A DNA stretch of 64,000 nucleotides from Luteibacter flocculans (GTDB taxonomy: Bacteria > Pseudomonadota > Gammaproteobacteria > Xanthomonadales > Rhodanobacteraceae): assembly GCF_023612255.1 (NCBI RefSeq), contig NZ_CP063231.1, positions 4,086,501 through 4,150,500 on the forward strand. The letters run 5' to 3'. Below are positions 1 to 64,000 of this stretch, in pieces. The notes under the pieces are model-generated. The model searched no databases. It saw only the letters and a program-made list of their open reading frames with translations, and had not been told where the DNA came from. The first letter of the stretch is position 1. The number at the start of each line of letters is the position of its first letter. The translations under genes were made by a program, and so were the position numbers.

Positions 1-2
1 AT

Positions 3-110
3 CGCAATGCCATCGAAGTTCACGTGCATTGGCTGCGACGCAAGCTCAGCCCGGAACTTATCCACACGGTACGTGGCATCGGCTACATGATGCCGCGGGA
101 GCCCAAGTGA
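3..110 (+). CDS. Response regulator, C-terminal end (partial)
   Basis: Only the last 35 codons are in the window; the reading frame enters at the left edge. The visible residues read as the recognition helix and final beta-hairpin of an OmpR/PhoB-type winged-helix domain (VHWLRRKL, then [11 protein letters not shown]). The stop overlaps the GTG start of the sensor kinase (GTGA), so the two form a translationally coupled two-component system. The RND efflux genes downstream are a plausible target by position only. Confidence 0.85.
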
Positions 111-1507
111 GCTCGCACAGCCTCCGCGCGCGACTCACCTGGCTCATCATCGCCGTGCAGGTGATGGTGCTGATTCCGCTGGGCGCCATCAGCTACCAGC
201 GCGAGCAGCACGAGATGGTCAAGCTGCTGGATGGGCGACTCGCTCAAGCGGGGCGCACCCTCGGCACCTTGATTGCGTACAACAAGCGTGACTACAGCGA
301 CGCCGACGCCGAGCGGGCGGTCACGCTTGCCACGGAGGCGCAACGCGCCGCGGTGGTCGTGGCCGTGCATGCCAAGAACTACGAGCCCGAAGTCGGATTC
401 CAGGCCTACGATCCGCACGGCACGCTCATCGCTGCCACGGCGAATCTGGCGGACTTGCCGCCACCCGTGAAGGGCGAGCATGGTTTCCGCGATATCGAGC
501 ACAACGGTTCGAACTGGCGGCTTTTCACGCTCACCAACCGCTTCAACCTCACGATCCGCATCGGTGAACGCGCCGAGAACCGCGCCGACATCACGCAAGG
601 CCTCATCCTCGAACACTCGCTGCCGCTGGTCATCGGGTTGCCCTTGCTGGCCCTCCTCGCGGGCCTTGCCGTCAAGCAGGGATTGCGGCCGCTGGACAAG
701 CTGACCAAGGTGCTCGCCGAACGCGCGCCGCGTAGCCGTACGCCTATCGCGATCGAACGCACGCCCGATGAGATCAAGCCGCTCATCGTCACCTTGAACC
801 AGCAGCTGGAACGGCTGGAGGACGTGATCGAGCGCGAGCATCGCTTCGCGGGCGACGTGGCCCACGAACTGCGCACGCCATTGGCGGCGGCGACCATCCA
901 CCTCGAAGGCGCGCTCATTGCCAAGGATGCCGGCGAGCTGGCGTACACGCTGCACAACGCCAGGCGCAATCTTGGTCGCCTGGGGCGCCGTATCGAACAG
1001 ATTCTCGCCATCGCACGCCTGGAAGCCGGTGCGGCGGCCGAGCAGCGCACATCGCTGGACCTCATCACCCTGGCGACGGAAGTGGTCGAGGAACTGGCGC
1101 CGCTCATCGCCGAGAAGGATATCTCGCTGAGCCTGACCCACGACGAGCCCGAGGTACGTATCTCAGGGCACGAGGTGGCGATGACGGCCATGTTCCGCAA
1201 CCTCGTCGAGAACGCGCTCCGCCACACCCCCGAGCGAAGCCGGGTGGATATCTCGGTCCATCGTCACGGCGATACCGTGGTCATCGACATCTGCGACGAC
1301 GGACCGGGCATTGCGCCCGAGCTTCGCGAAAAGGCTTTCCAGCGCTTCGAACGCGGCAACGATACGAAGGAGTCCGGCTACGGCCTGGGTCTCAGCATCG
1401 TGCAGCGCGCCGTGGAGTTGCATGAGGGTTCGATCGAGTTGCTCGATAACCCCTCCGGCCAGGGGCTGCTGATTCGCATCCGCATCGCCGGCGGCAGCGT
1501 CGGCTGA
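107..1507 (+). CDS. Sensor histidine kinase
   Basis: Inner-membrane kinase of 466 aa, partner of the upstream regulator. The GTG at 107 is preferred over an upstream ATG at 29 because it overlaps the regulator's stop. Transmembrane helix 1 lies near residues 11-31, followed by a periplasmic sensing segment and helix 2 near 172-190. The H-box is VAHELRTP with His253 as the predicted phosphorylated residue. N-box [13 protein letters not shown]1 DDGPGIAPE and G2 GYGLGLSIV are all intact. The overall plan resembles QseC/TctE-like kinases with a 2CSK-type N-terminus. The signal sensed cannot be read from the sequence. Confidence 0.9.
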
Positions 1508-1694
1508 CCCTCGTTCCGCGGTGACGCGGGACAAAAGATTTCCACAAGGTTCGGGTCGAACAATGGCACTGGGCGATTCTGCCCGAGGCCTGTTGAGTGG
1601 CTCCACCCATGAATCCCAACGCGTCCTGCCGATGCGCCTTTGTTCGAGAGTGCGTCATCCGACCGTCACAGTCGCCCAGTGAAGGCGCGGCGAC

Positions 1695-4600
1695 ATGCTA
1701 GGGCTCGTTCGCGTCGCGCTCTCGCGTCCCTATACCTTCATCGTGCTGGCCCTGCTCATTCTCATCGTGGGCCCGTTGGCCGCGATGAGGACGCCGACGG
1801 ACATCTTTCCGAACATCGGCATCCCCGTCATCAGCGTCGTCTGGACCTATAACGGCTTGCCGCCGGATCAGATGTCCGGTCGCGTGATTTATTACTACGA
1901 GCGCCAGTTGACCACCTCGGTCAACGACATCGAGCACATCGAATCGCAGTCGTTGCCCGGCGTGGGCATCGTCAAGATCTTCTTCCAGCCAGGCGTGGAC
2001 ATCCGCACGGCAACGGCGCAGGTCACATCGATCTCACAGACCGTGGTGAAGCAGATGCCGCCAGGCATCACGCCTCCGCTGATTCTGAATTACAACGCCT
2101 CGACCGTGCCGGTACTGCAGATGGCGCTGTCCAGTCCGATCCTCTCGGAGGCGACGATACGCGACATTGCGCAGAACTTCATGCGCCCCACGCTGATCTC
2201 CGTACCCGGCGTCGCCATTCCGACACCCTACGGCGGCAAGCAGAAGCAGGTCACGCTCGATCTGAATCCGCGCGCGCTGGCGGCCAAGGGGCTGTCGGCA
2301 CAGGACGTCGGCAACGCACTCGCCGCGCAGAACCAGATCATCCCCGTAGGTACCGCCAAGATCGGCACCTACGAATATCACGTGCAATTGAACAACAGCC
2401 CCACGGCGATCGACGAGCTCAACAATCTGCCGATCAAGACCGTGAACGGCGCCACGATCACCATCGGCGACGTTGCGCACGTTCGTGATGGTGCGCCTCC
2501 GCAGAACAACATCGTTCGCGTGGACGGCAAGCGCGCCGTGCTGATGCCGGCCTTGAAGAACGGCAACGCCTCGACGCTCGACGTGGTGGCCGGCATCAAG
2601 AAGCTGCTGCCGCTGATTGCTGAAACGCAGCCCAAGTCGCTCAAGATGCATCTGCTCGGCGACCAGTCGATCTTCGTGAAGGCCGCCGTGACGTCGGTGG
2701 CACGCGAGGGCGTGATCGCCGCCGCGCTGACCTCTGTGATGATTCTCCTGTTCCTGGGGAGCTGGCGATCCACGGTCATCATCGCCTTGTCGATTCCGCT
2801 GGCGATCCTGTCGGCCATCGCGCTGCTGGCCGTCTTCGGTCAGACGCTCAACGTCATGACGCTCGGCGGCCTGGCGTTGGCGGTGGGCATCCTGGTCGAC
2901 GATGCGACGGTCACCATCGAGAACATCAACTGGCATCTCGAACAGGGCAAGGGCGTCGTTACCGCGATCATGGACGGCGCCCAGCAGATCGTGACGCCTG
3001 CCTTCGTCTCGCTGCTCTGCATCTGCATCGTGTTCGTGCCGATGTTCATGCTGAACGGCATTGCCGGCTTCCTGTTCCGGCCGATGGCGCTGGCTGTGAT
3101 CTTCGCGATGGTGTCGTCGTTCATCCTCTCGCGAACGCTGGTGCCGACCCTGGCGATGTACCTGCTGAAGCCGCATACGGTAGAAGCCGGCCCGGGCAAT
3201 CATCCCGAAGACCAGGTCATCAATCATCACGAAGGCGATCGCCACACGAAGAAGCGCCACAACCCGCTGGTTCGCGGCCTGATTGCCTTCCAACTGGGCT
3301 TCGAGAAGCGCTTCACGCGTATTCGCGATACCTACTACGCCGTGCTCGGCATGGCGCTGGAGAACCGCAAGCGTTTCGTCATCTTCTTCCTCGGCTTCGT
3401 GCTCGTGTCCTTCGCGCTCCTGCCGGCGCTGGGGCGTGACTTCTTCCCGGAGGTGGATGCCGATTCGCTCTCGCTGCACGTGCGTGCGCCGATGGGTACC
3501 CGCGTGGAAGAAACGGCCGCCGAGTTCGATCACATCGAGCGCGCCATCCGTTCCGTCATTCCGCCGGACGAGCTGGACACCATCATCGACAACATCGGCC
3601 TGCCGCTCTCGGGTGTGAACCTGGTCTACAGCAGCAGCGGCACGATCGGTTCGCAGGATGGCGACATCCAGATCGTGCTCAAGGAAGGGCATCGCCCCGC
3701 GGCGGAGTTCATGAAGAAGCTGCGTGAGGTGCTGCCCAAGCAGTTTCCGGGCACGCAGTTCGCCTTCCTGCCTTCCGACATGTCCAGTCAGATCCTTAAC
3801 TTCGGCGCACCGTCGCCGCTGGACGTGTCGATCGCCGGACGCGACCGCAAGGCCAACGAGGCCTACGCGGAAGAAATCCTCAAGGAGCTGCGCAAGATCG
3901 ACGGCATCGTGGACGTCCGCCTGCAACAAAGCTCCAGCTACCCGCAGCTCAACGTCAAGGTCGATCGCGTGCGCGCCGACGGCCTGGGCATCACGGAGCG
4001 CGACGTCACCAACAGCATGGTGGCCTCGCTCGCGGGCAGCTCGCAGGTGGCACCGGCGTTCTGGCTGAATCCGAAGAATGGCGTGTCCTACGCCATCGTC
4101 GCCGCCACACCGCAATACCTCATGGACTCGATGTCCGATCTGAAAGCCTTGCCGGTGACCTCGGCCGGCAATGGCTCGACGCAGATTCTGGGCGGCCTGG
4201 CGAGCTTTACGCGCGGCCCGAGCGATGCGGTCGTTTCGCACTACAACATCATGCCCTCGTACGACATCTACGCGTCGATTCAGGGGCGCGATCTCGGCGG
4301 CGTCTCTGCCGATGTGCAGAAGGTGCTCGATCAATTCGCGTCGAAGCGGCCGCCCGGCACGCTGGTCAGCCTGCATGGGCAGGTAGGCACGATGAACGAG
4401 GCCTTCAGCGGTCTGATCTTCGGCCTGGTCGGCGCGATCGTGCTGATCTACTTGCTGATCGTCGTGAACTTCCAGTCGTGGCTCGATCCGTTCGTGATCA
4501 TCACGGCACTGCCTGCCGCGCTGGCCGGCATCGTGTGGATGCTGTTCCTGACCCATACCAGCCTGTCGGTACCGGCGTTGACCGGCGCCATCATGTGCAT

Positions 4601-4934
4601 GGGCGTCGCGACCGCCAACTCGATCCTGGTCGTGAGCTTCTGCCGCGAACGCCTTGCCGAACACGGCGATGCCATCAAGGCAGCGCTCGAAGCGGGCTTC
4701 ACGCGCTTCCGTCCGGTGTGCATGACGGCGCTCGCCATGATCATCGGCATGCTGCCCATGGCGCTGACCCAGGAACAGAACTCGCCGCTCGGACGCGCCG
4801 TCATCGGCGGCCTGATCTTGGCGACGTTCGCCACGCTCCTCTTCGTGCCGGTCATCTTCTCGATCGTGCATGGCCGCACCGCCCCTGCTCCGTCTGACGA
4901 CCGACTACTCGGAAATCCCTCCCATGTCGCATGA
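1695..4934 (+). CDS. RND efflux transporter, inner-membrane pump subunit
   Basis: 1079 aa, the usual length for a HAE1/AcrB-like proton-driven drug pump. The N-terminus (MLGLVRVALSRPYTF, then TPTDIFPNIGIPV) is typical of the first membrane helix and porter entrance. The fourth-helix block GGLALAVGILVDDATVTIENI carries the paired Asp residues of proton relay. The second half repeats the fold and ends after FVPVIFSIVHG. A linker near residues 497-520 is unusually rich in His and charged residues. The stop overlaps the adaptor gene by 11 bp, giving the order pump-adaptor-channel. The substrate is unknown; drug efflux is more likely than heavy-metal efflux from the sequence, but this is inference. 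Confidence 0.93.
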   Translation: MLGLVRVALSRPYTFIVLALLILIVGPLAAMRTPTDIFPNIGIPVISVVWTYNGLPPDQMSGRVIYYYERQLTTSVNDIEHIESQSLPGVGIVKIFFQPGVDIRTATAQVTSISQTVVKQMPPGITPPLILNYNASTVPVLQMALSSPILSEATIRDIAQNFMRPTLISVPGVAIPTPYGGKQKQVTLDLNPRALAAKGLSAQDVGNALAAQNQIIPVGTAKIGTYEYHVQLNNSPTAIDELNNLPIKTVNGATITIGDVAHVRDGAPPQNNIVRVDGKRAVLMPALKNGNASTLDVVAGIKKLLPLIAETQPKSLKMHLLGDQSIFVKAAVTSVAREGVIAAALTSVMILLFLGSWRSTVIIALSIPLAILSAIALLAVFGQTLNVMTLGGLALAVGILVDDATVTIENINWHLEQGKGVVTAIMDGAQQIVTPAFVSLLCICIVFVPMFMLNGIAGFLFRPMALAVIFAMVSSFILSRTLVPTLAMYLLKPHTVEAGPGNHPEDQVINHHEGDRHTKKRHNPLVRGLIAFQLGFEKRFTRIRDTYYAVLGMALENRKRFVIFFLGFVLVSFALLPALGRDFFPEVDADSLSLHVRAPMGTRVEETAAEFDHIERAIRSVIPPDELDTIIDNIGLPLSGVNLVYSSSGTIGSQDGDIQIVLKEGHRPAAEFMKKLREVLPKQFPGTQFAFLPSDMSSQILNFGAPSPLDVSIAGRDRKANEAYAEEILKELRKIDGIVDVRLQQSSSYPQLNVKVDRVRADGLGITERDVTNSMVASLAGSSQVAPAFWLNPKNGVSYAIVAATPQYLMDSMSDLKALPVTSAGNGSTQILGGLASFTRGPSDAVVSHYNIMPSYDIYASIQGRDLGGVSADVQKVLDQFASKRPPGTLVSLHGQVGTMNEAFSGLIFGLVGAIVLIYLLIVVNFQSWLDPFVIITALPAALAGIVWMLFLTHTSLSVPALTGAIMCMGVATANSILVVSFCRERLAEHGDAIKAALEAGFTRFRPVCMTALAMIIGMLPMALTQEQNSPLGRAVIGGLILATFATLLFVPVIFSIVHGRTAPAPSDDRLLGNPSHVA

Positions 4935-6111
4935 AGCTACCGTCCCCACCTCGGGACGCCCTCCCCGCGTCCGCCTCGCTTTAGCCATCGGCATGGCGCT
5001 CGCCGCCGTGGGCGTCATTGCCGGACTGTCACTGCGCGCTGCCGAGTCACACGAACTGAGCCAGTGGACCCTGGCGCAGCTCACGCCATCCGTCCAGGTC
5101 ATTTCCGCGTCGGCATTGAGCTCGACGCAGGGGCTGACGCTGCCAGGCCATCTGGACGCATGGATCGCTACGCCGATCCACGCTCGCGTGGGCGGCTACC
5201 TCAAGTCGTGGAACGTGGATATCGGCGAGAAAGTGAAGGCCGGCCAGGTGCTCGCATCGATCGACACGCCCGAACTCGACCAGCAGTTCGAACAGGCGAA
5301 GGCCGAACTCGTCCGCGCACAGGCGAATGTCCGTCTCGCCGACACCACCGCCAAGCGCTGGCAGAACCTTCTGCAGTCGCACTCGGTGTCGAAGCAGGAA
5401 GCCGACGAGAAGGCGAGCGAAGCCGAGACGGCGCGCGCGAATGTGCTGGCCGCAAAGGCGGACGTCGATCGACTGGCGGCGCTGGAATCCTTCAAGCAGA
5501 TCGTTGCGCCATTCGATGGCACGGTCACCGCACGCAACACCGATATCGGCGACCTCATCACCGCAAACAACGATGGTGGTCAGCCGCTCTTCTCCATTGC
5601 CGACACAAGCAAGATGCGCCTGTATACGCAGGTACCGCAGAGCTACGCGTCGAGCATCGTCCCCGGCATGACGGTCAAGCTGCTGGTGCTGGGACACGGC
5701 GGCGAAACCGTCAACGGCACGCTGATCGGTACGTCGCGCGCGATCAGTCGCACGTCCGGCACGTTGCTCGCTCAGTTCAAGGTGGAGAACCCTCGCCAGG
5801 ATCTTCTGCCGGGTGACTTTGCCGAGGTGCAGTTGGCGACGCACGCGCCGGGCAACTCGGTCACCGTGCCGGCCACCACGTTGCTGTTCCGCGCGGCCGG
5901 ACCGCAGATCGCCGTTCTCGGCAAAGACAACCACGTCGTGCTGCGCGACGTCCACATCGCCATGGATCTGGGCGACAAGCTGATCATCGATCAGGGGCTG
6001 CATCCGGACGACCGCATCATCGATCACCCGACCGACTCCCTTGCCCAGGGCGACCTGGTGCAGATCGCTCAACCCACCCACGACGAGCCGAGCCATGCCA
6101 AGAATGCGTGA
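4924..6111 (+). CDS. RND efflux periplasmic adaptor (membrane fusion protein)
   Basis: 395 aa from ATG 4924, chosen because it lies at the end of the pump gene and gives a normal N-terminus; an in-frame start at 4870 would add 18 residues deep in the pump gene. One N-terminal membrane anchor (ALAIGMALAAVGVIAGLSL) is followed by the HlyD half-lipoyl motif (GYLKSWNVDIGEKVKAGQVLASIDTPELD), an alpha-helical hairpin, the second lipoyl half (IVAPFDGTVTARNTDIGDLI) and a beta-barrel. It bridges the inner-membrane pump to the outer-membrane channel. It overlaps the next gene by 17 bp. Confidence 0.92.
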   Translation: MSHEATVPTSGRPPRVRLALAIGMALAAVGVIAGLSLRAAESHELSQWTLAQLTPSVQVISASALSSTQGLTLPGHLDAWIATPIHARVGGYLKSWNVDIGEKVKAGQVLASIDTPELDQQFEQAKAELVRAQANVRLADTTAKRWQNLLQSHSVSKQEADEKASEAETARANVLAAKADVDRLAALESFKQIVAPFDGTVTARNTDIGDLITANNDGGQPLFSIADTSKMRLYTQVPQSYASSIVPGMTVKLLVLGHGGETVNGTLIGTSRAISRTSGTLLAQFKVENPRQDLLPGDFAEVQLATHAPGNSVTVPATTLLFRAAGPQIAVLGKDNHVVLRDVHIAMDLGDKLIIDQGLHPDDRIIDHPTDSLAQGDLVQIAQPTHDEPSHAKNA

Positions 6112-7588
6112 TCTCGCTCGCCGATCGCTGTGCGTCGGCACGCTACTGGCACTCGCCGGTTGTTCGTTGGCGCCTGACTACGTGAAACCGACGGCAGGCC
6201 CCATGCCCGATGCGTTCAAGGGCGCGGAAGCGCCTGAGGGTTGGACCGTCGCCACGCCCAAGGATGACGCCGCGCGAGGACCGTGGTGGTCGGTCTACAG
6301 CGACCCCACGCTCAATCACCTGGAAGACGAACTCAACGCCAACAATCCGGATCTGGCCGTCGCCCTGGCCCGACTCGATGCGTCGCGCGCCTTCCTGGAA
6401 CAGCTCGGCGCAGCGCAGGAACCGCAGGCCGGCATCAGCGCCAGCCCGACCAACAATCGCCAGTCGGATCATCGCCCGCTGCGCGGTTCGAACCAGCCCA
6501 ACGAATACGACACGCGAACGCTGGGCTTTTCCGCCGGCTACGAACTCGATCTGTGGGGGCGCATCCGCAATGAAGTCGCCGCCGGCAAGGCGCAGACGCA
6601 GGCCGCGGAGGCCGACCTCGCGTCGGCACGACTCAGCCTGCAAGCCAAGCTCGCGGATCTGTACATCGAGCTTCGCGGCTACGACGTGCAGGCCAAGATC
6701 GTGCAGGACTCCCTCAAGGCCTTCGGCGAAGGCCAGCAGATCACGCAGAACCGCATGGACGGCGGCGTGTCCTCCGGACTGGACGTGGCGCGTGCCAACG
6801 CGCAGCTGGCTGATGCCCAGGCCCAGGCGACGCAACTGCACGTGCAGCGGACGCTGACCGAACATGCCATTGCCGTGTTGGTCGGCGAATCGCCCTCGAC
6901 GTTCTCGCTGCCGACGCAGGAAACGGCCTTGTCGTTGCCCAAGATCCCGTTGGGCGTGCCGTCCGAGCTGCTGGAACGTCGCCCCGATATCGCAGCCGCC
7001 GAACGTCGTACGTTCGCCGCGAATGCCGGCATCGGCGTCGCGCGCGCGGCCTTCTATCCGGACATCAGTCTCAGTGCTGCGCTCGGCTTTCAGGATGTCG
7101 GCCACGGCTCGCTGCTGACTGCGGCAAACCAATTCTGGAGCCTGGGCCCACTGGCGTCGCTCAATCTCTTCGATGGTGGTTTGCGTCGCGGTCGCGAAGC
7201 GGAAGCCAAGGCGGAGTTTGCAGCCGCATCGGCGCAGTACCGGCAAGTGGTGCTGCATGCATTCCAGCAGGTCGAAGACAACCTCACCTTGCTGCAGGAC
7301 CTGGGCCGTGAAGGCGACCAGGAAGGCGCTGCCGCGGATGCGGCCAAGCAATCCCAGACCTTGGCAACCAATCGCTACAACGAAGGTGTCGTCAGTTATC
7401 TGGAGGTCGTGACGGCACAGACCGCCGCCCTGCAGGCCGAGCGAACGGAGCAACTCGTCCGTACCCGCCAACTGCAGGCCAGCGTCGATCTCATCCGTGC
7501 GCTGGGCGGCGGCTGGGACGGCGACATGTCGCTTTCCCACGCCGACAACGACGCCAACCGAAACCTCGCGGCGCGCAAGGTGCCTTGA
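6095..7588 (+). CDS. Outer-membrane efflux channel, NodT/OprM-type lipoprotein
   Basis: 497 aa from ATG 6095. A lipoprotein signal peptide ends in LALAGC (lipid-modified Cys23), followed by SLAPDYVKP, a signature of the NodT/OprM family. Two TolC-like repeats follow, each with a long coiled region; GVARAAFYPDISLSAALGFQD and the C-terminal NRYNEGVVSYLEVVTAQ are characteristic. It is the exit duct of the tripartite system and overlaps the adaptor gene by 17 bp, so all three are probably one transcript. Confidence 0.93.
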   Translation: MPRMRDLARRSLCVGTLLALAGCSLAPDYVKPTAGPMPDAFKGAEAPEGWTVATPKDDAARGPWWSVYSDPTLNHLEDELNANNPDLAVALARLDASRAFLEQLGAAQEPQAGISASPTNNRQSDHRPLRGSNQPNEYDTRTLGFSAGYELDLWGRIRNEVAAGKAQTQAAEADLASARLSLQAKLADLYIELRGYDVQAKIVQDSLKAFGEGQQITQNRMDGGVSSGLDVARANAQLADAQAQATQLHVQRTLTEHAIAVLVGESPSTFSLPTQETALSLPKIPLGVPSELLERRPDIAAAERRTFAANAGIGVARAAFYPDISLSAALGFQDVGHGSLLTAANQFWSLGPLASLNLFDGGLRRGREAEAKAEFAAASAQYRQVVLHAFQQVEDNLTLLQDLGREGDQEGAAADAAKQSQTLATNRYNEGVVSYLEVVTAQTAALQAERTEQLVRTRQLQASVDLIRALGGGWDGDMSLSHADNDANRNLAARKVP

Positions 7589-7654
7589 TCGCACCCGCCC
7601 ACCCCTTCAACGCCAGCGCTGGTCAGCGCTTCGCCTTCACCAGGAGATTGATCC

Positions 7655-8167
7655 ATGTCACGCCGAAACCTGTGCCGCATCGGCCCGATGATCCTCGTCA
7701 CTGCGCTCTCGGCGGGTTGCGCGGCTCACTTACAGACCAAGACCGTGCAGACGTCCGATACCTATGACCTGTGGGCATCGCGCATGCAGAGCATGCCCTT
7801 CGTGATTCACCAGAAGGATGGGCAGATCGCGCTGGTCGATGTGCATGGCGATCCGTGGCGCGGTTCGACCGAGGGCCTGGAGGATGGCAGTGTGCAACGC
7901 GTCGAGGTGTACGAGGGCGCATTCGCCGCGCCGTCGGCGACGATGTGCAAGGCGCCCATGGCGCCTCCTCGGAGCGGTATCACCGCGAGCAGCGACAACG
8001 TGGTGGCCGCCATCTGCGATCGGGACCGGACCGTGGTGTCCTTCAGCGACACGATTCGTCCCCGCGTGCTCGGAAGCAAGACGGAATACGTATCGCGCGT
8101 CAGACACCTGCTGCTCGAGGGCATCTGGGAGAGCGTCGCTCAGGAACCCGAGCCGCTGCATACCTGA
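7655..8167 (+). CDS. Small predicted lipoprotein of unknown function
   Basis: 170 aa with a clear lipobox (ALSAGC, Cys22) and an AGGAG ribosome-binding site about 8 bases before the ATG. The mature part contains three further cysteines and shows no domain I recognise. It lies 66 bp after the efflux channel gene and before a strong terminator, so it is probably the last gene of the efflux operon. An accessory role at the outer membrane is a positional guess only. Confidence 0.7.
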   Translation: MSRRNLCRIGPMILVTALSAGCAAHLQTKTVQTSDTYDLWASRMQSMPFVIHQKDGQIALVDVHGDPWRGSTEGLEDGSVQRVEVYEGAFAAPSATMCKAPMAPPRSGITASSDNVVAAICDRDRTVVSFSDTIRPRVLGSKTEYVSRVRHLLLEGIWESVAQEPEPLHT

Positions 8168-8189
8168 TCGGACGCCGTAAAAAAGTAAA

Positions 8190-8212
8190 GGCGGCGGGCA
8201 ATGCCCGCCGCC
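8190..8212. terminator. Bidirectional intrinsic terminator between converging genes
   Basis: A 10-bp perfect GC stem (GGCGGCGGGC / GCCCGCCGCC) with a 3-base loop. On the plus strand it is followed by TCTTTTCTT; read on the minus strand it is followed by CTTTACTTTTTT. It therefore serves both the lipoprotein gene (+) and the porin gene (-). Confidence 0.85.
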
Positions 8213-8248
8213 TCTTTTCTTCCGTGAACGGAACTCGTCCGTGAACGG

Positions 8249-9823
8249 TTAGAACGGGTAGTAACGGAAGCTGGTGAAGACCATGTCTTCCTTCGCCTTC
8301 GGCGAACCACCCACACCCTCGAACGCCTCACGCACCGTGTGCGAGTACTGGGCGCCGAACTGGGCCTTGCCGAACTTGCCCTGGTAGAACTTCCACCAGA
8401 AGCCGAGCGTGCCGTTCCAGATCTGCTTGGTGTTACCCACGCAGGCGCCACCTTCGATGTCGCAACCGGCGTTGTTGTACGACTTGTTGCCGTAACCGAG
8501 AGCCACGCCGTTATAGGTGTAGTCCTGCTTTTCCTCGCGCTCGCGGCCACCGAAGGCGTAGATGTCCAGATCCGGATTGGCGTGGAAGGTCAGGCCGGCC
8601 AGCAGCATGTTTTCCTTGATCGGCGAGATCTCGCCGTTCGGCTTGAACGTCACGTCAGGCAGCTGCGCCGAACCGTAACGACCGATGCCGCGACCCTGCA
8701 TGCCGGTGAACTGGAAGTCCAGCACCTTCTCGACCAGCGGAAGCAGCATGCCGACGCCGACGCCGCCGCCGTAGACATTGTGATTGCTGTTGCCGGCGCC
8801 CGAGTTGTAGCGGTTGTAGAAGGCGCGGCCCAGGCCGAACACTTCGTAATGGCCGAAGCCCGGATCCGCGGCAAACTTCACGACCACATCGGGGATGTGA
8901 TTCAACGACAGGGTATTGGCGGAGTCGTAACCCGAGCCAGCCTGCGTGTTGTAGATCGACGTGACCGGCGCCTTCGACTGGTTCGGGCTCACGTAGAAGG
9001 TCGTCTGCGGGTTCTCAAGCGAGATACCCAGCCAGTACTTGTGGTCGAAATCCTTGACCAGGCGAATCTGGGTCTGGCGAGCCCACGCAAAGCCCGGGAG
9101 GTACTGGGCATCGATCTGCGGCGGCGCGGCTTCCGTGCGGGGCGTGATGCCCTTGGCATTCAGCGTCAGCAGCGACCAGTTCTGACCGGCCAGCAGGTGC
9201 AGGCCCGGCGTGTCCCAGTCGACCGTCATGTAGACGTTGCGCTCGCGCGGGTTGAACGAGTTCGACTCATTCTGGTTGGCGGTCTGCGCGCCACCCAGGA
9301 AGTCGGCCTCGATGTAGCCGGCCACGTGCGTATCCGGGCTCACGTCGCCCTGGGCCAGCAGCGAGACGCGGCTCTGGCGCGCGCTGAAGCGGCTCTCGGA
9401 CATGCGGCCGACGGACGAATTCTTGTACGGGATCGCGTTCCAGTTCGACGCGATGTCGGCGCCTTCCTGGTGGGTGCGATAGATCGTTTCAGCGGCGAGG
9501 AAGCCACCGAGCGTGAGGTTCACGCCCTTGTACGACAGCTTGTCGCTCGACTTCTTGGTGGCAGCGACGGCATCCGAAGCCTGCACCTGAACGTCGTTGA
9601 CCGCCTTTGCGGTTTCCACCTGAGCGTCGGCCTGGGCTTCCTGCTTGGCCTGAAGGTCGGAGACCTGGGCCTGCAGGGCAGCCAGCTGGGCTTGCAGCTG
9701 CTGAAGGGTGGCAGCATCGATCATGACCTTGGCCGGCTGCTGCGACTTGGTCGCTGCCATCGCCGAGATGCTCGTCAGGCCCAGACCGGCGGCAATGGCC
9801 ACCGTGAGCAACTTGGAACGCAT
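8249..9823 (-). CDS. DcaP-like outer-membrane porin
   Basis: 524 aa. A Sec signal peptide (MRSKLLTVAIAAGLGLTSISAMAA) is followed by a Gln/Ala-rich coiled coil (about residues 38-85: LQQLQAQLAALQAQVSDLQ). This N-terminal helix plus a beta-rich barrel is the plan of DcaP-type trimeric porins, which take up small organic anions. The barrel opens with SYKGVNLTLGGFLAAETIYR and ends in the aromatic residue expected for BAM-mediated assembly (SFRYYPF). It stands alone and converges on the shared terminator. The substrate is unknown. Confidence 0.82.
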   Translation of the reverse strand: MRSKLLTVAIAAGLGLTSISAMAATKSQQPAKVMIDAATLQQLQAQLAALQAQVSDLQAKQEAQADAQVETAKAVNDVQVQASDAVAATKKSSDKLSYKGVNLTLGGFLAAETIYRTHQEGADIASNWNAIPYKNSSVGRMSESRFSARQSRVSLLAQGDVSPDTHVAGYIEADFLGGAQTANQNESNSFNPRERNVYMTVDWDTPGLHLLAGQNWSLLTLNAKGITPRTEAAPPQIDAQYLPGFAWARQTQIRLVKDFDHKYWLGISLENPQTTFYVSPNQSKAPVTSIYNTQAGSGYDSANTLSLNHIPDVVVKFAADPGFGHYEVFGLGRAFYNRYNSGAGNSNHNVYGGGVGVGMLLPLVEKVLDFQFTGMQGRGIGRYGSAQLPDVTFKPNGEISPIKENMLLAGLTFHANPDLDIYAFGGREREEKQDYTYNGVALGYGNKSYNNAGCDIEGGACVGNTKQIWNGTLGFWWKFYQGKFGKAQFGAQYSHTVREAFEGVGGSPKAKEDMVFTSFRYYPF

Positions 9824-10000
9824 GGGATTTCTCCGCTGGGTTTAGTGTGTGGTGTCCCCTGTGTCCGGGCTTGAGGTTTTTCTATCCGAAAATACTCAAA
9901 CCGGGCCAACGCCGCGAAGAATGGGTGAAGAGCTTTGCGCTCCGATGGCTGATTCGTGACAGTCCTGTGACACACCCGCAATTTCGTGACAGGCGGCAGC

Positions 10001-10310
10001 TGTGGGAACCGCCATGGCGACGAGGCCAAGGCATCGGTGGGGAGGCACCGGTGGGGAGGCACCGGTGGGAGCCACCCTGGTGGCGATAAGCCCACAAAGC
10101 GGTGTAGCCGTGCGGTGTAGCCGTGAGGCAAGTTCCCATCGCCAGCAGGCTGGCTCCCACCAGCAAGCGGCCATCGCCAGCGGGCTGGTTCCCACCGGCG
10201 AGTTCCCATCGCCACCAGGGTGGCTCCCACCAGCAAGCCCCAGCCCCTCGCCGCCGTGGCTGCCCCCTACAAGAGCGGCGGGGTCCTGTGGGAGCCGCCA
10301 TGGCGGCGAG
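10001..10310. repeat. Cluster of REP-like inverted repeats
   Basis: The 520-bp gap between the porin and kdpC has no convincing gene. Its second half holds at least six copies of a 25-35 base unit near TGGGAGCC(A/G)CC..GG(C/T)GGCGA. Forward copies lie at 10001-10023, 10064-10090 and 10285-10309; inverted copies at 10133-10167, 10170-10202 and 10203-10237; a weaker inverted one near 10248-10281. Each can fold as a small hairpin. Two tandem duplications sit inside: a 14-bp unit at 10035-10062 and a 13-bp unit (CGGTGTAGCCGTG) at 10100-10125. Bases 9824-10000 show only the porin's upstream region. Confidence 0.75.
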
Positions 10311-10343
10311 AAGCTGACGAAGCGATGAGGCCAGATACCCCGA

Positions 10344-10925
10344 TCAACGCGGCGACGCGTCGAGAGCGAGGTTCAGCTCCAGCACGTTGACGCGCGGTTC
10401 GCCGAGGATGCCGAACTGGCGACCGTCGGTATGTGCCGCGATGAGTTCCCGCACCTTCGCGGGCTCGATGCCACGCACGCGCGCCACACGGCTCACCTGA
10501 TACTCCGCCGCAGCAGGGCTGATCTCCGGATCCAGTCCGCTACCCGACGCGGTCACCAGATCCACCGGCACCGGCGCGGTGTTCGACGGATCGGCCTGCT
10601 TCAACGCGTCGATCCGCTGCTTCACCGCGTCGGTAAGAGCGGGATTGGTCGGGCCCAGGTTGGAACCCGACGAACTCGCACCATTGTTCGGGTTCGGCGA
10701 CGTCGCCGACGGGCGGCCCCAGAAGTACTTCGGTTCGGAGAAGGCCTGACCGATCAGCGTCGAGCCGACCGTCTTGCCATCCTTCGCAATGAGGCTGCCA
10801 TTCGCCTTCGCCGGGAACAGCACCTGGGACACGCCCGTCGCCGCCAGAGGGTAGAGGATGCCGGTCAGTACCGTCATAGCGAGGAACAGCACCACGCACT
10901 GCCTGATGAGTCTGCTCATGATCAT
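10344..10925 (-). CDS. kdpC: Potassium-transporting ATPase subunit C
   Basis: 193 aa, close to the family length. One N-terminal membrane helix ([23 protein letters not shown]) is followed by the conserved periplasmic region: [26 protein letters not shown], and [17 protein letters not shown] near the end. It stabilises the KdpFABC complex and assists ATP binding by KdpB. The start could be ATG 10925 or 10919. It lies 4 bp after a TorF-like porin gene rather than directly after kdpB, which is unusual. Confidence 0.95.
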
Positions 10926-10929
10926 GCCT

Positions 10930-11736
10930 TCAGAAGGTGGCCTGGAACATAACGGAGCCGCGCGTCCCGCCGACGTTGCGGGTGTCCGCAGCGCTGACGA
11001 AGCTGGATACGCGGTGATAGAACGCGTCGTCGGTGGCGTGCGTGAGGCTGCCGCTGACCGACCAGTGCGCAGCGAACTGGTACTTGAGGGTGGCGGAGTA
11101 GTCGCTGTAGCTCGCGTCCCGCGCGCCGTTGCTGAGCGGCGTCGCCAGCTTGGCGGTGTAATGGGTGTGTCCCGCATGCAGGGCAAGCGACCACGCATCC
11201 GACAGCGGGAACGCCGCGTCCAACTGCAGGTAACCGGTACCGTGCGTGTTGCCGTCATAGCCTTGCTCCTTGTCGGCAGCGAAGTAATCGGTCAGCGAAT
11301 GGTTGTATTTCAACGTGAACTGGCGCCACGTCAGCGCCGCGTTCGCTTCGAGCGTGTTGAACGAACGCGAGGCGAGACCCGCTTCATCGAGGTTCGCACC
11401 CGGATACACATACCCGTAGAGGCCCACGCGCCAGGACCAATCGGTGTTGATGGAACGGCCGAAGCTGGCGTACAGGTCCAGCTCCATGGAGCCGCCCGGA
11501 TAGCTCTTGTCGCTGATGCTCGATGCCCAGGTGCCCGCAGCGAAGCCGTTCGGGTTCGTGTAATCGGCGCCGCCCTGGATGGCGGGGTGGCCCCAGGTCT
11601 GGGTCAGGCCGCGGAACATATAGTCCGAGACCATCGCCACATTGGCGGTGACCGGCGCGGCGTCCTGCGCCTGCGCGACGGAACCGAGAGTGAGGAAGGA
11701 AACGACCGCGGTGGCGGCCAGCGAAACGATCTTCAT
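10930..11736 (-). CDS. TorF-family putative porin (Gcw_chp type) inside the kdp operon
   Basis: 268 aa with a Sec signal peptide ([20 protein letters not shown]). The mature start [20 protein letters not shown] is the hallmark of the Gcw_chp/TorF family, predicted 12-stranded outer-membrane barrels. Alternating hydrophobic strands continue to a C-terminal Phe (VMFQATF). It is co-directional with kdp, 26 bp after a small ORF and 4 bp before kdpC, so it is probably co-transcribed. A role in letting potassium or another solute cross the outer membrane under low-potassium conditions is inference. Confidence 0.82.
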
Positions 11737-11762
11737 GGAAGTGCTCTTGAGTGCGGTGCAGT

Positions 11763-11948
11763 TCAGATGCCGGCGTAGCCGCCAAGCGTGTATTCGTCAT
11801 CGAGGCGCTCGGGGGCCGCGACGACGACGTGCGGCTTGATGGGCGTGACGTTGGCCCCGACGTGTTCGGCGTGGGACGCCACCACCCGGACCTCCATGTC
11901 CAGGTCGTCGGTGTCGTCGATGAGTACGGTGAGCTTCATGGAATGCAT
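11763..11948 (-). CDS. Small soluble protein between kdpB and the porin
   Basis: 61 aa, acidic, with no signal peptide or membrane segment. The N-terminal part reads as a beta strand (MKLTVLIDDTDDLDMEVRVVASHAEH), followed by KPHVVVAAPERLDDEYTLGGYAGI. ATG 11948 has a GAGG site about 9 bases upstream and starts 15 bp after kdpB stops, which supports it over the internal ATG at 11939. No family recognised. Its position in the tightly packed kdp operon is the main evidence that it is expressed. Confidence 0.55.
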   Translation of the reverse strand: MHSMKLTVLIDDTDDLDMEVRVVASHAEHVGANVTPIKPHVVVAAPERLDDEYTLGGYAGI

Positions 11949-11963
11949 GGGTGCGACCTCGGG

Positions 11964-14036
<2,073 letters not shown>

Positions 14037-14039
14037 GGA

Positions 14040-15848
14040 TCAGTGCCCCGTAGCGGACATCAGGTACTCGGCGATCGGCCCGAGGGCCAGTGCCGGGAGG
14101 AAGGTAAGCGCGCCGACCACGATGACCACGCTGGTCAGCAGTACGACGAAGAGCGGCGTGTGCGTGGGCAGCGTGCCGGCACTCTCCGGTACGTGGCGCT
14201 TCGCGGCCAGCGATCCCGCCATGGCGAGCATGGCGATGGCGAGCGGATAGCGGGCGAAGTACATGCAGACCGCCAGCAGCACGTTCCAGAAGGGCGTGTT
14301 TGCCGACAGACCGCCGAACGCGCTGCCGTTGTTGTTGGACGCCGAACTCACGGCATAGAGAATCTCGCTGAAGCCGTGGATGCCCGGGTTGGCGACACCT
14401 GCGATACCTGCGGGAGTCATGACCGCAATGGCGGTGCAGATGACCACCAGGGCGCACGGCAGCAGCACGGCGAGACTCGCCATCTTCATTTCATGCGCCT
14501 CGATCTTCTTGCCGAGGTATTCCGGCGTACGACCGACCATCAGACCCGCGATGAACACCGCGACCACGGCGAACGCGAGCATGCCGTACAGACCCGAGCC
14601 CACACCGCCGAAAATCACCTCGCCCAACTGCATGAGCCACATCGGCACCAGGCCGCCCAGCGGGGTCAGCGAATCGTGCATGGCGTTGACTGCACCGCAC
14701 GACGCCGCCGTGGTGATCGCCGCGAACAGGCCCGACGACGCGATACCGAAGCGGGTCTCCTTACCCTCCATGTTGCCGCCGCTTTGCAGCGCACTGGCGT
14801 GAGCGTCGATCGCGAGCCCATGGAGTGCCGGGTTGCCTGCCTGCTCGGCAGCGACGAGACCGATGGTCAGGGGAATGAAGATAACCAGCATCGTCGCCAG
14901 GATCGCCCAGCCCTGCCGGCGGTCGCCGACCATCTTGCCGAACATGTAGCAGAGGCCGCCCGGGATCAGGAAGATCGCCAGCATTTCGATGAAGTTCGAG
15001 AACGGGGTCGGGTTTTCATACGGATGCGCGGAGTTGGCATTGAAGAAGCCGCCGCCGTTGGTACCCAGCATCTTGATCGCGATCTGCGACGCCGCCGGAC
15101 CCATGGGGAGCACCTGCTCCTGCGTGGTGGCCGGGTGCGTGACCGGCTTGCCGGCCGCATCCAGCACGGGATTGCCGTCGGCATCCTTGGTCGGTTCGTC
15201 GTATGCCGTGGCCTGGACCGTCGTCGCATGCTCATACGGACGCACGTTCTGCACGACACCCTGCGAAACGAGCAGCAGCGTGATGAGGAACGAGAGCGGC
15301 AGCAGGATGTACAGCGTCGTGCGCGTCAGATCCACCCAGAAGTTGCCGATCGCCTTCGCGCCGCGACGAGCGAAGCCGCGGATCACGGCAATCAGCACTG
15401 CAATGCCGGTGGCGGCGGAGAGGAAGTTCTGCACCGCAAGGCCAACGGCCTGGGTGAGGTAGCTCATGGTCGATTCGCCGCCGTAGCCCTGCCAGTTGGT
15501 GTTGCTGGCAAAACTCACCGCCGTGTTCATCGCCGAATCCGGCGTGATGGCCGCGAAGTGCTCGGGGTTCAGCGGCAGCCACTGCTGGACGCGCTGCAGT
15601 ACATAGACAGCGAGCATGCCGACCACGTTGAACAGCAGCATGGCGAGGGCGTACTTCTTCCACGACATGTCCTCACCCGGCTCGACGCCTGCGACGCGGT
15701 ATATCAGGCGCTCGAAGCGCGCACCGAAGCGCGTGACGCCGTTCGGCTGCTCGGCAAACACCATCGCCATGTAAGCGCCCATCGGCTTGACGAGCAGCAG
15801 GAGAACGACGAGGTAGACAATGATCTGGAGCCAGTCGTTGCCGCTCAT
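14040..15848 (-). CDS. kdpA: Potassium-transporting ATPase subunit A
   Basis: 602 aa from ATG 15848, which has a GGAG site 8 bases upstream and overlaps the kdpF stop as ATGA; a GTG three codons earlier is less likely. This is the potassium-binding, channel-like subunit. Selectivity-filter-type loops include TNGGGFFNANSAHPYENPT and SSASNNNGSAFGGL. About ten membrane helices cover the length, beginning WLQIIVYLVVLLLLVKPMG. Confidence 0.97.
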   Translation of the reverse strand: MSGNDWLQIIVYLVVLLLLVKPMGAYMAMVFAEQPNGVTRFGARFERLIYRVAGVEPGEDMSWKKYALAMLLFNVVGMLAVYVLQRVQQWLPLNPEHFAAITPDSAMNTAVSFASNTNWQGYGGESTMSYLTQAVGLAVQNFLSAATGIAVLIAVIRGFARRGAKAIGNFWVDLTRTTLYILLPLSFLITLLLVSQGVVQNVRPYEHATTVQATAYDEPTKDADGNPVLDAAGKPVTHPATTQEQVLPMGPAASQIAIKMLGTNGGGFFNANSAHPYENPTPFSNFIEMLAIFLIPGGLCYMFGKMVGDRRQGWAILATMLVIFIPLTIGLVAAEQAGNPALHGLAIDAHASALQSGGNMEGKETRFGIASSGLFAAITTAASCGAVNAMHDSLTPLGGLVPMWLMQLGEVIFGGVGSGLYGMLAFAVVAVFIAGLMVGRTPEYLGKKIEAHEMKMASLAVLLPCALVVICTAIAVMTPAGIAGVANPGIHGFSEILYAVSSASNNNGSAFGGLSANTPFWNVLLAVCMYFARYPLAIAMLAMAGSLAAKRHVPESAGTLPTHTPLFVVLLTSVVIVVGALTFLPALALGPIAEYLMSATGH

Positions 15849-15937
15849 TCGAACCACTCCGGCTTGAGAAGTGCCACGACGAGGTAGCAGACAAGCGCCA
15901 CGGCAATCAGCCCGGCGATGAGATAGGAGATCGTCAT
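15845..15937 (-). CDS. kdpF: Potassium-transporting ATPase small subunit F
   Basis: 30 aa, a single membrane helix ending in the family signature LLKPEWFE. It sits directly before kdpA with an ATGA overlap, exactly where KdpF is expected, and stabilises the KdpABC complex. The RBS is weak. This gene is short enough to be missed by automatic calling. Confidence 0.88.
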   Translation of the reverse strand: MTISYLIAGLIAVALVCYLVVALLKPEWFE

Positions 15938-15947
15938 ATCGACACCC

Positions 15948-16037
15948 TCACCGCCGACCGAGGCGGTCGCAGATCATGAGGAAGCCGATCGTCGCCGCAG
16001 TGAGGACGAGGATCAGGAGGACGTACAGGATTTCCAC
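15948..16037 (-). CDS. Tiny membrane peptide upstream of kdpF
   Basis: A 29-codon frame with a GTG start reads as one membrane helix (EILYVLLILVLTAATIGFLM) followed by a cytoplasmic tail ICDRLGRR. It ends 10 bp before kdpF and has AGGG about 8 bases before the start. From memory, a similar short hydrophobic ORF with a C-E/D-R-L tail often precedes kdpF in proteobacteria, but I cannot check this. It could be a second small Kdp subunit or a leader peptide. Confidence 0.5.
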   Translation of the reverse strand: MEILYVLLILVLTAATIGFLMICDRLGRR

Positions 16038-16115
16038 AGGTTCACCCTAAAGAGGAGCACTGCGGAATTATCGGAGTCGGAAAATATCGTCCGCGTAAGG
16101 CGTTTCGCGGGGGGC

Positions 16116-16137
16116 GTAAATTCCGAGTAAATTTTTT
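16116..16137 (-). promoter_or_regulatory. Tandem TTTAC repeats ahead of the kdp operon
   Basis: Read on the minus strand, TTTAC occurs twice with starts 11 bp apart (TTTACTCGGAATTTAC), one helical turn, after a run of seven A. This lies about 80 bp before the first small ORF of the kdp operon. AT-rich tandem half-sites one turn apart are the usual arrangement for OmpR-family regulators such as KdpE. The assignment is inference; no clear -35/-10 pair could be fixed. Confidence 0.3.
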
Positions 16138-16196
16138 TGCGAGCACCGGCAGCGACGTCGAGTTCGATCGAGATCCGGCGTAGCGCGCGACACGTC

Positions 16197-16550
16197 CCGC
16201 GACCTGCTGCGGCAGCGCTGGAAGACCAGGGTTACCACCACACGCCTGAGGTCGTCGCTGCCATCGAGGCCAAGAACCCACACCTTCGCTGGTCGGAAAT
16301 GGAACTCAGCGACTAGGCCTATCGCTTGCTGAGTTTAGGACGCGCGCGGGAATCGCTGCCCATCTTCCAGCTGATCGTGGATAAGTTTCCGCACAGGGGC
16401 GACGCCGAGGACAGCCTCGCGCGGGGCCATCACGTGCTGGGCGATACCAAAGAGGCGATTCGACATTACCGGCGCGAGCTGACGATTGATCCCTCGGTCG
16501 AAAGCGCGAAACGGCATGTTGAGGGGATGACTCGCCAGGCGGTGAACTGA
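16197..16550 (+). pseudogene. Remnant of a TPR-tailed hydrolase-type gene
   Basis: One frame reads ALEDQGYHHTPEVVAAIEAK, then SEMELSD, an in-frame TAG at 16314-16316, then AYRLLSLGRARESLPIFQLIVD and a TPR ending GDTKEAIRHYRRELTIDPSV. This matches in pattern the C-terminal tail of beta-lactamase- or esterase-like proteins that end in TPR units. The catalytic domain is missing and there is no proper start, so it is a decayed fragment. The frame stays open upstream to about 16150, but similarity is not convincing there. Confidence 0.6.
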
Positions 16551-16712
16551 TCACCAGGCCGAGGGGATGCGGCGTTTGCAGGTGGTGGGGCCCCCAGCTC
16601 TCGTCGATCCTGCCAAGCAGGTCGCATAACGCGGCACGCGTGTAGGATTTGCCCTACATACAAGGACTAACTCCCTTGTTAGGTTCTCCGTCAAATCGGT
16701 AGGGGAATCTCC

Positions 16713-19700
16713 ATGTCGCCAGTGCTAAATCGAGCCGCGCAGCGCGTGGACGTGCGTTCGCGTTCACCATGGCGGAGCGTCTGCAGCTTCATCCTTGTTC
16801 TCTGGGCTGTACTGACGTCTATTTCCGCAACGGCACAGGATCACCTGGTGTGCCCCGGGAATCAGATAAAGATCTATGGCTGGGGTGGCGCTCTATGGGC
16901 AGCGGCAAGTCCGGGATGTCCAGGCGGAGGGGTTTTCGTGTATCCCTCCATGGGCGTATGGGAGACAACCGTGCGGTCCACATGCCTCGCATCTGAGGGA
17001 GCGGCAAACCTCGTGTGGGGAGCTGTCCGTCCCTGCTCCGATCCCGCAGTAGGGGGGTGCGGTGTAGGCACTAAAGGCTTCGCCATGGAGCTATCGTTTG
17101 ACCATCCCATGGGATATCACGCAGACGTCCTTGAGGGGGCGCAGGTGCTTCCTCAGTGCAAGCGCGGATACTACGTGGCGGTACCACTAGCCGACCCCAA
17201 CCCGAAACCTGGCAACCCTTGCGACCGCTGCCAAGCGGAGAAAGGGGCTTCGGCATCGGTCGGCGATCCAGCAGATGCGCTCTCCGGAAACGAATATCAA
17301 GCAAGTACGGACTTCGTTTCTGGCGACGGCCGCTTCTCATTCGAGCGCAGCTACAACAACGGCTCAAACCAGACCACAAGCATAGGCATTCGATGGCAGA
17401 CCGAATATGACGCCCGAATAGAGACCACCTGGAACAGTAGCGACTCGGCCGCATACGCCTCCACCGTCTATGACGCTCCCCAACAGGCTTGCGAAGAGGG
17501 TTGGTTAACAATTGCCGCAGCGGCGAAGGTTGTCTGGCCCGATACAGACGGCGCAACGGCGACCTATCATAGCGATACCACTGCATGCATGCTCTCGTCC
17601 GGCCGGCAGCTCCCCCTTGCCTTCACGGGTAACAGTGCGGACTACGTTGCGCTCGCTAGCAAGGTACCGAACTACATCGGCGGTTATGGGGCAGCGACCG
17701 TTGCCTTGATGACCGCTCGCCGCCCCGACGGTCGACTTTATCGGTTCACTTGTCAGGATGCCGTCTGCGAAGGCGAAAGCAATGCTTCGTTGAAGCTGAT
17801 TCTGCTCGCGACCGCCTATCGGCTGGATCTCGGGAACGGTACTGTCGAGAACTACGACAACGCCGGTCACCTGATCAGCATCGTCGATCGTGACGGATAT
17901 ACGCGGACGATTACATGGGACGGCGAGCACATGGTCAATGTGACCGATTCGTCTGGCCGGTCTATTGCGTTCACCTATAACAATGACCTCGTTTCGGATG
18001 CCGCCTTCCCAGATGGCTCGTCTGCCCATTACACCTATACGAACCGCTACGAACTTCAGTCTGTAACCCGATCGGATGGAACAACCGTTACCTATGGATA
18101 CGACGCAGGTATTACCGCTGGCCTGCTCACGTCCATCACGGACGAACTCGGTAAGTCCTACTTGACGATTCACTACGACGCACAAAATCGCGCAGCGGGC
18201 GACTTTCTCGCCGGTAATGCAAACGCGACATCGATCACCTACCCCGATGCCGACAGCTCGGCCGTAACCGATCGGTTTGGAGCGACGCGCACCTATCGAT
18301 TCACGAGGGTTAATGGCCTTCGTCTCTTATCCAGCATTGATGGTCCGTGGTGCGAGGAGTGTCTCGGATCGAACGTGTCTTATGATGCGAATGGCTATCC
18401 AAGCGCCATCACGGATTTCAAGGGAACCATCAAGAAGACCACCTATGGATCAGATGGACTTCTCAGTCAGCAGATTGAAGCATTCGGTTTGCCAGAAGAA
18501 CGCACCATCCGGATATCGTGGGACACCACCCACCGGGTGCCTCTGACTCGCACGACAAGTGACCATCAGGGCAACATCCTCGAAAAGCACGGCTGGGAAT
18601 ATGACGACGGCGGCAGGGTCACCGCCAGCTGCAAGCTCGATCCCTCGGTAGCGCCCAACTACGTTTGCACCGCCACGGGCGCAACGCCGGCCGGCGTAGC
18701 GCGAACAACCTATACGTACTGCACTGCTGCCGACCAGACTACGTGCCCCAGGGTTGGCCTTCTACTCGCGATCGACGGTCCGCGATCCGACGTTGCAGAC
18801 ACGACTTCGTACATTTATTACATGGACACTGATGAGTCGGGCTGCACGACAAGTGGAGGGTCATGCCATCGCATAGGCGACCTCGCTTCGGAAACACAGG
18901 GCGGTCTGCTCACGACCCATTATCTGTCTTACGACAAGGCGGGGAGACTAACTCGACTGAGAGAACCATCGGGTGTCATCAAGGACTACGGATACAATGC
19001 ACGTGGCCAACTCGCAAGCGTCTCGGTGCGCACTGCAACGAGTGGTCAAGCCAATGCAAACGATGCGGTCACCACTGTCGAATACGACCCCACCGGTACC
19101 GTCCACAAGATAACGGACCCCGACGGCGTAACGACGATCTTCAGCTACGACGACGCCCACCGCCTGACAGACGTAGTGGATACGACTGGCGCCCGAATCC
19201 ACTACACCCTGGATTCCGCGGGAAACCGCATCGGCGAGAAGGTCACTGACAGCGCAGGTACTGTGGCGACCGGGCTGAACCGCACGTTCAACGCCTTGGG
19301 CAAGATCGCCACATTGACGGACGGCCTCGGGCATACGCGATTCTCGGCAACGTTTGCCGATAGCTACGACGGTCAAGGCAATCTTGTACACAGTCAGGAT
19401 GCAATGTCCGTTCAGCACAAGCAGGCGTACGACGGCCTCAATCGTTTGGTAAGCGCGCTTCGCGATTACAACGGAACCAACGTCGCAACCGCCAATACCT
19501 CGACGGTGCTCGCGTTCGATGCGCTCGATCGGGTGAGGGGCGTCACTGATCCTGATGGCTTGCTGACGACCTACGACTTCGACGGCCTTGGCAATCCGAC
19601 CGGCTTGCACAGCCCTGATACGGGCACGACGACGCTCGGCTTCGATTTAGAGGGCAATCCGACCAGTTCAAAAGATGCCGCCAATATCACCACGTCCTCA

Positions 19701-21380
19701 ACTTACGATGCCATTGGCCGCATCCTGGGCACTTCGTATCCAAATTCGTCGTTCGACATTCAGTACAAGTACGACGAAAGCGATGCCGTTACAGCTTGCA
19801 CGGGCAGCTATGGCATCGGGCGGCTGACTCGCATTATCGAGAGCAATGCGTCGCTCACGTATTGCTATGACCAACGAGGCAATGTCGTCACGAAACGCCA
19901 GACTGTCGGCTCGGCGACAACCACAACGCAGTATGTATGGACTCGCGGCGACCGTCTGTCTTCCGTCACAACGTCTAACGGGACCATCATAGCCTACGCT
20001 CGGAACAGCAACGGGCAGGTCGCTGCCGTCACTGCCACACCCAGCGGCGGCACCAATGCAACCATTGCCGACCACATCACCTATCGCCCGTTCGGTCCCG
20101 TCGCCTCTTACGTCCTCGGTAACGGCACGGCGGTGACACGGACATTCGACGCCAACGGTCAGATAAGCGACATCAGCAGCCCCGCGTTCTCATTGCACGT
20201 CCGGCGCGATGCAGCGGGGAACATCGTAGCCATTGGCAACGCGGCTGGCGTGGCGAAGCCCACCGAGACCTACGATTACGACCCGCTGTACCGTCTGATG
20301 AACGTCAAGGATGGTACCGGCGGCCCAATTGAAACCTACACCTACAACAAGACTGGCGACCGTCTATCGAAGGCAGCGCCCGGGCTTCTCACAGGAAGCT
20401 ATAGCTACAAGAGCGGTACGCATCAACTTATAGGCATTGGGACCACGACGCGTGAGGTGGACGCTCGAGGCGACACCACGGCCAACGTCATGGCCGGCAG
20501 CACACTCGGATTCGGTTACAACCAGCGGAACCGTCTGACCGTCGTGCAGAGAGATGGCGTCACGGTGGGAAGCTATGTCTTGAACGGCTTAGGCCAGCGC
20601 GTCATGAAGACCGCAGGAGGCGACACGTACCGCTTTGACTACACCGAGACCAGCCAATTGCTTTCCGAGTCAACCACTGGCACGTCGCGCGACTATGTGT
20701 GGCTCGGCGACCTGCCGATCGGTGTCGTTGATAGGCAAGGCACTACTGTGTCCGTGGCGTACATCGTTGCGGACGCCTTGCAAACGCCTCGCACAGTTAC
20801 CGATGCGGCAGGCTCTACGCTTTGGAAGTGGGACTATGCGAGCAATCCGTTCGGCGAGAAGGGACCTATTTCGACAAGCGGGTATACGCTGAATCTTCGC
20901 TTTCCGGGTCAGTATTTCGATGCGGAGAGTGGACTGAACTACAACGTCAATCGGGACTATGAGTCGGCGACGGGGCGGTATATGCAGAGTGACCCATTGG
21001 GGCTCTACGCCGGCCCTAGCACGTACACATATGTCAGCGACAATCCACTATTACGAAGCGATCCCCTTGGGCTAGCTGACTACTTGGGAAAGTGCGTGGG
21101 CCGATACACTGTGTGCAGTTCGAACCAAACCCCGAATGGCTTTACGCCATGGAACTATGTGAAATTCCGCTTTTGCAAAGGCGTGGTAGACATGGGGATT
21201 ACTACCGGCGACAAAATGTCATCACCCGCGCGCCCCGTCGGCACGATGGATGCCTGTGACACAGAGAGGAAGCTATGTCTCGGAAGCCTCGATACGGAAG
21301 ACCCCTCGGATAACCCCGACGCGGCAAAGTGCTTCGCCGATGAAATAAAGTGTTACTCAAAAAGCGGGAAAGCCAAATGA
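16713..21380 (+). CDS. Secreted Rhs/YD-repeat protein with cysteine-rich C-terminal domain
   Basis: 1555 aa. A signal peptide or anchor (VCSFILVLWAVLTSISATAQ, ending near residue 43) replaces the PAAR domain of type VI Rhs effectors. A DUF6531-like entry follows (GDPADALSGNEYQASTDF), then YD repeats through most of the protein. The Rhs-core end motif is intact (YNVNRDYESATGRYMQSDP, then LRSDPLGL). The last 101 residues (from about base 21075) form a separate tail with seven cysteines that I do not recognise. In polymorphic toxins this position holds the toxin. An AGGGGAA site precedes the ATG. The stop overlaps the next gene as ATGA. Confidence 0.88.
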   Translation: MSPVLNRAAQRVDVRSRSPWRSVCSFILVLWAVLTSISATAQDHLVCPGNQIKIYGWGGALWAAASPGCPGGGVFVYPSMGVWETTVRSTCLASEGAANLVWGAVRPCSDPAVGGCGVGTKGFAMELSFDHPMGYHADVLEGAQVLPQCKRGYYVAVPLADPNPKPGNPCDRCQAEKGASASVGDPADALSGNEYQASTDFVSGDGRFSFERSYNNGSNQTTSIGIRWQTEYDARIETTWNSSDSAAYASTVYDAPQQACEEGWLTIAAAAKVVWPDTDGATATYHSDTTACMLSSGRQLPLAFTGNSADYVALASKVPNYIGGYGAATVALMTARRPDGRLYRFTCQDAVCEGESNASLKLILLATAYRLDLGNGTVENYDNAGHLISIVDRDGYTRTITWDGEHMVNVTDSSGRSIAFTYNNDLVSDAAFPDGSSAHYTYTNRYELQSVTRSDGTTVTYGYDAGITAGLLTSITDELGKSYLTIHYDAQNRAAGDFLAGNANATSITYPDADSSAVTDRFGATRTYRFTRVNGLRLLSSIDGPWCEECLGSNVSYDANGYPSAITDFKGTIKKTTYGSDGLLSQQIEAFGLPEERTIRISWDTTHRVPLTRTTSDHQGNILEKHGWEYDDGGRVTASCKLDPSVAPNYVCTATGATPAGVARTTYTYCTAADQTTCPRVGLLLAIDGPRSDVADTTSYIYYMDTDESGCTTSGGSCHRIGDLASETQGGLLTTHYLSYDKAGRLTRLREPSGVIKDYGYNARGQLASVSVRTATSGQANANDAVTTVEYDPTGTVHKITDPDGVTTIFSYDDAHRLTDVVDTTGARIHYTLDSAGNRIGEKVTDSAGTVATGLNRTFNALGKIATLTDGLGHTRFSATFADSYDGQGNLVHSQDAMSVQHKQAYDGLNRLVSALRDYNGTNVATANTSTVLAFDALDRVRGVTDPDGLLTTYDFDGLGNPTGLHSPDTGTTTLGFDLEGNPTSSKDAANITTSSTYDAIGRILGTSYPNSSFDIQYKYDESDAVTACTGSYGIGRLTRIIESNASLTYCYDQRGNVVTKRQTVGSATTTTQYVWTRGDRLSSVTTSNGTIIAYARNSNGQVAAVTATPSGGTNATIADHITYRPFGPVASYVLGNGTAVTRTFDANGQISDISSPAFSLHVRRDAAGNIVAIGNAAGVAKPTETYDYDPLYRLMNVKDGTGGPIETYTYNKTGDRLSKAAPGLLTGSYSYKSGTHQLIGIGTTTREVDARGDTTANVMAGSTLGFGYNQRNRLTVVQRDGVTVGSYVLNGLGQRVMKTAGGDTYRFDYTETSQLLSESTTGTSRDYVWLGDLPIGVVDRQGTTVSVAYIVADALQTPRTVTDAAGSTLWKWDYASNPFGEKGPISTSGYTLNLRFPGQYFDAESGLNYNVNRDYESATGRYMQSDPLGLYAGPSTYTYVSDNPLLRSDPLGLADYLGKCVGRYTVCSSNQTPNGFTPWNYVKFRFCKGVVDMGITTGDKMSSPARPVGTMDACDTERKLCLGSLDTEDPSDNPDAAKCFADEIKCYSKSGKAK

Positions 21381-21871
21381 AGCTATTTCTGATGAGCATT
21401 GGAAGCTTCATCGTTGGAGCGGCTGTAATGGCTTATATGGCTCAGTATACGAGCCAAATGTATGGTCGCGATCAGATTATTCGCGCGCGCGAAGGCATCG
21501 TCCAACTTGTGATCGATAAGTACCGTGCAGGTGACTACGAGAGCGCAGCTGCTCTCGCGACTGGCGTGAATCTTCTCGAAACCTATAGCAACCGGGAGTG
21601 GCCTTTGCTTTCGCCCGTGACAGGAACGGTTTACGGCCTTTCTCGACCCACAGAACACTTAGGCCATGATCCGCGGTACTTCGTGGATCTTGTGGCCTAT
21701 TTGTACAGTGCCTCGGGGCATGAAGAAGCCGCCAGACCCTACTATAGGCTTGCAATTGGAAATGGATCGTTGAAGAAGGAGCAGGTCGATGCGCGCGCTA
21801 AAGCAATTCTTGATGCCATTAGTGGAAGCAATACAGATGAGTTGAAAGACAAGCTGAGATCTGACGACTGA
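21377..21871 (+). CDS. Membrane-anchored partner of the Rhs protein (candidate immunity protein)
   Basis: 164 aa from ATG 21377, overlapping the Rhs stop by 4 bp, so the two are translationally coupled. An N-terminal membrane helix (LFLMSIGSFIVGAAVMAYMAQ) is followed by a helical soluble part rich in Ala, Tyr and Arg that could form TPR-like pairs (YRAGDYESAAALATG, YLYSASGHEEAARPYYRLAI). The coding is less GC-rich than the neighbours, as is the Rhs tail. Position immediately after an Rhs C-terminus suggests immunity; the sequence itself matches no family I know. Confidence 0.7.
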   Translation: MKLFLMSIGSFIVGAAVMAYMAQYTSQMYGRDQIIRAREGIVQLVIDKYRAGDYESAAALATGVNLLETYSNREWPLLSPVTGTVYGLSRPTEHLGHDPRYFVDLVAYLYSASGHEEAARPYYRLAIGNGSLKKEQVDARAKAILDAISGSNTDELKDKLRSDD

Positions 21872-21977
21872 ACTCGAATGGTAGCTTTTCCCATAAGACT
21901 TGCTACTACATGAGTCCGTGGGAGTGGCGTTGACTGGACATCAACGTTCGGCGTTTCGTCAGCCAGCGCTCCACCAC

Positions 21978-22823
21978 TCAAACCGCCCTACCACCACCCG
22001 CAGCCCGCACCAACGCCACCACGCCCAAGACATAAGGCATGACCCACGGAATGGCCGGGATACCGACGATCATGCCGGGCATCGTGTACCAGTTGTCGGG
22101 GAGGTCGGGGTACTGCAGGCCGCGCGTGATCAGGCCGACGATGGCGACGGCGGCAATCACGACCATGACGGTTGCTGTGCGTTTACCTAGCCAACCTCGG
22201 CGGGCGAAAGACAGGGCGTAGAAGGCGGTGCTTGCATAGGTGAGCAGTCCCGCGAAGAACAACAGCACGTCGGAGGCGTTTGCCATGGGCGTGCCGTCGA
22301 AGGGCAGATAGGTTTTCGCCTTATGGGCTTCGGACATGGTCCAGCCGACGAGGATGGCAGCCCATACCAGTTGGGTGCACACCGCGAACAGTGCAGTCAC
22401 TTGGCCCATCGGTGCCGCGAGCCGGTCGCCGGCTTCACCGCGCGCAAGCGGATCTTTCAGCGACCACAAGCCCAAGCCGAGAAACATCGTCGAGATGAAA
22501 AGGATCACGAACCGTTCGTGGTTCATCGCAAGCGTCGCGGCGAACGGTGGCCCGAATCCGGGCATCAGTGTCAGCAGTGCCCAGGGGACGATAAGAAGCA
22601 AACCGGCCAAGGCAATACCGCGCCTGTCCTCGTCGCCGGACCGCCAGACGGGCAAGAACAGCGAGAGTGCGGCTGCGCCGATCACCACGAGTTGCACGAG
22701 GGTCAGCGTTGCCGAGATCACGAGTGAATAGCGCGATGGCACGCCGAAAACGCCGATGGCGACAAGCAGCATGACGAGTAGGACCGGCGCGCCCCATCGA
22801 CGATGTCCGAGATCGCTAGCCAT
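21978..22823 (-). CDS. Multi-pass membrane protein of unknown function
   Basis: 281 aa with about eight predicted membrane helices, starting APVLLVMLLVAIGVFG and ending WVMPYVLGVVALVRAAGGG. No catalytic or transport motif is recognised. It converges with the Rhs partner gene and is followed on the same strand by the dehydrogenase gene upstream, with 116 bp between them. No operon partner can be assigned. Confidence 0.65.
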   Translation of the reverse strand: MASDLGHRRWGAPVLLVMLLVAIGVFGVPSRYSLVISATLTLVQLVVIGAAALSLFLPVWRSGDEDRRGIALAGLLLIVPWALLTLMPGFGPPFAATLAMNHERFVILFISTMFLGLGLWSLKDPLARGEAGDRLAAPMGQVTALFAVCTQLVWAAILVGWTMSEAHKAKTYLPFDGTPMANASDVLLFFAGLLTYASTAFYALSFARRGWLGKRTATVMVVIAAVAIVGLITRGLQYPDLPDNWYTMPGMIVGIPAIPWVMPYVLGVVALVRAAGGGRAV

Positions 22824-22939
22824 GCGTGCCCCCCCTTTTTGATCCGTCTAAGCTCCCCCCGCGCGGGCCTGCGGTCAACTAGGAGAATGCACGTATATCG
22901 ATTGGCGGAGCCCAGCTGATCGACCCAGTGAGACCAGGA

Positions 22940-23965
22940 TCATGTCAGGTTCTGGGAGGCCGACGATCGCAGGCGCGCGCCGTCGCTGACGGGCAAGCAA
23001 CCCAGACCGCGCAGCGTCGCTTCGACCGCCACCTCCAGCGGTGTATGCGGCGCGCCGTCGAGCAAGGCTTCCAGGCGCGAGCCATCCATGTGCACCGGCT
23101 GTTGCCACAGGTAACGCATCTCCTGCATCTCGCGCAGCGTCGGCACGAAGGGTGCGGCGAGCTTGGTCAGCCACCAGGGGAACGGTGAGACCTTGGGGTC
23201 CGTTCCGTAGCGCGTTGTCACGCGACGGATGGCCTCGATCATCGCTAAGCCATCGGCATCCCAGTGCCCTTCCATATGAAAACGGGCGAAGGGTTCCAAT
23301 GCATCGCGCCGCTCGATCAACGCGAGCATGGTCTGCGCCACGTCGGGTAGATACGCCCATTGATGGCCTACGCCGGGCTTGCCGGGCTGCTTGACCTTGC
23401 GCACCGGCTTCCCGGGCTGGACCAAGCCTTGCGCGAACCAACTGTTGCCGGCCCGCGGTCCGAAGAAATCGCCTGCACGGAGCACGATGGTGCGCGCACC
23501 GTGCCGGGTCGCATCGCGCAGTCGTTCTTCGAGCTGCACGCGGATGCGCCCCTTGCGGGTCAAAGGACACTGCGGCGCGTCCTCGTCGATGTGCCGATAG
23601 GCGTCCGGTCCGTAGTTGTAGACGGTCCCCGGCAGGACCACCGTCGCGCGTTCGGCGATGGCAGCGGCGATGGTGTTATCGACCATCGGCACGACTTGTT
23701 CGGCCCAATGTCGGTAGCCCGGAGGGTTCACGGCGTGGACGATCACTGCGCATCCCTTCGCCGCATCCAGCACGTCCTGACGCTCCATCGCGTCGCCCCG
23801 CAGCCAAGTGAGGCCGTCGCGCTGTTCCGTCTCCGTGGAAAGGCCGCGCTTGAGGGCGAGCACGTCCCAGCCGGTATCGCGTAATTGGCGGGCGACTTCG
23901 CCGCCGATGCCGCCGGTTGCGCCGAGGACCAGCGCGCGCTTTTCTTGGGATGAGAGAACAGACAT
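22940..23965 (-). CDS. NAD(P)-dependent epimerase/dehydratase (extended SDR-like)
   Basis: 341 aa. The N-terminal Rossmann motif GATGGIGGEVARQL binds NAD(P). PGTVYNYGPDA gives a YxxxD-like rather than a classical YxxxK active site, so the chemistry may differ from typical epimerases. The middle (IVLRAGDFFGPRAGNSWFAQG) is typical of the family. It is divergent from a LysR-type regulator across 90 bp, the usual layout for a regulator and its target. Confidence 0.8.
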   Translation of the reverse strand: MSVLSSQEKRALVLGATGGIGGEVARQLRDTGWDVLALKRGLSTETEQRDGLTWLRGDAMERQDVLDAAKGCAVIVHAVNPPGYRHWAEQVVPMVDNTIAAAIAERATVVLPGTVYNYGPDAYRHIDEDAPQCPLTRKGRIRVQLEERLRDATRHGARTIVLRAGDFFGPRAGNSWFAQGLVQPGKPVRKVKQPGKPGVGHQWAYLPDVAQTMLALIERRDALEPFARFHMEGHWDADGLAMIEAIRRVTTRYGTDPKVSPFPWWLTKLAAPFVPTLREMQEMRYLWQQPVHMDGSRLEALLDGAPHTPLEVAVEATLRGLGCLPVSDGARLRSSASQNLT

Positions 23966-24055
23966 GGGCGTACTCCACGAGAGGTAGGCTCAGCTTCCTC
24001 CGAGCTCCGCACCCATGGAATTGCCTAACATGTCCTAGCTGCTATACATTTTCGT

Positions 24056-24949
24056 ATGACCAAGGGCATCGAGTGGGAGCACTACCGCACGTTCCTCGCC
24101 GTACTGACGGAGGGGTCGCTGTCGGGCGCGGCGCGCCGCCTTGGCATCGCTCAGCCCACCGTGGGCCGCCACGTCTCCGCGCTGGAAGCGGCGTTCGGGC
24201 AAGCCTTGTTCACCCGGACCCAGGCGGGGCTCGTGCCGACCGAGACCGCCGAGGCGCTGCGCGGGTACGCCGAGTCCATGCACCACATGGCGGCGGCGCT
24301 CGAACGCGAGGCGCTGAGCCAAGGCGAAGGCATACGCGGCAGCGTGCGTATTTCGGCGAGCGAAGTGATTGCCGTCGAGGTACTGCCAGCGGCGTTGGCA
24401 CGCCTGCGCCGTGAGCATCCTTTGCTCGCCATCGAACTGGTGCCGACCAATCGCGTACAGGACTTGCTGCAACGCGAAGCGGACATTGCCATCCGCATGA
24501 CGCCGCCGCAGCAGGACGCACTGGTCGCGCGCCGCATCGGCACGATCGAGGTGGGCCTGTTCGCGCGAGACGATTATCTGGCGGCATGCGGCGCGCCCGC
24601 CACGCTCGATGAGCTGCCGAATTACACGCTCATCGGTTTCGACACCGAGACGCCCTTCGTGCGCTCCGCTCAGGTGCGGCTTCCGTTCTGGCATCGCGAT
24701 GCGTTCGCCCTGCGCTGCGACAGTGACGTCGCGCATCTTGCGATGATCCGTGCGGGCTTCGGCATCGGCGCCTGTCAGTCGGCGATCGCGGCCCGTGATG
24801 CACGGCTGCAACGCGTGCTGCCTGACGCATTCTCCTTCCCGCTTGAAACCTGGGTGACGATGCACGGCGATCTGCGTGGCAGCCGCCGCTGCATGGTGGT
24901 GTTCGATGCACTCGTCGCCTGCATGCAGGCGCACATCGATAGCGAATGA
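24056..24949 (+). CDS. LysR-family transcriptional regulator
   Basis: 297 aa. The winged-helix domain spans residues 8-65, with helix-turn-helix SLSGAARRLGIAQPTVGRHVSALE. The effector-binding domain starts near residue 97 (RGSVRISASEVIAVEVLPAAL). It is divergent from the dehydrogenase gene; the spacer contains the short dyad ATACATTTTCGTAT near 24039, a possible LysR site. It probably controls its neighbour and itself. The inducer is unknown. Confidence 0.9.
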   Translation: MTKGIEWEHYRTFLAVLTEGSLSGAARRLGIAQPTVGRHVSALEAAFGQALFTRTQAGLVPTETAEALRGYAESMHHMAAALEREALSQGEGIRGSVRISASEVIAVEVLPAALARLRREHPLLAIELVPTNRVQDLLQREADIAIRMTPPQQDALVARRIGTIEVGLFARDDYLAACGAPATLDELPNYTLIGFDTETPFVRSAQVRLPFWHRDAFALRCDSDVAHLAMIRAGFGIGACQSAIAARDARLQRVLPDAFSFPLETWVTMHGDLRGSRRCMVVFDALVACMQAHIDSE

Positions 24950-24972
24950 GTGGGGTCAAACCTCGCGCGATG

Positions 24973-25512
24973 TCATCCGCGTGTTCGCGGCTTGCTCTTC
25001 CGGCGCTTGCCGATGCTGGCGGACGTGGGGGCGCCGGCGTCGATGGATGCCGCCTTGCGGTCTGCCAGGCCTTCCAGCCACGACAGATCATCGAGATAGG
25101 AAAGGAAATGGCGCAGGTAGCCGGGGGACGTGTCGCGCATCAGCGCAATCGAGCGATGAACGAGCGCACTCGAGTTCAGCGGTCCTGCGTTCTCCGCGGT
25201 GTGTTCGAGCGAATGACGCCATTGGCTCTCGGCGCGCAACTGTGACCATCGTGCCTGGAATTCATCGAGTGCGGGCAACATGGGATACGCCGTATTGCCT
25301 GGCAACCCGGCAAGTAGATCGCCAAGCGCACTGTGCGACGATTGATCCGTCGTTGCGACATCGTCCACACGCGCATCTGCAACGTGCGATTGCCTGAGCG
25401 CACGCAAGCGCTCGTCGAGCACGCGCCGCACTTCACCGTCATGCATCACGGCGCGCCGTTCCAGCGCCTCGATGAGATGCAGGTGCAGCAGGGATGCGGC
25501 CTTACGATCCAT
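24973..25512 (-). CDS. DUF2894-type protein of the ZorAB-like cluster
   Basis: 179 aa from ATG 25512, which overlaps the OmpA-domain gene by 11 bp. The protein is helical and soluble, with a conserved-looking centre (ALDEFQARWSQLRAESQWRHSLE, then GPLNSSALVHRSIALMRDTSPGYLRHFLSYLDDLSWLE) and a basic tail KRRKSKPRTRG. I recall this as DUF2894, a family found beside DUF802 and DUF3348 genes. Function is unknown. As the last gene of the cluster it could be the component that acts on what the motor-like pair senses. Confidence 0.75.
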   Translation of the reverse strand: MDRKAASLLHLHLIEALERRAVMHDGEVRRVLDERLRALRQSHVADARVDDVATTDQSSHSALGDLLAGLPGNTAYPMLPALDEFQARWSQLRAESQWRHSLEHTAENAGPLNSSALVHRSIALMRDTSPGYLRHFLSYLDDLSWLEGLADRKAASIDAGAPTSASIGKRRKSKPRTRG

Positions 25513-26152
25513 GCGGCGGTTTGGTCGACTTGGGCGGTCGCGGAATCGGCGCAATCTCCACGCGACGATTCATCGCGCGACCTTCCTCGCTCGCGTTGGA
25601 ACCGACGGGTTGCTCCGCACCGAAAGCGGCTGCAAAGACCGACGAAGCCGGCACGCCTTCCGCTACCAGCGCGCGCGTCACCGTCAAGGCGCGTTCGGCC
25701 GACAGTTCCCAGTTATCCGTGAAATGACGATTACCGTCGTGTACCTGGCGGTCGTCGGTGAAGCCGCTGACCATCAGGATCTCGTCGCGCGACTTCAGAT
25801 ACTCGGACAGCGGGCCAGCGATGCTTTTCAGGACGTCTTGTCCTTCCGGCTGCAGCTGATCGGAGTTCAGCGCAAAAAGCACACTGCCGCGTATGCCGAT
25901 GCGGCCATCCACCAACGTCACCCGCCCCGCAGCAAGCGGCGCCGCGAGCGCCTGTTCCAGCGTGGTACGACGCCTTTGTTCGGCCTGACGCTGGCGCACC
26001 TCCTCGTCGAGCCGATGCGATAGCTGCAACTGCACGCCGATCACGCCCACGAGAATGAGCACGAAAGCGCCGAGCAGCACCGACATCAGATCGCCGAACG
26101 CCGCCCAGATCGGTACGCCGGCTTCGCCTTCGAGTTCCAGCTCGTCGCTCAT
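25502..26152 (-). CDS. MotB/ZorB-like protein with OmpA peptidoglycan-binding domain
   Basis: 216 aa. A single N-terminal helix carries an acidic residue (FGDLMSVLLGAFVLILV, Asp21) at the place of the proton-binding Asp of MotB and ZorB. The C-terminal OmpA domain (from about residue 90) has the peptidoglycan-binding signature NWELSAERALTV and ends AMNRRVEI. The ATG overlaps the stop of the 700-aa partner gene as ATGA. The pair therefore has the plan of an ion-driven stator: channel subunit plus cell-wall anchor. Confidence 0.85.
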   Translation of the reverse strand: MSDELELEGEAGVPIWAAFGDLMSVLLGAFVLILVGVIGVQLQLSHRLDEEVRQRQAEQRRRTTLEQALAAPLAAGRVTLVDGRIGIRGSVLFALNSDQLQPEGQDVLKSIAGPLSEYLKSRDEILMVSGFTDDRQVHDGNRHFTDNWELSAERALTVTRALVAEGVPASSVFAAAFGAEQPVGSNASEEGRAMNRRVEIAPIPRPPKSTKPPHGS

Positions 26153-28251
26153 GCCGACGTCGCTCCGCCAGCGAGGCGCTGCATGTCTTCGATGATCTGC
26201 TTCTGCGACAACACGCTGAGATCGACCACTTCGCGCGCCTGTGCCACGTAGTACGCCAACTGTTCGTCACTGCGAACGAGCGAGGCGTCGAGCGCACCCG
26301 CGATGCGGTCGAGGCGCTCCATCAAGGCCTCATTGGACTGCCCGAACGCCGTCACCGCCGTGCCGAAGGCCTCACCGAGGCTTGCCACTTCCACCGCGCT
26401 TCCGGTGAGCTGGGCCGCCACGGCTTCGAGCTTGCCGGTCTCCGCTTCCACGTGATCGGTGAAGCGGCTGCCCACGCGGTCGAGCAGATCCGCAGACGTC
26501 GCCACGAGAGCATCCACTGCCGTGCGCTGTTCGGTCGATGCGTGATTGACCGCATCCAGCAGCGTCTCGAGCGTGGCGAGCAGGCGGCTGCGCTCTTCGA
26601 GCATCGCCGTGTCACGAAGCATGCTGTCCGACAATTTCTCGCGCAGTTCGGCCACCACTTCCGCGGCAATACGCGGCGCTTCCGTGGCCGCCTCTACTAG
26701 CCGCGAGACCTCGGTGATGGTGTGGCTGGCCTGCGCCTGCGTGCGCTCCGACAGCTCGCGCGTCGTGGTTGCCAGCGCATCGCCGAGTTCGAGCTGGCGC
26801 TGCGCGAACTGATCGCTCGTCTGCGTCCAGCGCGCGCTCAAGGCGTCGGCCATCGAAGAAAGCGCGTCGGTCCATGCCGCGAGACGTTCGCGATCGCGCG
26901 ACTCCAGCGTCGCCTGGACGTCGTTCTGCGACTGTCGCACGGCGTCCAGCATCGACGTCGTACCGTTCTGCAACACAAGCCCCGCGTCGGCGAGCGCGTC
27001 CTTCCACTGGCTGGCTGCCGCTGCCGAAGCGGTCTGGAACGCGCCGGCCAGCCCATCGACTTGCCGCTGCACGGCCTGCGTCATGCTTTCGTGCAGCGAT
27101 GTCGTCTCGCGAGCGAGCGACGCCATCGTCGCTTCCACCGTCGTCGATGCCGCCTGGAATGCACCCGAGAGACCATCCATCTGCCGCTGAGCAGCTTGCG
27201 TCACACTGTCGTGCAGCGCTGCGGTCTCACGCGAGAGCGACGCCATCGTCGTTTCCACCGTCGACGACGCCGCCTGGAATGCACCCGAAAGACCATCGAT
27301 CTGCCGCTGAACGGCGTGCGTCACACTGTCGTGCAACGCTGCCGTCTCGCGAGAGAGCGCGGCCATCGTCGCTTCCACGATCGGCTGCGTCGCGCTGGCC
27401 GAAGCGGTCACGCCTTCGGCAATGCTTTCCTTCAGCGAGCGCTCCACCGACGACGCCAACTGCTGATAGAGGGCCTCGGTGCGCGCATGGAAGGCTTCCT
27501 GGCTGGCGAGTTGGCGCTCGGCGGCGGCGATGCTCTGCCGCTCGATCGTCGCCATGGTCGCTTCCAGTCGTTCGACCAGCGTGGGCATCACGGCGGACTG
27601 CTGCTGCAATAGCCGGAAGGCTTCTTCCCGCTGATGCGCTTGCGAATAGGGCCGCAGCAGAGTGGCGATCGCCACGTCCAGGCGCTGCACTGCCAGCAGG
27701 CGTTCGCGCCGGCACAGTGCCGAGAGCAGACCGAGCATGGCCGAGGTCGCTACACCGGCAATGGAGGTGCCGAACGCGAAGCCGAGGCCTTTCACCGGCT
27801 CGGCCAACGATCCGCGGATGGCCTGCAGATCCGTCGCGCTTTCCAGCGCCATGCCGGTACCGCGCAAGGTCGCCATCATGCCGAGCAGCGTACCGAGCAT
27901 GCCGAGCAGCACGAGCAGACCGACGAGATACGGCGTCAGCGCCGGCGTGGGCAACGCAGCGCGCGCACCCTCGATGCGCAGCCGCACGGCATTGCGCAGG
28001 CTCGGATGGAGGTTCGCCAGCCATGTACCCAGATCGGAGGGTGCGCTATCTAGCCCCGCAACGGCCTCGCTCAGGCTCGCGGTCGCCTGACGGTAGCGAT
28101 GCAGTTCCAGCGCACCGACGAGGTAACACGCACCGATCGCGGCGGCGACGGCAGCACCCAGCGGATTGGACGCGAGATAGCCCCAGCCGACCCAGACGAC
28201 GACGGCCAGGCCCACGAGAAAGACGATGAAATAGAGCGACTGTCTGAACAT
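26149..28251 (-). CDS. DUF802 protein: MotA/ZorA-like channel with long coiled-coil tail
   Basis: 700 aa from ATG 28251; an in-frame start at 28401 would overlap the upstream gene by 140 bp and adds a basic stretch, so it is rejected. Two N-terminal helices (LYFIVFLVGLAVVVWVGWG; AAVAAAIGACYLVGAL) and two more near residues 103-170 (LVGLLVLLGMLGTLLGMMATL; LGFAFGTSIAGVATSAMLGLL) form a MotA/TolQ/ExbB-type core. About 500 residues of coiled coil follow, including three 40-residue repeats at residues 288-407. A short channel followed by a long cytoplasmic tail is the ZorA plan. The gene starts 10 bp after the DUF3348 gene. Confidence 0.85.
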   Translation of the reverse strand: MFRQSLYFIVFLVGLAVVVWVGWGYLASNPLGAAVAAAIGACYLVGALELHRYRQATASLSEAVAGLDSAPSDLGTWLANLHPSLRNAVRLRIEGARAALPTPALTPYLVGLLVLLGMLGTLLGMMATLRGTGMALESATDLQAIRGSLAEPVKGLGFAFGTSIAGVATSAMLGLLSALCRRERLLAVQRLDVAIATLLRPYSQAHQREEAFRLLQQQSAVMPTLVERLEATMATIERQSIAAAERQLASQEAFHARTEALYQQLASSVERSLKESIAEGVTASASATQPIVEATMAALSRETAALHDSVTHAVQRQIDGLSGAFQAASSTVETTMASLSRETAALHDSVTQAAQRQMDGLSGAFQAASTTVEATMASLARETTSLHESMTQAVQRQVDGLAGAFQTASAAAASQWKDALADAGLVLQNGTTSMLDAVRQSQNDVQATLESRDRERLAAWTDALSSMADALSARWTQTSDQFAQRQLELGDALATTTRELSERTQAQASHTITEVSRLVEAATEAPRIAAEVVAELREKLSDSMLRDTAMLEERSRLLATLETLLDAVNHASTEQRTAVDALVATSADLLDRVGSRFTDHVEAETGKLEAVAAQLTGSAVEVASLGEAFGTAVTAFGQSNEALMERLDRIAGALDASLVRSDEQLAYYVAQAREVVDLSVLSQKQIIEDMQRLAGGATSA
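27031..27390 (-). repeat. Three tandem 120-bp units in the coiled-coil tail
   Basis: Units at 27031-27150, 27151-27270 and 27271-27390 each encode 40 residues, with cores SRETAALHDSVT..QRQ.DGLSGAFQAA. The copies at 27151 and 27271 are nearly identical over long stretches; the one at 27031 is more diverged. Reading frame is kept throughout, so copy number could vary without breaking the protein. Confidence 0.85.
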
Positions 28252-28261
28252 GATGTCTCGA

Positions 28262-28945
28262 TTAGCGGGTGCGAAGCGCGGCAAGCAGCGCCTCCACCGG
28301 TTGAAGGCGAACGTCCAGCTCGGCGAGCAGCACGTGGCGCATGTCCTGGCGAAAACGGTCCAGCCACGCGCCCGGTGCGGTCTCGCCATCGGCGTCGGCA
28401 CCGCGACGCAGGCGGTCGAAATGGTCGGCCATCACTGTGGGCACCTGGCCCAGCAAGCGATGTTCGCGTGGGCTCAGCGCCATCTCCATCACGGCATCCA
28501 CCTCGGCCAGCCGCGCCATCTCCGGCGAGCGCTGCGCCAGCATGTCGCGCAGCCGGCCGCGCAACTGGCCGGTGTGCGCCTGAATCGAACGCTGGATGGC
28601 GAGGTGGCGCTGGCGGAAAGGCGCGTAATCCGGCGTGGAGGCGGTCATCGTCGCCGGACCCGGCGTGGCGAGTTCACGGGCTCCCTCGATCGACCGGACC
28701 AGGCTGGCGCGGACCTGCGCGCACTCCGCTTCCACGTCGGCGTCGAAGGCGGGGGCCTCTGCATCGGGTGCCTGGGTCTGCCCATCGAGCGCCGTGGACA
28801 GGGCAATGGCGTGCGTCCAATCGAGCCAGCGACTCAGACGATCCGGCAGGGAGGCGCCCGGCGCGTCGGTCTCGACGGCCGTGAGTCGGGCCAGCAGGCG
28901 AATGAACGTCGGGCCGCGCAGGGCCGCCCGTGGGACTGAATGCAC
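28262..28945 (-). CDS. DUF3348-type protein, first gene of the ZorAB-like cluster
   Basis: 227 aa, soluble and mostly helical. The N-terminus (GPTFIRLLARLTAVE, then LPDRLSRWLDWTHAIALSTAL) and the middle (DYAPFRQRHLAIQRSIQAHTGQLRGRLRDML) match my memory of DUF3348, a family found next to DUF802 genes. No enzyme motif is visible. It is the promoter-proximal gene of four with 10-bp or overlapping junctions; the 156 bp upstream contain nothing else recognisable. Confidence 0.75.
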   Translation of the reverse strand: MHSVPRAALRGPTFIRLLARLTAVETDAPGASLPDRLSRWLDWTHAIALSTALDGQTQAPDAEAPAFDADVEAECAQVRASLVRSIEGARELATPGPATMTASTPDYAPFRQRHLAIQRSIQAHTGQLRGRLRDMLAQRSPEMARLAEVDAVMEMALSPREHRLLGQVPTVMADHFDRLRRGADADGETAPGAWLDRFRQDMRHVLLAELDVRLQPVEALLAALRTR

Positions 28946-29101
28946 GATTCTACTGACGAAAAAACGCCCATTTTACACGCGGATGGCGGCAAGCCGTCGC
29001 CCCGGCCGACGGGTGACCGGTTCACGCCGGCCGCCCTCGGCTGCGCCCTGCCCGAACGCGCCCTTCGCGGGGACGCCGGCCGCAGGGGCGATGCCGCGCC
29101 A

Positions 29102-29767
29102 TCACGCTATCCGCATCGACACTTCGATGTCTTCCCCGAACGGCACGGACAGGTAGCCGTTGGCCGGATCGCGTACCCGAGCGAGGTAGTCCGGGCTGTA
29201 GTCGGCGTTGTCGGCAATGACGAATGCGCCCGGACGCAGGGCGTGCTCCACGAGATCGAGGATGTCGGCATACAGCGCCTTGGCTCCGTCGAGCAGGAGC
29301 AGGTCGATGCGTTCCGGCATGTCGATCGCCAGGGTCTGCAAGGCATCGCCTTCGCGAATCTCCACCAGGTCGGCGAGGCCGGCCGCCATGAGATTGGCCG
29401 TCGCGCGGACCACCTTGGACGGTTCGAACTCGCTGGTGATGAGGCGGCCACCGCCGTTGTCGCGCAGGGCGGCGGCAAGATGCACCGTCGAAATGCCGAA
29501 CGAGGTACCGAACTCGACGATGGTCTTCGCTCCGCAGCCTCGTGCCAGCATGTAGAGCAGGCGGCCGCCTTCTCGGGAAACCGGAAGCGGGAAATCCTTG
29601 AGGCGTTCGTAGAACGCGCGATAGGTGGTCTTGCTGCGCATAAGGCGGTCGACGTCATTCCGATCCATCGCGGCAAACTCGGCCGTCATCTCGGGCGACG
29701 CCATGTCCGCTTCGACAAAGAGGCGGTCAAGCAGGGGAGCCACAGGCGTGGCAGTCAACGTAGTCAT
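29102..29767 (-). CDS. SAM-dependent O-methyltransferase (class I, family 3-like)
   Basis: 221 aa. The SAM-binding motif IVEFGTSFGISTVHLAAAL is at residues 83-101; the acidic residue EFEPSK (about 118) and the metal or product-site region LLLLDGAKALYADIL follow in the right order. The family methylates hydroxyls on catechols, flavonoids or similar aromatics; the substrate here is unknown. It is divergent from a TetR regulator, which suggests induction by an aromatic compound. Confidence 0.85.
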   Translation of the reverse strand: MTTLTATPVAPLLDRLFVEADMASPEMTAEFAAMDRNDVDRLMRSKTTYRAFYERLKDFPLPVSREGGRLLYMLARGCGAKTIVEFGTSFGISTVHLAAALRDNGGGRLITSEFEPSKVVRATANLMAAGLADLVEIREGDALQTLAIDMPERIDLLLLDGAKALYADILDLVEHALRPGAFVIADNADYSPDYLARVRDPANGYLSVPFGEDIEVSMRIA

Positions 29768-29813
29768 AAGTGTTCCAGCGAAGTGAGAGGCGTGGTTTTG
29801 CGCGCCGGATTAG

Positions 29814-29848
29814 AATGCGACTGATTCGTCACTTTTCCTATTCGCATT
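29814..29848. promoter_or_regulatory. Inverted repeat between O-methyltransferase and tetR
   Basis: AATGCGA (29814-29820) is matched by TCGCATT (29842-29848) in the 93-bp divergent spacer, with a second looser dyad GAC..GTC between them. It sits 13 bp before the TetR start and 47 bp before the methyltransferase start. A TetR operator is the natural reading; the arms are short and the assignment is inference. Confidence 0.35.
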
Positions 29849-29860
29849 GGCGGCCAGCCC

Positions 29861-30523
29861 ATGACCGAACGCTCGAAACCCCGTATTCACTCGCGAAAAC
29901 AGCCAAAACAGGCACGCTCGAACGAACTCGTGGCGGCGGTGCTGGAGGCCGCTGCTCAGGTTTTGGCGAAGGAAGGCGCGCACCGGTTCACCACCGCGCG
30001 GGTCGCGGAGAAGGCCGGCGTCAGCGTGGGCTCGCTCTACCAGTATTTCCCGAACAAGGCGGCGATCCTGTTTCGCCTGCAAAGCGACGAGTGGAGGCAG
30101 ACGTCGGACTTGCTGCGCGGCATTCTCGAAGACACGAGCAAGCCGCCGTTCGAACGCGTGCGCATCCTCGTCCATGCATTCATTCGTTCCGAGTGCGAGG
30201 AAGCCGCCATGCGCGTGGCGCTCGACGATGCCGCGCCGTTCTATCGCGATGCGCCCGAGGCACAGGAGATCAAGGCGGCAGGCCGACGCACGGCCGAGCG
30301 CTTCGTGCAGGAAGCGGTGCCGAAAGCGCCGAAGGCCACGCGCGCGCTCGCGGCCGAACTCATGACCACGACACTGAGCGCGGTCGGCAAGCAGTTCTCG
30401 GAGAGCCCGCGGTCGGCAGCGCAAATTCACGCGTATTCAGAAGCCATGGCCGACATGTTCTGCGCTTATCTGGACGGCCTCGCGACGACCCCGACATCCA
30501 AGCGGACATCGGCGGCGCGGTAA
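29861..30523 (+). CDS. TetR-family transcriptional regulator
   Basis: 220 aa. The DNA-binding domain is at residues 20-70, with FTTARVAEKAGVSVGSLYQYFPNKAAIL as the helix-turn-helix and following helix. The C-terminal ligand domain is helical without a recognised subfamily signature. It is divergent from the O-methyltransferase gene, which it probably represses together with itself. Confidence 0.9.
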   Translation: MTERSKPRIHSRKQPKQARSNELVAAVLEAAAQVLAKEGAHRFTTARVAEKAGVSVGSLYQYFPNKAAILFRLQSDEWRQTSDLLRGILEDTSKPPFERVRILVHAFIRSECEEAAMRVALDDAAPFYRDAPEAQEIKAAGRRTAERFVQEAVPKAPKATRALAAELMTTTLSAVGKQFSESPRSAAQIHAYSEAMADMFCAYLDGLATTPTSKRTSAAR

Positions 30524-30639
30524 GCACAGCGAGGCGATCGGAAACCTTCGTCGAGAAAGACGAGTCGAGCGCCAGCACGAGGGGGAAGCCGCTTCGCATG
30601 ATGTCGCACCGAATAAGGTAGGTACGCAGTACACACGAA

Positions 30640-30657
30640 ACGGCTGCTTCCAGCCGT
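30640..30657 (-). terminator. Hairpin after the aldo-keto reductase gene
   Basis: A 7-bp stem (ACGGCTG/CAGCCGT) with a GAAG loop on the minus strand, followed by TTTCG, lies 38 bp past the stop of the aldo-keto reductase gene. The T-run is short, so termination strength is uncertain. Confidence 0.4.
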
Positions 30658-30694
30658 CGAAATGGTTCGCGGTTCGACGACGTAACGCTGATTC

Positions 30695-31726
<1,032 letters not shown>

Positions 31727-31828
31727 GGCGGGGCTCCGGGGGGCGGTGGGGGCGCAGGAAGGCCAGGCGAAGCCTCGAATGGTACAATGCGCGACCGCCA
31801 TCGCTTGCCTCCGTCGCTTGCCCCCTAG

Positions 31829-32854
31829 ATGCGTGAATCGACGCTGCCACGCATGACCACGTTCGCGTCGGCCCTTCGCCTGTGGCTGGTCATGTTGTTC
31901 ATCGCTGCGATCGTCGTGCTCGGCTCCCTGCTGCTGGGCGGTGCCGATTCCAGCATGGCCTCCTCCTGGCAGGCGTTGCGCTCCGCCGATCCCACGCCCA
32001 TGCATACCATTGTCTGGGAGCTGCGCCTGCCGCGTTCGATCGCCGCATTCGGCGTGGGCGGTCTGCTCGCGATCTCGGGATGCCTGATGCAGATCCTGGT
32101 GCGCAACCCGCTGGCCGATCCGTACACGCTGGGACTGTCGGGTGGTGCGGCGGTCGGCGCACTGGGCGCCATGCTCGCGGGAGCCGGCGCGCTCGCCACC
32201 GCGGCGGGTGCCGCCTCCGGTGCACTGCTCGCCTGTATCGCCGTGTTCGTGCTGGCGCATCGCGATCTCCTGGCGCGCGCACGTGCGGCGCAGCGCGAAG
32301 ATTCCACCGACCTCATCCTGATCGGCGTCATGCTGGCGGCCGGCCTCGGCGCCATCGTCAGCATGATGCTGGTGCTCGCGCCCGACCGTAACCTGCGCGG
32401 CATGCTGTTCTGGATGATGGGTGACCTGAGCGGCGTGGCGCACGGCGCTTGGCCCGTCGTGACCCTGCTCGTCTGTGTCGTCCTGGCCGCCCCGCTGGGG
32501 CGGCAACTCAACCTGCTGATGCGCGGCGAGGAATCGGCCAGCGCGCTCGGCGTACGCCCGAACATCGTCAAGTCGGCGATCTTCGCCCTGGCCTCGGTCG
32601 CCACCGCGGTGGCGGTGACCACCGCCGGCACGGTCGGCTTCGTCGGGCTGGTGGTGCCGCATGCCTTGCGCCGCGTGGTCGGCAACGACCAGCGCGTGCT
32701 GCTGCCGGCTTGCGCGATCGGCGGCGGCATCGTGGTGACCATCGCGGACACGATCTCGCGCATCGTGGTCGATCCGATCCAGTTACCCGTGGGTGCGGTG
32801 ATGGCGATCATTGGCGTTCCCGCCTTCATGGTCCTGCTGGTGCGGCGCCGATGA
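31829..32854 (+). CDS. btuC: Vitamin B12 ABC importer, permease
   Basis: 341 aa FecCD/BtuC-family permease with about ten helices. Family motifs include ELRLPRSIAAFGVGGLLAISGCLMQ, RNPLADPYTLGLSGGAAVGA and TVGFVGLVVPHALRRVVG, the last being the coupling-helix region that contacts the ATPase. No clear RBS fits either ATG 31829 or the internal ATG 31853, so the start is uncertain. The stop overlaps the ATPase gene as ATGA. No cobalamin riboswitch could be recognised in the short upstream spacer. Confidence 0.85.
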   Translation: MRESTLPRMTTFASALRLWLVMLFIAAIVVLGSLLLGGADSSMASSWQALRSADPTPMHTIVWELRLPRSIAAFGVGGLLAISGCLMQILVRNPLADPYTLGLSGGAAVGALGAMLAGAGALATAAGAASGALLACIAVFVLAHRDLLARARAAQREDSTDLILIGVMLAAGLGAIVSMMLVLAPDRNLRGMLFWMMGDLSGVAHGAWPVVTLLVCVVLAAPLGRQLNLLMRGEESASALGVRPNIVKSAIFALASVATAVAVTTAGTVGFVGLVVPHALRRVVGNDQRVLLPACAIGGGIVVTIADTISRIVVDPIQLPVGAVMAIIGVPAFMVLLVRRR

Positions 32855-33633
32855 GTCTGGAACTCGCCGCCGAATCGCTCGCCTTGTCGATGCGTGGCCG
32901 GCGCCTCGTCGATGCGTTGGACATGCGCGTGGCGCCGGGTGACGTCTGGTGCGTGCTCGGCCCCAACGGCGCCGGCAAATCCACGCTGTTGCGCACGCTT
33001 GCCGGGTTGCGGCCTGCCGATGGTGGCCGCGTGACGCTGGGGGATCGCGACATCGCGTCGTACCGACCGATCGAACTGGCACGGCGGCGCGGTTTTCTTC
33101 CGCAGACGATCGTGGATGCCTTCAGCCTCAGCGTGCTGGATGCGGTGATGTCCGCACGTCACCCGAGCCTGCCGTTCTGGGCCTGGGGCGAGGACCAGCC
33201 GGCACCCGCCCAACGCGCGCTGCGCACGTTCGAACTGGAAACGCTGGCCGAACGCGATGTCACCACGCTCTCCGGCGGCGAACGCCAGCGCGTGAACATC
33301 GCCACGTTGTTCACGCAGGACGTGGACGTGCTGCTGCTCGACGAACCGCTGGCCTCGCTCGACCTGCATCATCAGATGAAGGCGTTGCACGAACTGATGC
33401 GCGCGGCGTCGCAGGAGGGCAAGTCCGTGGTCTACACGGTCCACGACATCAACCTCGCCTTCCAGCACGCCACGCATGCGGTATTGCTCGATGGCAGAGG
33501 CGGCGCGCTGGCAGGCCCGAAGGATGCCGTCATTACCAGCGATCACCTGAGCGCTGCCTTCCACCACCCCATCCACGGCGTGACACTCGGCGGCGAACTG
33601 TTCTTCCGCGCCGAGCGCCTGGCCGAACCCTGA
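32851..33633 (+). CDS. btuD: Vitamin B12 ABC importer, ATPase
   Basis: 260 aa from ATG 32851, overlapping the permease stop. Walker A GPNGAGKS, Q-loop FLPQT, signature LSGGERQRVNIA, Walker B VLLLDEPLASLD and H-loop VVYTVHDIN are all intact. It powers import through the permease. The binding-protein gene follows 16 bp later, so the three genes make a complete importer. Confidence 0.9.
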   Translation: MSLELAAESLALSMRGRRLVDALDMRVAPGDVWCVLGPNGAGKSTLLRTLAGLRPADGGRVTLGDRDIASYRPIELARRRGFLPQTIVDAFSLSVLDAVMSARHPSLPFWAWGEDQPAPAQRALRTFELETLAERDVTTLSGGERQRVNIATLFTQDVDVLLLDEPLASLDLHHQMKALHELMRAASQEGKSVVYTVHDINLAFQHATHAVLLDGRGGALAGPKDAVITSDHLSAAFHHPIHGVTLGGELFFRAERLAEP

Positions 33634-33649
33634 GGGCCGCGCCATCGCC

Positions 33650-34525
33650 ATGATCCGCTTTCTCGCATGTCTCGCCTTCGTCGTTGCCGGCACCGCCGCC
33701 GCAGCGTCGGTGACGGTGACGGTGGTCGACGATGCCGGCCGCACGGTAACGCTCGCCGCACCCGCACGGCGCATCGTCAGCCTCGCGCCGAACATCACCG
33801 ATACCTTGTTCGCCGCGGGTGCCGGGGCCTATGTCGTGGGCACCTCGCGGTTCACCGAATACCCGCCGGAAGCGCGCAAGGTGCCCGTCGTCGGCGATGC
33901 GACCACGCTCGATCTCGAACGGATCGTGGGCTTGAAGCCCGACATCATCGTCATCTGGAAGAGCGGTACGCCCGCGGCCCAGGTGGACAAACTCAAGCAG
34001 CTCGGCATCCCCGTGTTCTACGCAGAAACGGTACGCCTGGCCGACATTGCGCCTGCCGTGCGCCGCTTCGGCACGCTGGCGGGCACCTCGGCGGCGGCGG
34101 ACCAGGCGGCGCGCACGTTCGATGCCGCGCTCGATCACCTGCGCGGTGCCTATGCCGGCAAGCGGCGGCTCAAGGTCTTCTACCAGGTGTGGGACCGCCC
34201 GCTCATGACGATCGGCCATGCGCAGATCACGGATGACGCGCTAAGCCTCTGCGGCGGCGACAACGTGTTCGCCGATCTGGCGCAGGCGGCACCGACCGTC
34301 ACCCGGGAGGCCGTACTGGCGCGCAACCCGGACGCCATTCTCGGCGGCGGCGACGGCGGCTCGCTGGACGGCTGGCGCCACATCGCGTTTCTCGCCGCGG
34401 CACGGCACGGCAACGTGCTGGCTGTGGATGCCCCGACCCTGGCCCTGCCCTCGCCCTCGATCCTGCCCGGTGTGCAGACCCTATGCCACGTACTCGACGA
34501 CGCACGGACCCGCGCAGGTCCCTGA
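33650..34525 (+). CDS. btuF: Vitamin B12 periplasmic binding protein
   Basis: 291 aa with a Sec signal peptide (FLACLAFVVAGTAAAASV). The fold is the helical-backbone metallophore-receptor type: RRIVSLAPNITDTLFAAGAGAYVVG, then DLERIVGLKPDIIVIW and SLCGGDNVF. The spacing of these blocks follows BtuF more closely than siderophore-binding proteins. It delivers cobalamin to the permease. No btuB receptor gene is in the window. Confidence 0.85.
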   Translation: MIRFLACLAFVVAGTAAAASVTVTVVDDAGRTVTLAAPARRIVSLAPNITDTLFAAGAGAYVVGTSRFTEYPPEARKVPVVGDATTLDLERIVGLKPDIIVIWKSGTPAAQVDKLKQLGIPVFYAETVRLADIAPAVRRFGTLAGTSAAADQAARTFDAALDHLRGAYAGKRRLKVFYQVWDRPLMTIGHAQITDDALSLCGGDNVFADLAQAAPTVTREAVLARNPDAILGGGDGGSLDGWRHIAFLAAARHGNVLAVDAPTLALPSPSILPGVQTLCHVLDDARTRAGP

Positions 34526-34614
34526 ACGATGCGGTCGGGTCTTGCGGTCGCCATCACGTTCTCACTGGCTAAACTCCACTCCAACCCGCAAGTGATGTCC
34601 TGGACCGGAGCACG

Positions 34615-36876
34615 ATGATCGCCAACTCCCCTGCCCCGCCCGGCGACCCGACCGATCTGCCCTGGCTTAAAGGCGGTGGCGAAATGGGCGCGCTCATCCG
34701 CGCCTTCGACTGGGCGTCGACCGACGTGGGTCCGCTGGAGCAATGGCCCGCGGCGCTGCGGACGGTGACCAGCCTGCTGTTGCTCTCGCCCGTGCCCATC
34801 GTGCTGCTGTGGGGCGAGAAGGGCTTCATGATCTACAACGACGCCTATTCGGTGTTCGCGGGCAGCCGACATCCGGGCATCCTCGGCTCCGAAGTTCGCA
34901 AGGGCTGGGCGGAAGTCGCCGACTTCAACGACAACGTCATGCGCGTCGGCCTGGCCGGCGGCACCCTGGCCTACAAGGATCAGCGCCTCACCCTGGAGCG
35001 CCACGGCAAGCCCGAGCCGGTGTGGATGGATCTCGATTATTCACCCGTGCTGGACGATAGCGGCAAGCCCGGTGGCGTGATTGCCATCGTCGTCGAGACC
35101 ACGGAGCGCGTGCTGGCCGAGGAGCGCGTACGCGAGAACGAAGCCCGCCTGCGCTTTCTCGATACGTTGCGCGAGGAAACGTCACGGCACGCGGACGCCG
35201 ACACGATCCTCAAGGTGACCACGCGCATGCTCGGCGAACATCTCGGCGTGTCGATCTGCGCCTATGCCGACATGGACGCCGACGAGGACGGCTTTACCAT
35301 CCGTGGCGACTGGGCGGATGAAGACTCGCAGAGCATCGTCGGCCGCTACAGCCTCAACGACTTCGGGCAGTTGGCCGTGCGCAACCTGCATGCCGGCGAG
35401 CCGCTGGTGGTCAACGACAGTCGCGCCGAACTTTCCCCCGACGAAGCGAAGGCCTTTCTCGACATTGGCGTCGGCGCCACCGTGTGCATGCCGTTGCGGG
35501 AGGAAGGAAAGCTCACCGCGCTGATGGCGATTCACGCCAGGGAGCCGCGTCAATGGCAGGAGCGCGAGCTGGCGCTGCTGCGCGAAGTGTCGGAGCGATC
35601 CTGGGCGCACATGCGCCGTGTCCGTGCCGAAGCCGACGTGCGCGAAAGCGAGCGGCGTTTCATGGAGGAGCTCGAAGCGAAGGTCGTCGAACGCACGGCG
35701 GCACTGGAGCGCAGCGAGGAGGCCATCCGCCAGGCGGAGCAGAAGCTGATGCAGGTCCAGAAGATGGAAGCGCTGGGCAACCTTACCGGCGGCGTCGCGC
35801 ACGATTTCAACAATCTGCTCATGGCCATCCATGGCAGCCTGGAACTGTTGCGCGAACGCATGCCGGCCGAGCCGGTGCTCCTGCGCTTGCTCGACAATGC
35901 ACAGGCCGGCGCGGAGCGCGGTGCGACGCTGACGCGGCGCATGCTGGCCTTCGCCCGCCGACAGGAACTGAAGACCGAACGCGTCGATCTCCGCCTGCTG
36001 GTGGAAGGCATGAAGGATCTCATGCAACGTTCGCTCGGCGGCACCATCGTCATCGAAACCCGCTTCGCCACCGGCTTGCCTGCCGTGGAGGCGGATGCGA
36101 ACCAGCTCGAGACCGCCCTGCTCAACCTTGCGGTAAACGCACGCGACGCGATGGACGGCGTGGGCACCCTCACCATCGCCACCGATGAGGTGCGCGTGCA
36201 GGATGCCGATGGACCGGTGCGCCCCGGTCACTACGTCAGACTCATGCTGTCGGACACGGGTTCGGGCATGGACGAGACCACGCTCAAACGCGCCGCGGAA
36301 CCCTTCTTCACCACCAAGGGCGTCGGCAAGGGCACCGGCCTTGGGCTGTCGATGGTGCTCGGCCTCGCCGAACAGCTCGGCGGCGCACTGCTGCTGCGCA
36401 GCCGGAAGGACATAGGCACCACCGCCGAGATCTGGCTACCCGCCGCAGCGCCGGAGGCGATGGAGGCACCGGCGCCCGTCGTGGAGGCGGAGGCACATGT
36501 CTTCGAACGCCGCTCGTCGTCGCGTACGTTGCGTATCCTTTCGGTGGACGATGACGACCTCGTTCGCGCCACGACGATCGAAATGCTGGAAGACCTGGGC
36601 TACACCGTGATCGCCGCGCGTTCGGGACGGGAAGCCTTGTCGGTGCTGGAAGGCGCAAGCGTGGATCTCGTCATTACCGATCACGCCATGCCGCAGATGA
36701 CTGGCATGCAGCTCGCGGCGCAATTGCGTGAACGTTATCCCGACTTGCCCGTGATCCTCGCCACCGGTTACGCCGATCTTCCGCCGGGCCCACACATCGA
36801 GCTTCCGCGTCTGGCGAAGCCCTATTCGCAGGCCGCGTTGGCGGAAGCCGTGGCCCGTGTGGTGCGCCCCGACTGA
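34615..36876 (+). CDS. Hybrid sensor histidine kinase/response regulator
   Basis: 753 aa, soluble, with no membrane helix. Order: PAS-like domain (about 25-165, with VLLWGEKGFMIYNDAYSVFAG), GAF domain (about 185-345), a coiled linker, HisKA with GGVAHDFNNLL (His396), HATPase with NLAVNARDAMDG, DTGSGMD and GTGLGLSMV, and a C-terminal receiver with Asp689 in ITDHAMPQMTG. The DFNNLL H-box and terminal receiver are typical of cytosolic kinases linked to bacteriophytochrome-like or stress sensing. No output protein is encoded nearby, so the phosphoryl flow is unknown. Confidence 0.9.
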   Translation: MIANSPAPPGDPTDLPWLKGGGEMGALIRAFDWASTDVGPLEQWPAALRTVTSLLLLSPVPIVLLWGEKGFMIYNDAYSVFAGSRHPGILGSEVRKGWAEVADFNDNVMRVGLAGGTLAYKDQRLTLERHGKPEPVWMDLDYSPVLDDSGKPGGVIAIVVETTERVLAEERVRENEARLRFLDTLREETSRHADADTILKVTTRMLGEHLGVSICAYADMDADEDGFTIRGDWADEDSQSIVGRYSLNDFGQLAVRNLHAGEPLVVNDSRAELSPDEAKAFLDIGVGATVCMPLREEGKLTALMAIHAREPRQWQERELALLREVSERSWAHMRRVRAEADVRESERRFMEELEAKVVERTAALERSEEAIRQAEQKLMQVQKMEALGNLTGGVAHDFNNLLMAIHGSLELLRERMPAEPVLLRLLDNAQAGAERGATLTRRMLAFARRQELKTERVDLRLLVEGMKDLMQRSLGGTIVIETRFATGLPAVEADANQLETALLNLAVNARDAMDGVGTLTIATDEVRVQDADGPVRPGHYVRLMLSDTGSGMDETTLKRAAEPFFTTKGVGKGTGLGLSMVLGLAEQLGGALLLRSRKDIGTTAEIWLPAAAPEAMEAPAPVVEAEAHVFERRSSSRTLRILSVDDDDLVRATTIEMLEDLGYTVIAARSGREALSVLEGASVDLVITDHAMPQMTGMQLAAQLRERYPDLPVILATGYADLPPGPHIELPRLAKPYSQAALAEAVARVVRPD

Positions 36877-36893
36877 ACGACGGGGCGCACCAC
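36859..36893 (+). terminator. Terminator-like hairpin at the end of the hybrid kinase gene
   Basis: A perfect 12-bp stem (GTGGTGCGCCCC / GGGGCGCACCAC) with an 11-base loop that contains the kinase stop codon. There is no T-run behind it, so it may protect the message 3' end or act with Rho rather than as a classical intrinsic terminator. A second small hairpin (TTGCCCC/GGGGCAA) lies at 36974-36989 in the leader of the next gene. Confidence 0.5.
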
Positions 36894-37039
36894 GCCCACA
36901 ACCGGCCGCCGCCGCGATACCATCGCCATCCCACCCTTCGCCAGGAACCTCGTCCGATGCGCCAGTAATGCCGTTGCCCCTCGGGGCAAGCTCGATCTTC
37001 CCCGCCTTGGGAAAGCGCTTGGCATGAATGGAACATCCC

Positions 37040-38653
37040 ATGACGAAGACCTTTCTGACGCTCGACGGCGTCAGCTGCATCCTGCCGGACGGCCGCGCTC
37101 TCTTCGCTGACCTCCACGAGACGTTCGACGAGCGCGCTACCGGACTCGTAGGGCGTAACGGCACAGGCAAAAGTGTGCTCGCACAGATCCTGGCCGGGCG
37201 GCGCGAACCCACCCTCGGCCGCTGCGTCCGTAAGGGGCGCATCCACTACCTTGCGCAGCGCGTTGCCGAAGACGCCGACGAATCCGTCGCCGCCCTGGCC
37301 GGAGTGAACCATGTGCTCGCCGCGTTGGACCGCATCGCGTCGGGCAATAGCGATCCAAACGACTTCGATACGGTTGGCGAGCACTGGGACATGCACGATC
37401 GCTTGCGCGATGCCCTGAATTCGGTAGCGCTCGAACATGTCGACATCCATGCGAAGGTGAGCGCATTGAGTGGTGGCGAGGCCATGCGTGTCGCATTGCT
37501 CGGCGCGCGCCTCAACGACGCGGATTACCTGATTCTCGACGAGCCCAGCAATCATCTCGACGGCGTGTCGCGCGCTGCACTTAGACAATGGTTACGGGCG
37601 TGGCACGGTGGGCTGCTCGTCGTGAGTCATGACCGCGAGCTGCTGGGCGACATGCAGCGCATCGTCGAGCTGTCACCTTCTGGACTGCGTAGCTATGGTG
37701 GCAACTTCGCCTTCTATGCCGAGACGCGCCGTAACGAAAGGGACGCCGCGCAGCGAACGCTCGATGCGAGCCGGATCGAACGTCGACGCGGCGAAAAAGC
37801 GCTGCGCGAACAAAGGGAACGACAGACAAGGCGACAGGCGCGGGGCCGGCGCGATGCCAGCGACGCCAACCAGGCGCCCATCCTGCTCGGTGGGCAGAAA
37901 AACCGCAGCGAATCGAGTGCCGGACGGTTGCGTCAACGGCAGGACGCTTTACGCGAAGCGCTCTCGGCCAAGGTTTCACAAGCGGCGCTCGGCGTGGAGC
38001 ACAACGTAGCGCCCGCGTTGCTCGTGCCATCCGCCGAGCGCGTGACGCGAAAAAAAGTGGCGGCGTTGGAACACGTTGTGCTGCCGTTCGTGCGCGGTGC
38101 CACGCGCGAGATCGACCTCGTCCTCGCTGGCGGTCAGCGACTAGGCGTCACCGGGCCGAACGGCAGCGGCAAGTCGGTGCTGATGCAGGTGCTGGCGGGG
38201 CGGCTGGCGCCGCTGTCCGGCGAGGTCCATGTATCCGTGCGTTCCGCGTGGCTCGATCAAAGACTGTCGACGCTCGACCCCATGCTGCCGCTGATCGATC
38301 AGATGCGCGACGTCGCAACGTCAGAGAGCGAGGACAGCTTGCGCCTGCGTCTCGCACTGATCGGCCTGGAGGCCGACAAGATACGGGTGCCCACGGGCTT
38401 GCTGAGTGGCGGAGAGCGATTGAAGGGCGCCCTGTTGCACGCGCTGATCGCCGAACCGCCAACCCCCTTGTTGCTGCTCGACGAGCCCGGGAACCATCTC
38501 GACATCGCGTCGCTCGATGCGCTCGAGACCATGCTGCAGCACTATGAAGGCACGCTGGTCGTGGTCTCGCACGACGAGGTATTCCTCGACCGCCTCGACC
38601 TCACCGACCGGCTGTCGCCAACGGCCGACGGCTGGCGAATGCAACCGTGGTGA
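37040..38653 (+). CDS. ABC-F family ATPase
   Basis: 537 aa from ATG 37040, with an alternative ATG at 37028. Two ABC cassettes without membrane segments: Walker A GRNGTGKS and GPNGSGKS; signatures LSGGEAMR and LSGGERLKG; Walker B YLILDEPSNHLD and LLLLDEPGNHLD. The charged linker between them (about residues 235-290, RRRGEKALREQRERQTRRQ) is the P-site-probing element of this family. ABC-F proteins act on ribosomes, either in translation control or antibiotic protection; which applies here cannot be told. The second signature, SGGERLKG, is slightly off consensus. Confidence 0.88.
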   Translation: MTKTFLTLDGVSCILPDGRALFADLHETFDERATGLVGRNGTGKSVLAQILAGRREPTLGRCVRKGRIHYLAQRVAEDADESVAALAGVNHVLAALDRIASGNSDPNDFDTVGEHWDMHDRLRDALNSVALEHVDIHAKVSALSGGEAMRVALLGARLNDADYLILDEPSNHLDGVSRAALRQWLRAWHGGLLVVSHDRELLGDMQRIVELSPSGLRSYGGNFAFYAETRRNERDAAQRTLDASRIERRRGEKALREQRERQTRRQARGRRDASDANQAPILLGGQKNRSESSAGRLRQRQDALREALSAKVSQAALGVEHNVAPALLVPSAERVTRKKVAALEHVVLPFVRGATREIDLVLAGGQRLGVTGPNGSGKSVLMQVLAGRLAPLSGEVHVSVRSAWLDQRLSTLDPMLPLIDQMRDVATSESEDSLRLRLALIGLEADKIRVPTGLLSGGERLKGALLHALIAEPPTPLLLLDEPGNHLDIASLDALETMLQHYEGTLVVVSHDEVFLDRLDLTDRLSPTADGWRMQPW

Positions 38654-38674
38654 CGCCGCCAGCCTTTCGCGCGC

Positions 38675-38706
38675 ATCTTCCGCACAGGAAAGCCCGTGCG
38701 GAAGAT
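38675..38706 (+). terminator. Hairpin after the ABC-F gene
   Basis: A perfect 11-bp stem (ATCTTCCGCAC / GTGCGGAAGAT) with a 10-base loop, 22 bp past the ABC-F stop and just before the converging W/G-repeat gene. No T-run follows, so strength is uncertain; it may serve both strands. Confidence 0.5.
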
Positions 38707-38719
38707 ATCGTCGGCAGGT

Positions 38720-39205
38720 CTAGCGACCTGCGTGACCGGCGATTCTCGTCGGCGGGGCGGCCACCAGATAACGCGAACGGGGTGACTCGGGCACGGGAAA
38801 CAAGGTCATTCGCGTGAAATAGACTTCGATGGACCTGCCCGCGAATTGGCGCACGTCATCTTCGTTGAAGCCATGGACCAGGAACCCCGAATCGATGGCT
38901 CCGCGCGTCACGATCAACCGCGCACTCAGGACGAGTTCGCCCGGCTGTAGCGGATACGTCGGGATGAAGATGCGGACAAGTTCGTTTTCCAGGAACCCTT
39001 CGACGTCCATGCTGACAGTGAGGCCGTTGAGCAGTTCCTCGTACGGAATGAAGCCGTCGACGGCACCGTTAATGATCGGCGCCTTCAATTCGACGTGTCG
39101 GCCCTGCCCCAATCCTTCCTGCCTTCCCTCTGCCCAGCCGTCTTTCCAACCCTGCCGCCAACCTTCTTTCCAGCTTGCGTTGCTGTCGTCCGCTTGATGA
39201 GACAT
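38720..39205 (-). CDS. Hypothetical protein with W/G repeat N-terminus
   Basis: 161 aa. Residues 12-36 are a run of short repeats (WKEGWRQGWKDGWAEGRQ...), with Trp or Gly every four residues and charged residues between. The remainder looks like a small beta-rich domain (VSMDVEGFLENELVRIFIP, then GELVLSARLIVTRG and GRSIEVYFTRMTLFPVP). There is no signal peptide or recognised family. It converges with the ABC-F gene. The N-terminal repeat resembles low-complexity tails seen in other unrelated bacterial proteins, so I draw no function from it. Confidence 0.6.
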   Translation of the reverse strand: MSHQADDSNASWKEGWRQGWKDGWAEGRQEGLGQGRHVELKAPIINGAVDGFIPYEELLNGLTVSMDVEGFLENELVRIFIPTYPLQPGELVLSARLIVTRGAIDSGFLVHGFNEDDVRQFAGRSIEVYFTRMTLFPVPESPRSRYLVAAPPTRIAGHAGR

Positions 39206-39412
39206 TCCGTGTTCTCCTGGCTACGTGTCGATTCGTGCGGCCGTCGGCGCACCGCAATCCCTTGTAGCGACACACCCAGCCGCCAGTCAATGCGGATGAA
39301 AAACGGAAATCACAGCGCTAACAAGCGGTGCGGCCACGTTTGCCGGAGTCGCATAGCGATGATGTCCGACCGAGGGGTCGTCGAGCACGTCGCCCCCCAC
39401 GAAGCCGTCGTC

Positions 39413-41326
39413 TCAGTCCTTCGGCGTCTTGTCCGCTGCCTGCGGCAGCCGGTAGCGCTGTTTGCCGTACGCCCAGCTCGGCCACAGCGCGTGCGCCAGC
39501 GCCACCTTTTCCAACTGCGGATCGACCGGCTGCGAATCGAGCTTCTCGCCTTCTACCGCGTAGTGATACTGCGCGGCAGGCTGGTTGGGACGCAGCACGA
39601 TGAGTGTGTCGTTCTTCAGATAACCGTAGTTGTCGCCGTACTGCATGATCGCGCGGTCGGGGTAACGCTGCGTGAGATCGGCACCGAGCATCGGATGCTC
39701 GCTGCTGATGCCGATCAGCGAGAGCAGCGTGGGCGCGAGGTCGACCTGACTGACGATGTGGTCGTCCTTCTTCACCGGCACGCCTGCACCGAGAATCAGC
39801 GCCGGGATATGGAAGTGACGCACCGGCACAAGACTCGCACCGAACACGCGCGCGTCGTGATCGGCCACGATGAGGAACACCGTGTGGTTCCAATACGGCG
39901 ACTGCTTCGCCTTTTCGAAGAAGCGCCCGATGGACCAGTCGGCATAGCGCACGGCGTTGGCGTTGCTGGCCGGGTCACCCTCCGGCTGGATGCGGCCCGC
40001 CGGGTATTCCCACGGCGTGTGATTCGAAACGGAGAACGCCACGGTGAGGGTCGGCTTGTCGCCGTCGTCGAGCAGCCGCTGGTGCAGTTCGTTGAACATG
40101 TCTTCGTCCGACGCGCCCCACGAACCGACGAATGCCGGCTTGGTCTTGAACGTGGCGCGATCGACGACTTCGTTGAAGCCGTTGCCGAAGAAGAACGAGC
40201 GCATGTTGTCGAAATGCGCCTCACCGCCGTAGAGGAAGCGGGTGTGATAACCGAACGTATCCAGCAGCGCGCCCAGGGTGAAGAAGTCGCGCTGGCTGCG
40301 CGGCAGTTTCAGCACCGCTTCGGCCGGCGTCGGCAAGAAGCCGGTCGTGACGGCTTCGAGGCCGCGCGCGCTGCGCGTGCCGGTGGCGTAGGTGCGCGTC
40401 AGCCACCAGCCTTCGTTCGACAGCTTGTCGAGTTCCGGCGTGTAACCCGCCCCGCCCAGGCTGCCGACGAACTGCGCGCCAAGGCTTTCTTCCAGAATGA
40501 TCACGAGGTTAAGCGGCTTGTCGCCCTGCCGCGTCGCCTGCTGGCGATGGAGGCTCGGGTATTGCGGATCCAGCGGCGCGCCGTCGAATCCGGCGGACGC
40601 TCGGACGATCGACTGCATCTCGTCTTCCGGCATCTTGCCGTACACGGCCGACGCCGAACGCTCGTTGCCGAGTGCGATGGCCGCATTGAGTACGTTGTAG
40701 AGCGAGTTCAGCGGCAGCGAGTTGACCATCGCGTCGTTGGTGAACGCGACCTGCGACGCATTCAAGGGACGATGCTGCAAGGTGCCGCGACCGGCAAGGA
40801 ACAGCGCGACGAAGGCCAGCACCGTCGCCACCGGGCGCATCCAGCCGCGCATCGGTCGCGCGTCGGGGCGCCGTGTCGGCAACAGGCGGAAGCCCAGCCA
40901 CCCGAACAAGGCGAATGCAATCAGGCCGGCACCGACGGAGAGCTTGTAGCCGTGCCAGAGCATGGCCAACACTTCGTTGGGGCTCGTGAGGTATTCGAAC
41001 CAGAGACGGTTGGGTCGGGTGTCGTACTCGATCATGAACTGCGGCGTCGACACTTCCAGCAGGACGAACGCCAGCCACCAGAAGCGCAACCACCACGCCG
41101 CGATGCGCGTGGGCCATGCGCGGTGCCCCAGCCAGGGGGAAAGCAAGGCCGGCCAAGCCACGACCATCGCCACCAGCGAGAGATCGATGCGCCAGCCGCC
41201 GAGAAGGATGGGCCAGAGGCCGCCGGCATCGTGGACGCGGGTCCACTGCCAGAGCGAAAGACCGACGCGCGACAGCGTCAGGAACACGAGGGTGGCGACG
41301 ATGAAGCGCCAGGTAAGCTTGCGCAC
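39413..41326 (-). CDS. LTA-synthase-type sulfatase-fold transferase
   Basis: 637 aa inner-membrane protein. About five N-terminal helices cover residues 5-190. The periplasmic sulfatase-like domain begins LNLVIILEESLGAQFVG with the metal-binding Glu, and TYATGTRSARGLEAV holds the candidate catalytic Thr (Thr315 or Thr317). NHTPWEY and IVADHDARVFG complete the metal site. In gram-negatives this family transfers phosphoglycerol or phosphoethanolamine to glycans or lipids (OpgB-like). The next plus-strand gene lies 417 bp away across the MITE-like element. Confidence 0.88.
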   Translation of the reverse strand: MRKLTWRFIVATLVFLTLSRVGLSLWQWTRVHDAGGLWPILLGGWRIDLSLVAMVVAWPALLSPWLGHRAWPTRIAAWWLRFWWLAFVLLEVSTPQFMIEYDTRPNRLWFEYLTSPNEVLAMLWHGYKLSVGAGLIAFALFGWLGFRLLPTRRPDARPMRGWMRPVATVLAFVALFLAGRGTLQHRPLNASQVAFTNDAMVNSLPLNSLYNVLNAAIALGNERSASAVYGKMPEDEMQSIVRASAGFDGAPLDPQYPSLHRQQATRQGDKPLNLVIILEESLGAQFVGSLGGAGYTPELDKLSNEGWWLTRTYATGTRSARGLEAVTTGFLPTPAEAVLKLPRSQRDFFTLGALLDTFGYHTRFLYGGEAHFDNMRSFFFGNGFNEVVDRATFKTKPAFVGSWGASDEDMFNELHQRLLDDGDKPTLTVAFSVSNHTPWEYPAGRIQPEGDPASNANAVRYADWSIGRFFEKAKQSPYWNHTVFLIVADHDARVFGASLVPVRHFHIPALILGAGVPVKKDDHIVSQVDLAPTLLSLIGISSEHPMLGADLTQRYPDRAIMQYGDNYGYLKNDTLIVLRPNQPAAQYHYAVEGEKLDSQPVDPQLEKVALAHALWPSWAYGKQRYRLPQAADKTPKD

Positions 41327-41395
41327 GATGCGGGTCCGGCTGGGGCGCGGCGGCCGCCACGCGTGGAAGGCGTCATGTTACAGCCCCGAGACTTA

Positions 41396-41681
41396 AGGAT
41401 GCTCTGAATAAGTTCTCGCAAGCGCCATGACGTCAGGAAGGGTCGCCAAGGTGGCTGCGTCGCGCCGGGAAGGGTGGTTCCCTTGTCAAGCGACGCGGGC
41501 GCCTTGGCGGCCTATGACGTCACCCTAACCTTTTGTTTTTATGCGTGAGGGCCGAGCCTGTCTGTCCGCAGTTCTTCGGTGCGCCGGCTCGACAGACGGC
41601 CAGTCTGCCTTCGCCGACGCCCCTGTGATCTGCGAACAGACAGGCTCGGTGGCGCTTGCGATAACTTGTTCAGAGCATCCT
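41396..41681. mobile_element. MITE-like element with nested inverted repeats
   Basis: Terminal inverted repeats of 30 bp at 41397-41426 (GGATGCTCTGAATAAGTT...) and 41651-41680 match at 28 of 30 positions. Inside are two more structures: a long imperfect hairpin at 41427-41525, whose arms both carry the palindrome TGACGTCA, and a 20-bp inverted repeat (19/20) at 41552-41571 and 41630-41649 enclosing a small stem at 41593-41607. No transposase is encoded. TA dinucleotides flank the ends but a target-site duplication is not secure. The element fills the gap between the LTA-type gene and the yrbL-like gene, and its right end is 63 bp before the latter's start. Confidence 0.75.
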
Positions 41682-41743
41682 CTACACTGGTCGTTCTTTG
41701 GACAACTTACGGCGGCCTTTCAGGCGCCGCACGAGGAAACACG

Positions 41744-42388
41744 ATGTTCAGACTGGCCGAGGCCACGCCGATCGCCACCGGGCACGTCCGCGAGGTGTAT
41801 CAGCACCCGGACGACGAAAACCTGCTGATCAAGGTGATTGCCAGCGCATCCATCGAAGAACGCTGGAACAAGGCGCCCTGGTACCGCCGCATGGCGCGCA
41901 GCGGACCGTACAAGGACTTCGTACGCGAGTTTCGTGAATACGTCACCGGCATCTACGTGGGCGGCTACGCCACCTCGCCGATCGCGCGCGTGGTGGGCCT
42001 CGAGATGACCGACATCGGCCTGGGCCAGATCGTGGAGAAGGTGCGCACGCCGGATGGCCGGCTGGCGCCGACGCTGCACGACTGGGTCAAGGCGGAAGGT
42101 TTTACGGCGCACACGCAGGCGGAACTGGACGCGTTCTACGCGCGGCTCCTCTCGCACAACACCATCGCGGCCGACCTGCACGCGTGGAACGTGGTCTACG
42201 GCGAGGACTCGCGTGGCGGGCCGCGCCTGATCATGATCGACGGCTTCGGCGAGAAGAACATCATTCCCCATTGCTCCATGAGCCGTTCGCACAACGCGTC
42301 GCGCACGAAGAAGAAATACGAGCGCATGCTGCGCCGAACGAAGGCCGATGCGCCTGCCGGGAGTCAGGCGTCGCGCCAGGGTTCCTGA
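41744..42388 (+). CDS. YrbL-like kinase-fold protein
   Basis: 214 aa from ATG 41744, after ACGAGGAAA about 8 bases upstream; the frame stays open into the MITE-like element but those codons are not credible. The N-terminus LAEATPIATGHVREVYQHPDDENLLIKVI resembles the nucleotide loop and Lys of kinase folds, and IAADLHAWNVVYGED resembles the catalytic loop. E. coli YrbL is a PhoP/BasR-regulated protein of unknown function with the same pattern. The LTA-type and ArnT-like envelope genes on either side fit an envelope-stress context. Confidence 0.8.
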   Translation: MFRLAEATPIATGHVREVYQHPDDENLLIKVIASASIEERWNKAPWYRRMARSGPYKDFVREFREYVTGIYVGGYATSPIARVVGLEMTDIGLGQIVEKVRTPDGRLAPTLHDWVKAEGFTAHTQAELDAFYARLLSHNTIAADLHAWNVVYGEDSRGGPRLIMIDGFGEKNIIPHCSMSRSHNASRTKKKYERMLRRTKADAPAGSQASRQGS

Positions 42389-42398
42389 CGCGACGCCT
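42366..42398. terminator. Hairpin between converging yrbL-like and glycosyltransferase genes
   Basis: A perfect 10-bp stem (AGGCGTCGCG / CGCGACGCCT) with a 13-base loop that contains the yrbL-like stop. It lies in the 15-bp gap between converging genes and could end transcripts from both sides, though no T-run is present. Confidence 0.4.
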
Positions 42399-42403
42399 CG
42401 AAC

Positions 42404-44095
42404 CTACCGCGGTGTGGCGGAAGGCACGCAGTCCGGTTTCGAAGCGTCGGCCGGCAGCAGCGCGAAGCGCGTGCGATTGGCGATGCCCAGCGGCACGACC
42501 TTGTCCTTGACGACGCAGTCGTCGAAGGCTTCCTCGTTGACGAGCAGCCAGCGATGAGCCGGATCGTCGTGCTGCCAGGCGCGGGCTGCGCGCAGCTGCA
42601 AGGCGGAATCGCGCGCAAAGCCGAATTCCGTCACGGGGCGGCGTGCCTGGTAGAGCAGCTCTTCGCGCCACGCCACGAGACCTAGTTGCCCCGACGGACC
42701 GATCGCGGCATCCGCCTCCTGCATCAGTTGCCGCGTGGACTGGTTCGCATCCAGTAATGGATAGGTACCCAGCGGCCAGATGATCCACGCCAGCGCCATG
42801 CCGCCGAGCAGCGCGGCGACACCACGGCGCGGCCGGAACACCAGCGCCGACAGCAGGAACCCCGTCCCCACGGCGATCACGCACCACCACAGGGCCTCCC
42901 CGTGGCCGGGCAGCTCATAGCCTTGAGCAATGCGCTGCGCCGCTGCAGGCGCCTTGGTCAGGGCCCAGGTGCCGGCGCCAGCGAATACCGCGGCACAGGC
43001 CACAGCGATCCAGAAGCTGGCACGCGGCAGCCAGCGCGTCTTGAGCAAGTCCACCAAGTACGGCGCCATCGCCAGAGCCAGCATGGGCAGCGCGGGCAGG
43101 ATGTAGATCTCGCGCTTGCCGCGCGGGATGGAGAAAAACACGAGCACCAGCACGAACCAGATCAGCGGCATCCATACCCGCGGATCGCGCAGGCGCAACG
43201 CTTCGCGCCAGCGCGGCACCAGGAAGGGAATCAGCAGCCAGGTGGGAATCCACTGGCGCAGGATCACCAGCAGGAAGAACCACGGTTTTTCCTCGTGCTG
43301 CCACGAATTCGCGTAGCGCTCGGCGGTCTGGCGGAACAGGATGTCATGCACATAGGCCAGGTATTCCGGCGTCCGCAGTCCGTAGGCGGCGCTCAGCATC
43401 GGCACCAGCCACAGCGCGATGGCGAGCAGGAAGGCCAGCGCACCGCCGGCCCAGCGCCAGCCGTCGCCCCGCGTGACCGTCACGCCCGGCCACTGGCGTA
43501 CCCGCAGCAGCACGTAGGGCAGCAGCATCAGCAGGGCGATCACGCCCACGCCCTTGGTAATAACGCCGAGACCGGCCGCGAAACAGCCCAACCAGTACAT
43601 GCGCCAGTTCGGCCCACGCAGGCAATGCAGCAGGATGCCGGTGTTGGCCAGCGTGATCCAGAACAGGTTCAGCGGGTCGATCTGCGCGTGCTTGACCACG
43701 TCCACGAACTGCATGGTCGCCAGCACGAGGGTGGCGGCCACCATGCCCGTGCGCGCATTCCAGAGGCGACGGCCGAGATGCCAGACGAGCGCCAGCGTGC
43801 CCAGGCCGGACAGCAGCGAGGTCAGCAGGAACGCACCGCGCCAGCCACCGGTCAGCCACATCCAGAAGGCTTCGGTCCACATCAGCACCGGCGGCTTGTC
43901 CGAATACAGCTCCATGCCCCGGTGAGGAAACAGCCATTGGCCGGATTCGAGCATCTGACGCGCGACCAGGGCGAAGCGCGGTTCGTCGGGCGGCCAGGGG
44001 TCGCGCAGGCCGATGCCTGCCGCAAGCACGGCCAGGGCGATGAGCATGAACCAGCCGAATTCGCGGCGCAGGGAACGGTCGTCGGGAGCTAGCAT
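42404..44095 (-). CDS. ArnT-like glycosyltransferase (GT39/GT83 family)
   Basis: 563 aa inner-membrane protein with about twelve helices. The first periplasmic loop carries WPPDEPRFALVARQMLESG, the acidic motif of ArnT/PMT-like enzymes, followed by YSDKPPVLMW. IPRGKREIYILPALPML is the second conserved block. Such enzymes transfer sugars from undecaprenyl-phosphate carriers to lipid A or other acceptors in the periplasm. With no arn genes nearby, transfer of aminoarabinose is not proven. Confidence 0.87.
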   Translation of the reverse strand: MLAPDDRSLRREFGWFMLIALAVLAAGIGLRDPWPPDEPRFALVARQMLESGQWLFPHRGMELYSDKPPVLMWTEAFWMWLTGGWRGAFLLTSLLSGLGTLALVWHLGRRLWNARTGMVAATLVLATMQFVDVVKHAQIDPLNLFWITLANTGILLHCLRGPNWRMYWLGCFAAGLGVITKGVGVIALLMLLPYVLLRVRQWPGVTVTRGDGWRWAGGALAFLLAIALWLVPMLSAAYGLRTPEYLAYVHDILFRQTAERYANSWQHEEKPWFFLLVILRQWIPTWLLIPFLVPRWREALRLRDPRVWMPLIWFVLVLVFFSIPRGKREIYILPALPMLALAMAPYLVDLLKTRWLPRASFWIAVACAAVFAGAGTWALTKAPAAAQRIAQGYELPGHGEALWWCVIAVGTGFLLSALVFRPRRGVAALLGGMALAWIIWPLGTYPLLDANQSTRQLMQEADAAIGPSGQLGLVAWREELLYQARRPVTEFGFARDSALQLRAARAWQHDDPAHRWLLVNEEAFDDCVVKDKVVPLGIANRTRFALLPADASKPDCVPSATPR

Positions 44096-44296
44096 GAGGA
44101 CGTCGAGGCCAGGGATCGGGCGATCGTAGCGGAAGGGTCGCCCCTCTGCCCTACCGTGGCCTTAGGAAATCGTCGGCGGTCATTTCAATTTTCCGTCGCT
44201 GAGACGTCTAAGGGGTTCGCCGGTGCGGAAATCGGCGTTCGTCCCTGCCCGTACGGGCGTCGATTTCCCACCGTGCGACCATCAGCTACAGACACC

Positions 44297-44860
44297 ATGA
44301 ACGCGGTCAGGCAACCCATGGATCCCACCGAAGCAGGCGCTCCGCCCGACGGCACCCGTGCCGCACAGGTGGTCGCCCTCTTCCGCGAGCACAACGCGGC
44401 GCTCGTCGCCTTCCTGCGAGCGCGGCTCAATTCACATGCCGATGCTCAGGAGGTGGCGCAGGAGGTTTATCTCAAGCTGCTCTCGCTGAAAGAGAGCACG
44501 GTGATCGACTCGCCCCGCGCCTTCCTGTTTCGGGCCGCGTCCAATCTGGCCGTGGATCGCCTGCGCATGCGCAACGTGCGTGCCGCGGCGCCACCCGATC
44601 CGGACGACGATGCATGGCACGCGACCCCGATGCCGGAGCAACACGCCTCGGCGCTCGAACAATGGCGGGATCTGCACCTTGCGCTGGACGAACTGCCCCC
44701 CAAGACCAGCCGCGCTTTCGTCATGCACGTGATCGACGGCCGCGACTTCAGCGCCATTGCAGCTGAGATGAACCTCAGCGAGCGCATGGTGCGCTACCAC
44801 GTCGGCAATGCCCTGGCGCATTGCCGTGACCGCCGCGATCGCGCGGAGAGCCCTGAATGA
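44297..44860 (+). CDS. ECF sigma factor, FecI-like
   Basis: 187 aa from ATG 44297; ATG 44318 is possible. Region 2 (VVALFREHNAALVAFLRARLNSHADAQEVAQEVYLKLL, then PRAFLFRAASNLAVDRLR) and region 4 (LHLALDELPPKTSRAFVMHVIDGRDFSAIAAEMNLSERMVRYHVGNAL) are complete. It directs transcription of the receptor gene two genes down when released by FecR. The sequence ACGTCTAAGG about 90 bp upstream (CGTC at 44205) could be part of an ECF-type -10, suggesting autoregulation, but no matching -35 was fixed. Confidence 0.9.
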   Translation: MNAVRQPMDPTEAGAPPDGTRAAQVVALFREHNAALVAFLRARLNSHADAQEVAQEVYLKLLSLKESTVIDSPRAFLFRAASNLAVDRLRMRNVRAAAPPDPDDDAWHATPMPEQHASALEQWRDLHLALDELPPKTSRAFVMHVIDGRDFSAIAAEMNLSERMVRYHVGNALAHCRDRRDRAESPE

Positions 44861-45879
44861 CCACGACGTTGCCTTTCGACCGGCAGATCGAACATACCGC
44901 CGCCGACTGGTGGGTACGCCTTCGCGATCCCGCCCTGCCGGAACACGCCCTGCTGGAATGGAGTGACTGGCTGGAAGCCGACGCCCGCCACGCCGAGGCC
45001 TTCGAGCGCGCGTGCGCGCTGGCCGAGGCCGCAGCGTCCATGGATGCCGCGAGCCGGCGCGCCTTCGTCGCTCGCTTCGCTCCCGCCGGCCCGGCGCACA
45101 GTACCCGGCCGCGGCGCACATGGTTTGCGTGGAGTGCCGCCGCGGCGGTAACCCTCGTGGCGCTTGGCGCCGGCCTGTTCCTGACGCTGCGGCCTGGTAC
45201 CACGGACGCGCCGCGCCAGTACGCCAGCCAACGTGCCGCACACCGCGACATCGAACTGCCCGACGGCTCCAGCATCGAGCTGGGTGGGGCCACGTCGGTG
45301 GTGGCGCGCTACGGCCGCGACGAGCGCGCCGTGGACCTCGAAACGGGCGAGGCGTTCTTCCGCGTGGCGCACGCCGAGCGGCCGTTCGTCGTCAATGCCG
45401 GGCCGCTGCGTATCCGCGACCTGGGCACCGCGTTCAACGTGCGGCGCACGGGCGATCGCGTGATCGTGGCCGTGACGGAAGGCCGCGTGCGCGTGTCGCC
45501 CCTCGCTGCACAGGGGGATGCCGGCACGATAGAGTTGGGTGCCGGTCGCGAAGTCTCGTTCGATCCCGAGACGCAGGCCATGCACATCCTCGACATCGAT
45601 CCAGCGACCGCCACGGCGTGGCGCGGCCATCGCCTCGAATTCGTCAATGAGCCGCTGTCCTCGGTGATCGACAACGTGAACCGCTACAGCGCACGGCCGA
45701 TCCGCCTGGCCGACCCCGGCCTCGGCAAACTGACGTTTACGGGCACGGTGGAGGTCGATACCATCGACAGCTGGGTATCCGCGTTGCCGCGGGTATTCCC
45801 GCTTCGCGTCCACGCCTATCCCGACCGGCTGGAACTCGCACGCCAGACGACGATGGCGCGGGGAGCCCGGCCACACTGA
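44857..45879 (+). CDS. FecR-type anti-sigma / signal transducer
   Basis: 340 aa, overlapping the sigma gene by 4 bp (ATGA). The N-terminal cytosolic domain (TAADWWVRLRDPALPEHALLEWSDWLEADARHAEAFER) binds the sigma factor. A single helix (WSAAAAVTLVALGAGLFLTL, about residues 90-110) leads to the periplasmic FecR domain (IELPDGSSIELGGATSVVARY). A C-terminal STN-like piece (RLEFVNEPLSSVIDNVNRYS) contacts the receptor's N-terminal domain. It carries the signal from the loaded receptor to the sigma factor. Confidence 0.92.
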   Translation: MTTTLPFDRQIEHTAADWWVRLRDPALPEHALLEWSDWLEADARHAEAFERACALAEAAASMDAASRRAFVARFAPAGPAHSTRPRRTWFAWSAAAAVTLVALGAGLFLTLRPGTTDAPRQYASQRAAHRDIELPDGSSIELGGATSVVARYGRDERAVDLETGEAFFRVAHAERPFVVNAGPLRIRDLGTAFNVRRTGDRVIVAVTEGRVRVSPLAAQGDAGTIELGAGREVSFDPETQAMHILDIDPATATAWRGHRLEFVNEPLSSVIDNVNRYSARPIRLADPGLGKLTFTGTVEVDTIDSWVSALPRVFPLRVHAYPDRLELARQTTMARGARPH

Positions 45880-45912
45880 AAGAACGACTTGGGGCCGCAG
45901 GTCTTGCCGTAC

Positions 45913-48378
45913 ATGTTTCGCGGGCGCCGGCGCGTACTCACCGGCGCACTCGCGCTGGTGCTCGCTCTCGGCAGCGCTGAAGCGGCGGTGCCCGAAAGCC
46001 CTGACGGCGGCACATCGCTACCCATCCCGTTTTCGATCGCTCCCCAGCCGCTGGCCACGGCGCTGCTGGCCTGGGGCAAGCAGACCAACGTGCAGGTACT
46101 CACGGCGTCCGGCGCCATCGCGAACTGGCGCTCGGGTGGCGCCAGCGGCCTGCTGACGCCGAACGCGGCGCTCGACGAACTGCTGCAGGGCACCGACCTG
46201 GAGCGGGAGTCCTACGACACCCGAACCGTGGTCGTTCGCCAGCGGCAGAAGCCCGGCAACGCTACCCCCGCTCCCGCAGACCCTGCCGAAGCCTTCGACC
46301 CCACCACCATCGTCCCGCTCGCTACGGTGGACGTGCAGGGCCTCGTATCGGAAACCGCGTTCAAGGCCGACACCACACGCACCGTGACGCGCGGCGAGGC
46401 ACACCTCAGCGATGTTCCGCAGTCGGTCACCGTGCTCACGCGTGAGGTGATCGAGTCGCAGCAGGCGGTGGATATCGGTGACGTCGCTCGCTACGTCGCG
46501 GGCGTGCAATACGTGGACGGCTACGGCGGCTCGCCGTTGTTCCTGATCCGCGGCTTCGACGCCGGTCATGGCATGACGGACGGCATGCCCAACGGCATCG
46601 CGCGCACGGAAGATCTGCCGCCATTGATCGGCATCGAACGTGTCGAAGTGCTGCGCGGGCCGGAAGCGATCCTCGGCGACGCGTCGCAGAACAACAATTT
46701 TGGCGGATCGATCAATGTGGTGATGAAGCGTCCGCAGGCGGACACCGTGCGTACGCTCACCTATTCGCTGGGCGAGTACGACGGCGCACGACTCGGCGTG
46801 GATCTTGCCGGTACCGCGTCGAAAGATGGCGCCGTGACCTATCGCCTGGTGGCCGCCGGGCAACGTGGCGAGAAGACGCCTCAAGGCGACGGCGGTGGTC
46901 GCGGTGCCTATCTCGCTCCATCGTTGGCGTGGCAAGGCGATCGGACTCACGTGATGGGCGGCCTGGAGTACGTGGACAACCGCGTGCCCGGTCCGGAGCA
47001 CAGCGTGCTGCTTGGTCCCGGCGTATCCACCGCCTTGCGCCCGGGCACGTCGCTGGGCGGCGGGTCGGACATTTCCACGTTCCGCACGACACGCGCGGTG
47101 TTCGAGCTGGACCACGATTTCGTCAACGACTGGACCTTCCACAGCCAGGGCCAGTACGTGCGCCAGCGCAGTGACGGACGCAGCCAGTCCTTCATCGCGG
47201 GTGCTTTTCCGGGCGCGCTGGATGCCGTGGCCCGCACCTTCCGCTACTCGGGCAACTACTGGACCTGGCAGAACGATTTCAGCACCAGCTTTCACCATGG
47301 CAACGTCACGCATGCCGTGTTGGTGGGTCTGGACCTTGCGCGCACCCACGCGGGCGACGGCGGCAGTGGCAGCATCGTGGAGGCCAGTTCCCAGACCGCC
47401 GACCTCGATCGCGACGCCGTCATCGTCACGCGGCCGCTGGCCTTCGGCCTGCGCAGGGGTGACGACAGTGCACCCAAGGTGTCCCTGCTGGCAGTACCCG
47501 CGAGCACCACGGTGCAGAACCTGGGCGGCTCGTGGCAGACCAACGCCGGTCTGTATCTGCAGGACCAGATCGCCATCGGCGACCGTTGGAACGTGTTGGC
47601 CGCAGTGCGCCGAACGCGTTACCAGCTGGACACGCGCTGGCAAGACGGCTCGCCGCGACGCGTGCGCGAAGCCCGTTGGATTCCGAAGCTTGGCGTGGTC
47701 TACAAGGTGTCGCCGGAGATCTCGCTCTACGCGGACTCGTCGACTGGCTTTCAACCCGATCCCCTGCTGGGCAAGGACGGCCAGCCGTTGCCCGTCGCGA
47801 CCTCGCGGCAGATCGAAGTGGGCGGCAAGTTCGATCTGTTCGACCAGCGCGCACGACTCACGGCGGCGCTCTATCGCATCCGCGTCGATCACAGCGTCGA
47901 TCTGGTGTCGCCCGAGCCACCCTTCTTTGCCACGCCGGGCCCGGGGCAGACCAATCGCGGCCTCGAGGTGGAGTTCGCCGGGCAGGTGGCACCGGGGCTG
48001 GATGTACTGGCGAGCCTGACCGAAGCGCGCACCCACAACAACGACGATACCCGCGCCACCGGTGCGCCGAAGCATCAGGCAGCCGTCTGGGCGAGCTACC
48101 GATTCGGCGACGGCTCGATGAAGCCGTGGGGTGTCGCCGCGGGCGTGCTGGCGCGCAGCCGCAGCCTTGGCCGCACGAGTGCGGACGGCGTCTACTTCGG
48201 CATTCCCGGCCAGGCCAGCGTGGAAACGAACGTTTCCCGTTACGGCAGCAACTGGCGAGTGACGCTCGGGGTCAAGAACCTGTTTGCGCGCACGCTGTAC
48301 GCCGTCAACTTCGACGAGACCTTCGTGCCGATTCGCCAGGGCCGCGTGGTGCTGCTCACGGGTACCTACAACTTCTGA
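45913..48378 (+). CDS. TonB-dependent siderophore receptor with signalling domain
   Basis: 821 aa from ATG 45913, chosen because the signal peptide (MFRGRRRVLTGALALVLALG) begins there; a TTG at 45889 also fits the frame. The N-terminal STN domain (FSIAPQPLATALLAWGKQTNVQVL, about residues 45-110) marks it as a transducer that talks to FecR. The plug follows (LSDVPQSVTVLTREVIESQ), then the 22-strand barrel ending in Phe. Only 33 bp separate it from the fecR-like gene. No siderophore synthesis genes are in the window, so it probably imports a foreign siderophore. Confidence 0.92.
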   Translation: MFRGRRRVLTGALALVLALGSAEAAVPESPDGGTSLPIPFSIAPQPLATALLAWGKQTNVQVLTASGAIANWRSGGASGLLTPNAALDELLQGTDLERESYDTRTVVVRQRQKPGNATPAPADPAEAFDPTTIVPLATVDVQGLVSETAFKADTTRTVTRGEAHLSDVPQSVTVLTREVIESQQAVDIGDVARYVAGVQYVDGYGGSPLFLIRGFDAGHGMTDGMPNGIARTEDLPPLIGIERVEVLRGPEAILGDASQNNNFGGSINVVMKRPQADTVRTLTYSLGEYDGARLGVDLAGTASKDGAVTYRLVAAGQRGEKTPQGDGGGRGAYLAPSLAWQGDRTHVMGGLEYVDNRVPGPEHSVLLGPGVSTALRPGTSLGGGSDISTFRTTRAVFELDHDFVNDWTFHSQGQYVRQRSDGRSQSFIAGAFPGALDAVARTFRYSGNYWTWQNDFSTSFHHGNVTHAVLVGLDLARTHAGDGGSGSIVEASSQTADLDRDAVIVTRPLAFGLRRGDDSAPKVSLLAVPASTTVQNLGGSWQTNAGLYLQDQIAIGDRWNVLAAVRRTRYQLDTRWQDGSPRRVREARWIPKLGVVYKVSPEISLYADSSTGFQPDPLLGKDGQPLPVATSRQIEVGGKFDLFDQRARLTAALYRIRVDHSVDLVSPEPPFFATPGPGQTNRGLEVEFAGQVAPGLDVLASLTEARTHNNDDTRATGAPKHQAAVWASYRFGDGSMKPWGVAAGVLARSRSLGRTSADGVYFGIPGQASVETNVSRYGSNWRVTLGVKNLFARTLYAVNFDETFVPIRQGRVVLLTGTYNF

Positions 48379-48381
48379 TCG

Positions 48382-49308
48382 TCAGGCGGTCCGGGCGAAC
48401 GCTTTCAGCACCGCCTCGCAGGCGTCGCGCCGGAACGCGTCGCGCGCGGAGCCATCGCTGGGCATGGCCTTTCTCGGCAGGTCATAGCATCCGTCCGTGC
48501 CCAGCACGCCGCCGTGGCGACGCCAGAACCGGTCGTACGACGAAGCGGTGACTCCCGCGCGGCGATCCTGCGGATGCGCGGCCTGTCCCACGCCACGCAC
48601 GCGCTCAATGCCATACGAAGCTGCCAGGGCGCGCACCACCGCAAGCAACAGCTCGCGCGGACGCAGACCACCCGCGGCGCGGCTGAAACGCGTGATGGCC
48701 GCGCGCCCCAGGTAGGCCCAGGAGCCGCGCATGTCGCCGATCAGCAATCCGTCGCTGCCACCGAACGTGACCGTGCAGGACGAAATCACTTCCTTCTCGC
48801 CGTTCAGCAGATACAGGCCCATTTCGCCCGTGCATTCATGCTCGGGTGCACGGGCGTGCAGGTAGGCCATGTCACCGTCGCCGAGCGGCAGCGTTGCGAG
48901 ACGGACGTCGTGCCCCTTGAGCAGACGGCGGCTCAGGCGCTCGGGAAACTCGCGGGCCACGAAGCGGTAGTGCGCCTCGATGAGTCGCGCGCGGGCGACG
49001 AGATCGAACGAGCGGGAGATGTAATGCGATTGCCAGCGCTCGTAGACCCGCGGATTGGTTTCTGCCGCGGCGCGCATGGCGCGTGACGCGCCCACCAGAC
49101 CGAGCCAACGCGCCTGACGTCGAAACGCCGCCAGCGTGCGAAGCAGATAGGCCAGCCGTCGCTCGGGCATCGGCCGCTGGCGGCGCAGGGCGGCACGCCG
49201 TCGGGCATGGTCGATCACGAGGGCCAGGGGGCCGCGTGTGCGAGGGGACGAAGCCCATCCGAGCGGCAGGTCGTCGAAGGTCGAATGCTGGGGATAGCGG
49301 GGCTGCAT
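48382..49308 (-). CDS. VirK/YbjX family protein (DUF535)
   Basis: 308 aa, cytosolic. Family-like blocks are SHYISRSFDLVARARLIEAHYRFV, LYLLNGEKEVISSCTVTFG and VRALAASYGIERVRGVGQAAH. VirK/YbjX proteins are linked to virulence and resistance to envelope-active peptides in enterics, without a known biochemical activity. It converges with the receptor gene, 3 bp apart, with no terminator between them, so some antisense read-through is likely. Confidence 0.85.
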   Translation of the reverse strand: MQPRYPQHSTFDDLPLGWASSPRTRGPLALVIDHARRRAALRRQRPMPERRLAYLLRTLAAFRRQARWLGLVGASRAMRAAAETNPRVYERWQSHYISRSFDLVARARLIEAHYRFVAREFPERLSRRLLKGHDVRLATLPLGDGDMAYLHARAPEHECTGEMGLYLLNGEKEVISSCTVTFGGSDGLLIGDMRGSWAYLGRAAITRFSRAAGGLRPRELLLAVVRALAASYGIERVRGVGQAAHPQDRRAGVTASSYDRFWRRHGGVLGTDGCYDLPRKAMPSDGSARDAFRRDACEAVLKAFARTA

Positions 49309-49353
49309 GCCCTAGAAGACGTTCGAGCCCGCCGAAATTGAAATGGCGTGGGA

Positions 49354-50148
49354 CTAGCGATTCGGGGAGACGTGCCGGCGCCGCTCGTCCCGCCAGACGA
49401 TCCCGGCGCCGATCAGCGTCAACAACGCCAAGCCGTACCAGGTGATGGCGTACATCAGATGATTGTCCGGGAAGGCGATCACGGTAAGGCCGCCCACGGG
49501 GCCATCGTTGCCCTCGCCACGGCCGGGCGACGACGCGGCGTCGGCATCGACGAAGTACGGTGCGACACGCTCCGGCGCCAGGCCCTTCGCTGCCGCGATG
49601 GCCGCGACGTCGCGCGAGTACCAGCGATCCTGCCCCGGTTGGTTGTCCTGCAGGAAGGCACCCTTGGGCTCGCTGATGCGCAGCAGGCCGCTGACCGACG
49701 CCTCACCCGACGGGCCGGGGATGCAGGTGGCCTTGCCCTCGCACCAGGTCGTCGAGACGAAGCCACGGTTCACCAGCACGATGTCGCCGTTACGCAGACG
49801 CAGCGGCGTAAGCAGCCACGAGCCCATGCCCAACTCCGTGCTGGCGCGGACCCGCACGCTTTTTTCCGTAAGGAACGTGCCGACCAGACGGACCCGTCGG
49901 TACTCATCGCTGGCAGCGCTGACCTGGGGCCATTGACCGCGGCTCGGCGCATCCACCGGTTGCGCATGGACGCGTGCATCCACCCGCGCTATCAGGTCGT
50001 GCTTCCACGCACGCCGATGTACCTGCCAGGTACCGAGCGCCACGAACAGCGCGAACAGGCTCACGCCAAGCAAGGCGAGCAACCCAAGAACGAAGACGCC
50101 GCGCGGGCGCGGCGTCTTCGTCTCGGCGTGGTCGCGATCCGGGCTCAA
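49354..50148 (-). CDS. SURF1-family cytochrome oxidase assembly protein
   Basis: 264 aa. Two helices flank a periplasmic domain: VFVLGLLALLGVSLFALFVALGTWQVHRRAWK at the start and HLMYAITWYGLALLTLIGAGIVWRDERRR at the end, both SURF1 signatures. SURF1 helps insert heme into terminal oxidases. The start is a TTG overlapping the cyoD stop (TTGA); no other start is available. Being last in the cyo operon, it serves the bo3 oxidase here. Confidence 0.85.
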   Translation of the reverse strand: MSPDRDHAETKTPRPRGVFVLGLLALLGVSLFALFVALGTWQVHRRAWKHDLIARVDARVHAQPVDAPSRGQWPQVSAASDEYRRVRLVGTFLTEKSVRVRASTELGMGSWLLTPLRLRNGDIVLVNRGFVSTTWCEGKATCIPGPSGEASVSGLLRISEPKGAFLQDNQPGQDRWYSRDVAAIAAAKGLAPERVAPYFVDADAASSPGRGEGNDGPVGGLTVIAFPDNHLMYAITWYGLALLTLIGAGIVWRDERRRHVSPNR

Positions 50149-50546
50149 GGCAGGCTCTTCGCCTGTTGCTCGGACATGCTGTGGGACATGCCGGGCATCA
50201 TGTTCGAGTTGAGGTGGAACATGACCCAGATGGAACCGGACAAGGTAATGACCACCAGCACCAGCGTGAAGATCAGCGCCAGCATGTTCCAGCCACCCTC
50301 GGACTTCGTGTCCATGTGCAGGAAGTAGATCATGTGCACCACGATCTGGATCGCGGCGAAGGTGAGGATCACCACCGCCAGCGTCTGCGAGTTCGGGATG
50401 ACCTTGCCCATCACCAGCCAGAACGGGATCGCGGTGAGCACCACCGCGAGGAAGAACCCCGTCATGTAGCCCTTGAGGCTGATGTGAGGGATGCCGTCGT
50501 CGTGGTGGTCGTCGTGGTGATCGTGCGATTCGATGTGCGCGCTCAC
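50145..50546 (-). CDS. cyoD: Cytochrome bo3 ubiquinol oxidase subunit IV
   Basis: 133 aa from a GTG overlapping the cyoC stop (GTGA). The N-terminus is His/Asp-rich ([15 protein letters not shown]), followed by three helices: [43 protein letters not shown] and [21 protein letters not shown]. It is an accessory subunit that assists assembly of the quinol oxidase. Confidence 0.92.
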
Positions 50547-51178
50547 GGCAGCACTCCCATCAGGTAAACGAAGGTGAAGACGCCGATCCAGACCACGTCG
50601 AGGAAGTGCCAGAACATGGACAGGCACATGATGCGACGCTTGTTCGCGGGCGTAAGGCCAAAGCGCCCGACCTGGAACAGCAGGGTGATGAGCCAGATGA
50701 TGCCGAAGGTCACGTGCAGGCCGTGCGTGCCGACCAGCGTGAAGAACGACGAGAGGAACGCGCTGCGCTGCGGACCTGCACCCTCATGGATGAGATGTGC
50801 GAACTCGTACATCTCGATGCCGAGGAACGCGGCACCGAACAGGCCGGTGACGATGAGCCAGGCCATCATCGTGCCGCGGCGGTTCTTCTGCATCTCGATC
50901 ATGGCGAAGCCATACGTGATCGAGGACAGCAGCAGCATCGCGGTGTTGACCGCCACCAGGGGCAGCTCGAACAGATCGGCACCCGACGGACCGCCTGCGT
51001 AGCTCCGCCCCAGCACGCCATAAGTGGCGAACAGGCAGGCGAAGATGAGGCAGTCGCTCATCAGGTAGATCCAGAACCCGAGCAACGTCCCGTTCGCGGG
51101 ATGGTGCTCTTCCTTCATCCAGAACTGGGCGTCCTGTTCCGCAATGGCCGCGGAAGGCGTGGCGTGCATATCAGACAT
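50543..51178 (-). CDS. cyoC: Cytochrome bo3 ubiquinol oxidase subunit III
   Basis: 211 aa from ATG 51178, overlapping the cyoB stop by 8 bp; an ATG at 51169 is also possible. Five helices, starting [25 protein letters not shown] and including the family block [20 protein letters not shown]. It is part of the heme-copper oxidase core. Confidence 0.95.
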
Positions 51179-53171
51179 GGGCGGCAAGCTCTTCCGTGCG
51201 GGCGGCCTCGGTCCGGGCCACGACGTCGGCGGGGATGTGGTAGTCGCGCTTGTAGTTGAAGGTGTGGACGATCGCTGCGGCGATCATTGCCACGAACGAG
51301 ATACCGGCAATCAGGAACATGTGCCAGATCATCGCGAAGCCGAACACGAAGGCGATACCCGCGATGATGACGCCCGCGCTGGTGTTCTTCGGCATGTGGA
51401 TCGGCAGGTAGCCTTCGAGACGACGGCCGGCGTTGCGCTCCTTCATGTCCCACCAGGCGTCCATGTCATGGATGACCGGGGTGAATGCGAAGTTGTACTC
51501 CGGCGGCGGCGACGACGTGGACCATTCCAGCGTGCGGCCGTGCCACGGATCGCCGGTCACGTCGCGCAGTTCGTCGCGGCGCTTGTAGCTCACCCACAGC
51601 TGCATGAGGAACGAGCCGATGCCGAGGGCGATGAGGACGGCGCCGAACGCGGCGATCTGGAACCAGATCTGCAGCGACGGATCCTCGAAGTGGTTCATGC
51701 GGCGGGTGACGCCCATGAAGCCGAGCACGTACAGCGGCATGAAGGCGACCCAGAAGCCCACCAGCCAGAACCAGAACGAGCACTTGCCCCAGAACGGATC
51801 GAGCTTGTAACCGAAGGCCTTGGGGAACCAGTAGTTGATGCCGGCGAACAGGCCGAAGATCACGCCGCCGATGATCACGTTATGGAAGTGCGCGATCAGG
51901 AACAGACTGTTGTGCAGCAGGAAGTCGGCAGGCGGCACCGCGAGCATCACGCCGGTCATGCCGCCGATGACGAAGGTGACCATGAAGCCGACCGTCCACA
52001 GCATCGGCACCTCGAACTTGATGCGTCCGCGGTACATGGTGAACAGCCAGTTGAAGATCTTCGCGCCCGTCGGGATCGAGATGATCATCGTGGTGATGCC
52101 GAAGAACGAATTGACGCTCGCTCCCGAACCCATGGTGAAGAAGTGATGCAGCCACACGAGGTACGACAGCACGGTGATGACCACCGTGGCGTACACCATC
52201 GACGCATAGCCGAACAGGCGCTTGCGGCTGAAGGTGGAGGTCACCTCGGAGAACACGCCGAACACCGGCAGCACCAGGATGTAGACCTCGGGGTGACCCC
52301 AGATCCAGATCAGGTTCACGTACATCATGGCGTTGCCGCCGAAGTCGTTCGTGAAGAAGTTGGTGCCGGCGTAACGGTCGAGCGAGAGGAGCACCAGCGT
52401 GGCCGCCAGCACAGGGAACGCCGCGACGATGAGCACGTTCGTGCACAGCGAGGTCCAGGTGAAGATGGGCATCTTCATCATCGACATGCCCGGCGCGCGC
52501 ATCTTGACGATGGTCGCGATCAGGTTGATGCCGGACAGCGTGGTTCCTACGCCCGCTATCTGTAGCGACCATAAGTAGTAGTCGACACCGACGTCTGGAC
52601 TCTGCGCCAGACCGGACAGCGGCGGATAGGCCAGCCAGCCGGTGCGGGCGAACTCACCGACGAACAGCGACGCCATGACCAGCATCGCGCCGGCCACGGT
52701 CATCCAGAAGCTGAAGTTGTTGAGGAACGGGAACGCCACGTCGCGCGCACCGATCTGCAGCGGCACCACGTAGTTCATGAGGCCGGTGACCAGCGGCATC
52801 GCCACGAAGAAGATCATGATCACGCCGTGGGCGGTGAAGACCTGGTCGTAGTGGTGCGGTGGCAGGAAGCCCGGGTTGCCGTTGAACGCGATGGCCTGCT
52901 GCGCACGCATCATCAACGCGTCGGAGAAGCCGCGCAGCAGCATCACAATGCCCAGCACCATATACATGATGCCGATCTTCTTGTGATCGATGCTGGTGAA
53001 CCACTCGTGCCAGAGGTAACCCCAAAGCTTGTGCTTCGTGATGAGCGCCAACAGCGCGACGCCCCCGAGCGCGACCGCGATGAAGGTGCCGACGAGGATC
53101 GGCTCGTGGTACGGAATCGCCTCGAGCGAGAGGCGTCCGAAGATCAGTGTCTGTAGATCGGGCATGTTCAT
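51171..53171 (-). CDS. cyoB: Cytochrome bo3 ubiquinol oxidase subunit I
   Basis: 666 aa from ATG 53171; E. coli CyoB is 663. It carries the heme and copper ligands: His in [11 protein letters not shown] for heme b, [14 protein letters not shown] with the CuB His-Tyr pair, [14 protein letters not shown] with the paired His, and [13 protein letters not shown] for hemes o3 and b. The K-channel segment [10 protein letters not shown] is present. It oxidises ubiquinol, reduces oxygen to water and pumps protons. Confidence 0.97.
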
Positions 53172-53214
53172 TACCGGGCTCGGCAAGGCGTGAATTCTTG
53201 AAAGGCAGCCGCGC

Positions 53215-54291
53215 TCACAGCGGGCGTCCGGCAGGCGTCATGGGCTGGCCGGCGGCGCTGTTGCCGACGCAAAGCGCGCCGACATAGCGCTGACCGTCGT
53301 CGGCGAGACCGATGCGGGCGCGCGTCGCGGCATCCAGCGAGGTCACGTTGTACGCGCCCACGATGCCCTGCCCGCCCTGCGCGTCGAGGGCCATCATGTC
53401 GCTGGTGCACATGCGGTTGGCTTCGACGCAGCGGTTGAGGATGGCGTTGTACAGACCCGGCGCCACGCTGCCGTAGTAGTGCACGGGCTCCTTCTCGCTC
53501 GGCTGTTCGAGCTTCAGGTAGTCCTCGCGGCTGAGCGGCTCGGGGCTGGCCTTGGCCTTCGCCACCCAGGCGTCGAAATCGGCGTCGGACAGGCTATGGA
53601 AGCGGAAGCGCATGTCCGAGAAGCCGGCCCCGCTGTAGTTCGCGGAAAGACCCTCGAAATCGCCGGTCTTGTTCATGACCGCGTTGAGCTGCGTCTCCAT
53701 GCCCGGCATGGCATAGATCATGCCCGCCAGGGAGGGAACGAAGAACGCGTTCATGACCGTGGACGCTGTGATGTGGAATTCGATCGGGCGATCGACCGGC
53801 GCGGCCATTTCGTTCACCGTCGCGATGCCCTGCTCGGGATAGAGGAACAGCCATTTCCAGTCGAGCGCCACCACTTCCACTACCAGGGGCTTGGTGCCGG
53901 GCTTGAGCGCGCGGGCCTGGTCGATCTGCTCCACCGGGCGGTACGGGTCCAGCTTGTGGGTGCTGGTCCAGGTCACCGCGCCGAGCGCGATGATGATCAG
54001 CAGCGGGGCCGACCAGATCAGCAGCTCCAGCACCGTGGAGTGGTTCCAGTCCGGGGCGTACTCGGCATGGGCTGCCTTGTTCGACTCCCGGTACTTCCAG
54101 GCGAAGGTCAGGATCATCACGATCACCGGGACGATGATGATCAGCATCAGGACCACGGAAATGATGATCAGGTCGCGCTGCTGCCGGGCGATATCGCCCG
54201 AGGGCGAAAGCAGCACGGCGTCGCAGCCCGAAAGGATCAGGGCCAGGGCGGGGATCAGCAATCCGCGCAACATCTTCATGGACATTCGCAT
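53215..54291 (-). CDS. cyoA: Cytochrome bo3 ubiquinol oxidase subunit II
   Basis: 358 aa from ATG 54291; ATGs at 54285 and 54279 are also possible and none has a strong RBS. A lipoprotein signal ends LALILSGC, followed by two helices and the periplasmic cupredoxin domain without copper ligands ([26 protein letters not shown]). The C-terminal extension ([21 protein letters not shown] onward) is longer than in E. coli. It starts the cyo operon, 43 bp before cyoB. Confidence 0.94.
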
Positions 54292-54343
54292 GATGGGTTT
54301 AACCGTGGGGACACGAAAAAATACGCCGATCCGCGTGCGCGGG

Positions 54344-54366
54344 CCATAGGACACTTTGTCCCATGG
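54344..54366. promoter_or_regulatory. 23-bp palindrome in the divergent cyoA / transporter spacer
   Basis: CCATAGGACACTTTGTCC then CATGG: 9 of 11 arm positions pair around the central T at 54355, with the core GGACA-CTT-TGTCC perfect. It lies 53 bp before the cyoA start and 68 bp before the transporter start, so one regulator could control both. The regulator is unknown; it is not an obvious FNR or ArcA site. Confidence 0.45.
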
Positions 54367-54433
54367 TCCTCCAAGCGGGTTAGTGCGATCCTTCGCTATC
54401 CTGCCATCCACCTCCCCGAGCGGGCCGAATACG

Positions 54434-55780
54434 ATGTCGAGCATTTCACACGCCCATCACAATGCTGCCGAAGGCGCGGAACACGATGTCCGCCGCCAGC
54501 ACCAGACTAGCCATGCGCCGGTCGCCCCGGGCGAAATCGCCGTCGGCGTGGTCATTGGCCGCGCCTCGGAGTATTTCGACTTCTTCACCTACGGCATCGC
54601 CTCCGTTCTGGTGTTCCCGGCGGTGTTCTTCCCGTTCCTGAGCCAGCTCGACGGCATCCTGCTGGCGTTCGCGATCTTCTCGCTCGCCTTCATCGCCCGG
54701 CCGATCGGCACGACGCTGTTCATGGGCATCCAGCGCACCTGGAGCCGCAGCACCAAGCTCACGGCCGCCCTGTTCCTGCTCGGTACGTCCACGGTCTGCA
54801 TCGCGTTCCTGCCGGCCAATACGTCCAACGGCTACACCGTGATCGTGATCCTTGGCGTGCTGCGGTTCTTGCAGGGCATTGCGCTTGGCGGCTCGTGGGA
54901 TGGCCTGCCCTCCCTGCTGTCGCTGAACGCGCCGAAGGGCCGTCGCGGCTGGTACGCCATGCTCGGTCAGCTCGGTGCGCCGACCGGGTTCCTCATTGCG
55001 GCGTCGCTGTTCCTGTTCCTGAACACCCAGCTCTCGCGCGAGGATTTCCTGGGCTGGGGCTGGCGCTATCCGTTCTTCGTGGCCTTCGCGATCAACGTCG
55101 TGGCCCTGTTCGCCCGCCTGCGCCTGGTCGTGACCGAGGAATACACGCAGTTGCTGGAAGAGCGCCAGTTGGAGCCCATCGGCATCATCGAAATGGTGCG
55201 CGCCCAGGGCTACAACCTGTTCATCGGCGCCTTCGCCGCGCTGGCCAGCTATGCGCTGTTCCACATCGTGACGATCTTCCCGCTGTCGTGGATCTCGCTC
55301 AGCCGTTCGCAGGACATCAACAACGTCCTGATCGTGCAGATCGTGGGCGCGTTCGTGGCGATCCTCGCCACCGTGGCCTCGGGCGTCATCGCCGACAAGA
55401 TCGGTCGCCGCAATACGCTGGGCACCATGGCCGTGCTGATCGGCCTGTTCGCCATCGCCTCGCCGTGGCTGCTGGGCGGCGGCAAGATCGCGCAGGATGC
55501 CTTCCTGATCATCGGCTTCGCCCTGCTCGGCCTCTCCTACGGGCAGGCGGCGGGCACGGTCACGGCGAATTTCGCCAAGCGCTTCCGCTACACCGGCGCG
55601 GCTCTGACCTCCGACTTCGCCTGGCTGTTCGGCGCCGCGTTCGCGCCGCTGGTGGCGCTGGGCCTGTCCACGCGCTTCGGCCTGGTCGCGGTCAGCGCCT
55701 ATCTGCTCTCCGGCGTGGCCTGCACGCTGGTCGCGCTGCGCATCAACAAGGCGCTCGAGACGGACCGCGCCAAGGTCTGA
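54434..55780 (+). CDS. MFS transporter, metabolite:H+ symporter (MHS) type
   Basis: 448 aa from ATG 54434. Twelve helices. The start (GEIAVGVVIGRASEYFDFFTYGIASVLVFPAVFF) and FIARPIGTTLFMGI match the MHS/ProP-ShiA group, which carries small acids or osmolytes with protons. The Asp in helix 1 (EYFDFF) is typical. The N-terminal 30 residues are His-rich and probably unstructured. It is divergent from cyoA. The substrate is unknown. Confidence 0.85.
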   Translation: MSSISHAHHNAAEGAEHDVRRQHQTSHAPVAPGEIAVGVVIGRASEYFDFFTYGIASVLVFPAVFFPFLSQLDGILLAFAIFSLAFIARPIGTTLFMGIQRTWSRSTKLTAALFLLGTSTVCIAFLPANTSNGYTVIVILGVLRFLQGIALGGSWDGLPSLLSLNAPKGRRGWYAMLGQLGAPTGFLIAASLFLFLNTQLSREDFLGWGWRYPFFVAFAINVVALFARLRLVVTEEYTQLLEERQLEPIGIIEMVRAQGYNLFIGAFAALASYALFHIVTIFPLSWISLSRSQDINNVLIVQIVGAFVAILATVASGVIADKIGRRNTLGTMAVLIGLFAIASPWLLGGGKIAQDAFLIIGFALLGLSYGQAAGTVTANFAKRFRYTGAALTSDFAWLFGAAFAPLVALGLSTRFGLVAVSAYLLSGVACTLVALRINKALETDRAKV

Positions 55781-55789
55781 CGCCCGGTC

Positions 55790-55823
55790 TTTCGAGGGAA
55801 CCGCCGTGACGGTTCCCTCGAAA
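55790..55823. terminator. Strong hairpin after the MHS transporter gene
   Basis: A perfect 14-bp stem (TTTCGAGGGAACCG / CGGTTCCCTCGAAA) with a 6-base loop begins 9 bp after the transporter stop. A/T bases close the stem so that each strand ends in AAA or TTT. It separates the transporter from ada. Confidence 0.65.
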
Positions 55824-55877
55824 TAGCCGCCCGATCCTCGGCGGTGAAGGCGCCCCATCCGGCGTATCGTCGCGCCC

Positions 55878-56930
55878 ATGCTCTTCGACCTCCCCGACCA
55901 CGAGACGCTCTACCGGGCGCTGCTGGACCGCGATCCCGCCTACGACGGCCATGCCTTCGTGGGGGTGACCAGCACCGGCGTGTTCTGCCGGCTGACCTGC
56001 CCCGCCCGCAAGCCAAAGTTCGAGAACACGCGTTTCTTCGATTCGGTGGCCGGCTGCTTCGAAGCGGGCTTTCGTCCGTGCCTGCGCTGCCGGCCGCTCG
56101 ATCCCATCGGGCAGCGCGAACCTATGGTCTCGGCGTTGCTTCGCCTGCTGGAGGACGAGCCCGAGCGCGTCTGGTCGGAGGACGATCTGCTCCGGCTGGG
56201 CTACGACCCTTCCACGGTCCGCCGCGCGTTCAAACGCCACCTGGGCCTGACCTTTCTGGACATGGCGCGACTGCGCCGTACCGCCCGCGGCATGGACCGC
56301 CTGGCGGCAGGCGCCAGCGTGATCGATGCCCAGCAGGCGGCGGGCTACGACTCCGGCAGCGGCTTTCGCGAAGCGATCGTGCGGCTGCTCGGCGACTGCC
56401 CCGTGGAACTGCGTGGCCGCGAGTGGCTGAAAGCGGAATGGATCGACACGCCCATCGGCAGCATGCTCGCGGTGGCCGACGATCACGCACTGCACCTGCT
56501 GGAATTCTTCGACCGCACGGCCCTGCCCAACGAACTGAAGCGCTTACGTCAGGCCACACGATCGGCCATCACGTTCGGTCGCACGCCGATCATCGAGCGC
56601 ATCGACGCGGAGTTACGCCGCTATTTCGCGGGCGAAGGCACGACGTTCGACACGCCGCTGGCCGCGCATGGCTCACCGTTCACCCGCATCGTCTGGGACG
56701 CCTTGATGGCAATACCGCCGGGGACGACGCGAAGCTACGCGGAGATCGCCGTGGCGGCGGGTCGCTCCACGGCCACGCGCGCCGTGGCCCGGGCCAACGG
56801 CGCGAACCAGATCGCCATCGTCATTCCCTGCCATCGGGTGATCGGGTCGGACGGCTCGCTGACCGGCTACGGTGGCGGCCTGTGGCGCAAGGACTGGTTG
56901 TTGCGTCACGAGCGAAAGCAGCTCGCCTGA
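55878..56930 (+). CDS. ada: Ada: DNA-methylation repair protein and regulator
   Basis: 350 aa, normal length. The N-terminal zinc domain has the four-Cys set (GVFCRLTCPARKP, then RPCLRCRP); the first Cys accepts methyl groups from phosphotriesters and turns the protein into an activator. An AraC-type HTH is at about residues 85-175 (AQQAAGYDSGSGFREAI). The C-terminal methyltransferase contains the active-site IPCHRVIG, which takes methyl groups from O6-methylguanine. It probably activates itself. No alkB or alkA is adjacent. Confidence 0.95.
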   Translation: MLFDLPDHETLYRALLDRDPAYDGHAFVGVTSTGVFCRLTCPARKPKFENTRFFDSVAGCFEAGFRPCLRCRPLDPIGQREPMVSALLRLLEDEPERVWSEDDLLRLGYDPSTVRRAFKRHLGLTFLDMARLRRTARGMDRLAAGASVIDAQQAAGYDSGSGFREAIVRLLGDCPVELRGREWLKAEWIDTPIGSMLAVADDHALHLLEFFDRTALPNELKRLRQATRSAITFGRTPIIERIDAELRRYFAGEGTTFDTPLAAHGSPFTRIVWDALMAIPPGTTRSYAEIAVAAGRSTATRAVARANGANQIAIVIPCHRVIGSDGSLTGYGGGLWRKDWLLRHERKQLA

Positions 56931-56944
56931 CAACGCACGTCGCG

Positions 56945-57931
56945 TTACGGCAGGACGGGATAGGGACCGTGCTCGAAGACCGCGTCGTGGTAGCCCTTCA
57001 CCCCGATGGCGCGCGCCATGTCGCTGCGGAAATCCTCACCGCGGCGCAGACAGTCGAGCACGAAGGCGAAATCGCGCTTCGGTCGCCAGCCGAGATCGCG
57101 CGTGGCACGACGGCTGTCGTAGACGCGGTCCAGCGACGGCAGCAGCTTCCAGCCGCGCTCGGCGTACAGCGCATCCACGTCCGGAAACAGCCGGCGCACG
57201 ACGGACGCCGCATCCTCGCGCAACGCGATGACGTCATCGGGTGAGAACGGCGTGGTGGCGGAAACGATGTATCGCCCGAAGCGCAGGGCCGGCGCGCGCT
57301 CCAGCGCGAGCACGTGAGCCTCCACGACGTCGTCGAGGTCGGCACGGCGATACAGCAGCTCGTTGGCCTGCATGTTCACGCTGTCGTATTCGGCGCGGAC
57401 ACCTGCGTTGTCGTCGTCTTCCGGAAAGAACCGCGACGTGCGCAGCACGAGCACGGGCAATCGGTCCTGGCGCGCCACGCACTCGCACAGACCTTCGGCG
57501 GCTATCTTGGTCGCGCCGTAGATGTTCTTCGGCACGGGCACCACGTCTTCATCGATCCACGCGGCCGGTTCACCCGGTGCCGGCGACAGCGCCGCGCCGA
57601 AGGCGCTCGTGGTGCTGGTGAATACGAACGCACGTACACCGTGCGCCACGGCCGCTTCGAGCAATGTCGTTGTGCCACCGACATTGGTATCCACGAACGC
57701 TCGCTTGCCATGCGTGGCGATGTGCGGCTTGTGCAGCGTGGCGCTGTGGATCACCTCCGTGACATCGGACATCGCGTCGCGCACGAAACCTTCGTCGGCG
57801 ATCGAGCCCACGACGTCGGTATAAGCGGAAGCCTTGATGTCCATGCCGCGCACCGCGCGTCCGTCTGCGCGCAGCCGCCGAACCAGCGCCTCGCCGAGGT
57901 GTCCCGCACTGCCGGTAACGAGAACGGTCAT
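56945..57931 (-). CDS. NAD-dependent epimerase/dehydratase (extended SDR)
   Basis: 328 aa. The Rossmann motif GSAGHLGEALVRRL starts at residue 7. FTSTTSAFG supplies the catalytic Ser/Thr and IYGATKIAAE the YxxxK pair, so the active site is complete. ATLHKPHIATHGKRAFVDTNVGGT is the usual cofactor-side block. The substrate is probably a nucleotide sugar or related alcohol, not identifiable here. It converges with ada. Confidence 0.85.
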   Translation of the reverse strand: MTVLVTGSAGHLGEALVRRLRADGRAVRGMDIKASAYTDVVGSIADEGFVRDAMSDVTEVIHSATLHKPHIATHGKRAFVDTNVGGTTTLLEAAVAHGVRAFVFTSTTSAFGAALSPAPGEPAAWIDEDVVPVPKNIYGATKIAAEGLCECVARQDRLPVLVLRTSRFFPEDDDNAGVRAEYDSVNMQANELLYRRADLDDVVEAHVLALERAPALRFGRYIVSATTPFSPDDVIALREDAASVVRRLFPDVDALYAERGWKLLPSLDRVYDSRRATRDLGWRPKRDFAFVLDCLRRGEDFRSDMARAIGVKGYHDAVFEHGPYPVLP

Positions 57932-57942
57932 GGGCTGTGCTC

Positions 57943-58503
57943 TTACCAGATGAGGTCGTCGGGCACGACAAACTGCTTGTAGTAGTCGTCCACTTCTTCC
58001 TCGGACGGCGCGGCGGCGCCTTCCTTGCGCCCGTGATCCAGCACGATCGTTTCCGGCGACCGGGCGTGAATCTTGTCCGCGGGACCACGCGGAATCAGCT
58101 CGTAACCGTCGCCGAGGCGCGCGACCACCAGCGCCCCCGACGCAAGCTGCGCACGCAGGTTTTCATTGACGAACACGCTGGCGATCTTGTCGCCGTCCGG
58201 AAAGCGGTAGGGAAGATCGCCCTCGCGCTTCACGCGCGTGGTCTCCACGATCTGCCGTACCTGCGCGCGGATTTCCCTCGCCCGCGCCTCGGCGTTGCGT
58301 TCGGCGGCAAGGGCGCGGTCGCGTTCGGCGCGCTCGGCCTGCAGGCGACGGGCGTCCACCTGGTCCTCGGCGGGCGCCGCGGGCGCCTTCCCCTGGCGCT
58401 GCTTCGCCTGGTCGCGCACGATCTTGGCCGCCTTGTCCTTCTTGACCAGCCCCGCCTTCAGAAGCTGTTCCTGCAGTGGATTGCGCATGGTGAGGTACTT
58501 CAT
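57943..58503 (-). CDS. DUF2058 protein (YaiL-like)
   Basis: 186 aa; the start may be ATG 58488 (five codons in), where the family's usual start LQEQLLKAGLVKKDKA falls. A highly charged coiled region (RRLQAERAERDRALAAERNAEARAREIRAQ) leads to the conserved globular end (LPYRFPDGDKIASVFVNENLRAQL, then YELIPRGPADKI and YKQFVVPDDLIW). YaiL/DUF2058 proteins are nucleoid- or ribosome-associated candidates with no settled function. It ends 11 bp before the epimerase gene. Confidence 0.87.
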   Translation of the reverse strand: MKYLTMRNPLQEQLLKAGLVKKDKAAKIVRDQAKQRQGKAPAAPAEDQVDARRLQAERAERDRALAAERNAEARAREIRAQVRQIVETTRVKREGDLPYRFPDGDKIASVFVNENLRAQLASGALVVARLGDGYELIPRGPADKIHARSPETIVLDHGRKEGAAAPSEEEVDDYYKQFVVPDDLIW

Positions 58504-58592
58504 TGCCCGCGGAATGGCGAATTCTACCGCCGAAGGGTTGGTTACATCGCGTTACGTGCCTAGGCTAGATGACCTCCCCAGGAGGTCGCTTC

Positions 58593-61500
58593 ATGTCCAT
58601 GCCTGCTCCTGCGCGCTGCGCGCGCCTGACCCTCGCTGTCTCCCTTGCCGCCATGGCTGCCTCGGCATCTGCCGCAGACGGCCTCCCACCGCGCAGCGCC
58701 TGGAAGGCCAGCAGTTCGTCGCAACAGGTGCCTGCGCTGGCACCGGAGCATGCCATCGACGGCGACGAGACCACGCGTTGGGGCGGCGCTTTCAGCCCCG
58801 GGCACTGGTTGCAGGTGGACCTCGGCAAGGTGACCCGGATCGGCGGCGCGCGCATCCACTGGGACAGCGGGTTCGCCGCCGCCTATACGGTCCAGGTCTC
58901 GGTGGATGACAAGGATTTTCACCCGGTCTATCGCGTGACCGATTCGCCGGGCGGGACGGAGTACCTCGTCTTTCCGGCCACCGACGCACGCTATGTGCGT
59001 CTTGCGGCGCCGGACCGCACGGCCGACTGGGGTGTCTCGGTCTTCGAGTTCGAGCCGTTCGCCGCGGCGCAGGCGCCGCGGATCGCCGGTCTGGACGGCA
59101 AGGACGACGGCGCCTCGCTGTGGGCGGACGGCCCGTCGCGCGGCGTCGTCGGCAAAGGCCCGCATGACGCGCGACAGCTCGACATCGCCCTGCCCCGCCC
59201 GCTGTCGATCGCCGGTCTCGAGGTGCGCTGGGACGGTCCACGCGACGGCGCGACGCTGGAAGCACGTGACGCGAAGGGCCACTGGCGCACCCTCGCCAGC
59301 GATCCTGGCAGCGTTGGCGACAGTTCCTACCTCGCCGCACGCGAGGCGAGCGAGGTGTCCGCGCTGCGCCTCGTCGTCGGCACGAAGGATGGCGCGACCC
59401 CGCGGATCGCACGGTTGCGTTTCCTCGGGCCATCGCGGGTCATGACGCCGATGAAGCGCTACCAGGTCGCCGCTTCCCGCGCGCACGCCGAACTGTTTCC
59501 GTCGTCGCTGCACATGCAGCAGGTGTACTGGACTGCCGCGGGCGTACCGGCCGGCTTGCAGAAAGCGATCTTCGACGAATACGGCAACCTCGAACCGTTC
59601 AAGGGCGGACCGCAGGTGCAGGCCATCTGGCGCGACGCGTCCGGCCACGCCGCCGTATCGGACGGCGCGCAACGCACTCACGCCCTGCGCGATGGCTGGA
59701 AACCCATGCCCTCGGTGAGCTGGACCGCCCAACCCGGTCTGTCGATACGCAGCGAGGCCGTGGCAGTTCAAGGCGAAAGCCAGCCGGTGGTGCTCTTGCG
59801 ACATCGCCTGCGCAACACCGGCAGCACGACCATCCAAGGCACGCTGACGCTGGTCGTTCGTCCCATCCAGGTCAATCCGCCTTGGCAGAACGGGGGCGCC
59901 TCGCCTATTCACGACATCGCCATCGACGGTGATCGCACGGATACCGATGTGCGGGTGGACGGGCGCACGCTGCTGTCGTCGCTGACCCCCGTCGACGCCG
60001 CGGGCGCTGCGCCATTCGGCGCGCATGGCGAGACCGAAATCACCGGCAATGTGGCTGCAGCGCAGTTGCCAGCCGCGCGCGACGCACACGACGACGATGG
60101 TCTCGCCGCGGGCGCACTGGGCTATCGGGTACGCCTCGCACCGGGCGAACAACGCGACGTCGTCCTAGCGTTTCCCTTGGGCAACGCGCCCGCAGATGCA
60201 CAGGGCCGTCTGCCGGAACCGCCACCGGTCGACCGGTCCGCCTTCACCACCGACGGCTATGACGCACTGGCCGATCGCGTGTCGGCGGCCTGGCAAAAGC
60301 GACTGGGCGGCGTCGGCATCTCCCTGCCGGATCACACGCTCGTGGACATCCTGCGCTCGCAGGCGGCGTATATGCTGGTGAACCAGACAGGCCATGCGAT
60401 GCAGGCGGGTCCGCGCAACTACAACCGCTCGTTCATTCGCGACGGTGCTGCGACCGCGTCGATTCTGCTGCGCATGGGCGAAGTAAAAACCGCGCGCGAT
60501 TACCTCGACTGGTACGCGTCCCACGCCGTGCACGAGAATGGACTGGTGTCGCCGATCCTCAACGCCGATGGCAGCGTCAACCGCGGTTTCGGCTCCGACA
60601 TCGAGTACGACAGCCAAGGCGAATTCATCAACCTCGTGGCCGATGTGGCGCGCTTCGGTGGCGGCCCCGCGAGCGTGAAGGATTACCTGCCCAAGGTCCG
60701 TGCCGCGATGCATTTCATGCAGGAGCTGCGCGAGCGCACGATGGTGCCGGGTTATCTCTCGCACCTGCCCGCCCCCGAGCGCTTCCACGGCATCATCGCG
60801 CCCTCGATCAGCCATGAAGGCTATTCCAGCCCCACGCACAGCTACTGGGACGATTACTGGGCGTTGAAGGGGTGGCACGACGGCGCATGGCTCGCGGAGC
60901 AATGGGGCGACGAGGCGCTTGCGACGTATGCGCGCGAGCAATACGCGGCGCTGCGCGAATCGATGCGCCAGTCGATCGTCACCACCATGGCGTGGAAGGG
61001 CACCGACACCATTCCCGCGGCCGCCGATCTGGGCGACGGGGACCCCACCAGCGTGTCCATCGCCCTCGATCCCGCCGGCCAGATGGACATCCTTCCGCAC
61101 GATGCGCTGGTGCGGACCTTCGACCGCTATCTTGCGGACGTGCGCAAGCGTGAAGCACCGGACGCCCTGTACGCGTATACGCCGTACGAGCTACGCAACG
61201 TGTTGACCTACGTCTATCTGAACCGACCGAACGACGCGGCCGAGCTTCTCGCCGATGTCGTTCGCGATCGTCGCCCACCCGAATGGAACATGTGGGCGGA
61301 AGTGGTCCACTCACGCCTGCGGCATCCCGGCTATCTGGGCGACATGCCGCATACGTGGATCGGTTCGGAGTACGCGCGAACACTCTTCGGCATGCTGATG
61401 CGCGAAGCCGACGACGGGCTGTATCTACTTCCCGGCGCGCCCCCGTCTTGGGTCACTGGCGAAGGGTTGTCGGTCACCCGCCTGCCCGTGGCCTACGGTT

Positions 61501-61706
61501 CCCTGAGCATGACGGCGCGGCGTGATGGCAAGCGTTTCACCGTCACGCTCGGCGACGGCATTCGTCCCGGGACGCCAGTGCGCGTGTACTGGCCCGACCG
61601 CGTGCGCCCGTCGCGGATAACGGTCGACGGCAGGGCGCTGCATGATTGGGACGCAGACGGCGTCAGGCTTGCGAAGCCGTTCCGCACGCTGGAAGCGGAC
61701 TACTGA
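58593..61706 (+). CDS. Discoidin (F5/8-type C) domain protein with six-hairpin glycosidase-like domain
   Basis: 1037 aa from ATG 58593, which has AGGAGG 8 bases upstream; an ATG at 58569 in frame is rejected. The signal peptide ends near ASASAAD. A CBM32/discoidin module follows (HAIDGDETTRWGGAFSPGHWLQVDLGKVTRIGGARIHWDS, about residues 50-155). The C-terminal half looks like an (alpha/alpha)6 barrel (NYNRSFIRDGAATASILLRMGE, DDYWALKGWHDGAWLAEQWGD). The Asp in FIRDGA and Glu residues in the 600-720 range are candidate catalytic residues. It probably acts outside the cytoplasm on a glycan; the target is unknown. Confidence 0.78.
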   Translation: MSMPAPARCARLTLAVSLAAMAASASAADGLPPRSAWKASSSSQQVPALAPEHAIDGDETTRWGGAFSPGHWLQVDLGKVTRIGGARIHWDSGFAAAYTVQVSVDDKDFHPVYRVTDSPGGTEYLVFPATDARYVRLAAPDRTADWGVSVFEFEPFAAAQAPRIAGLDGKDDGASLWADGPSRGVVGKGPHDARQLDIALPRPLSIAGLEVRWDGPRDGATLEARDAKGHWRTLASDPGSVGDSSYLAAREASEVSALRLVVGTKDGATPRIARLRFLGPSRVMTPMKRYQVAASRAHAELFPSSLHMQQVYWTAAGVPAGLQKAIFDEYGNLEPFKGGPQVQAIWRDASGHAAVSDGAQRTHALRDGWKPMPSVSWTAQPGLSIRSEAVAVQGESQPVVLLRHRLRNTGSTTIQGTLTLVVRPIQVNPPWQNGGASPIHDIAIDGDRTDTDVRVDGRTLLSSLTPVDAAGAAPFGAHGETEITGNVAAAQLPAARDAHDDDGLAAGALGYRVRLAPGEQRDVVLAFPLGNAPADAQGRLPEPPPVDRSAFTTDGYDALADRVSAAWQKRLGGVGISLPDHTLVDILRSQAAYMLVNQTGHAMQAGPRNYNRSFIRDGAATASILLRMGEVKTARDYLDWYASHAVHENGLVSPILNADGSVNRGFGSDIEYDSQGEFINLVADVARFGGGPASVKDYLPKVRAAMHFMQELRERTMVPGYLSHLPAPERFHGIIAPSISHEGYSSPTHSYWDDYWALKGWHDGAWLAEQWGDEALATYAREQYAALRESMRQSIVTTMAWKGTDTIPAAADLGDGDPTSVSIALDPAGQMDILPHDALVRTFDRYLADVRKREAPDALYAYTPYELRNVLTYVYLNRPNDAAELLADVVRDRRPPEWNMWAEVVHSRLRHPGYLGDMPHTWIGSEYARTLFGMLMREADDGLYLLPGAPPSWVTGEGLSVTRLPVAYGSLSMTARRDGKRFTVTLGDGIRPGTPVRVYWPDRVRPSRITVDGRALHDWDADGVRLAKPFRTLEADY

Positions 61707-61709
61707 GTT

Positions 61710-62327
61710 TCAGCGCATGCCGAGCGTTTGCAGCTTCAGGACCAGTTCGCGCGCCATGCGCGGCGCGGGAAAACCGCGCGCATCAGCGGTGTAGCGAATC
61801 AAGCCCACCGCTACCGGCGACGCATCCGTGGCGGTAGGCTCCAACCGCCAGTGCAGGACGCCATGGGTGACACCCGTGGACCGATCCACGATGACGCGCG
61901 AAGGCAGTATCACGAGGCGATGCGTCGCCGCTGAAACGGCCGCGGCGGGTTGATCGGCGGCCAGCACCTCGCGCTCGGGGAGTATGAAGCTGCGTTTCCG
62001 CCCTTCCCGGTCGGAAACGCTCACGTCCACCGCCAGGCCATCACGGCGCACGAGGGCTTCGACGTCCACCGCAACCGCAGAGACCTTGGCATCGTTCAGA
62101 CGCCGCACCAGCGCCCCGTCGAAGCGCTGGGCATCGCGGTAGAGACGCTCCGAACCCATGGTGTGCAAGGGGATAAACGAATACACCTGCAATGCAGAGA
62201 CCGTGACGTCACCCCCGGCGTCCATGCGCTTACCGACGACCGCGACCGACGCGCAGCCGGTCAGCGACGCCAGTAAAGCCACGCCGACCGCTCGCACTAT
62301 GCCTATACCGAGACGACGGGAGGCCAT
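61710..62327 (-). CDS. Predicted lipoprotein of unknown function
   Basis: 205 aa from ATG 62327, 7 bp after the adhesin-like gene stops; a longer frame upstream is a shadow of that gene. The lipobox is LLASLTGC. The mature part has two likely beta-rich halves (VTVSALQVYSFIPLHTMGSERLYRDAQRF; GVLHWRLEPTATDASPVAVGLIRYTADARGF). No family recognised. Its position suggests a role with the fimbria-like genes upstream. Confidence 0.65.
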   Translation of the reverse strand: MASRRLGIGIVRAVGVALLASLTGCASVAVVGKRMDAGGDVTVSALQVYSFIPLHTMGSERLYRDAQRFDGALVRRLNDAKVSAVAVDVEALVRRDGLAVDVSVSDREGRKRSFILPEREVLAADQPAAAVSAATHRLVILPSRVIVDRSTGVTHGVLHWRLEPTATDASPVAVGLIRYTADARGFPAPRMARELVLKLQTLGMR

Positions 62328-62334
62328 CGCCCGG

Positions 62335-63339
62335 TCACATGAATTCGACGAGCACGGTGACCGGCCGGGAAATCCGACCGCCGCGCACATTGGACCTGGT
62401 TTCGCGCAAGCGCGCGTTGAACTCGAATGCCTCGCCAGTCTCCAGCGCGTTGAGCGTGATCGGCACGCCCGGCTCGATGGTGTCCTTGTGACGGTCGGCG
62501 ATCTCGATACCGACGTTCTCCGGCGCATCGGCCCCCGACAGGGAGATCAGTTTCGGGTTGTCCGGGTCTCGATCCGCCGAGGTGCCAAAGGTGAAACTTG
62601 CCACCAGGCCAACCGGCTCCTTGCACTCCTTTACGGTCATGCGGAACGTCACCCAGGGTGTCGCGCGATCGGGTGTAGCGAAGTTGCCTACGTGGTAATC
62701 GCCCAGGGCGACCTCTTGGTTGAGGCTCTCCGTATCGATGCTGCACCCAGGCCGCACGAAGGAGAGATCGTAGATGACCATCTTCCGGAAGGATTGGGTT
62801 CGCGCACCGTCAGGTTGGTACGACCATTGCTGCGCAACTTCCATCTGGTCGACCCGACCGAATCTCACGGGGCCAGTCATTCGGATCACGCGGTAGCCCA
62901 CCTCGGTCTCGTTGCTACGCAATGGATAGGGCTGACTGAAAGAGCGCTGATAGCGATGCGGAAAGCTAAACTCGCGTCCTCCGTCATTGAGCTCCTTGAG
63001 GGTCAATTCCAGACCGAAACCGGAGGCCACCCCTCCCACCATCAGTGGTACCAGTGAGTTCACCCGGGGCGTAGTGTAATCGCCCTCGAAGGTGGCGACG
63101 CCTTCCATACATGTCGCGAGCGTCACCCCATCACCTGCCGCGGCCGATTCCCGAACGACCTCTCCTTCCGGTATGTCGTTAGACACGACAATTTCCCTGG
63201 TCTGGCCGATCTGATAATTGCCAGTGGCCGAGTAATAGCAACCATCCTTGGCGGCCATGGCCGCGCTCCACGGTGCGCCGGCACAGAGCGCCAAGGCGAG
63301 GACGATTCGACGGCGTGGAATTTCGAGCGGAATCTTCAT
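62335..63339 (-). CDS. Fimbrial-adhesin-like protein
   Basis: 334 aa with a signal peptide (RRIVLALALCAGAPWSAAMAA). The mature protein opens with a Cys (DGCYYSATGNYQIG) and the C-terminal 120 residues resemble a pilin fold: VKECKEPVGLVASFTFG, a GVPITLNALETGEAFEFNARL strand pair, and the terminal beta strand RPVTVLVEF. This is the plan of a two-domain tip adhesin of chaperone-usher fimbriae. No chaperone or usher is visible, but the locus runs off the window. Confidence 0.7.
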   Translation of the reverse strand: MKIPLEIPRRRIVLALALCAGAPWSAAMAAKDGCYYSATGNYQIGQTREIVVSNDIPEGEVVRESAAAGDGVTLATCMEGVATFEGDYTTPRVNSLVPLMVGGVASGFGLELTLKELNDGGREFSFPHRYQRSFSQPYPLRSNETEVGYRVIRMTGPVRFGRVDQMEVAQQWSYQPDGARTQSFRKMVIYDLSFVRPGCSIDTESLNQEVALGDYHVGNFATPDRATPWVTFRMTVKECKEPVGLVASFTFGTSADRDPDNPKLISLSGADAPENVGIEIADRHKDTIEPGVPITLNALETGEAFEFNARLRETRSNVRGGRISRPVTVLVEFM

Positions 63340-63342
63340 TGC

Positions 63343-63819
63343 TTATCTCTTTCCATAAGGGGCAACGTCCACGACGGCGTCGTGGGTCGGAAAATGGCCA
63401 TCCAGCCATGTGGTCCAGCGGGTCGCGCGACGGATTAGATCGGCGCGGTAGCGGGCGTTGAAGCGAGGCGTGCGGGAGTGGTAGTTCGCCGCTCTCGTCC
63501 AGACGTCGCCTTCGTCGTTGCGCAGGTGCCCGCGAATGCGCCATGCCGCGAGCAGGAAGGGGTAGCAGCCCGGTGCTGCCACGTCCTTGGGCGTGATGCC
63601 GAAGCGACTCAATTCGCGCAGGTACGCGGTGTTGAACTGCAGCGCACCGACGTCGAAGGTGCCGTTTTCGTTGCGCACCCATTGCCCGGGCTTGCCGCCT
63701 TCCTTCTCCGCCACGGCGAGCAGGATATTCGCTGGTATGTCGTATGCCAGCGCGGCACCGAGCGAACACGCCACCATTTCCTGGCGCTCCGGTGGGATGT
63801 CCGGAAGCACGTCCATCAT
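63343..63819 (-). CDS. Lytic transglycosylase-like protein
   Basis: 158 aa. The SLT-type core is visible: IPANILLAVAEKEGGKPGQWVRNENGTFDVGALQFN, where Glu38 or Glu40 is the candidate catalytic acid and the GALQFN turn is characteristic. The last part ends YHSRTPRFNARYRADLIRRATRW. No signal peptide is seen, so export would need another route, or the start is elsewhere. It starts in an ATGA overlap with the upstream partial gene and ends 3 bp before the adhesin-like gene. Confidence 0.8.
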   Translation of the reverse strand: MMDVLPDIPPERQEMVACSLGAALAYDIPANILLAVAEKEGGKPGQWVRNENGTFDVGALQFNTAYLRELSRFGITPKDVAAPGCYPFLLAAWRIRGHLRNDEGDVWTRAANYHSRTPRFNARYRADLIRRATRWTTWLDGHFPTHDAVVDVAPYGKR

Positions 63820-64000
63820 GGCTGTGCCATCGGCGGTTCGTTGCCGTCCGTCTCGCCGTTCGGACTATCGGACGCTGATGATGGACGCGGCGTCAGCTCG
63901 TCCGACGCGGTATCCGTCGTTGTAAGGGGCGCCGTATGACCGGGCAGCGAAACCGTTGCGGGGTCGGAAGCCGCACCCTTCTGAACGACATCCGCCGCAT
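63816..64000 (-). CDS. C-terminal tail of a gene entering from the right (partial)
   Basis: An open frame on the minus strand runs from the window's right edge and stops at 63816, overlapping the transglycosylase start. The visible tail is rich in Pro, Ser, Thr, Asp and Ala (TTTDTASDELTPRPSSASDS, then ending EPPMAQP), which looks like a disordered C-terminus. The 4-bp coupling with the next gene supports it being real. The product is unknown. Confidence 0.55.
   Translation of the reverse strand, partial: AADVVQKGAASDPATVSLPGHTAPLTTTDTASDELTPRPSSASDSPNGETDGNEPPMAQP

Follow-up and report, generated by a model that had tools for sequence, protein, structure and literature searches.

Four adjacent genes on the minus strand of the stretch of Luteibacter flocculans DNA analysed here (64,000 nucleotides, hereafter the window) make up, with near certainty on the evidence of their sequences, a complete and intact anti-phage operon of Zorya type III. 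We put at roughly 85% the probability that this identity is right together with a general mechanism in which a phage-triggered stator senses attack and signals through a rod to two cytosolic partners. The gene set is already described, and the locus is no discovery: the name Zorya type III goes back to Payne et al. 2021 (PMC8565338), who reported 6,401 such clusters. What we add is modest, namely in-phase repeats in the rod and a probable histidine-to-phenylalanine change in ZorB (both after a limited literature search), a close pairing of the two DUF families, and the presence of a near-universal yet exchanged cassette in Luteibacter. The first-pass annotation had read the locus as a ZorAB-type stator core in which DUF partners replace ZorC, ZorD and ZorE, all forming one unit, and this part of its interpretation stands; its statement that no function had been described for the set was wrong, given that type III was both named and tested against phage in 2021 (PMC8565338).

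Table 1. Features of the Zorya type III operon, in positions of the window
Feature	Position	Strand	Description
DUF3348 gene	28262..28945	minus	First in operon, GTG start, 227 aa; Pfam PF11828 E 7.3e-77; PADLOC ZorG3 E 9.3e-85
zorA type III	26149..28251	minus	700 aa; four membrane stretches, rod of ~500 residues; PADLOC ZorA3 1066.6 bits (E 0)
Tandem rod units, three of 40 residues, ZorA ~292-411	27019..27378	minus	Repeat identity; limits set by eye
zorB type III	25502..26152	minus	216 aa; one membrane helix, Asp21, periplasmic OmpA-like domain; PADLOC ZorB3 E 5e-114
ZorB Asp21 codon (channel aspartate)	26090..26092	minus	Asp in 107/107 aligned ZorB rows
ZorB Phe131 codon	25760..25762	minus	Probable counterpart of the type I/II peptidoglycan-binding His, by motif HTD/FTD
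DUF2894 gene	24973..25512	minus	Last in operon, 179 aa from ATG; PF11445 E 3.7e-36; PADLOC ZorF3 E 3.1e-51

The earlier annotation had placed four packed genes at 24973-28945, and all four open reading frames lie there on the minus strand, transcribed in the order DUF3348, ZorA, ZorB, DUF2894. All four proteins match the PADLOC type III models, with ZorA3 and ZorB3 scores far above those for other Zorya types. At E 0.001 Pfam finds DUF3348, OmpA and DUF2894, so that the two DUF names given in the first-pass annotation proved right; ZorA matches no Pfam family at that threshold, and an Rfam search of the window returned nothing. The stop of zorA and the start of zorB share an ATGA, giving an overlap of 4 bp, while the ATG of zorA at 28251 lies ten bases past the DUF3348 stop. 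A longer ZorA of 750 aa, from a GTG at 28401, is best discarded as an over-extension: it overlaps DUF3348, and the ZorA3 profile starts at its residue 51. For DUF2894 there is an alternative TTG start at 25554, which would give 193 aa. Searches of the four proteins at E 0.001 and of seven neighbouring genes at E 1e-8 give no match to ZorC or ZorD of type I or to the ZorE HNH nickase of type II.

According to PMC8565338, one or more of the phages tested plated less well on E. coli carrying the Stenotrophomonas nitritireducens copy, which also protected liquid cultures when the phage dose was low; an anti-phage role for the Luteibacter copy is a prediction by analogy with this reported protection. 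Mariano et al. 2025 (PMC11890865) mention type III in a study with experiments on types I and II, and a full-text literature search on Zorya III turned up no experimental mechanism for it. Note that the nomenclature is not uniform. PMC8565338 calls DUF3348 ZorF and DUF2894 ZorG; PADLOC-DB 2.0.0 (PDLC00652-PDLC00658) reverses this, with DUF2894 as ZorF3 and DUF3348 as ZorG3, and we use the DUF names here. The same paper gives the core pair as 'zorBC' in one place and lists ZorA, ZorB, ZorF and ZorG in its discussion; we take the former to be a slip.

A survey of gene order, proposed as a check in the first-pass annotation, finds the four genes kept together. Order and direction are the same in all 27 loci of our relatives search, and all four genes were matched in 75 of 80 loci, these being the best 80 of at least 554 relatives in a scan of genome contigs; in the other five the contig ends before DUF3348, and in one of the 75 (L122) the DUF3348 match consists of the last 26 residues only, at a contig edge. 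There is some redundancy between the sets, since four loci or more come from the same genomes and were kept in both. With start codons placed by a heuristic, the 4-bp overlap of ZorA and ZorB recurs in 77 of the 80 loci and the gap between DUF3348 and ZorA is 10 bp in 59 of the 75. The DUF families are closely paired: among 299 Pseudomonadota genomes, 12 have DUF3348 at or above its cut-off and 13 have DUF2894, with both present in 12, and the thirteenth DUF2894 match lies barely at the cut-off and has a stop inside. Each family has one further match, below cut-off, in another of these genomes. Of 14 control genomes none has DUF3348 above cut-off and one, Corynebacterium glutamicum, has DUF2894, which speaks against strict pairing; this match may be an artefact or an isolated relative. 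We considered a fifth conserved gene and rejected it, as families in the flanks vary and the commonest occurs in 11 of 27 loci; flanking genes were called by a crude ORF/GC3 picker that missed DUF3348, ZorB and DUF2894 in three of the 27 loci each. As a curiosity, a contig titled Bacillus subtilis (JAHREJ010000010.1) carries the full four-gene cassette with a ZorB 81% identical to that of the window; the assembly is probably mislabelled or contaminated.

Profile comparison shows that both motor proteins are related to their type I namesakes. A profile of the ZorA N-terminus built from 21 sequences finds a single PDB sequence below E 0.01, 8vvn_C (E 3e-5), whereas ZorA as a single sequence finds none; chain C of 8VVN is the ZorA of Zorya I, per PMC11890865, and thus no MotA. 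Hydropathy gives four membrane stretches (two overlapping calls merged), and past residue ~200 follows a tail of about 500 aa, much as the first-pass annotation had described. Four Thr/Ser residues of the ring (T121, T162, S163 and S170) are invariant in all 103 rows of a ZorA set that comprises the best 80 loci, minus four under 640 aa, plus the 27, some genomes being present twice.

ZorA varies in total length from 625 to 1229 in the compared set, and repeats lengthen its tail. In the window's protein, identity reaches 88% over 40 residues at a lag of 40 and 70% at a lag of 80; tandem repeats (at least 50% identity over 40 residues) are found in 43 of the 103 sequences. The longest ZorA, at 1229 aa, is that of Achromobacter pestifer (L131), in which 40 residues match exactly at a repeat distance of 131. 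The shortest repeat lengths (11, 29, 40, 51, 62, 84, 87, 98, 102 and 131 residues) fall close to whole helical turns at 3.64 residues per turn, with a mean deviation of 0.04 turn; none of 20,000 random sets, with lengths drawn from 20 to 139 and each judged at its own best value, does equally well, although several of the observed lengths are 11 apart and hence not fully independent. The hydrophobic stripe of the 103 tails peaks independently at a period of 3.63, as befits the coiled tail claimed earlier. Long helical bundles in general would tend to accept only in-phase duplications. From these patterns we infer that the rod has repeatedly lengthened and shortened without losing its helix register, as would fit a part that transmits movement.

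ZorB has the single membrane stretch and the OmpA domain (Pfam E 1.9e-18) that had been noted at the outset. A profile of 25 ZorB sequences matches 8vvn_B (E 2e-6), the type I ZorB of PMC11890865, and 8qyd_F (E 3.2e-6), over residues 9-202 and thus including the membrane helix. The second of these chains, deposited under the molecule name 'Membrane protein', is likewise a Zorya chain. Asp21, in the motif FGDLM, is invariant across the 107-row alignment, in which 103 rows are distinct. The first-pass annotation had called this aspartate 'proton-type', a label that Asp21 alone does not establish and that we drop: type I ZorB binds sodium ions with the equivalent residue (PMC11890865).

The contact with the cell wall may differ from that of types I and II. 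In those types a histidine of the OmpA-like domain is required for wall binding and for defence (PMC11890865). At position 131 of type III ZorB, by contrast, 106 of 107 rows have Phe and one has Tyr. Around it T132 is kept in 105 of 107 rows, and D133, L150, R154, R192 and R197 in all 107; going by motif, these six likely correspond to T187, D188, L199, R203, R254 and R259 of type I, with spacing that is equal within H-T-D, L-R and R-R and unequal between the motifs. The counterpart of type I H186 is then probably Phe131, an equivalence that hangs on the HTD/FTD motif, and type III would have undergone a His-to-Phe change. Type III ZorB could nonetheless still bind the wall, because the MotB structure 3khn likewise has Phe at the matching position.

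How would such a motor lead to defence? For types I and II, PMC11890865 reports that the motor, the rod and wall binding are all required; the model for these types also calls for a DNA-acting partner. Carrying the first steps over from those types, ZorB would contact the cell wall when a phage disturbs the envelope, ion flow past Asp21 would make the ZorA ring turn or twist, and the rod would carry this movement into the cytoplasm. There, by a step that would be type III's own, DUF3348 and DUF2894, both cytosolic, would bind the rod and execute or relay the response. What that response consists of is a guess: it could come from a DNA-acting fold so far unrecognised (the tail of DUF2894 is basic), or the open motor could itself lower fitness.

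Alternatively, type III might work exactly as types I and II do, with one of the two DUF proteins concealing a nuclease as its effector. A hint in that direction is again the end of DUF2894, where the last 30 residues hold nine K/R against two D/E. Neither protein has a membrane stretch by hydropathy or, at E 0.001, a second Pfam domain beside its own DUF; alignments of 47 (DUF3348) and 46 (DUF2894) rows find no PDB relative, the best E-values being 0.44 and 0.43; no nuclease family reaches E 0.001 in Pfam or PADLOC; and no familiar nuclease motif shows up by eye in either alignment. We therefore regard a concealed nuclease as unlikely, if still deserving of attention. The lack of nuclease matches is the chief gap in our explanation, and it is what makes type III a well-defined case: in types I and II a DNA-acting partner is brought to where the phage enters, whereas type III has none that can be recognised.

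Two further alternatives turn on where the cassette is found and how it is inherited. With DUF3348 as the marker, 20 of 23 Luteibacter genomes have one copy each, and the cassette also occurs in 4 of 14 genomes from elsewhere in the family and 3 of 24 from elsewhere in the order. The three genus genomes without it are G007, which is 80% complete, and G015 and G020, which are 99-100% complete. The sole contrast family, hsdR, is above its cut-off in 1 of the 23 (5 of 23 at E 0.001). That the cassette should be near-core is no new idea, because Zorya III has already been shown to be a highly conserved system in Ralstonia solanacearum (PMC13064858).

The surroundings do not resemble those of a mobile defence island, contrary to the clustering that the first-pass annotation had suggested looking for: around 10 of the 27 loci there is no excess of defence genes. 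Flanks of these 10 loci yield 11 PADLOC families in 104 ORFs (E 1e-8), and control regions half a contig away yield 21 (104 ORFs out of 138, with 8 of the 10 regions represented); note that these counts refer to families rather than proteins and that many of the families are generic. The flanks include a strong match to MzaA and a single match to SoFic, and their domains, among the 25 families listed out of 111, are mostly metabolic, transport or regulatory. Seven neighbours in the window have no PADLOC match. Elsewhere in the window, a 1555-aa RHS-repeat protein with DUF6531 (16713-21380, plus strand) is followed by an overlapping 173-aa ORF (21350-21871, plus strand) without a Pfam family; the pair resembles an RHS element and its possible partner. 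A pattern scan of viral contigs gave no relative, and three of 50,697 phage records have partial OmpA matches, none of which covers more than 80% of ZorB. On plasmids, ZorB occurs in 27 of 72,556 records (E 1e-30), the smallest of 366 kb and seven of them rated mobilizable, from Azoarcus and six genera of Burkholderiales.

As to inheritance, only 8 of 24 splits are common to the cassette tree and a tree of rpoB and gyrB, and cassette data reject the rpoB+gyrB topology (log-likelihood 594 lower, p-AU 1.7e-60). We therefore rejected mostly vertical inheritance; the history of the cassette, as judged from these trees, is not simply vertical. Of 15 well-supported species splits, the cassette tree contains eight, all either shallow or the order-level group, and lacks seven. 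Common splits include {G002,G004,G022}, {G005,G018}, {G006,G009,G019}, {G016,G017} and {G001,G003,G008,G010,G013}, with supported conflicts inside the last of these; single-clade tests reject neither the genus as a clade (p 0.391) nor {G014,G016,G017} (p 0.145). Distances tell a similar story: across 27 genomes those of the cassette correlate with rpoB at 0.776 and with gyrB at 0.730, against a benchmark of 0.927 between rpoB and gyrB, and within the genus the corresponding values are 0.567, 0.399 and 0.657. Shared splits that are so few, along with the rejected topology, indicate that cassette lineages are common to close relatives and not to deeper groups. The conflict may reflect exchange, recombination within the cassette, misalignment of the two fast-evolving DUFs, or a mix of these.

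One could build these patterns into a more ambitious proposal, in which Zorya III in Luteibacter and its relatives would be a near-universal envelope motor, kept by nearly all species though exchanged between them, and no sporadic island cassette. Its rod would be a mechanical part whose length is tuned by whole helical turns only, and the two DUF proteins would pass the signal to an effector step that differs from how types I and II recruit nucleases, possibly with a different wall contact. Since the conflict between cassette and species trees makes such a reading less likely, we consider it doubtful as a whole.

The same conflict weakens the idea that the operon is a housekeeping envelope stator, engaged in maintenance or stress surveillance, whose protection against phage when plasmid-borne is a side effect of motor over-expression. 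Single-copy presence in 20 genus genomes where hsdR is found in one, metabolic genes in the flanks with no more PADLOC families than in control regions, and the conservation in R. solanacearum are all what this idea would lead one to expect, and we acknowledge that genus-wide presence and metabolic flanks, atypical of mobile defence, count against our own explanation, as does the apparent replacement of the histidine. However, lineages that are exchanged, as the rejected species topology implies, are unlike those of a plain housekeeping gene; the cassette is dispensable, to judge from its scattered presence in the family, the order and the 299 genomes of the phylum; its flanks vary between subclades; a relative does protect against phage (PMC8565338); and a study of Burkholderia reports that phage infection changed the expression of the leading one or two genes in a Zorya III operon (PMC12584637). 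All told, we think a housekeeping role improbable and prefer to see the operon as a phage-triggered Zorya III system. Least credible by far is a stator of the flagellar MotAB or the Tol/Exb type that has no kinship with Zorya and has its DUF neighbours by chance: many MotB/OmpA chains do outscore ZorB chains as matches to our ZorB, mostly over the OmpA-like half (among 60 of 65 matches listed), but ZorA and full-length ZorB match Zorya I chains, PADLOC favours ZorA3 and ZorB3, the DUF neighbours keep their places, and ZorA has its long rod tail.

Reading the locus as Zorya III, we see three handles on the question of how motor movement becomes a response: a four-gene cassette of fixed order, a histidine that has probably been swapped, and rod repeats that stay in phase. 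Set against type III as described by Payne et al. 2021, the operon has the same four genes in identical content, and the Luteibacter copy differs in having 40-residue rod repeats of its own. With Zorya I and II it shares the ZorAB core, the channel aspartate, the OmpA-like wall domain and the long ZorA rod, whereas two DUF proteins stand here in place of ZorC, ZorD or ZorE, and Phe or Tyr probably replaces the required wall-binding histidine. With flagellar MotAB and PomAB it has in common a four-helix ring subunit and a one-helix subunit that carries the aspartate and an OmpA-like domain, but the rod tail and the DUF partners are found on the Zorya III side only.
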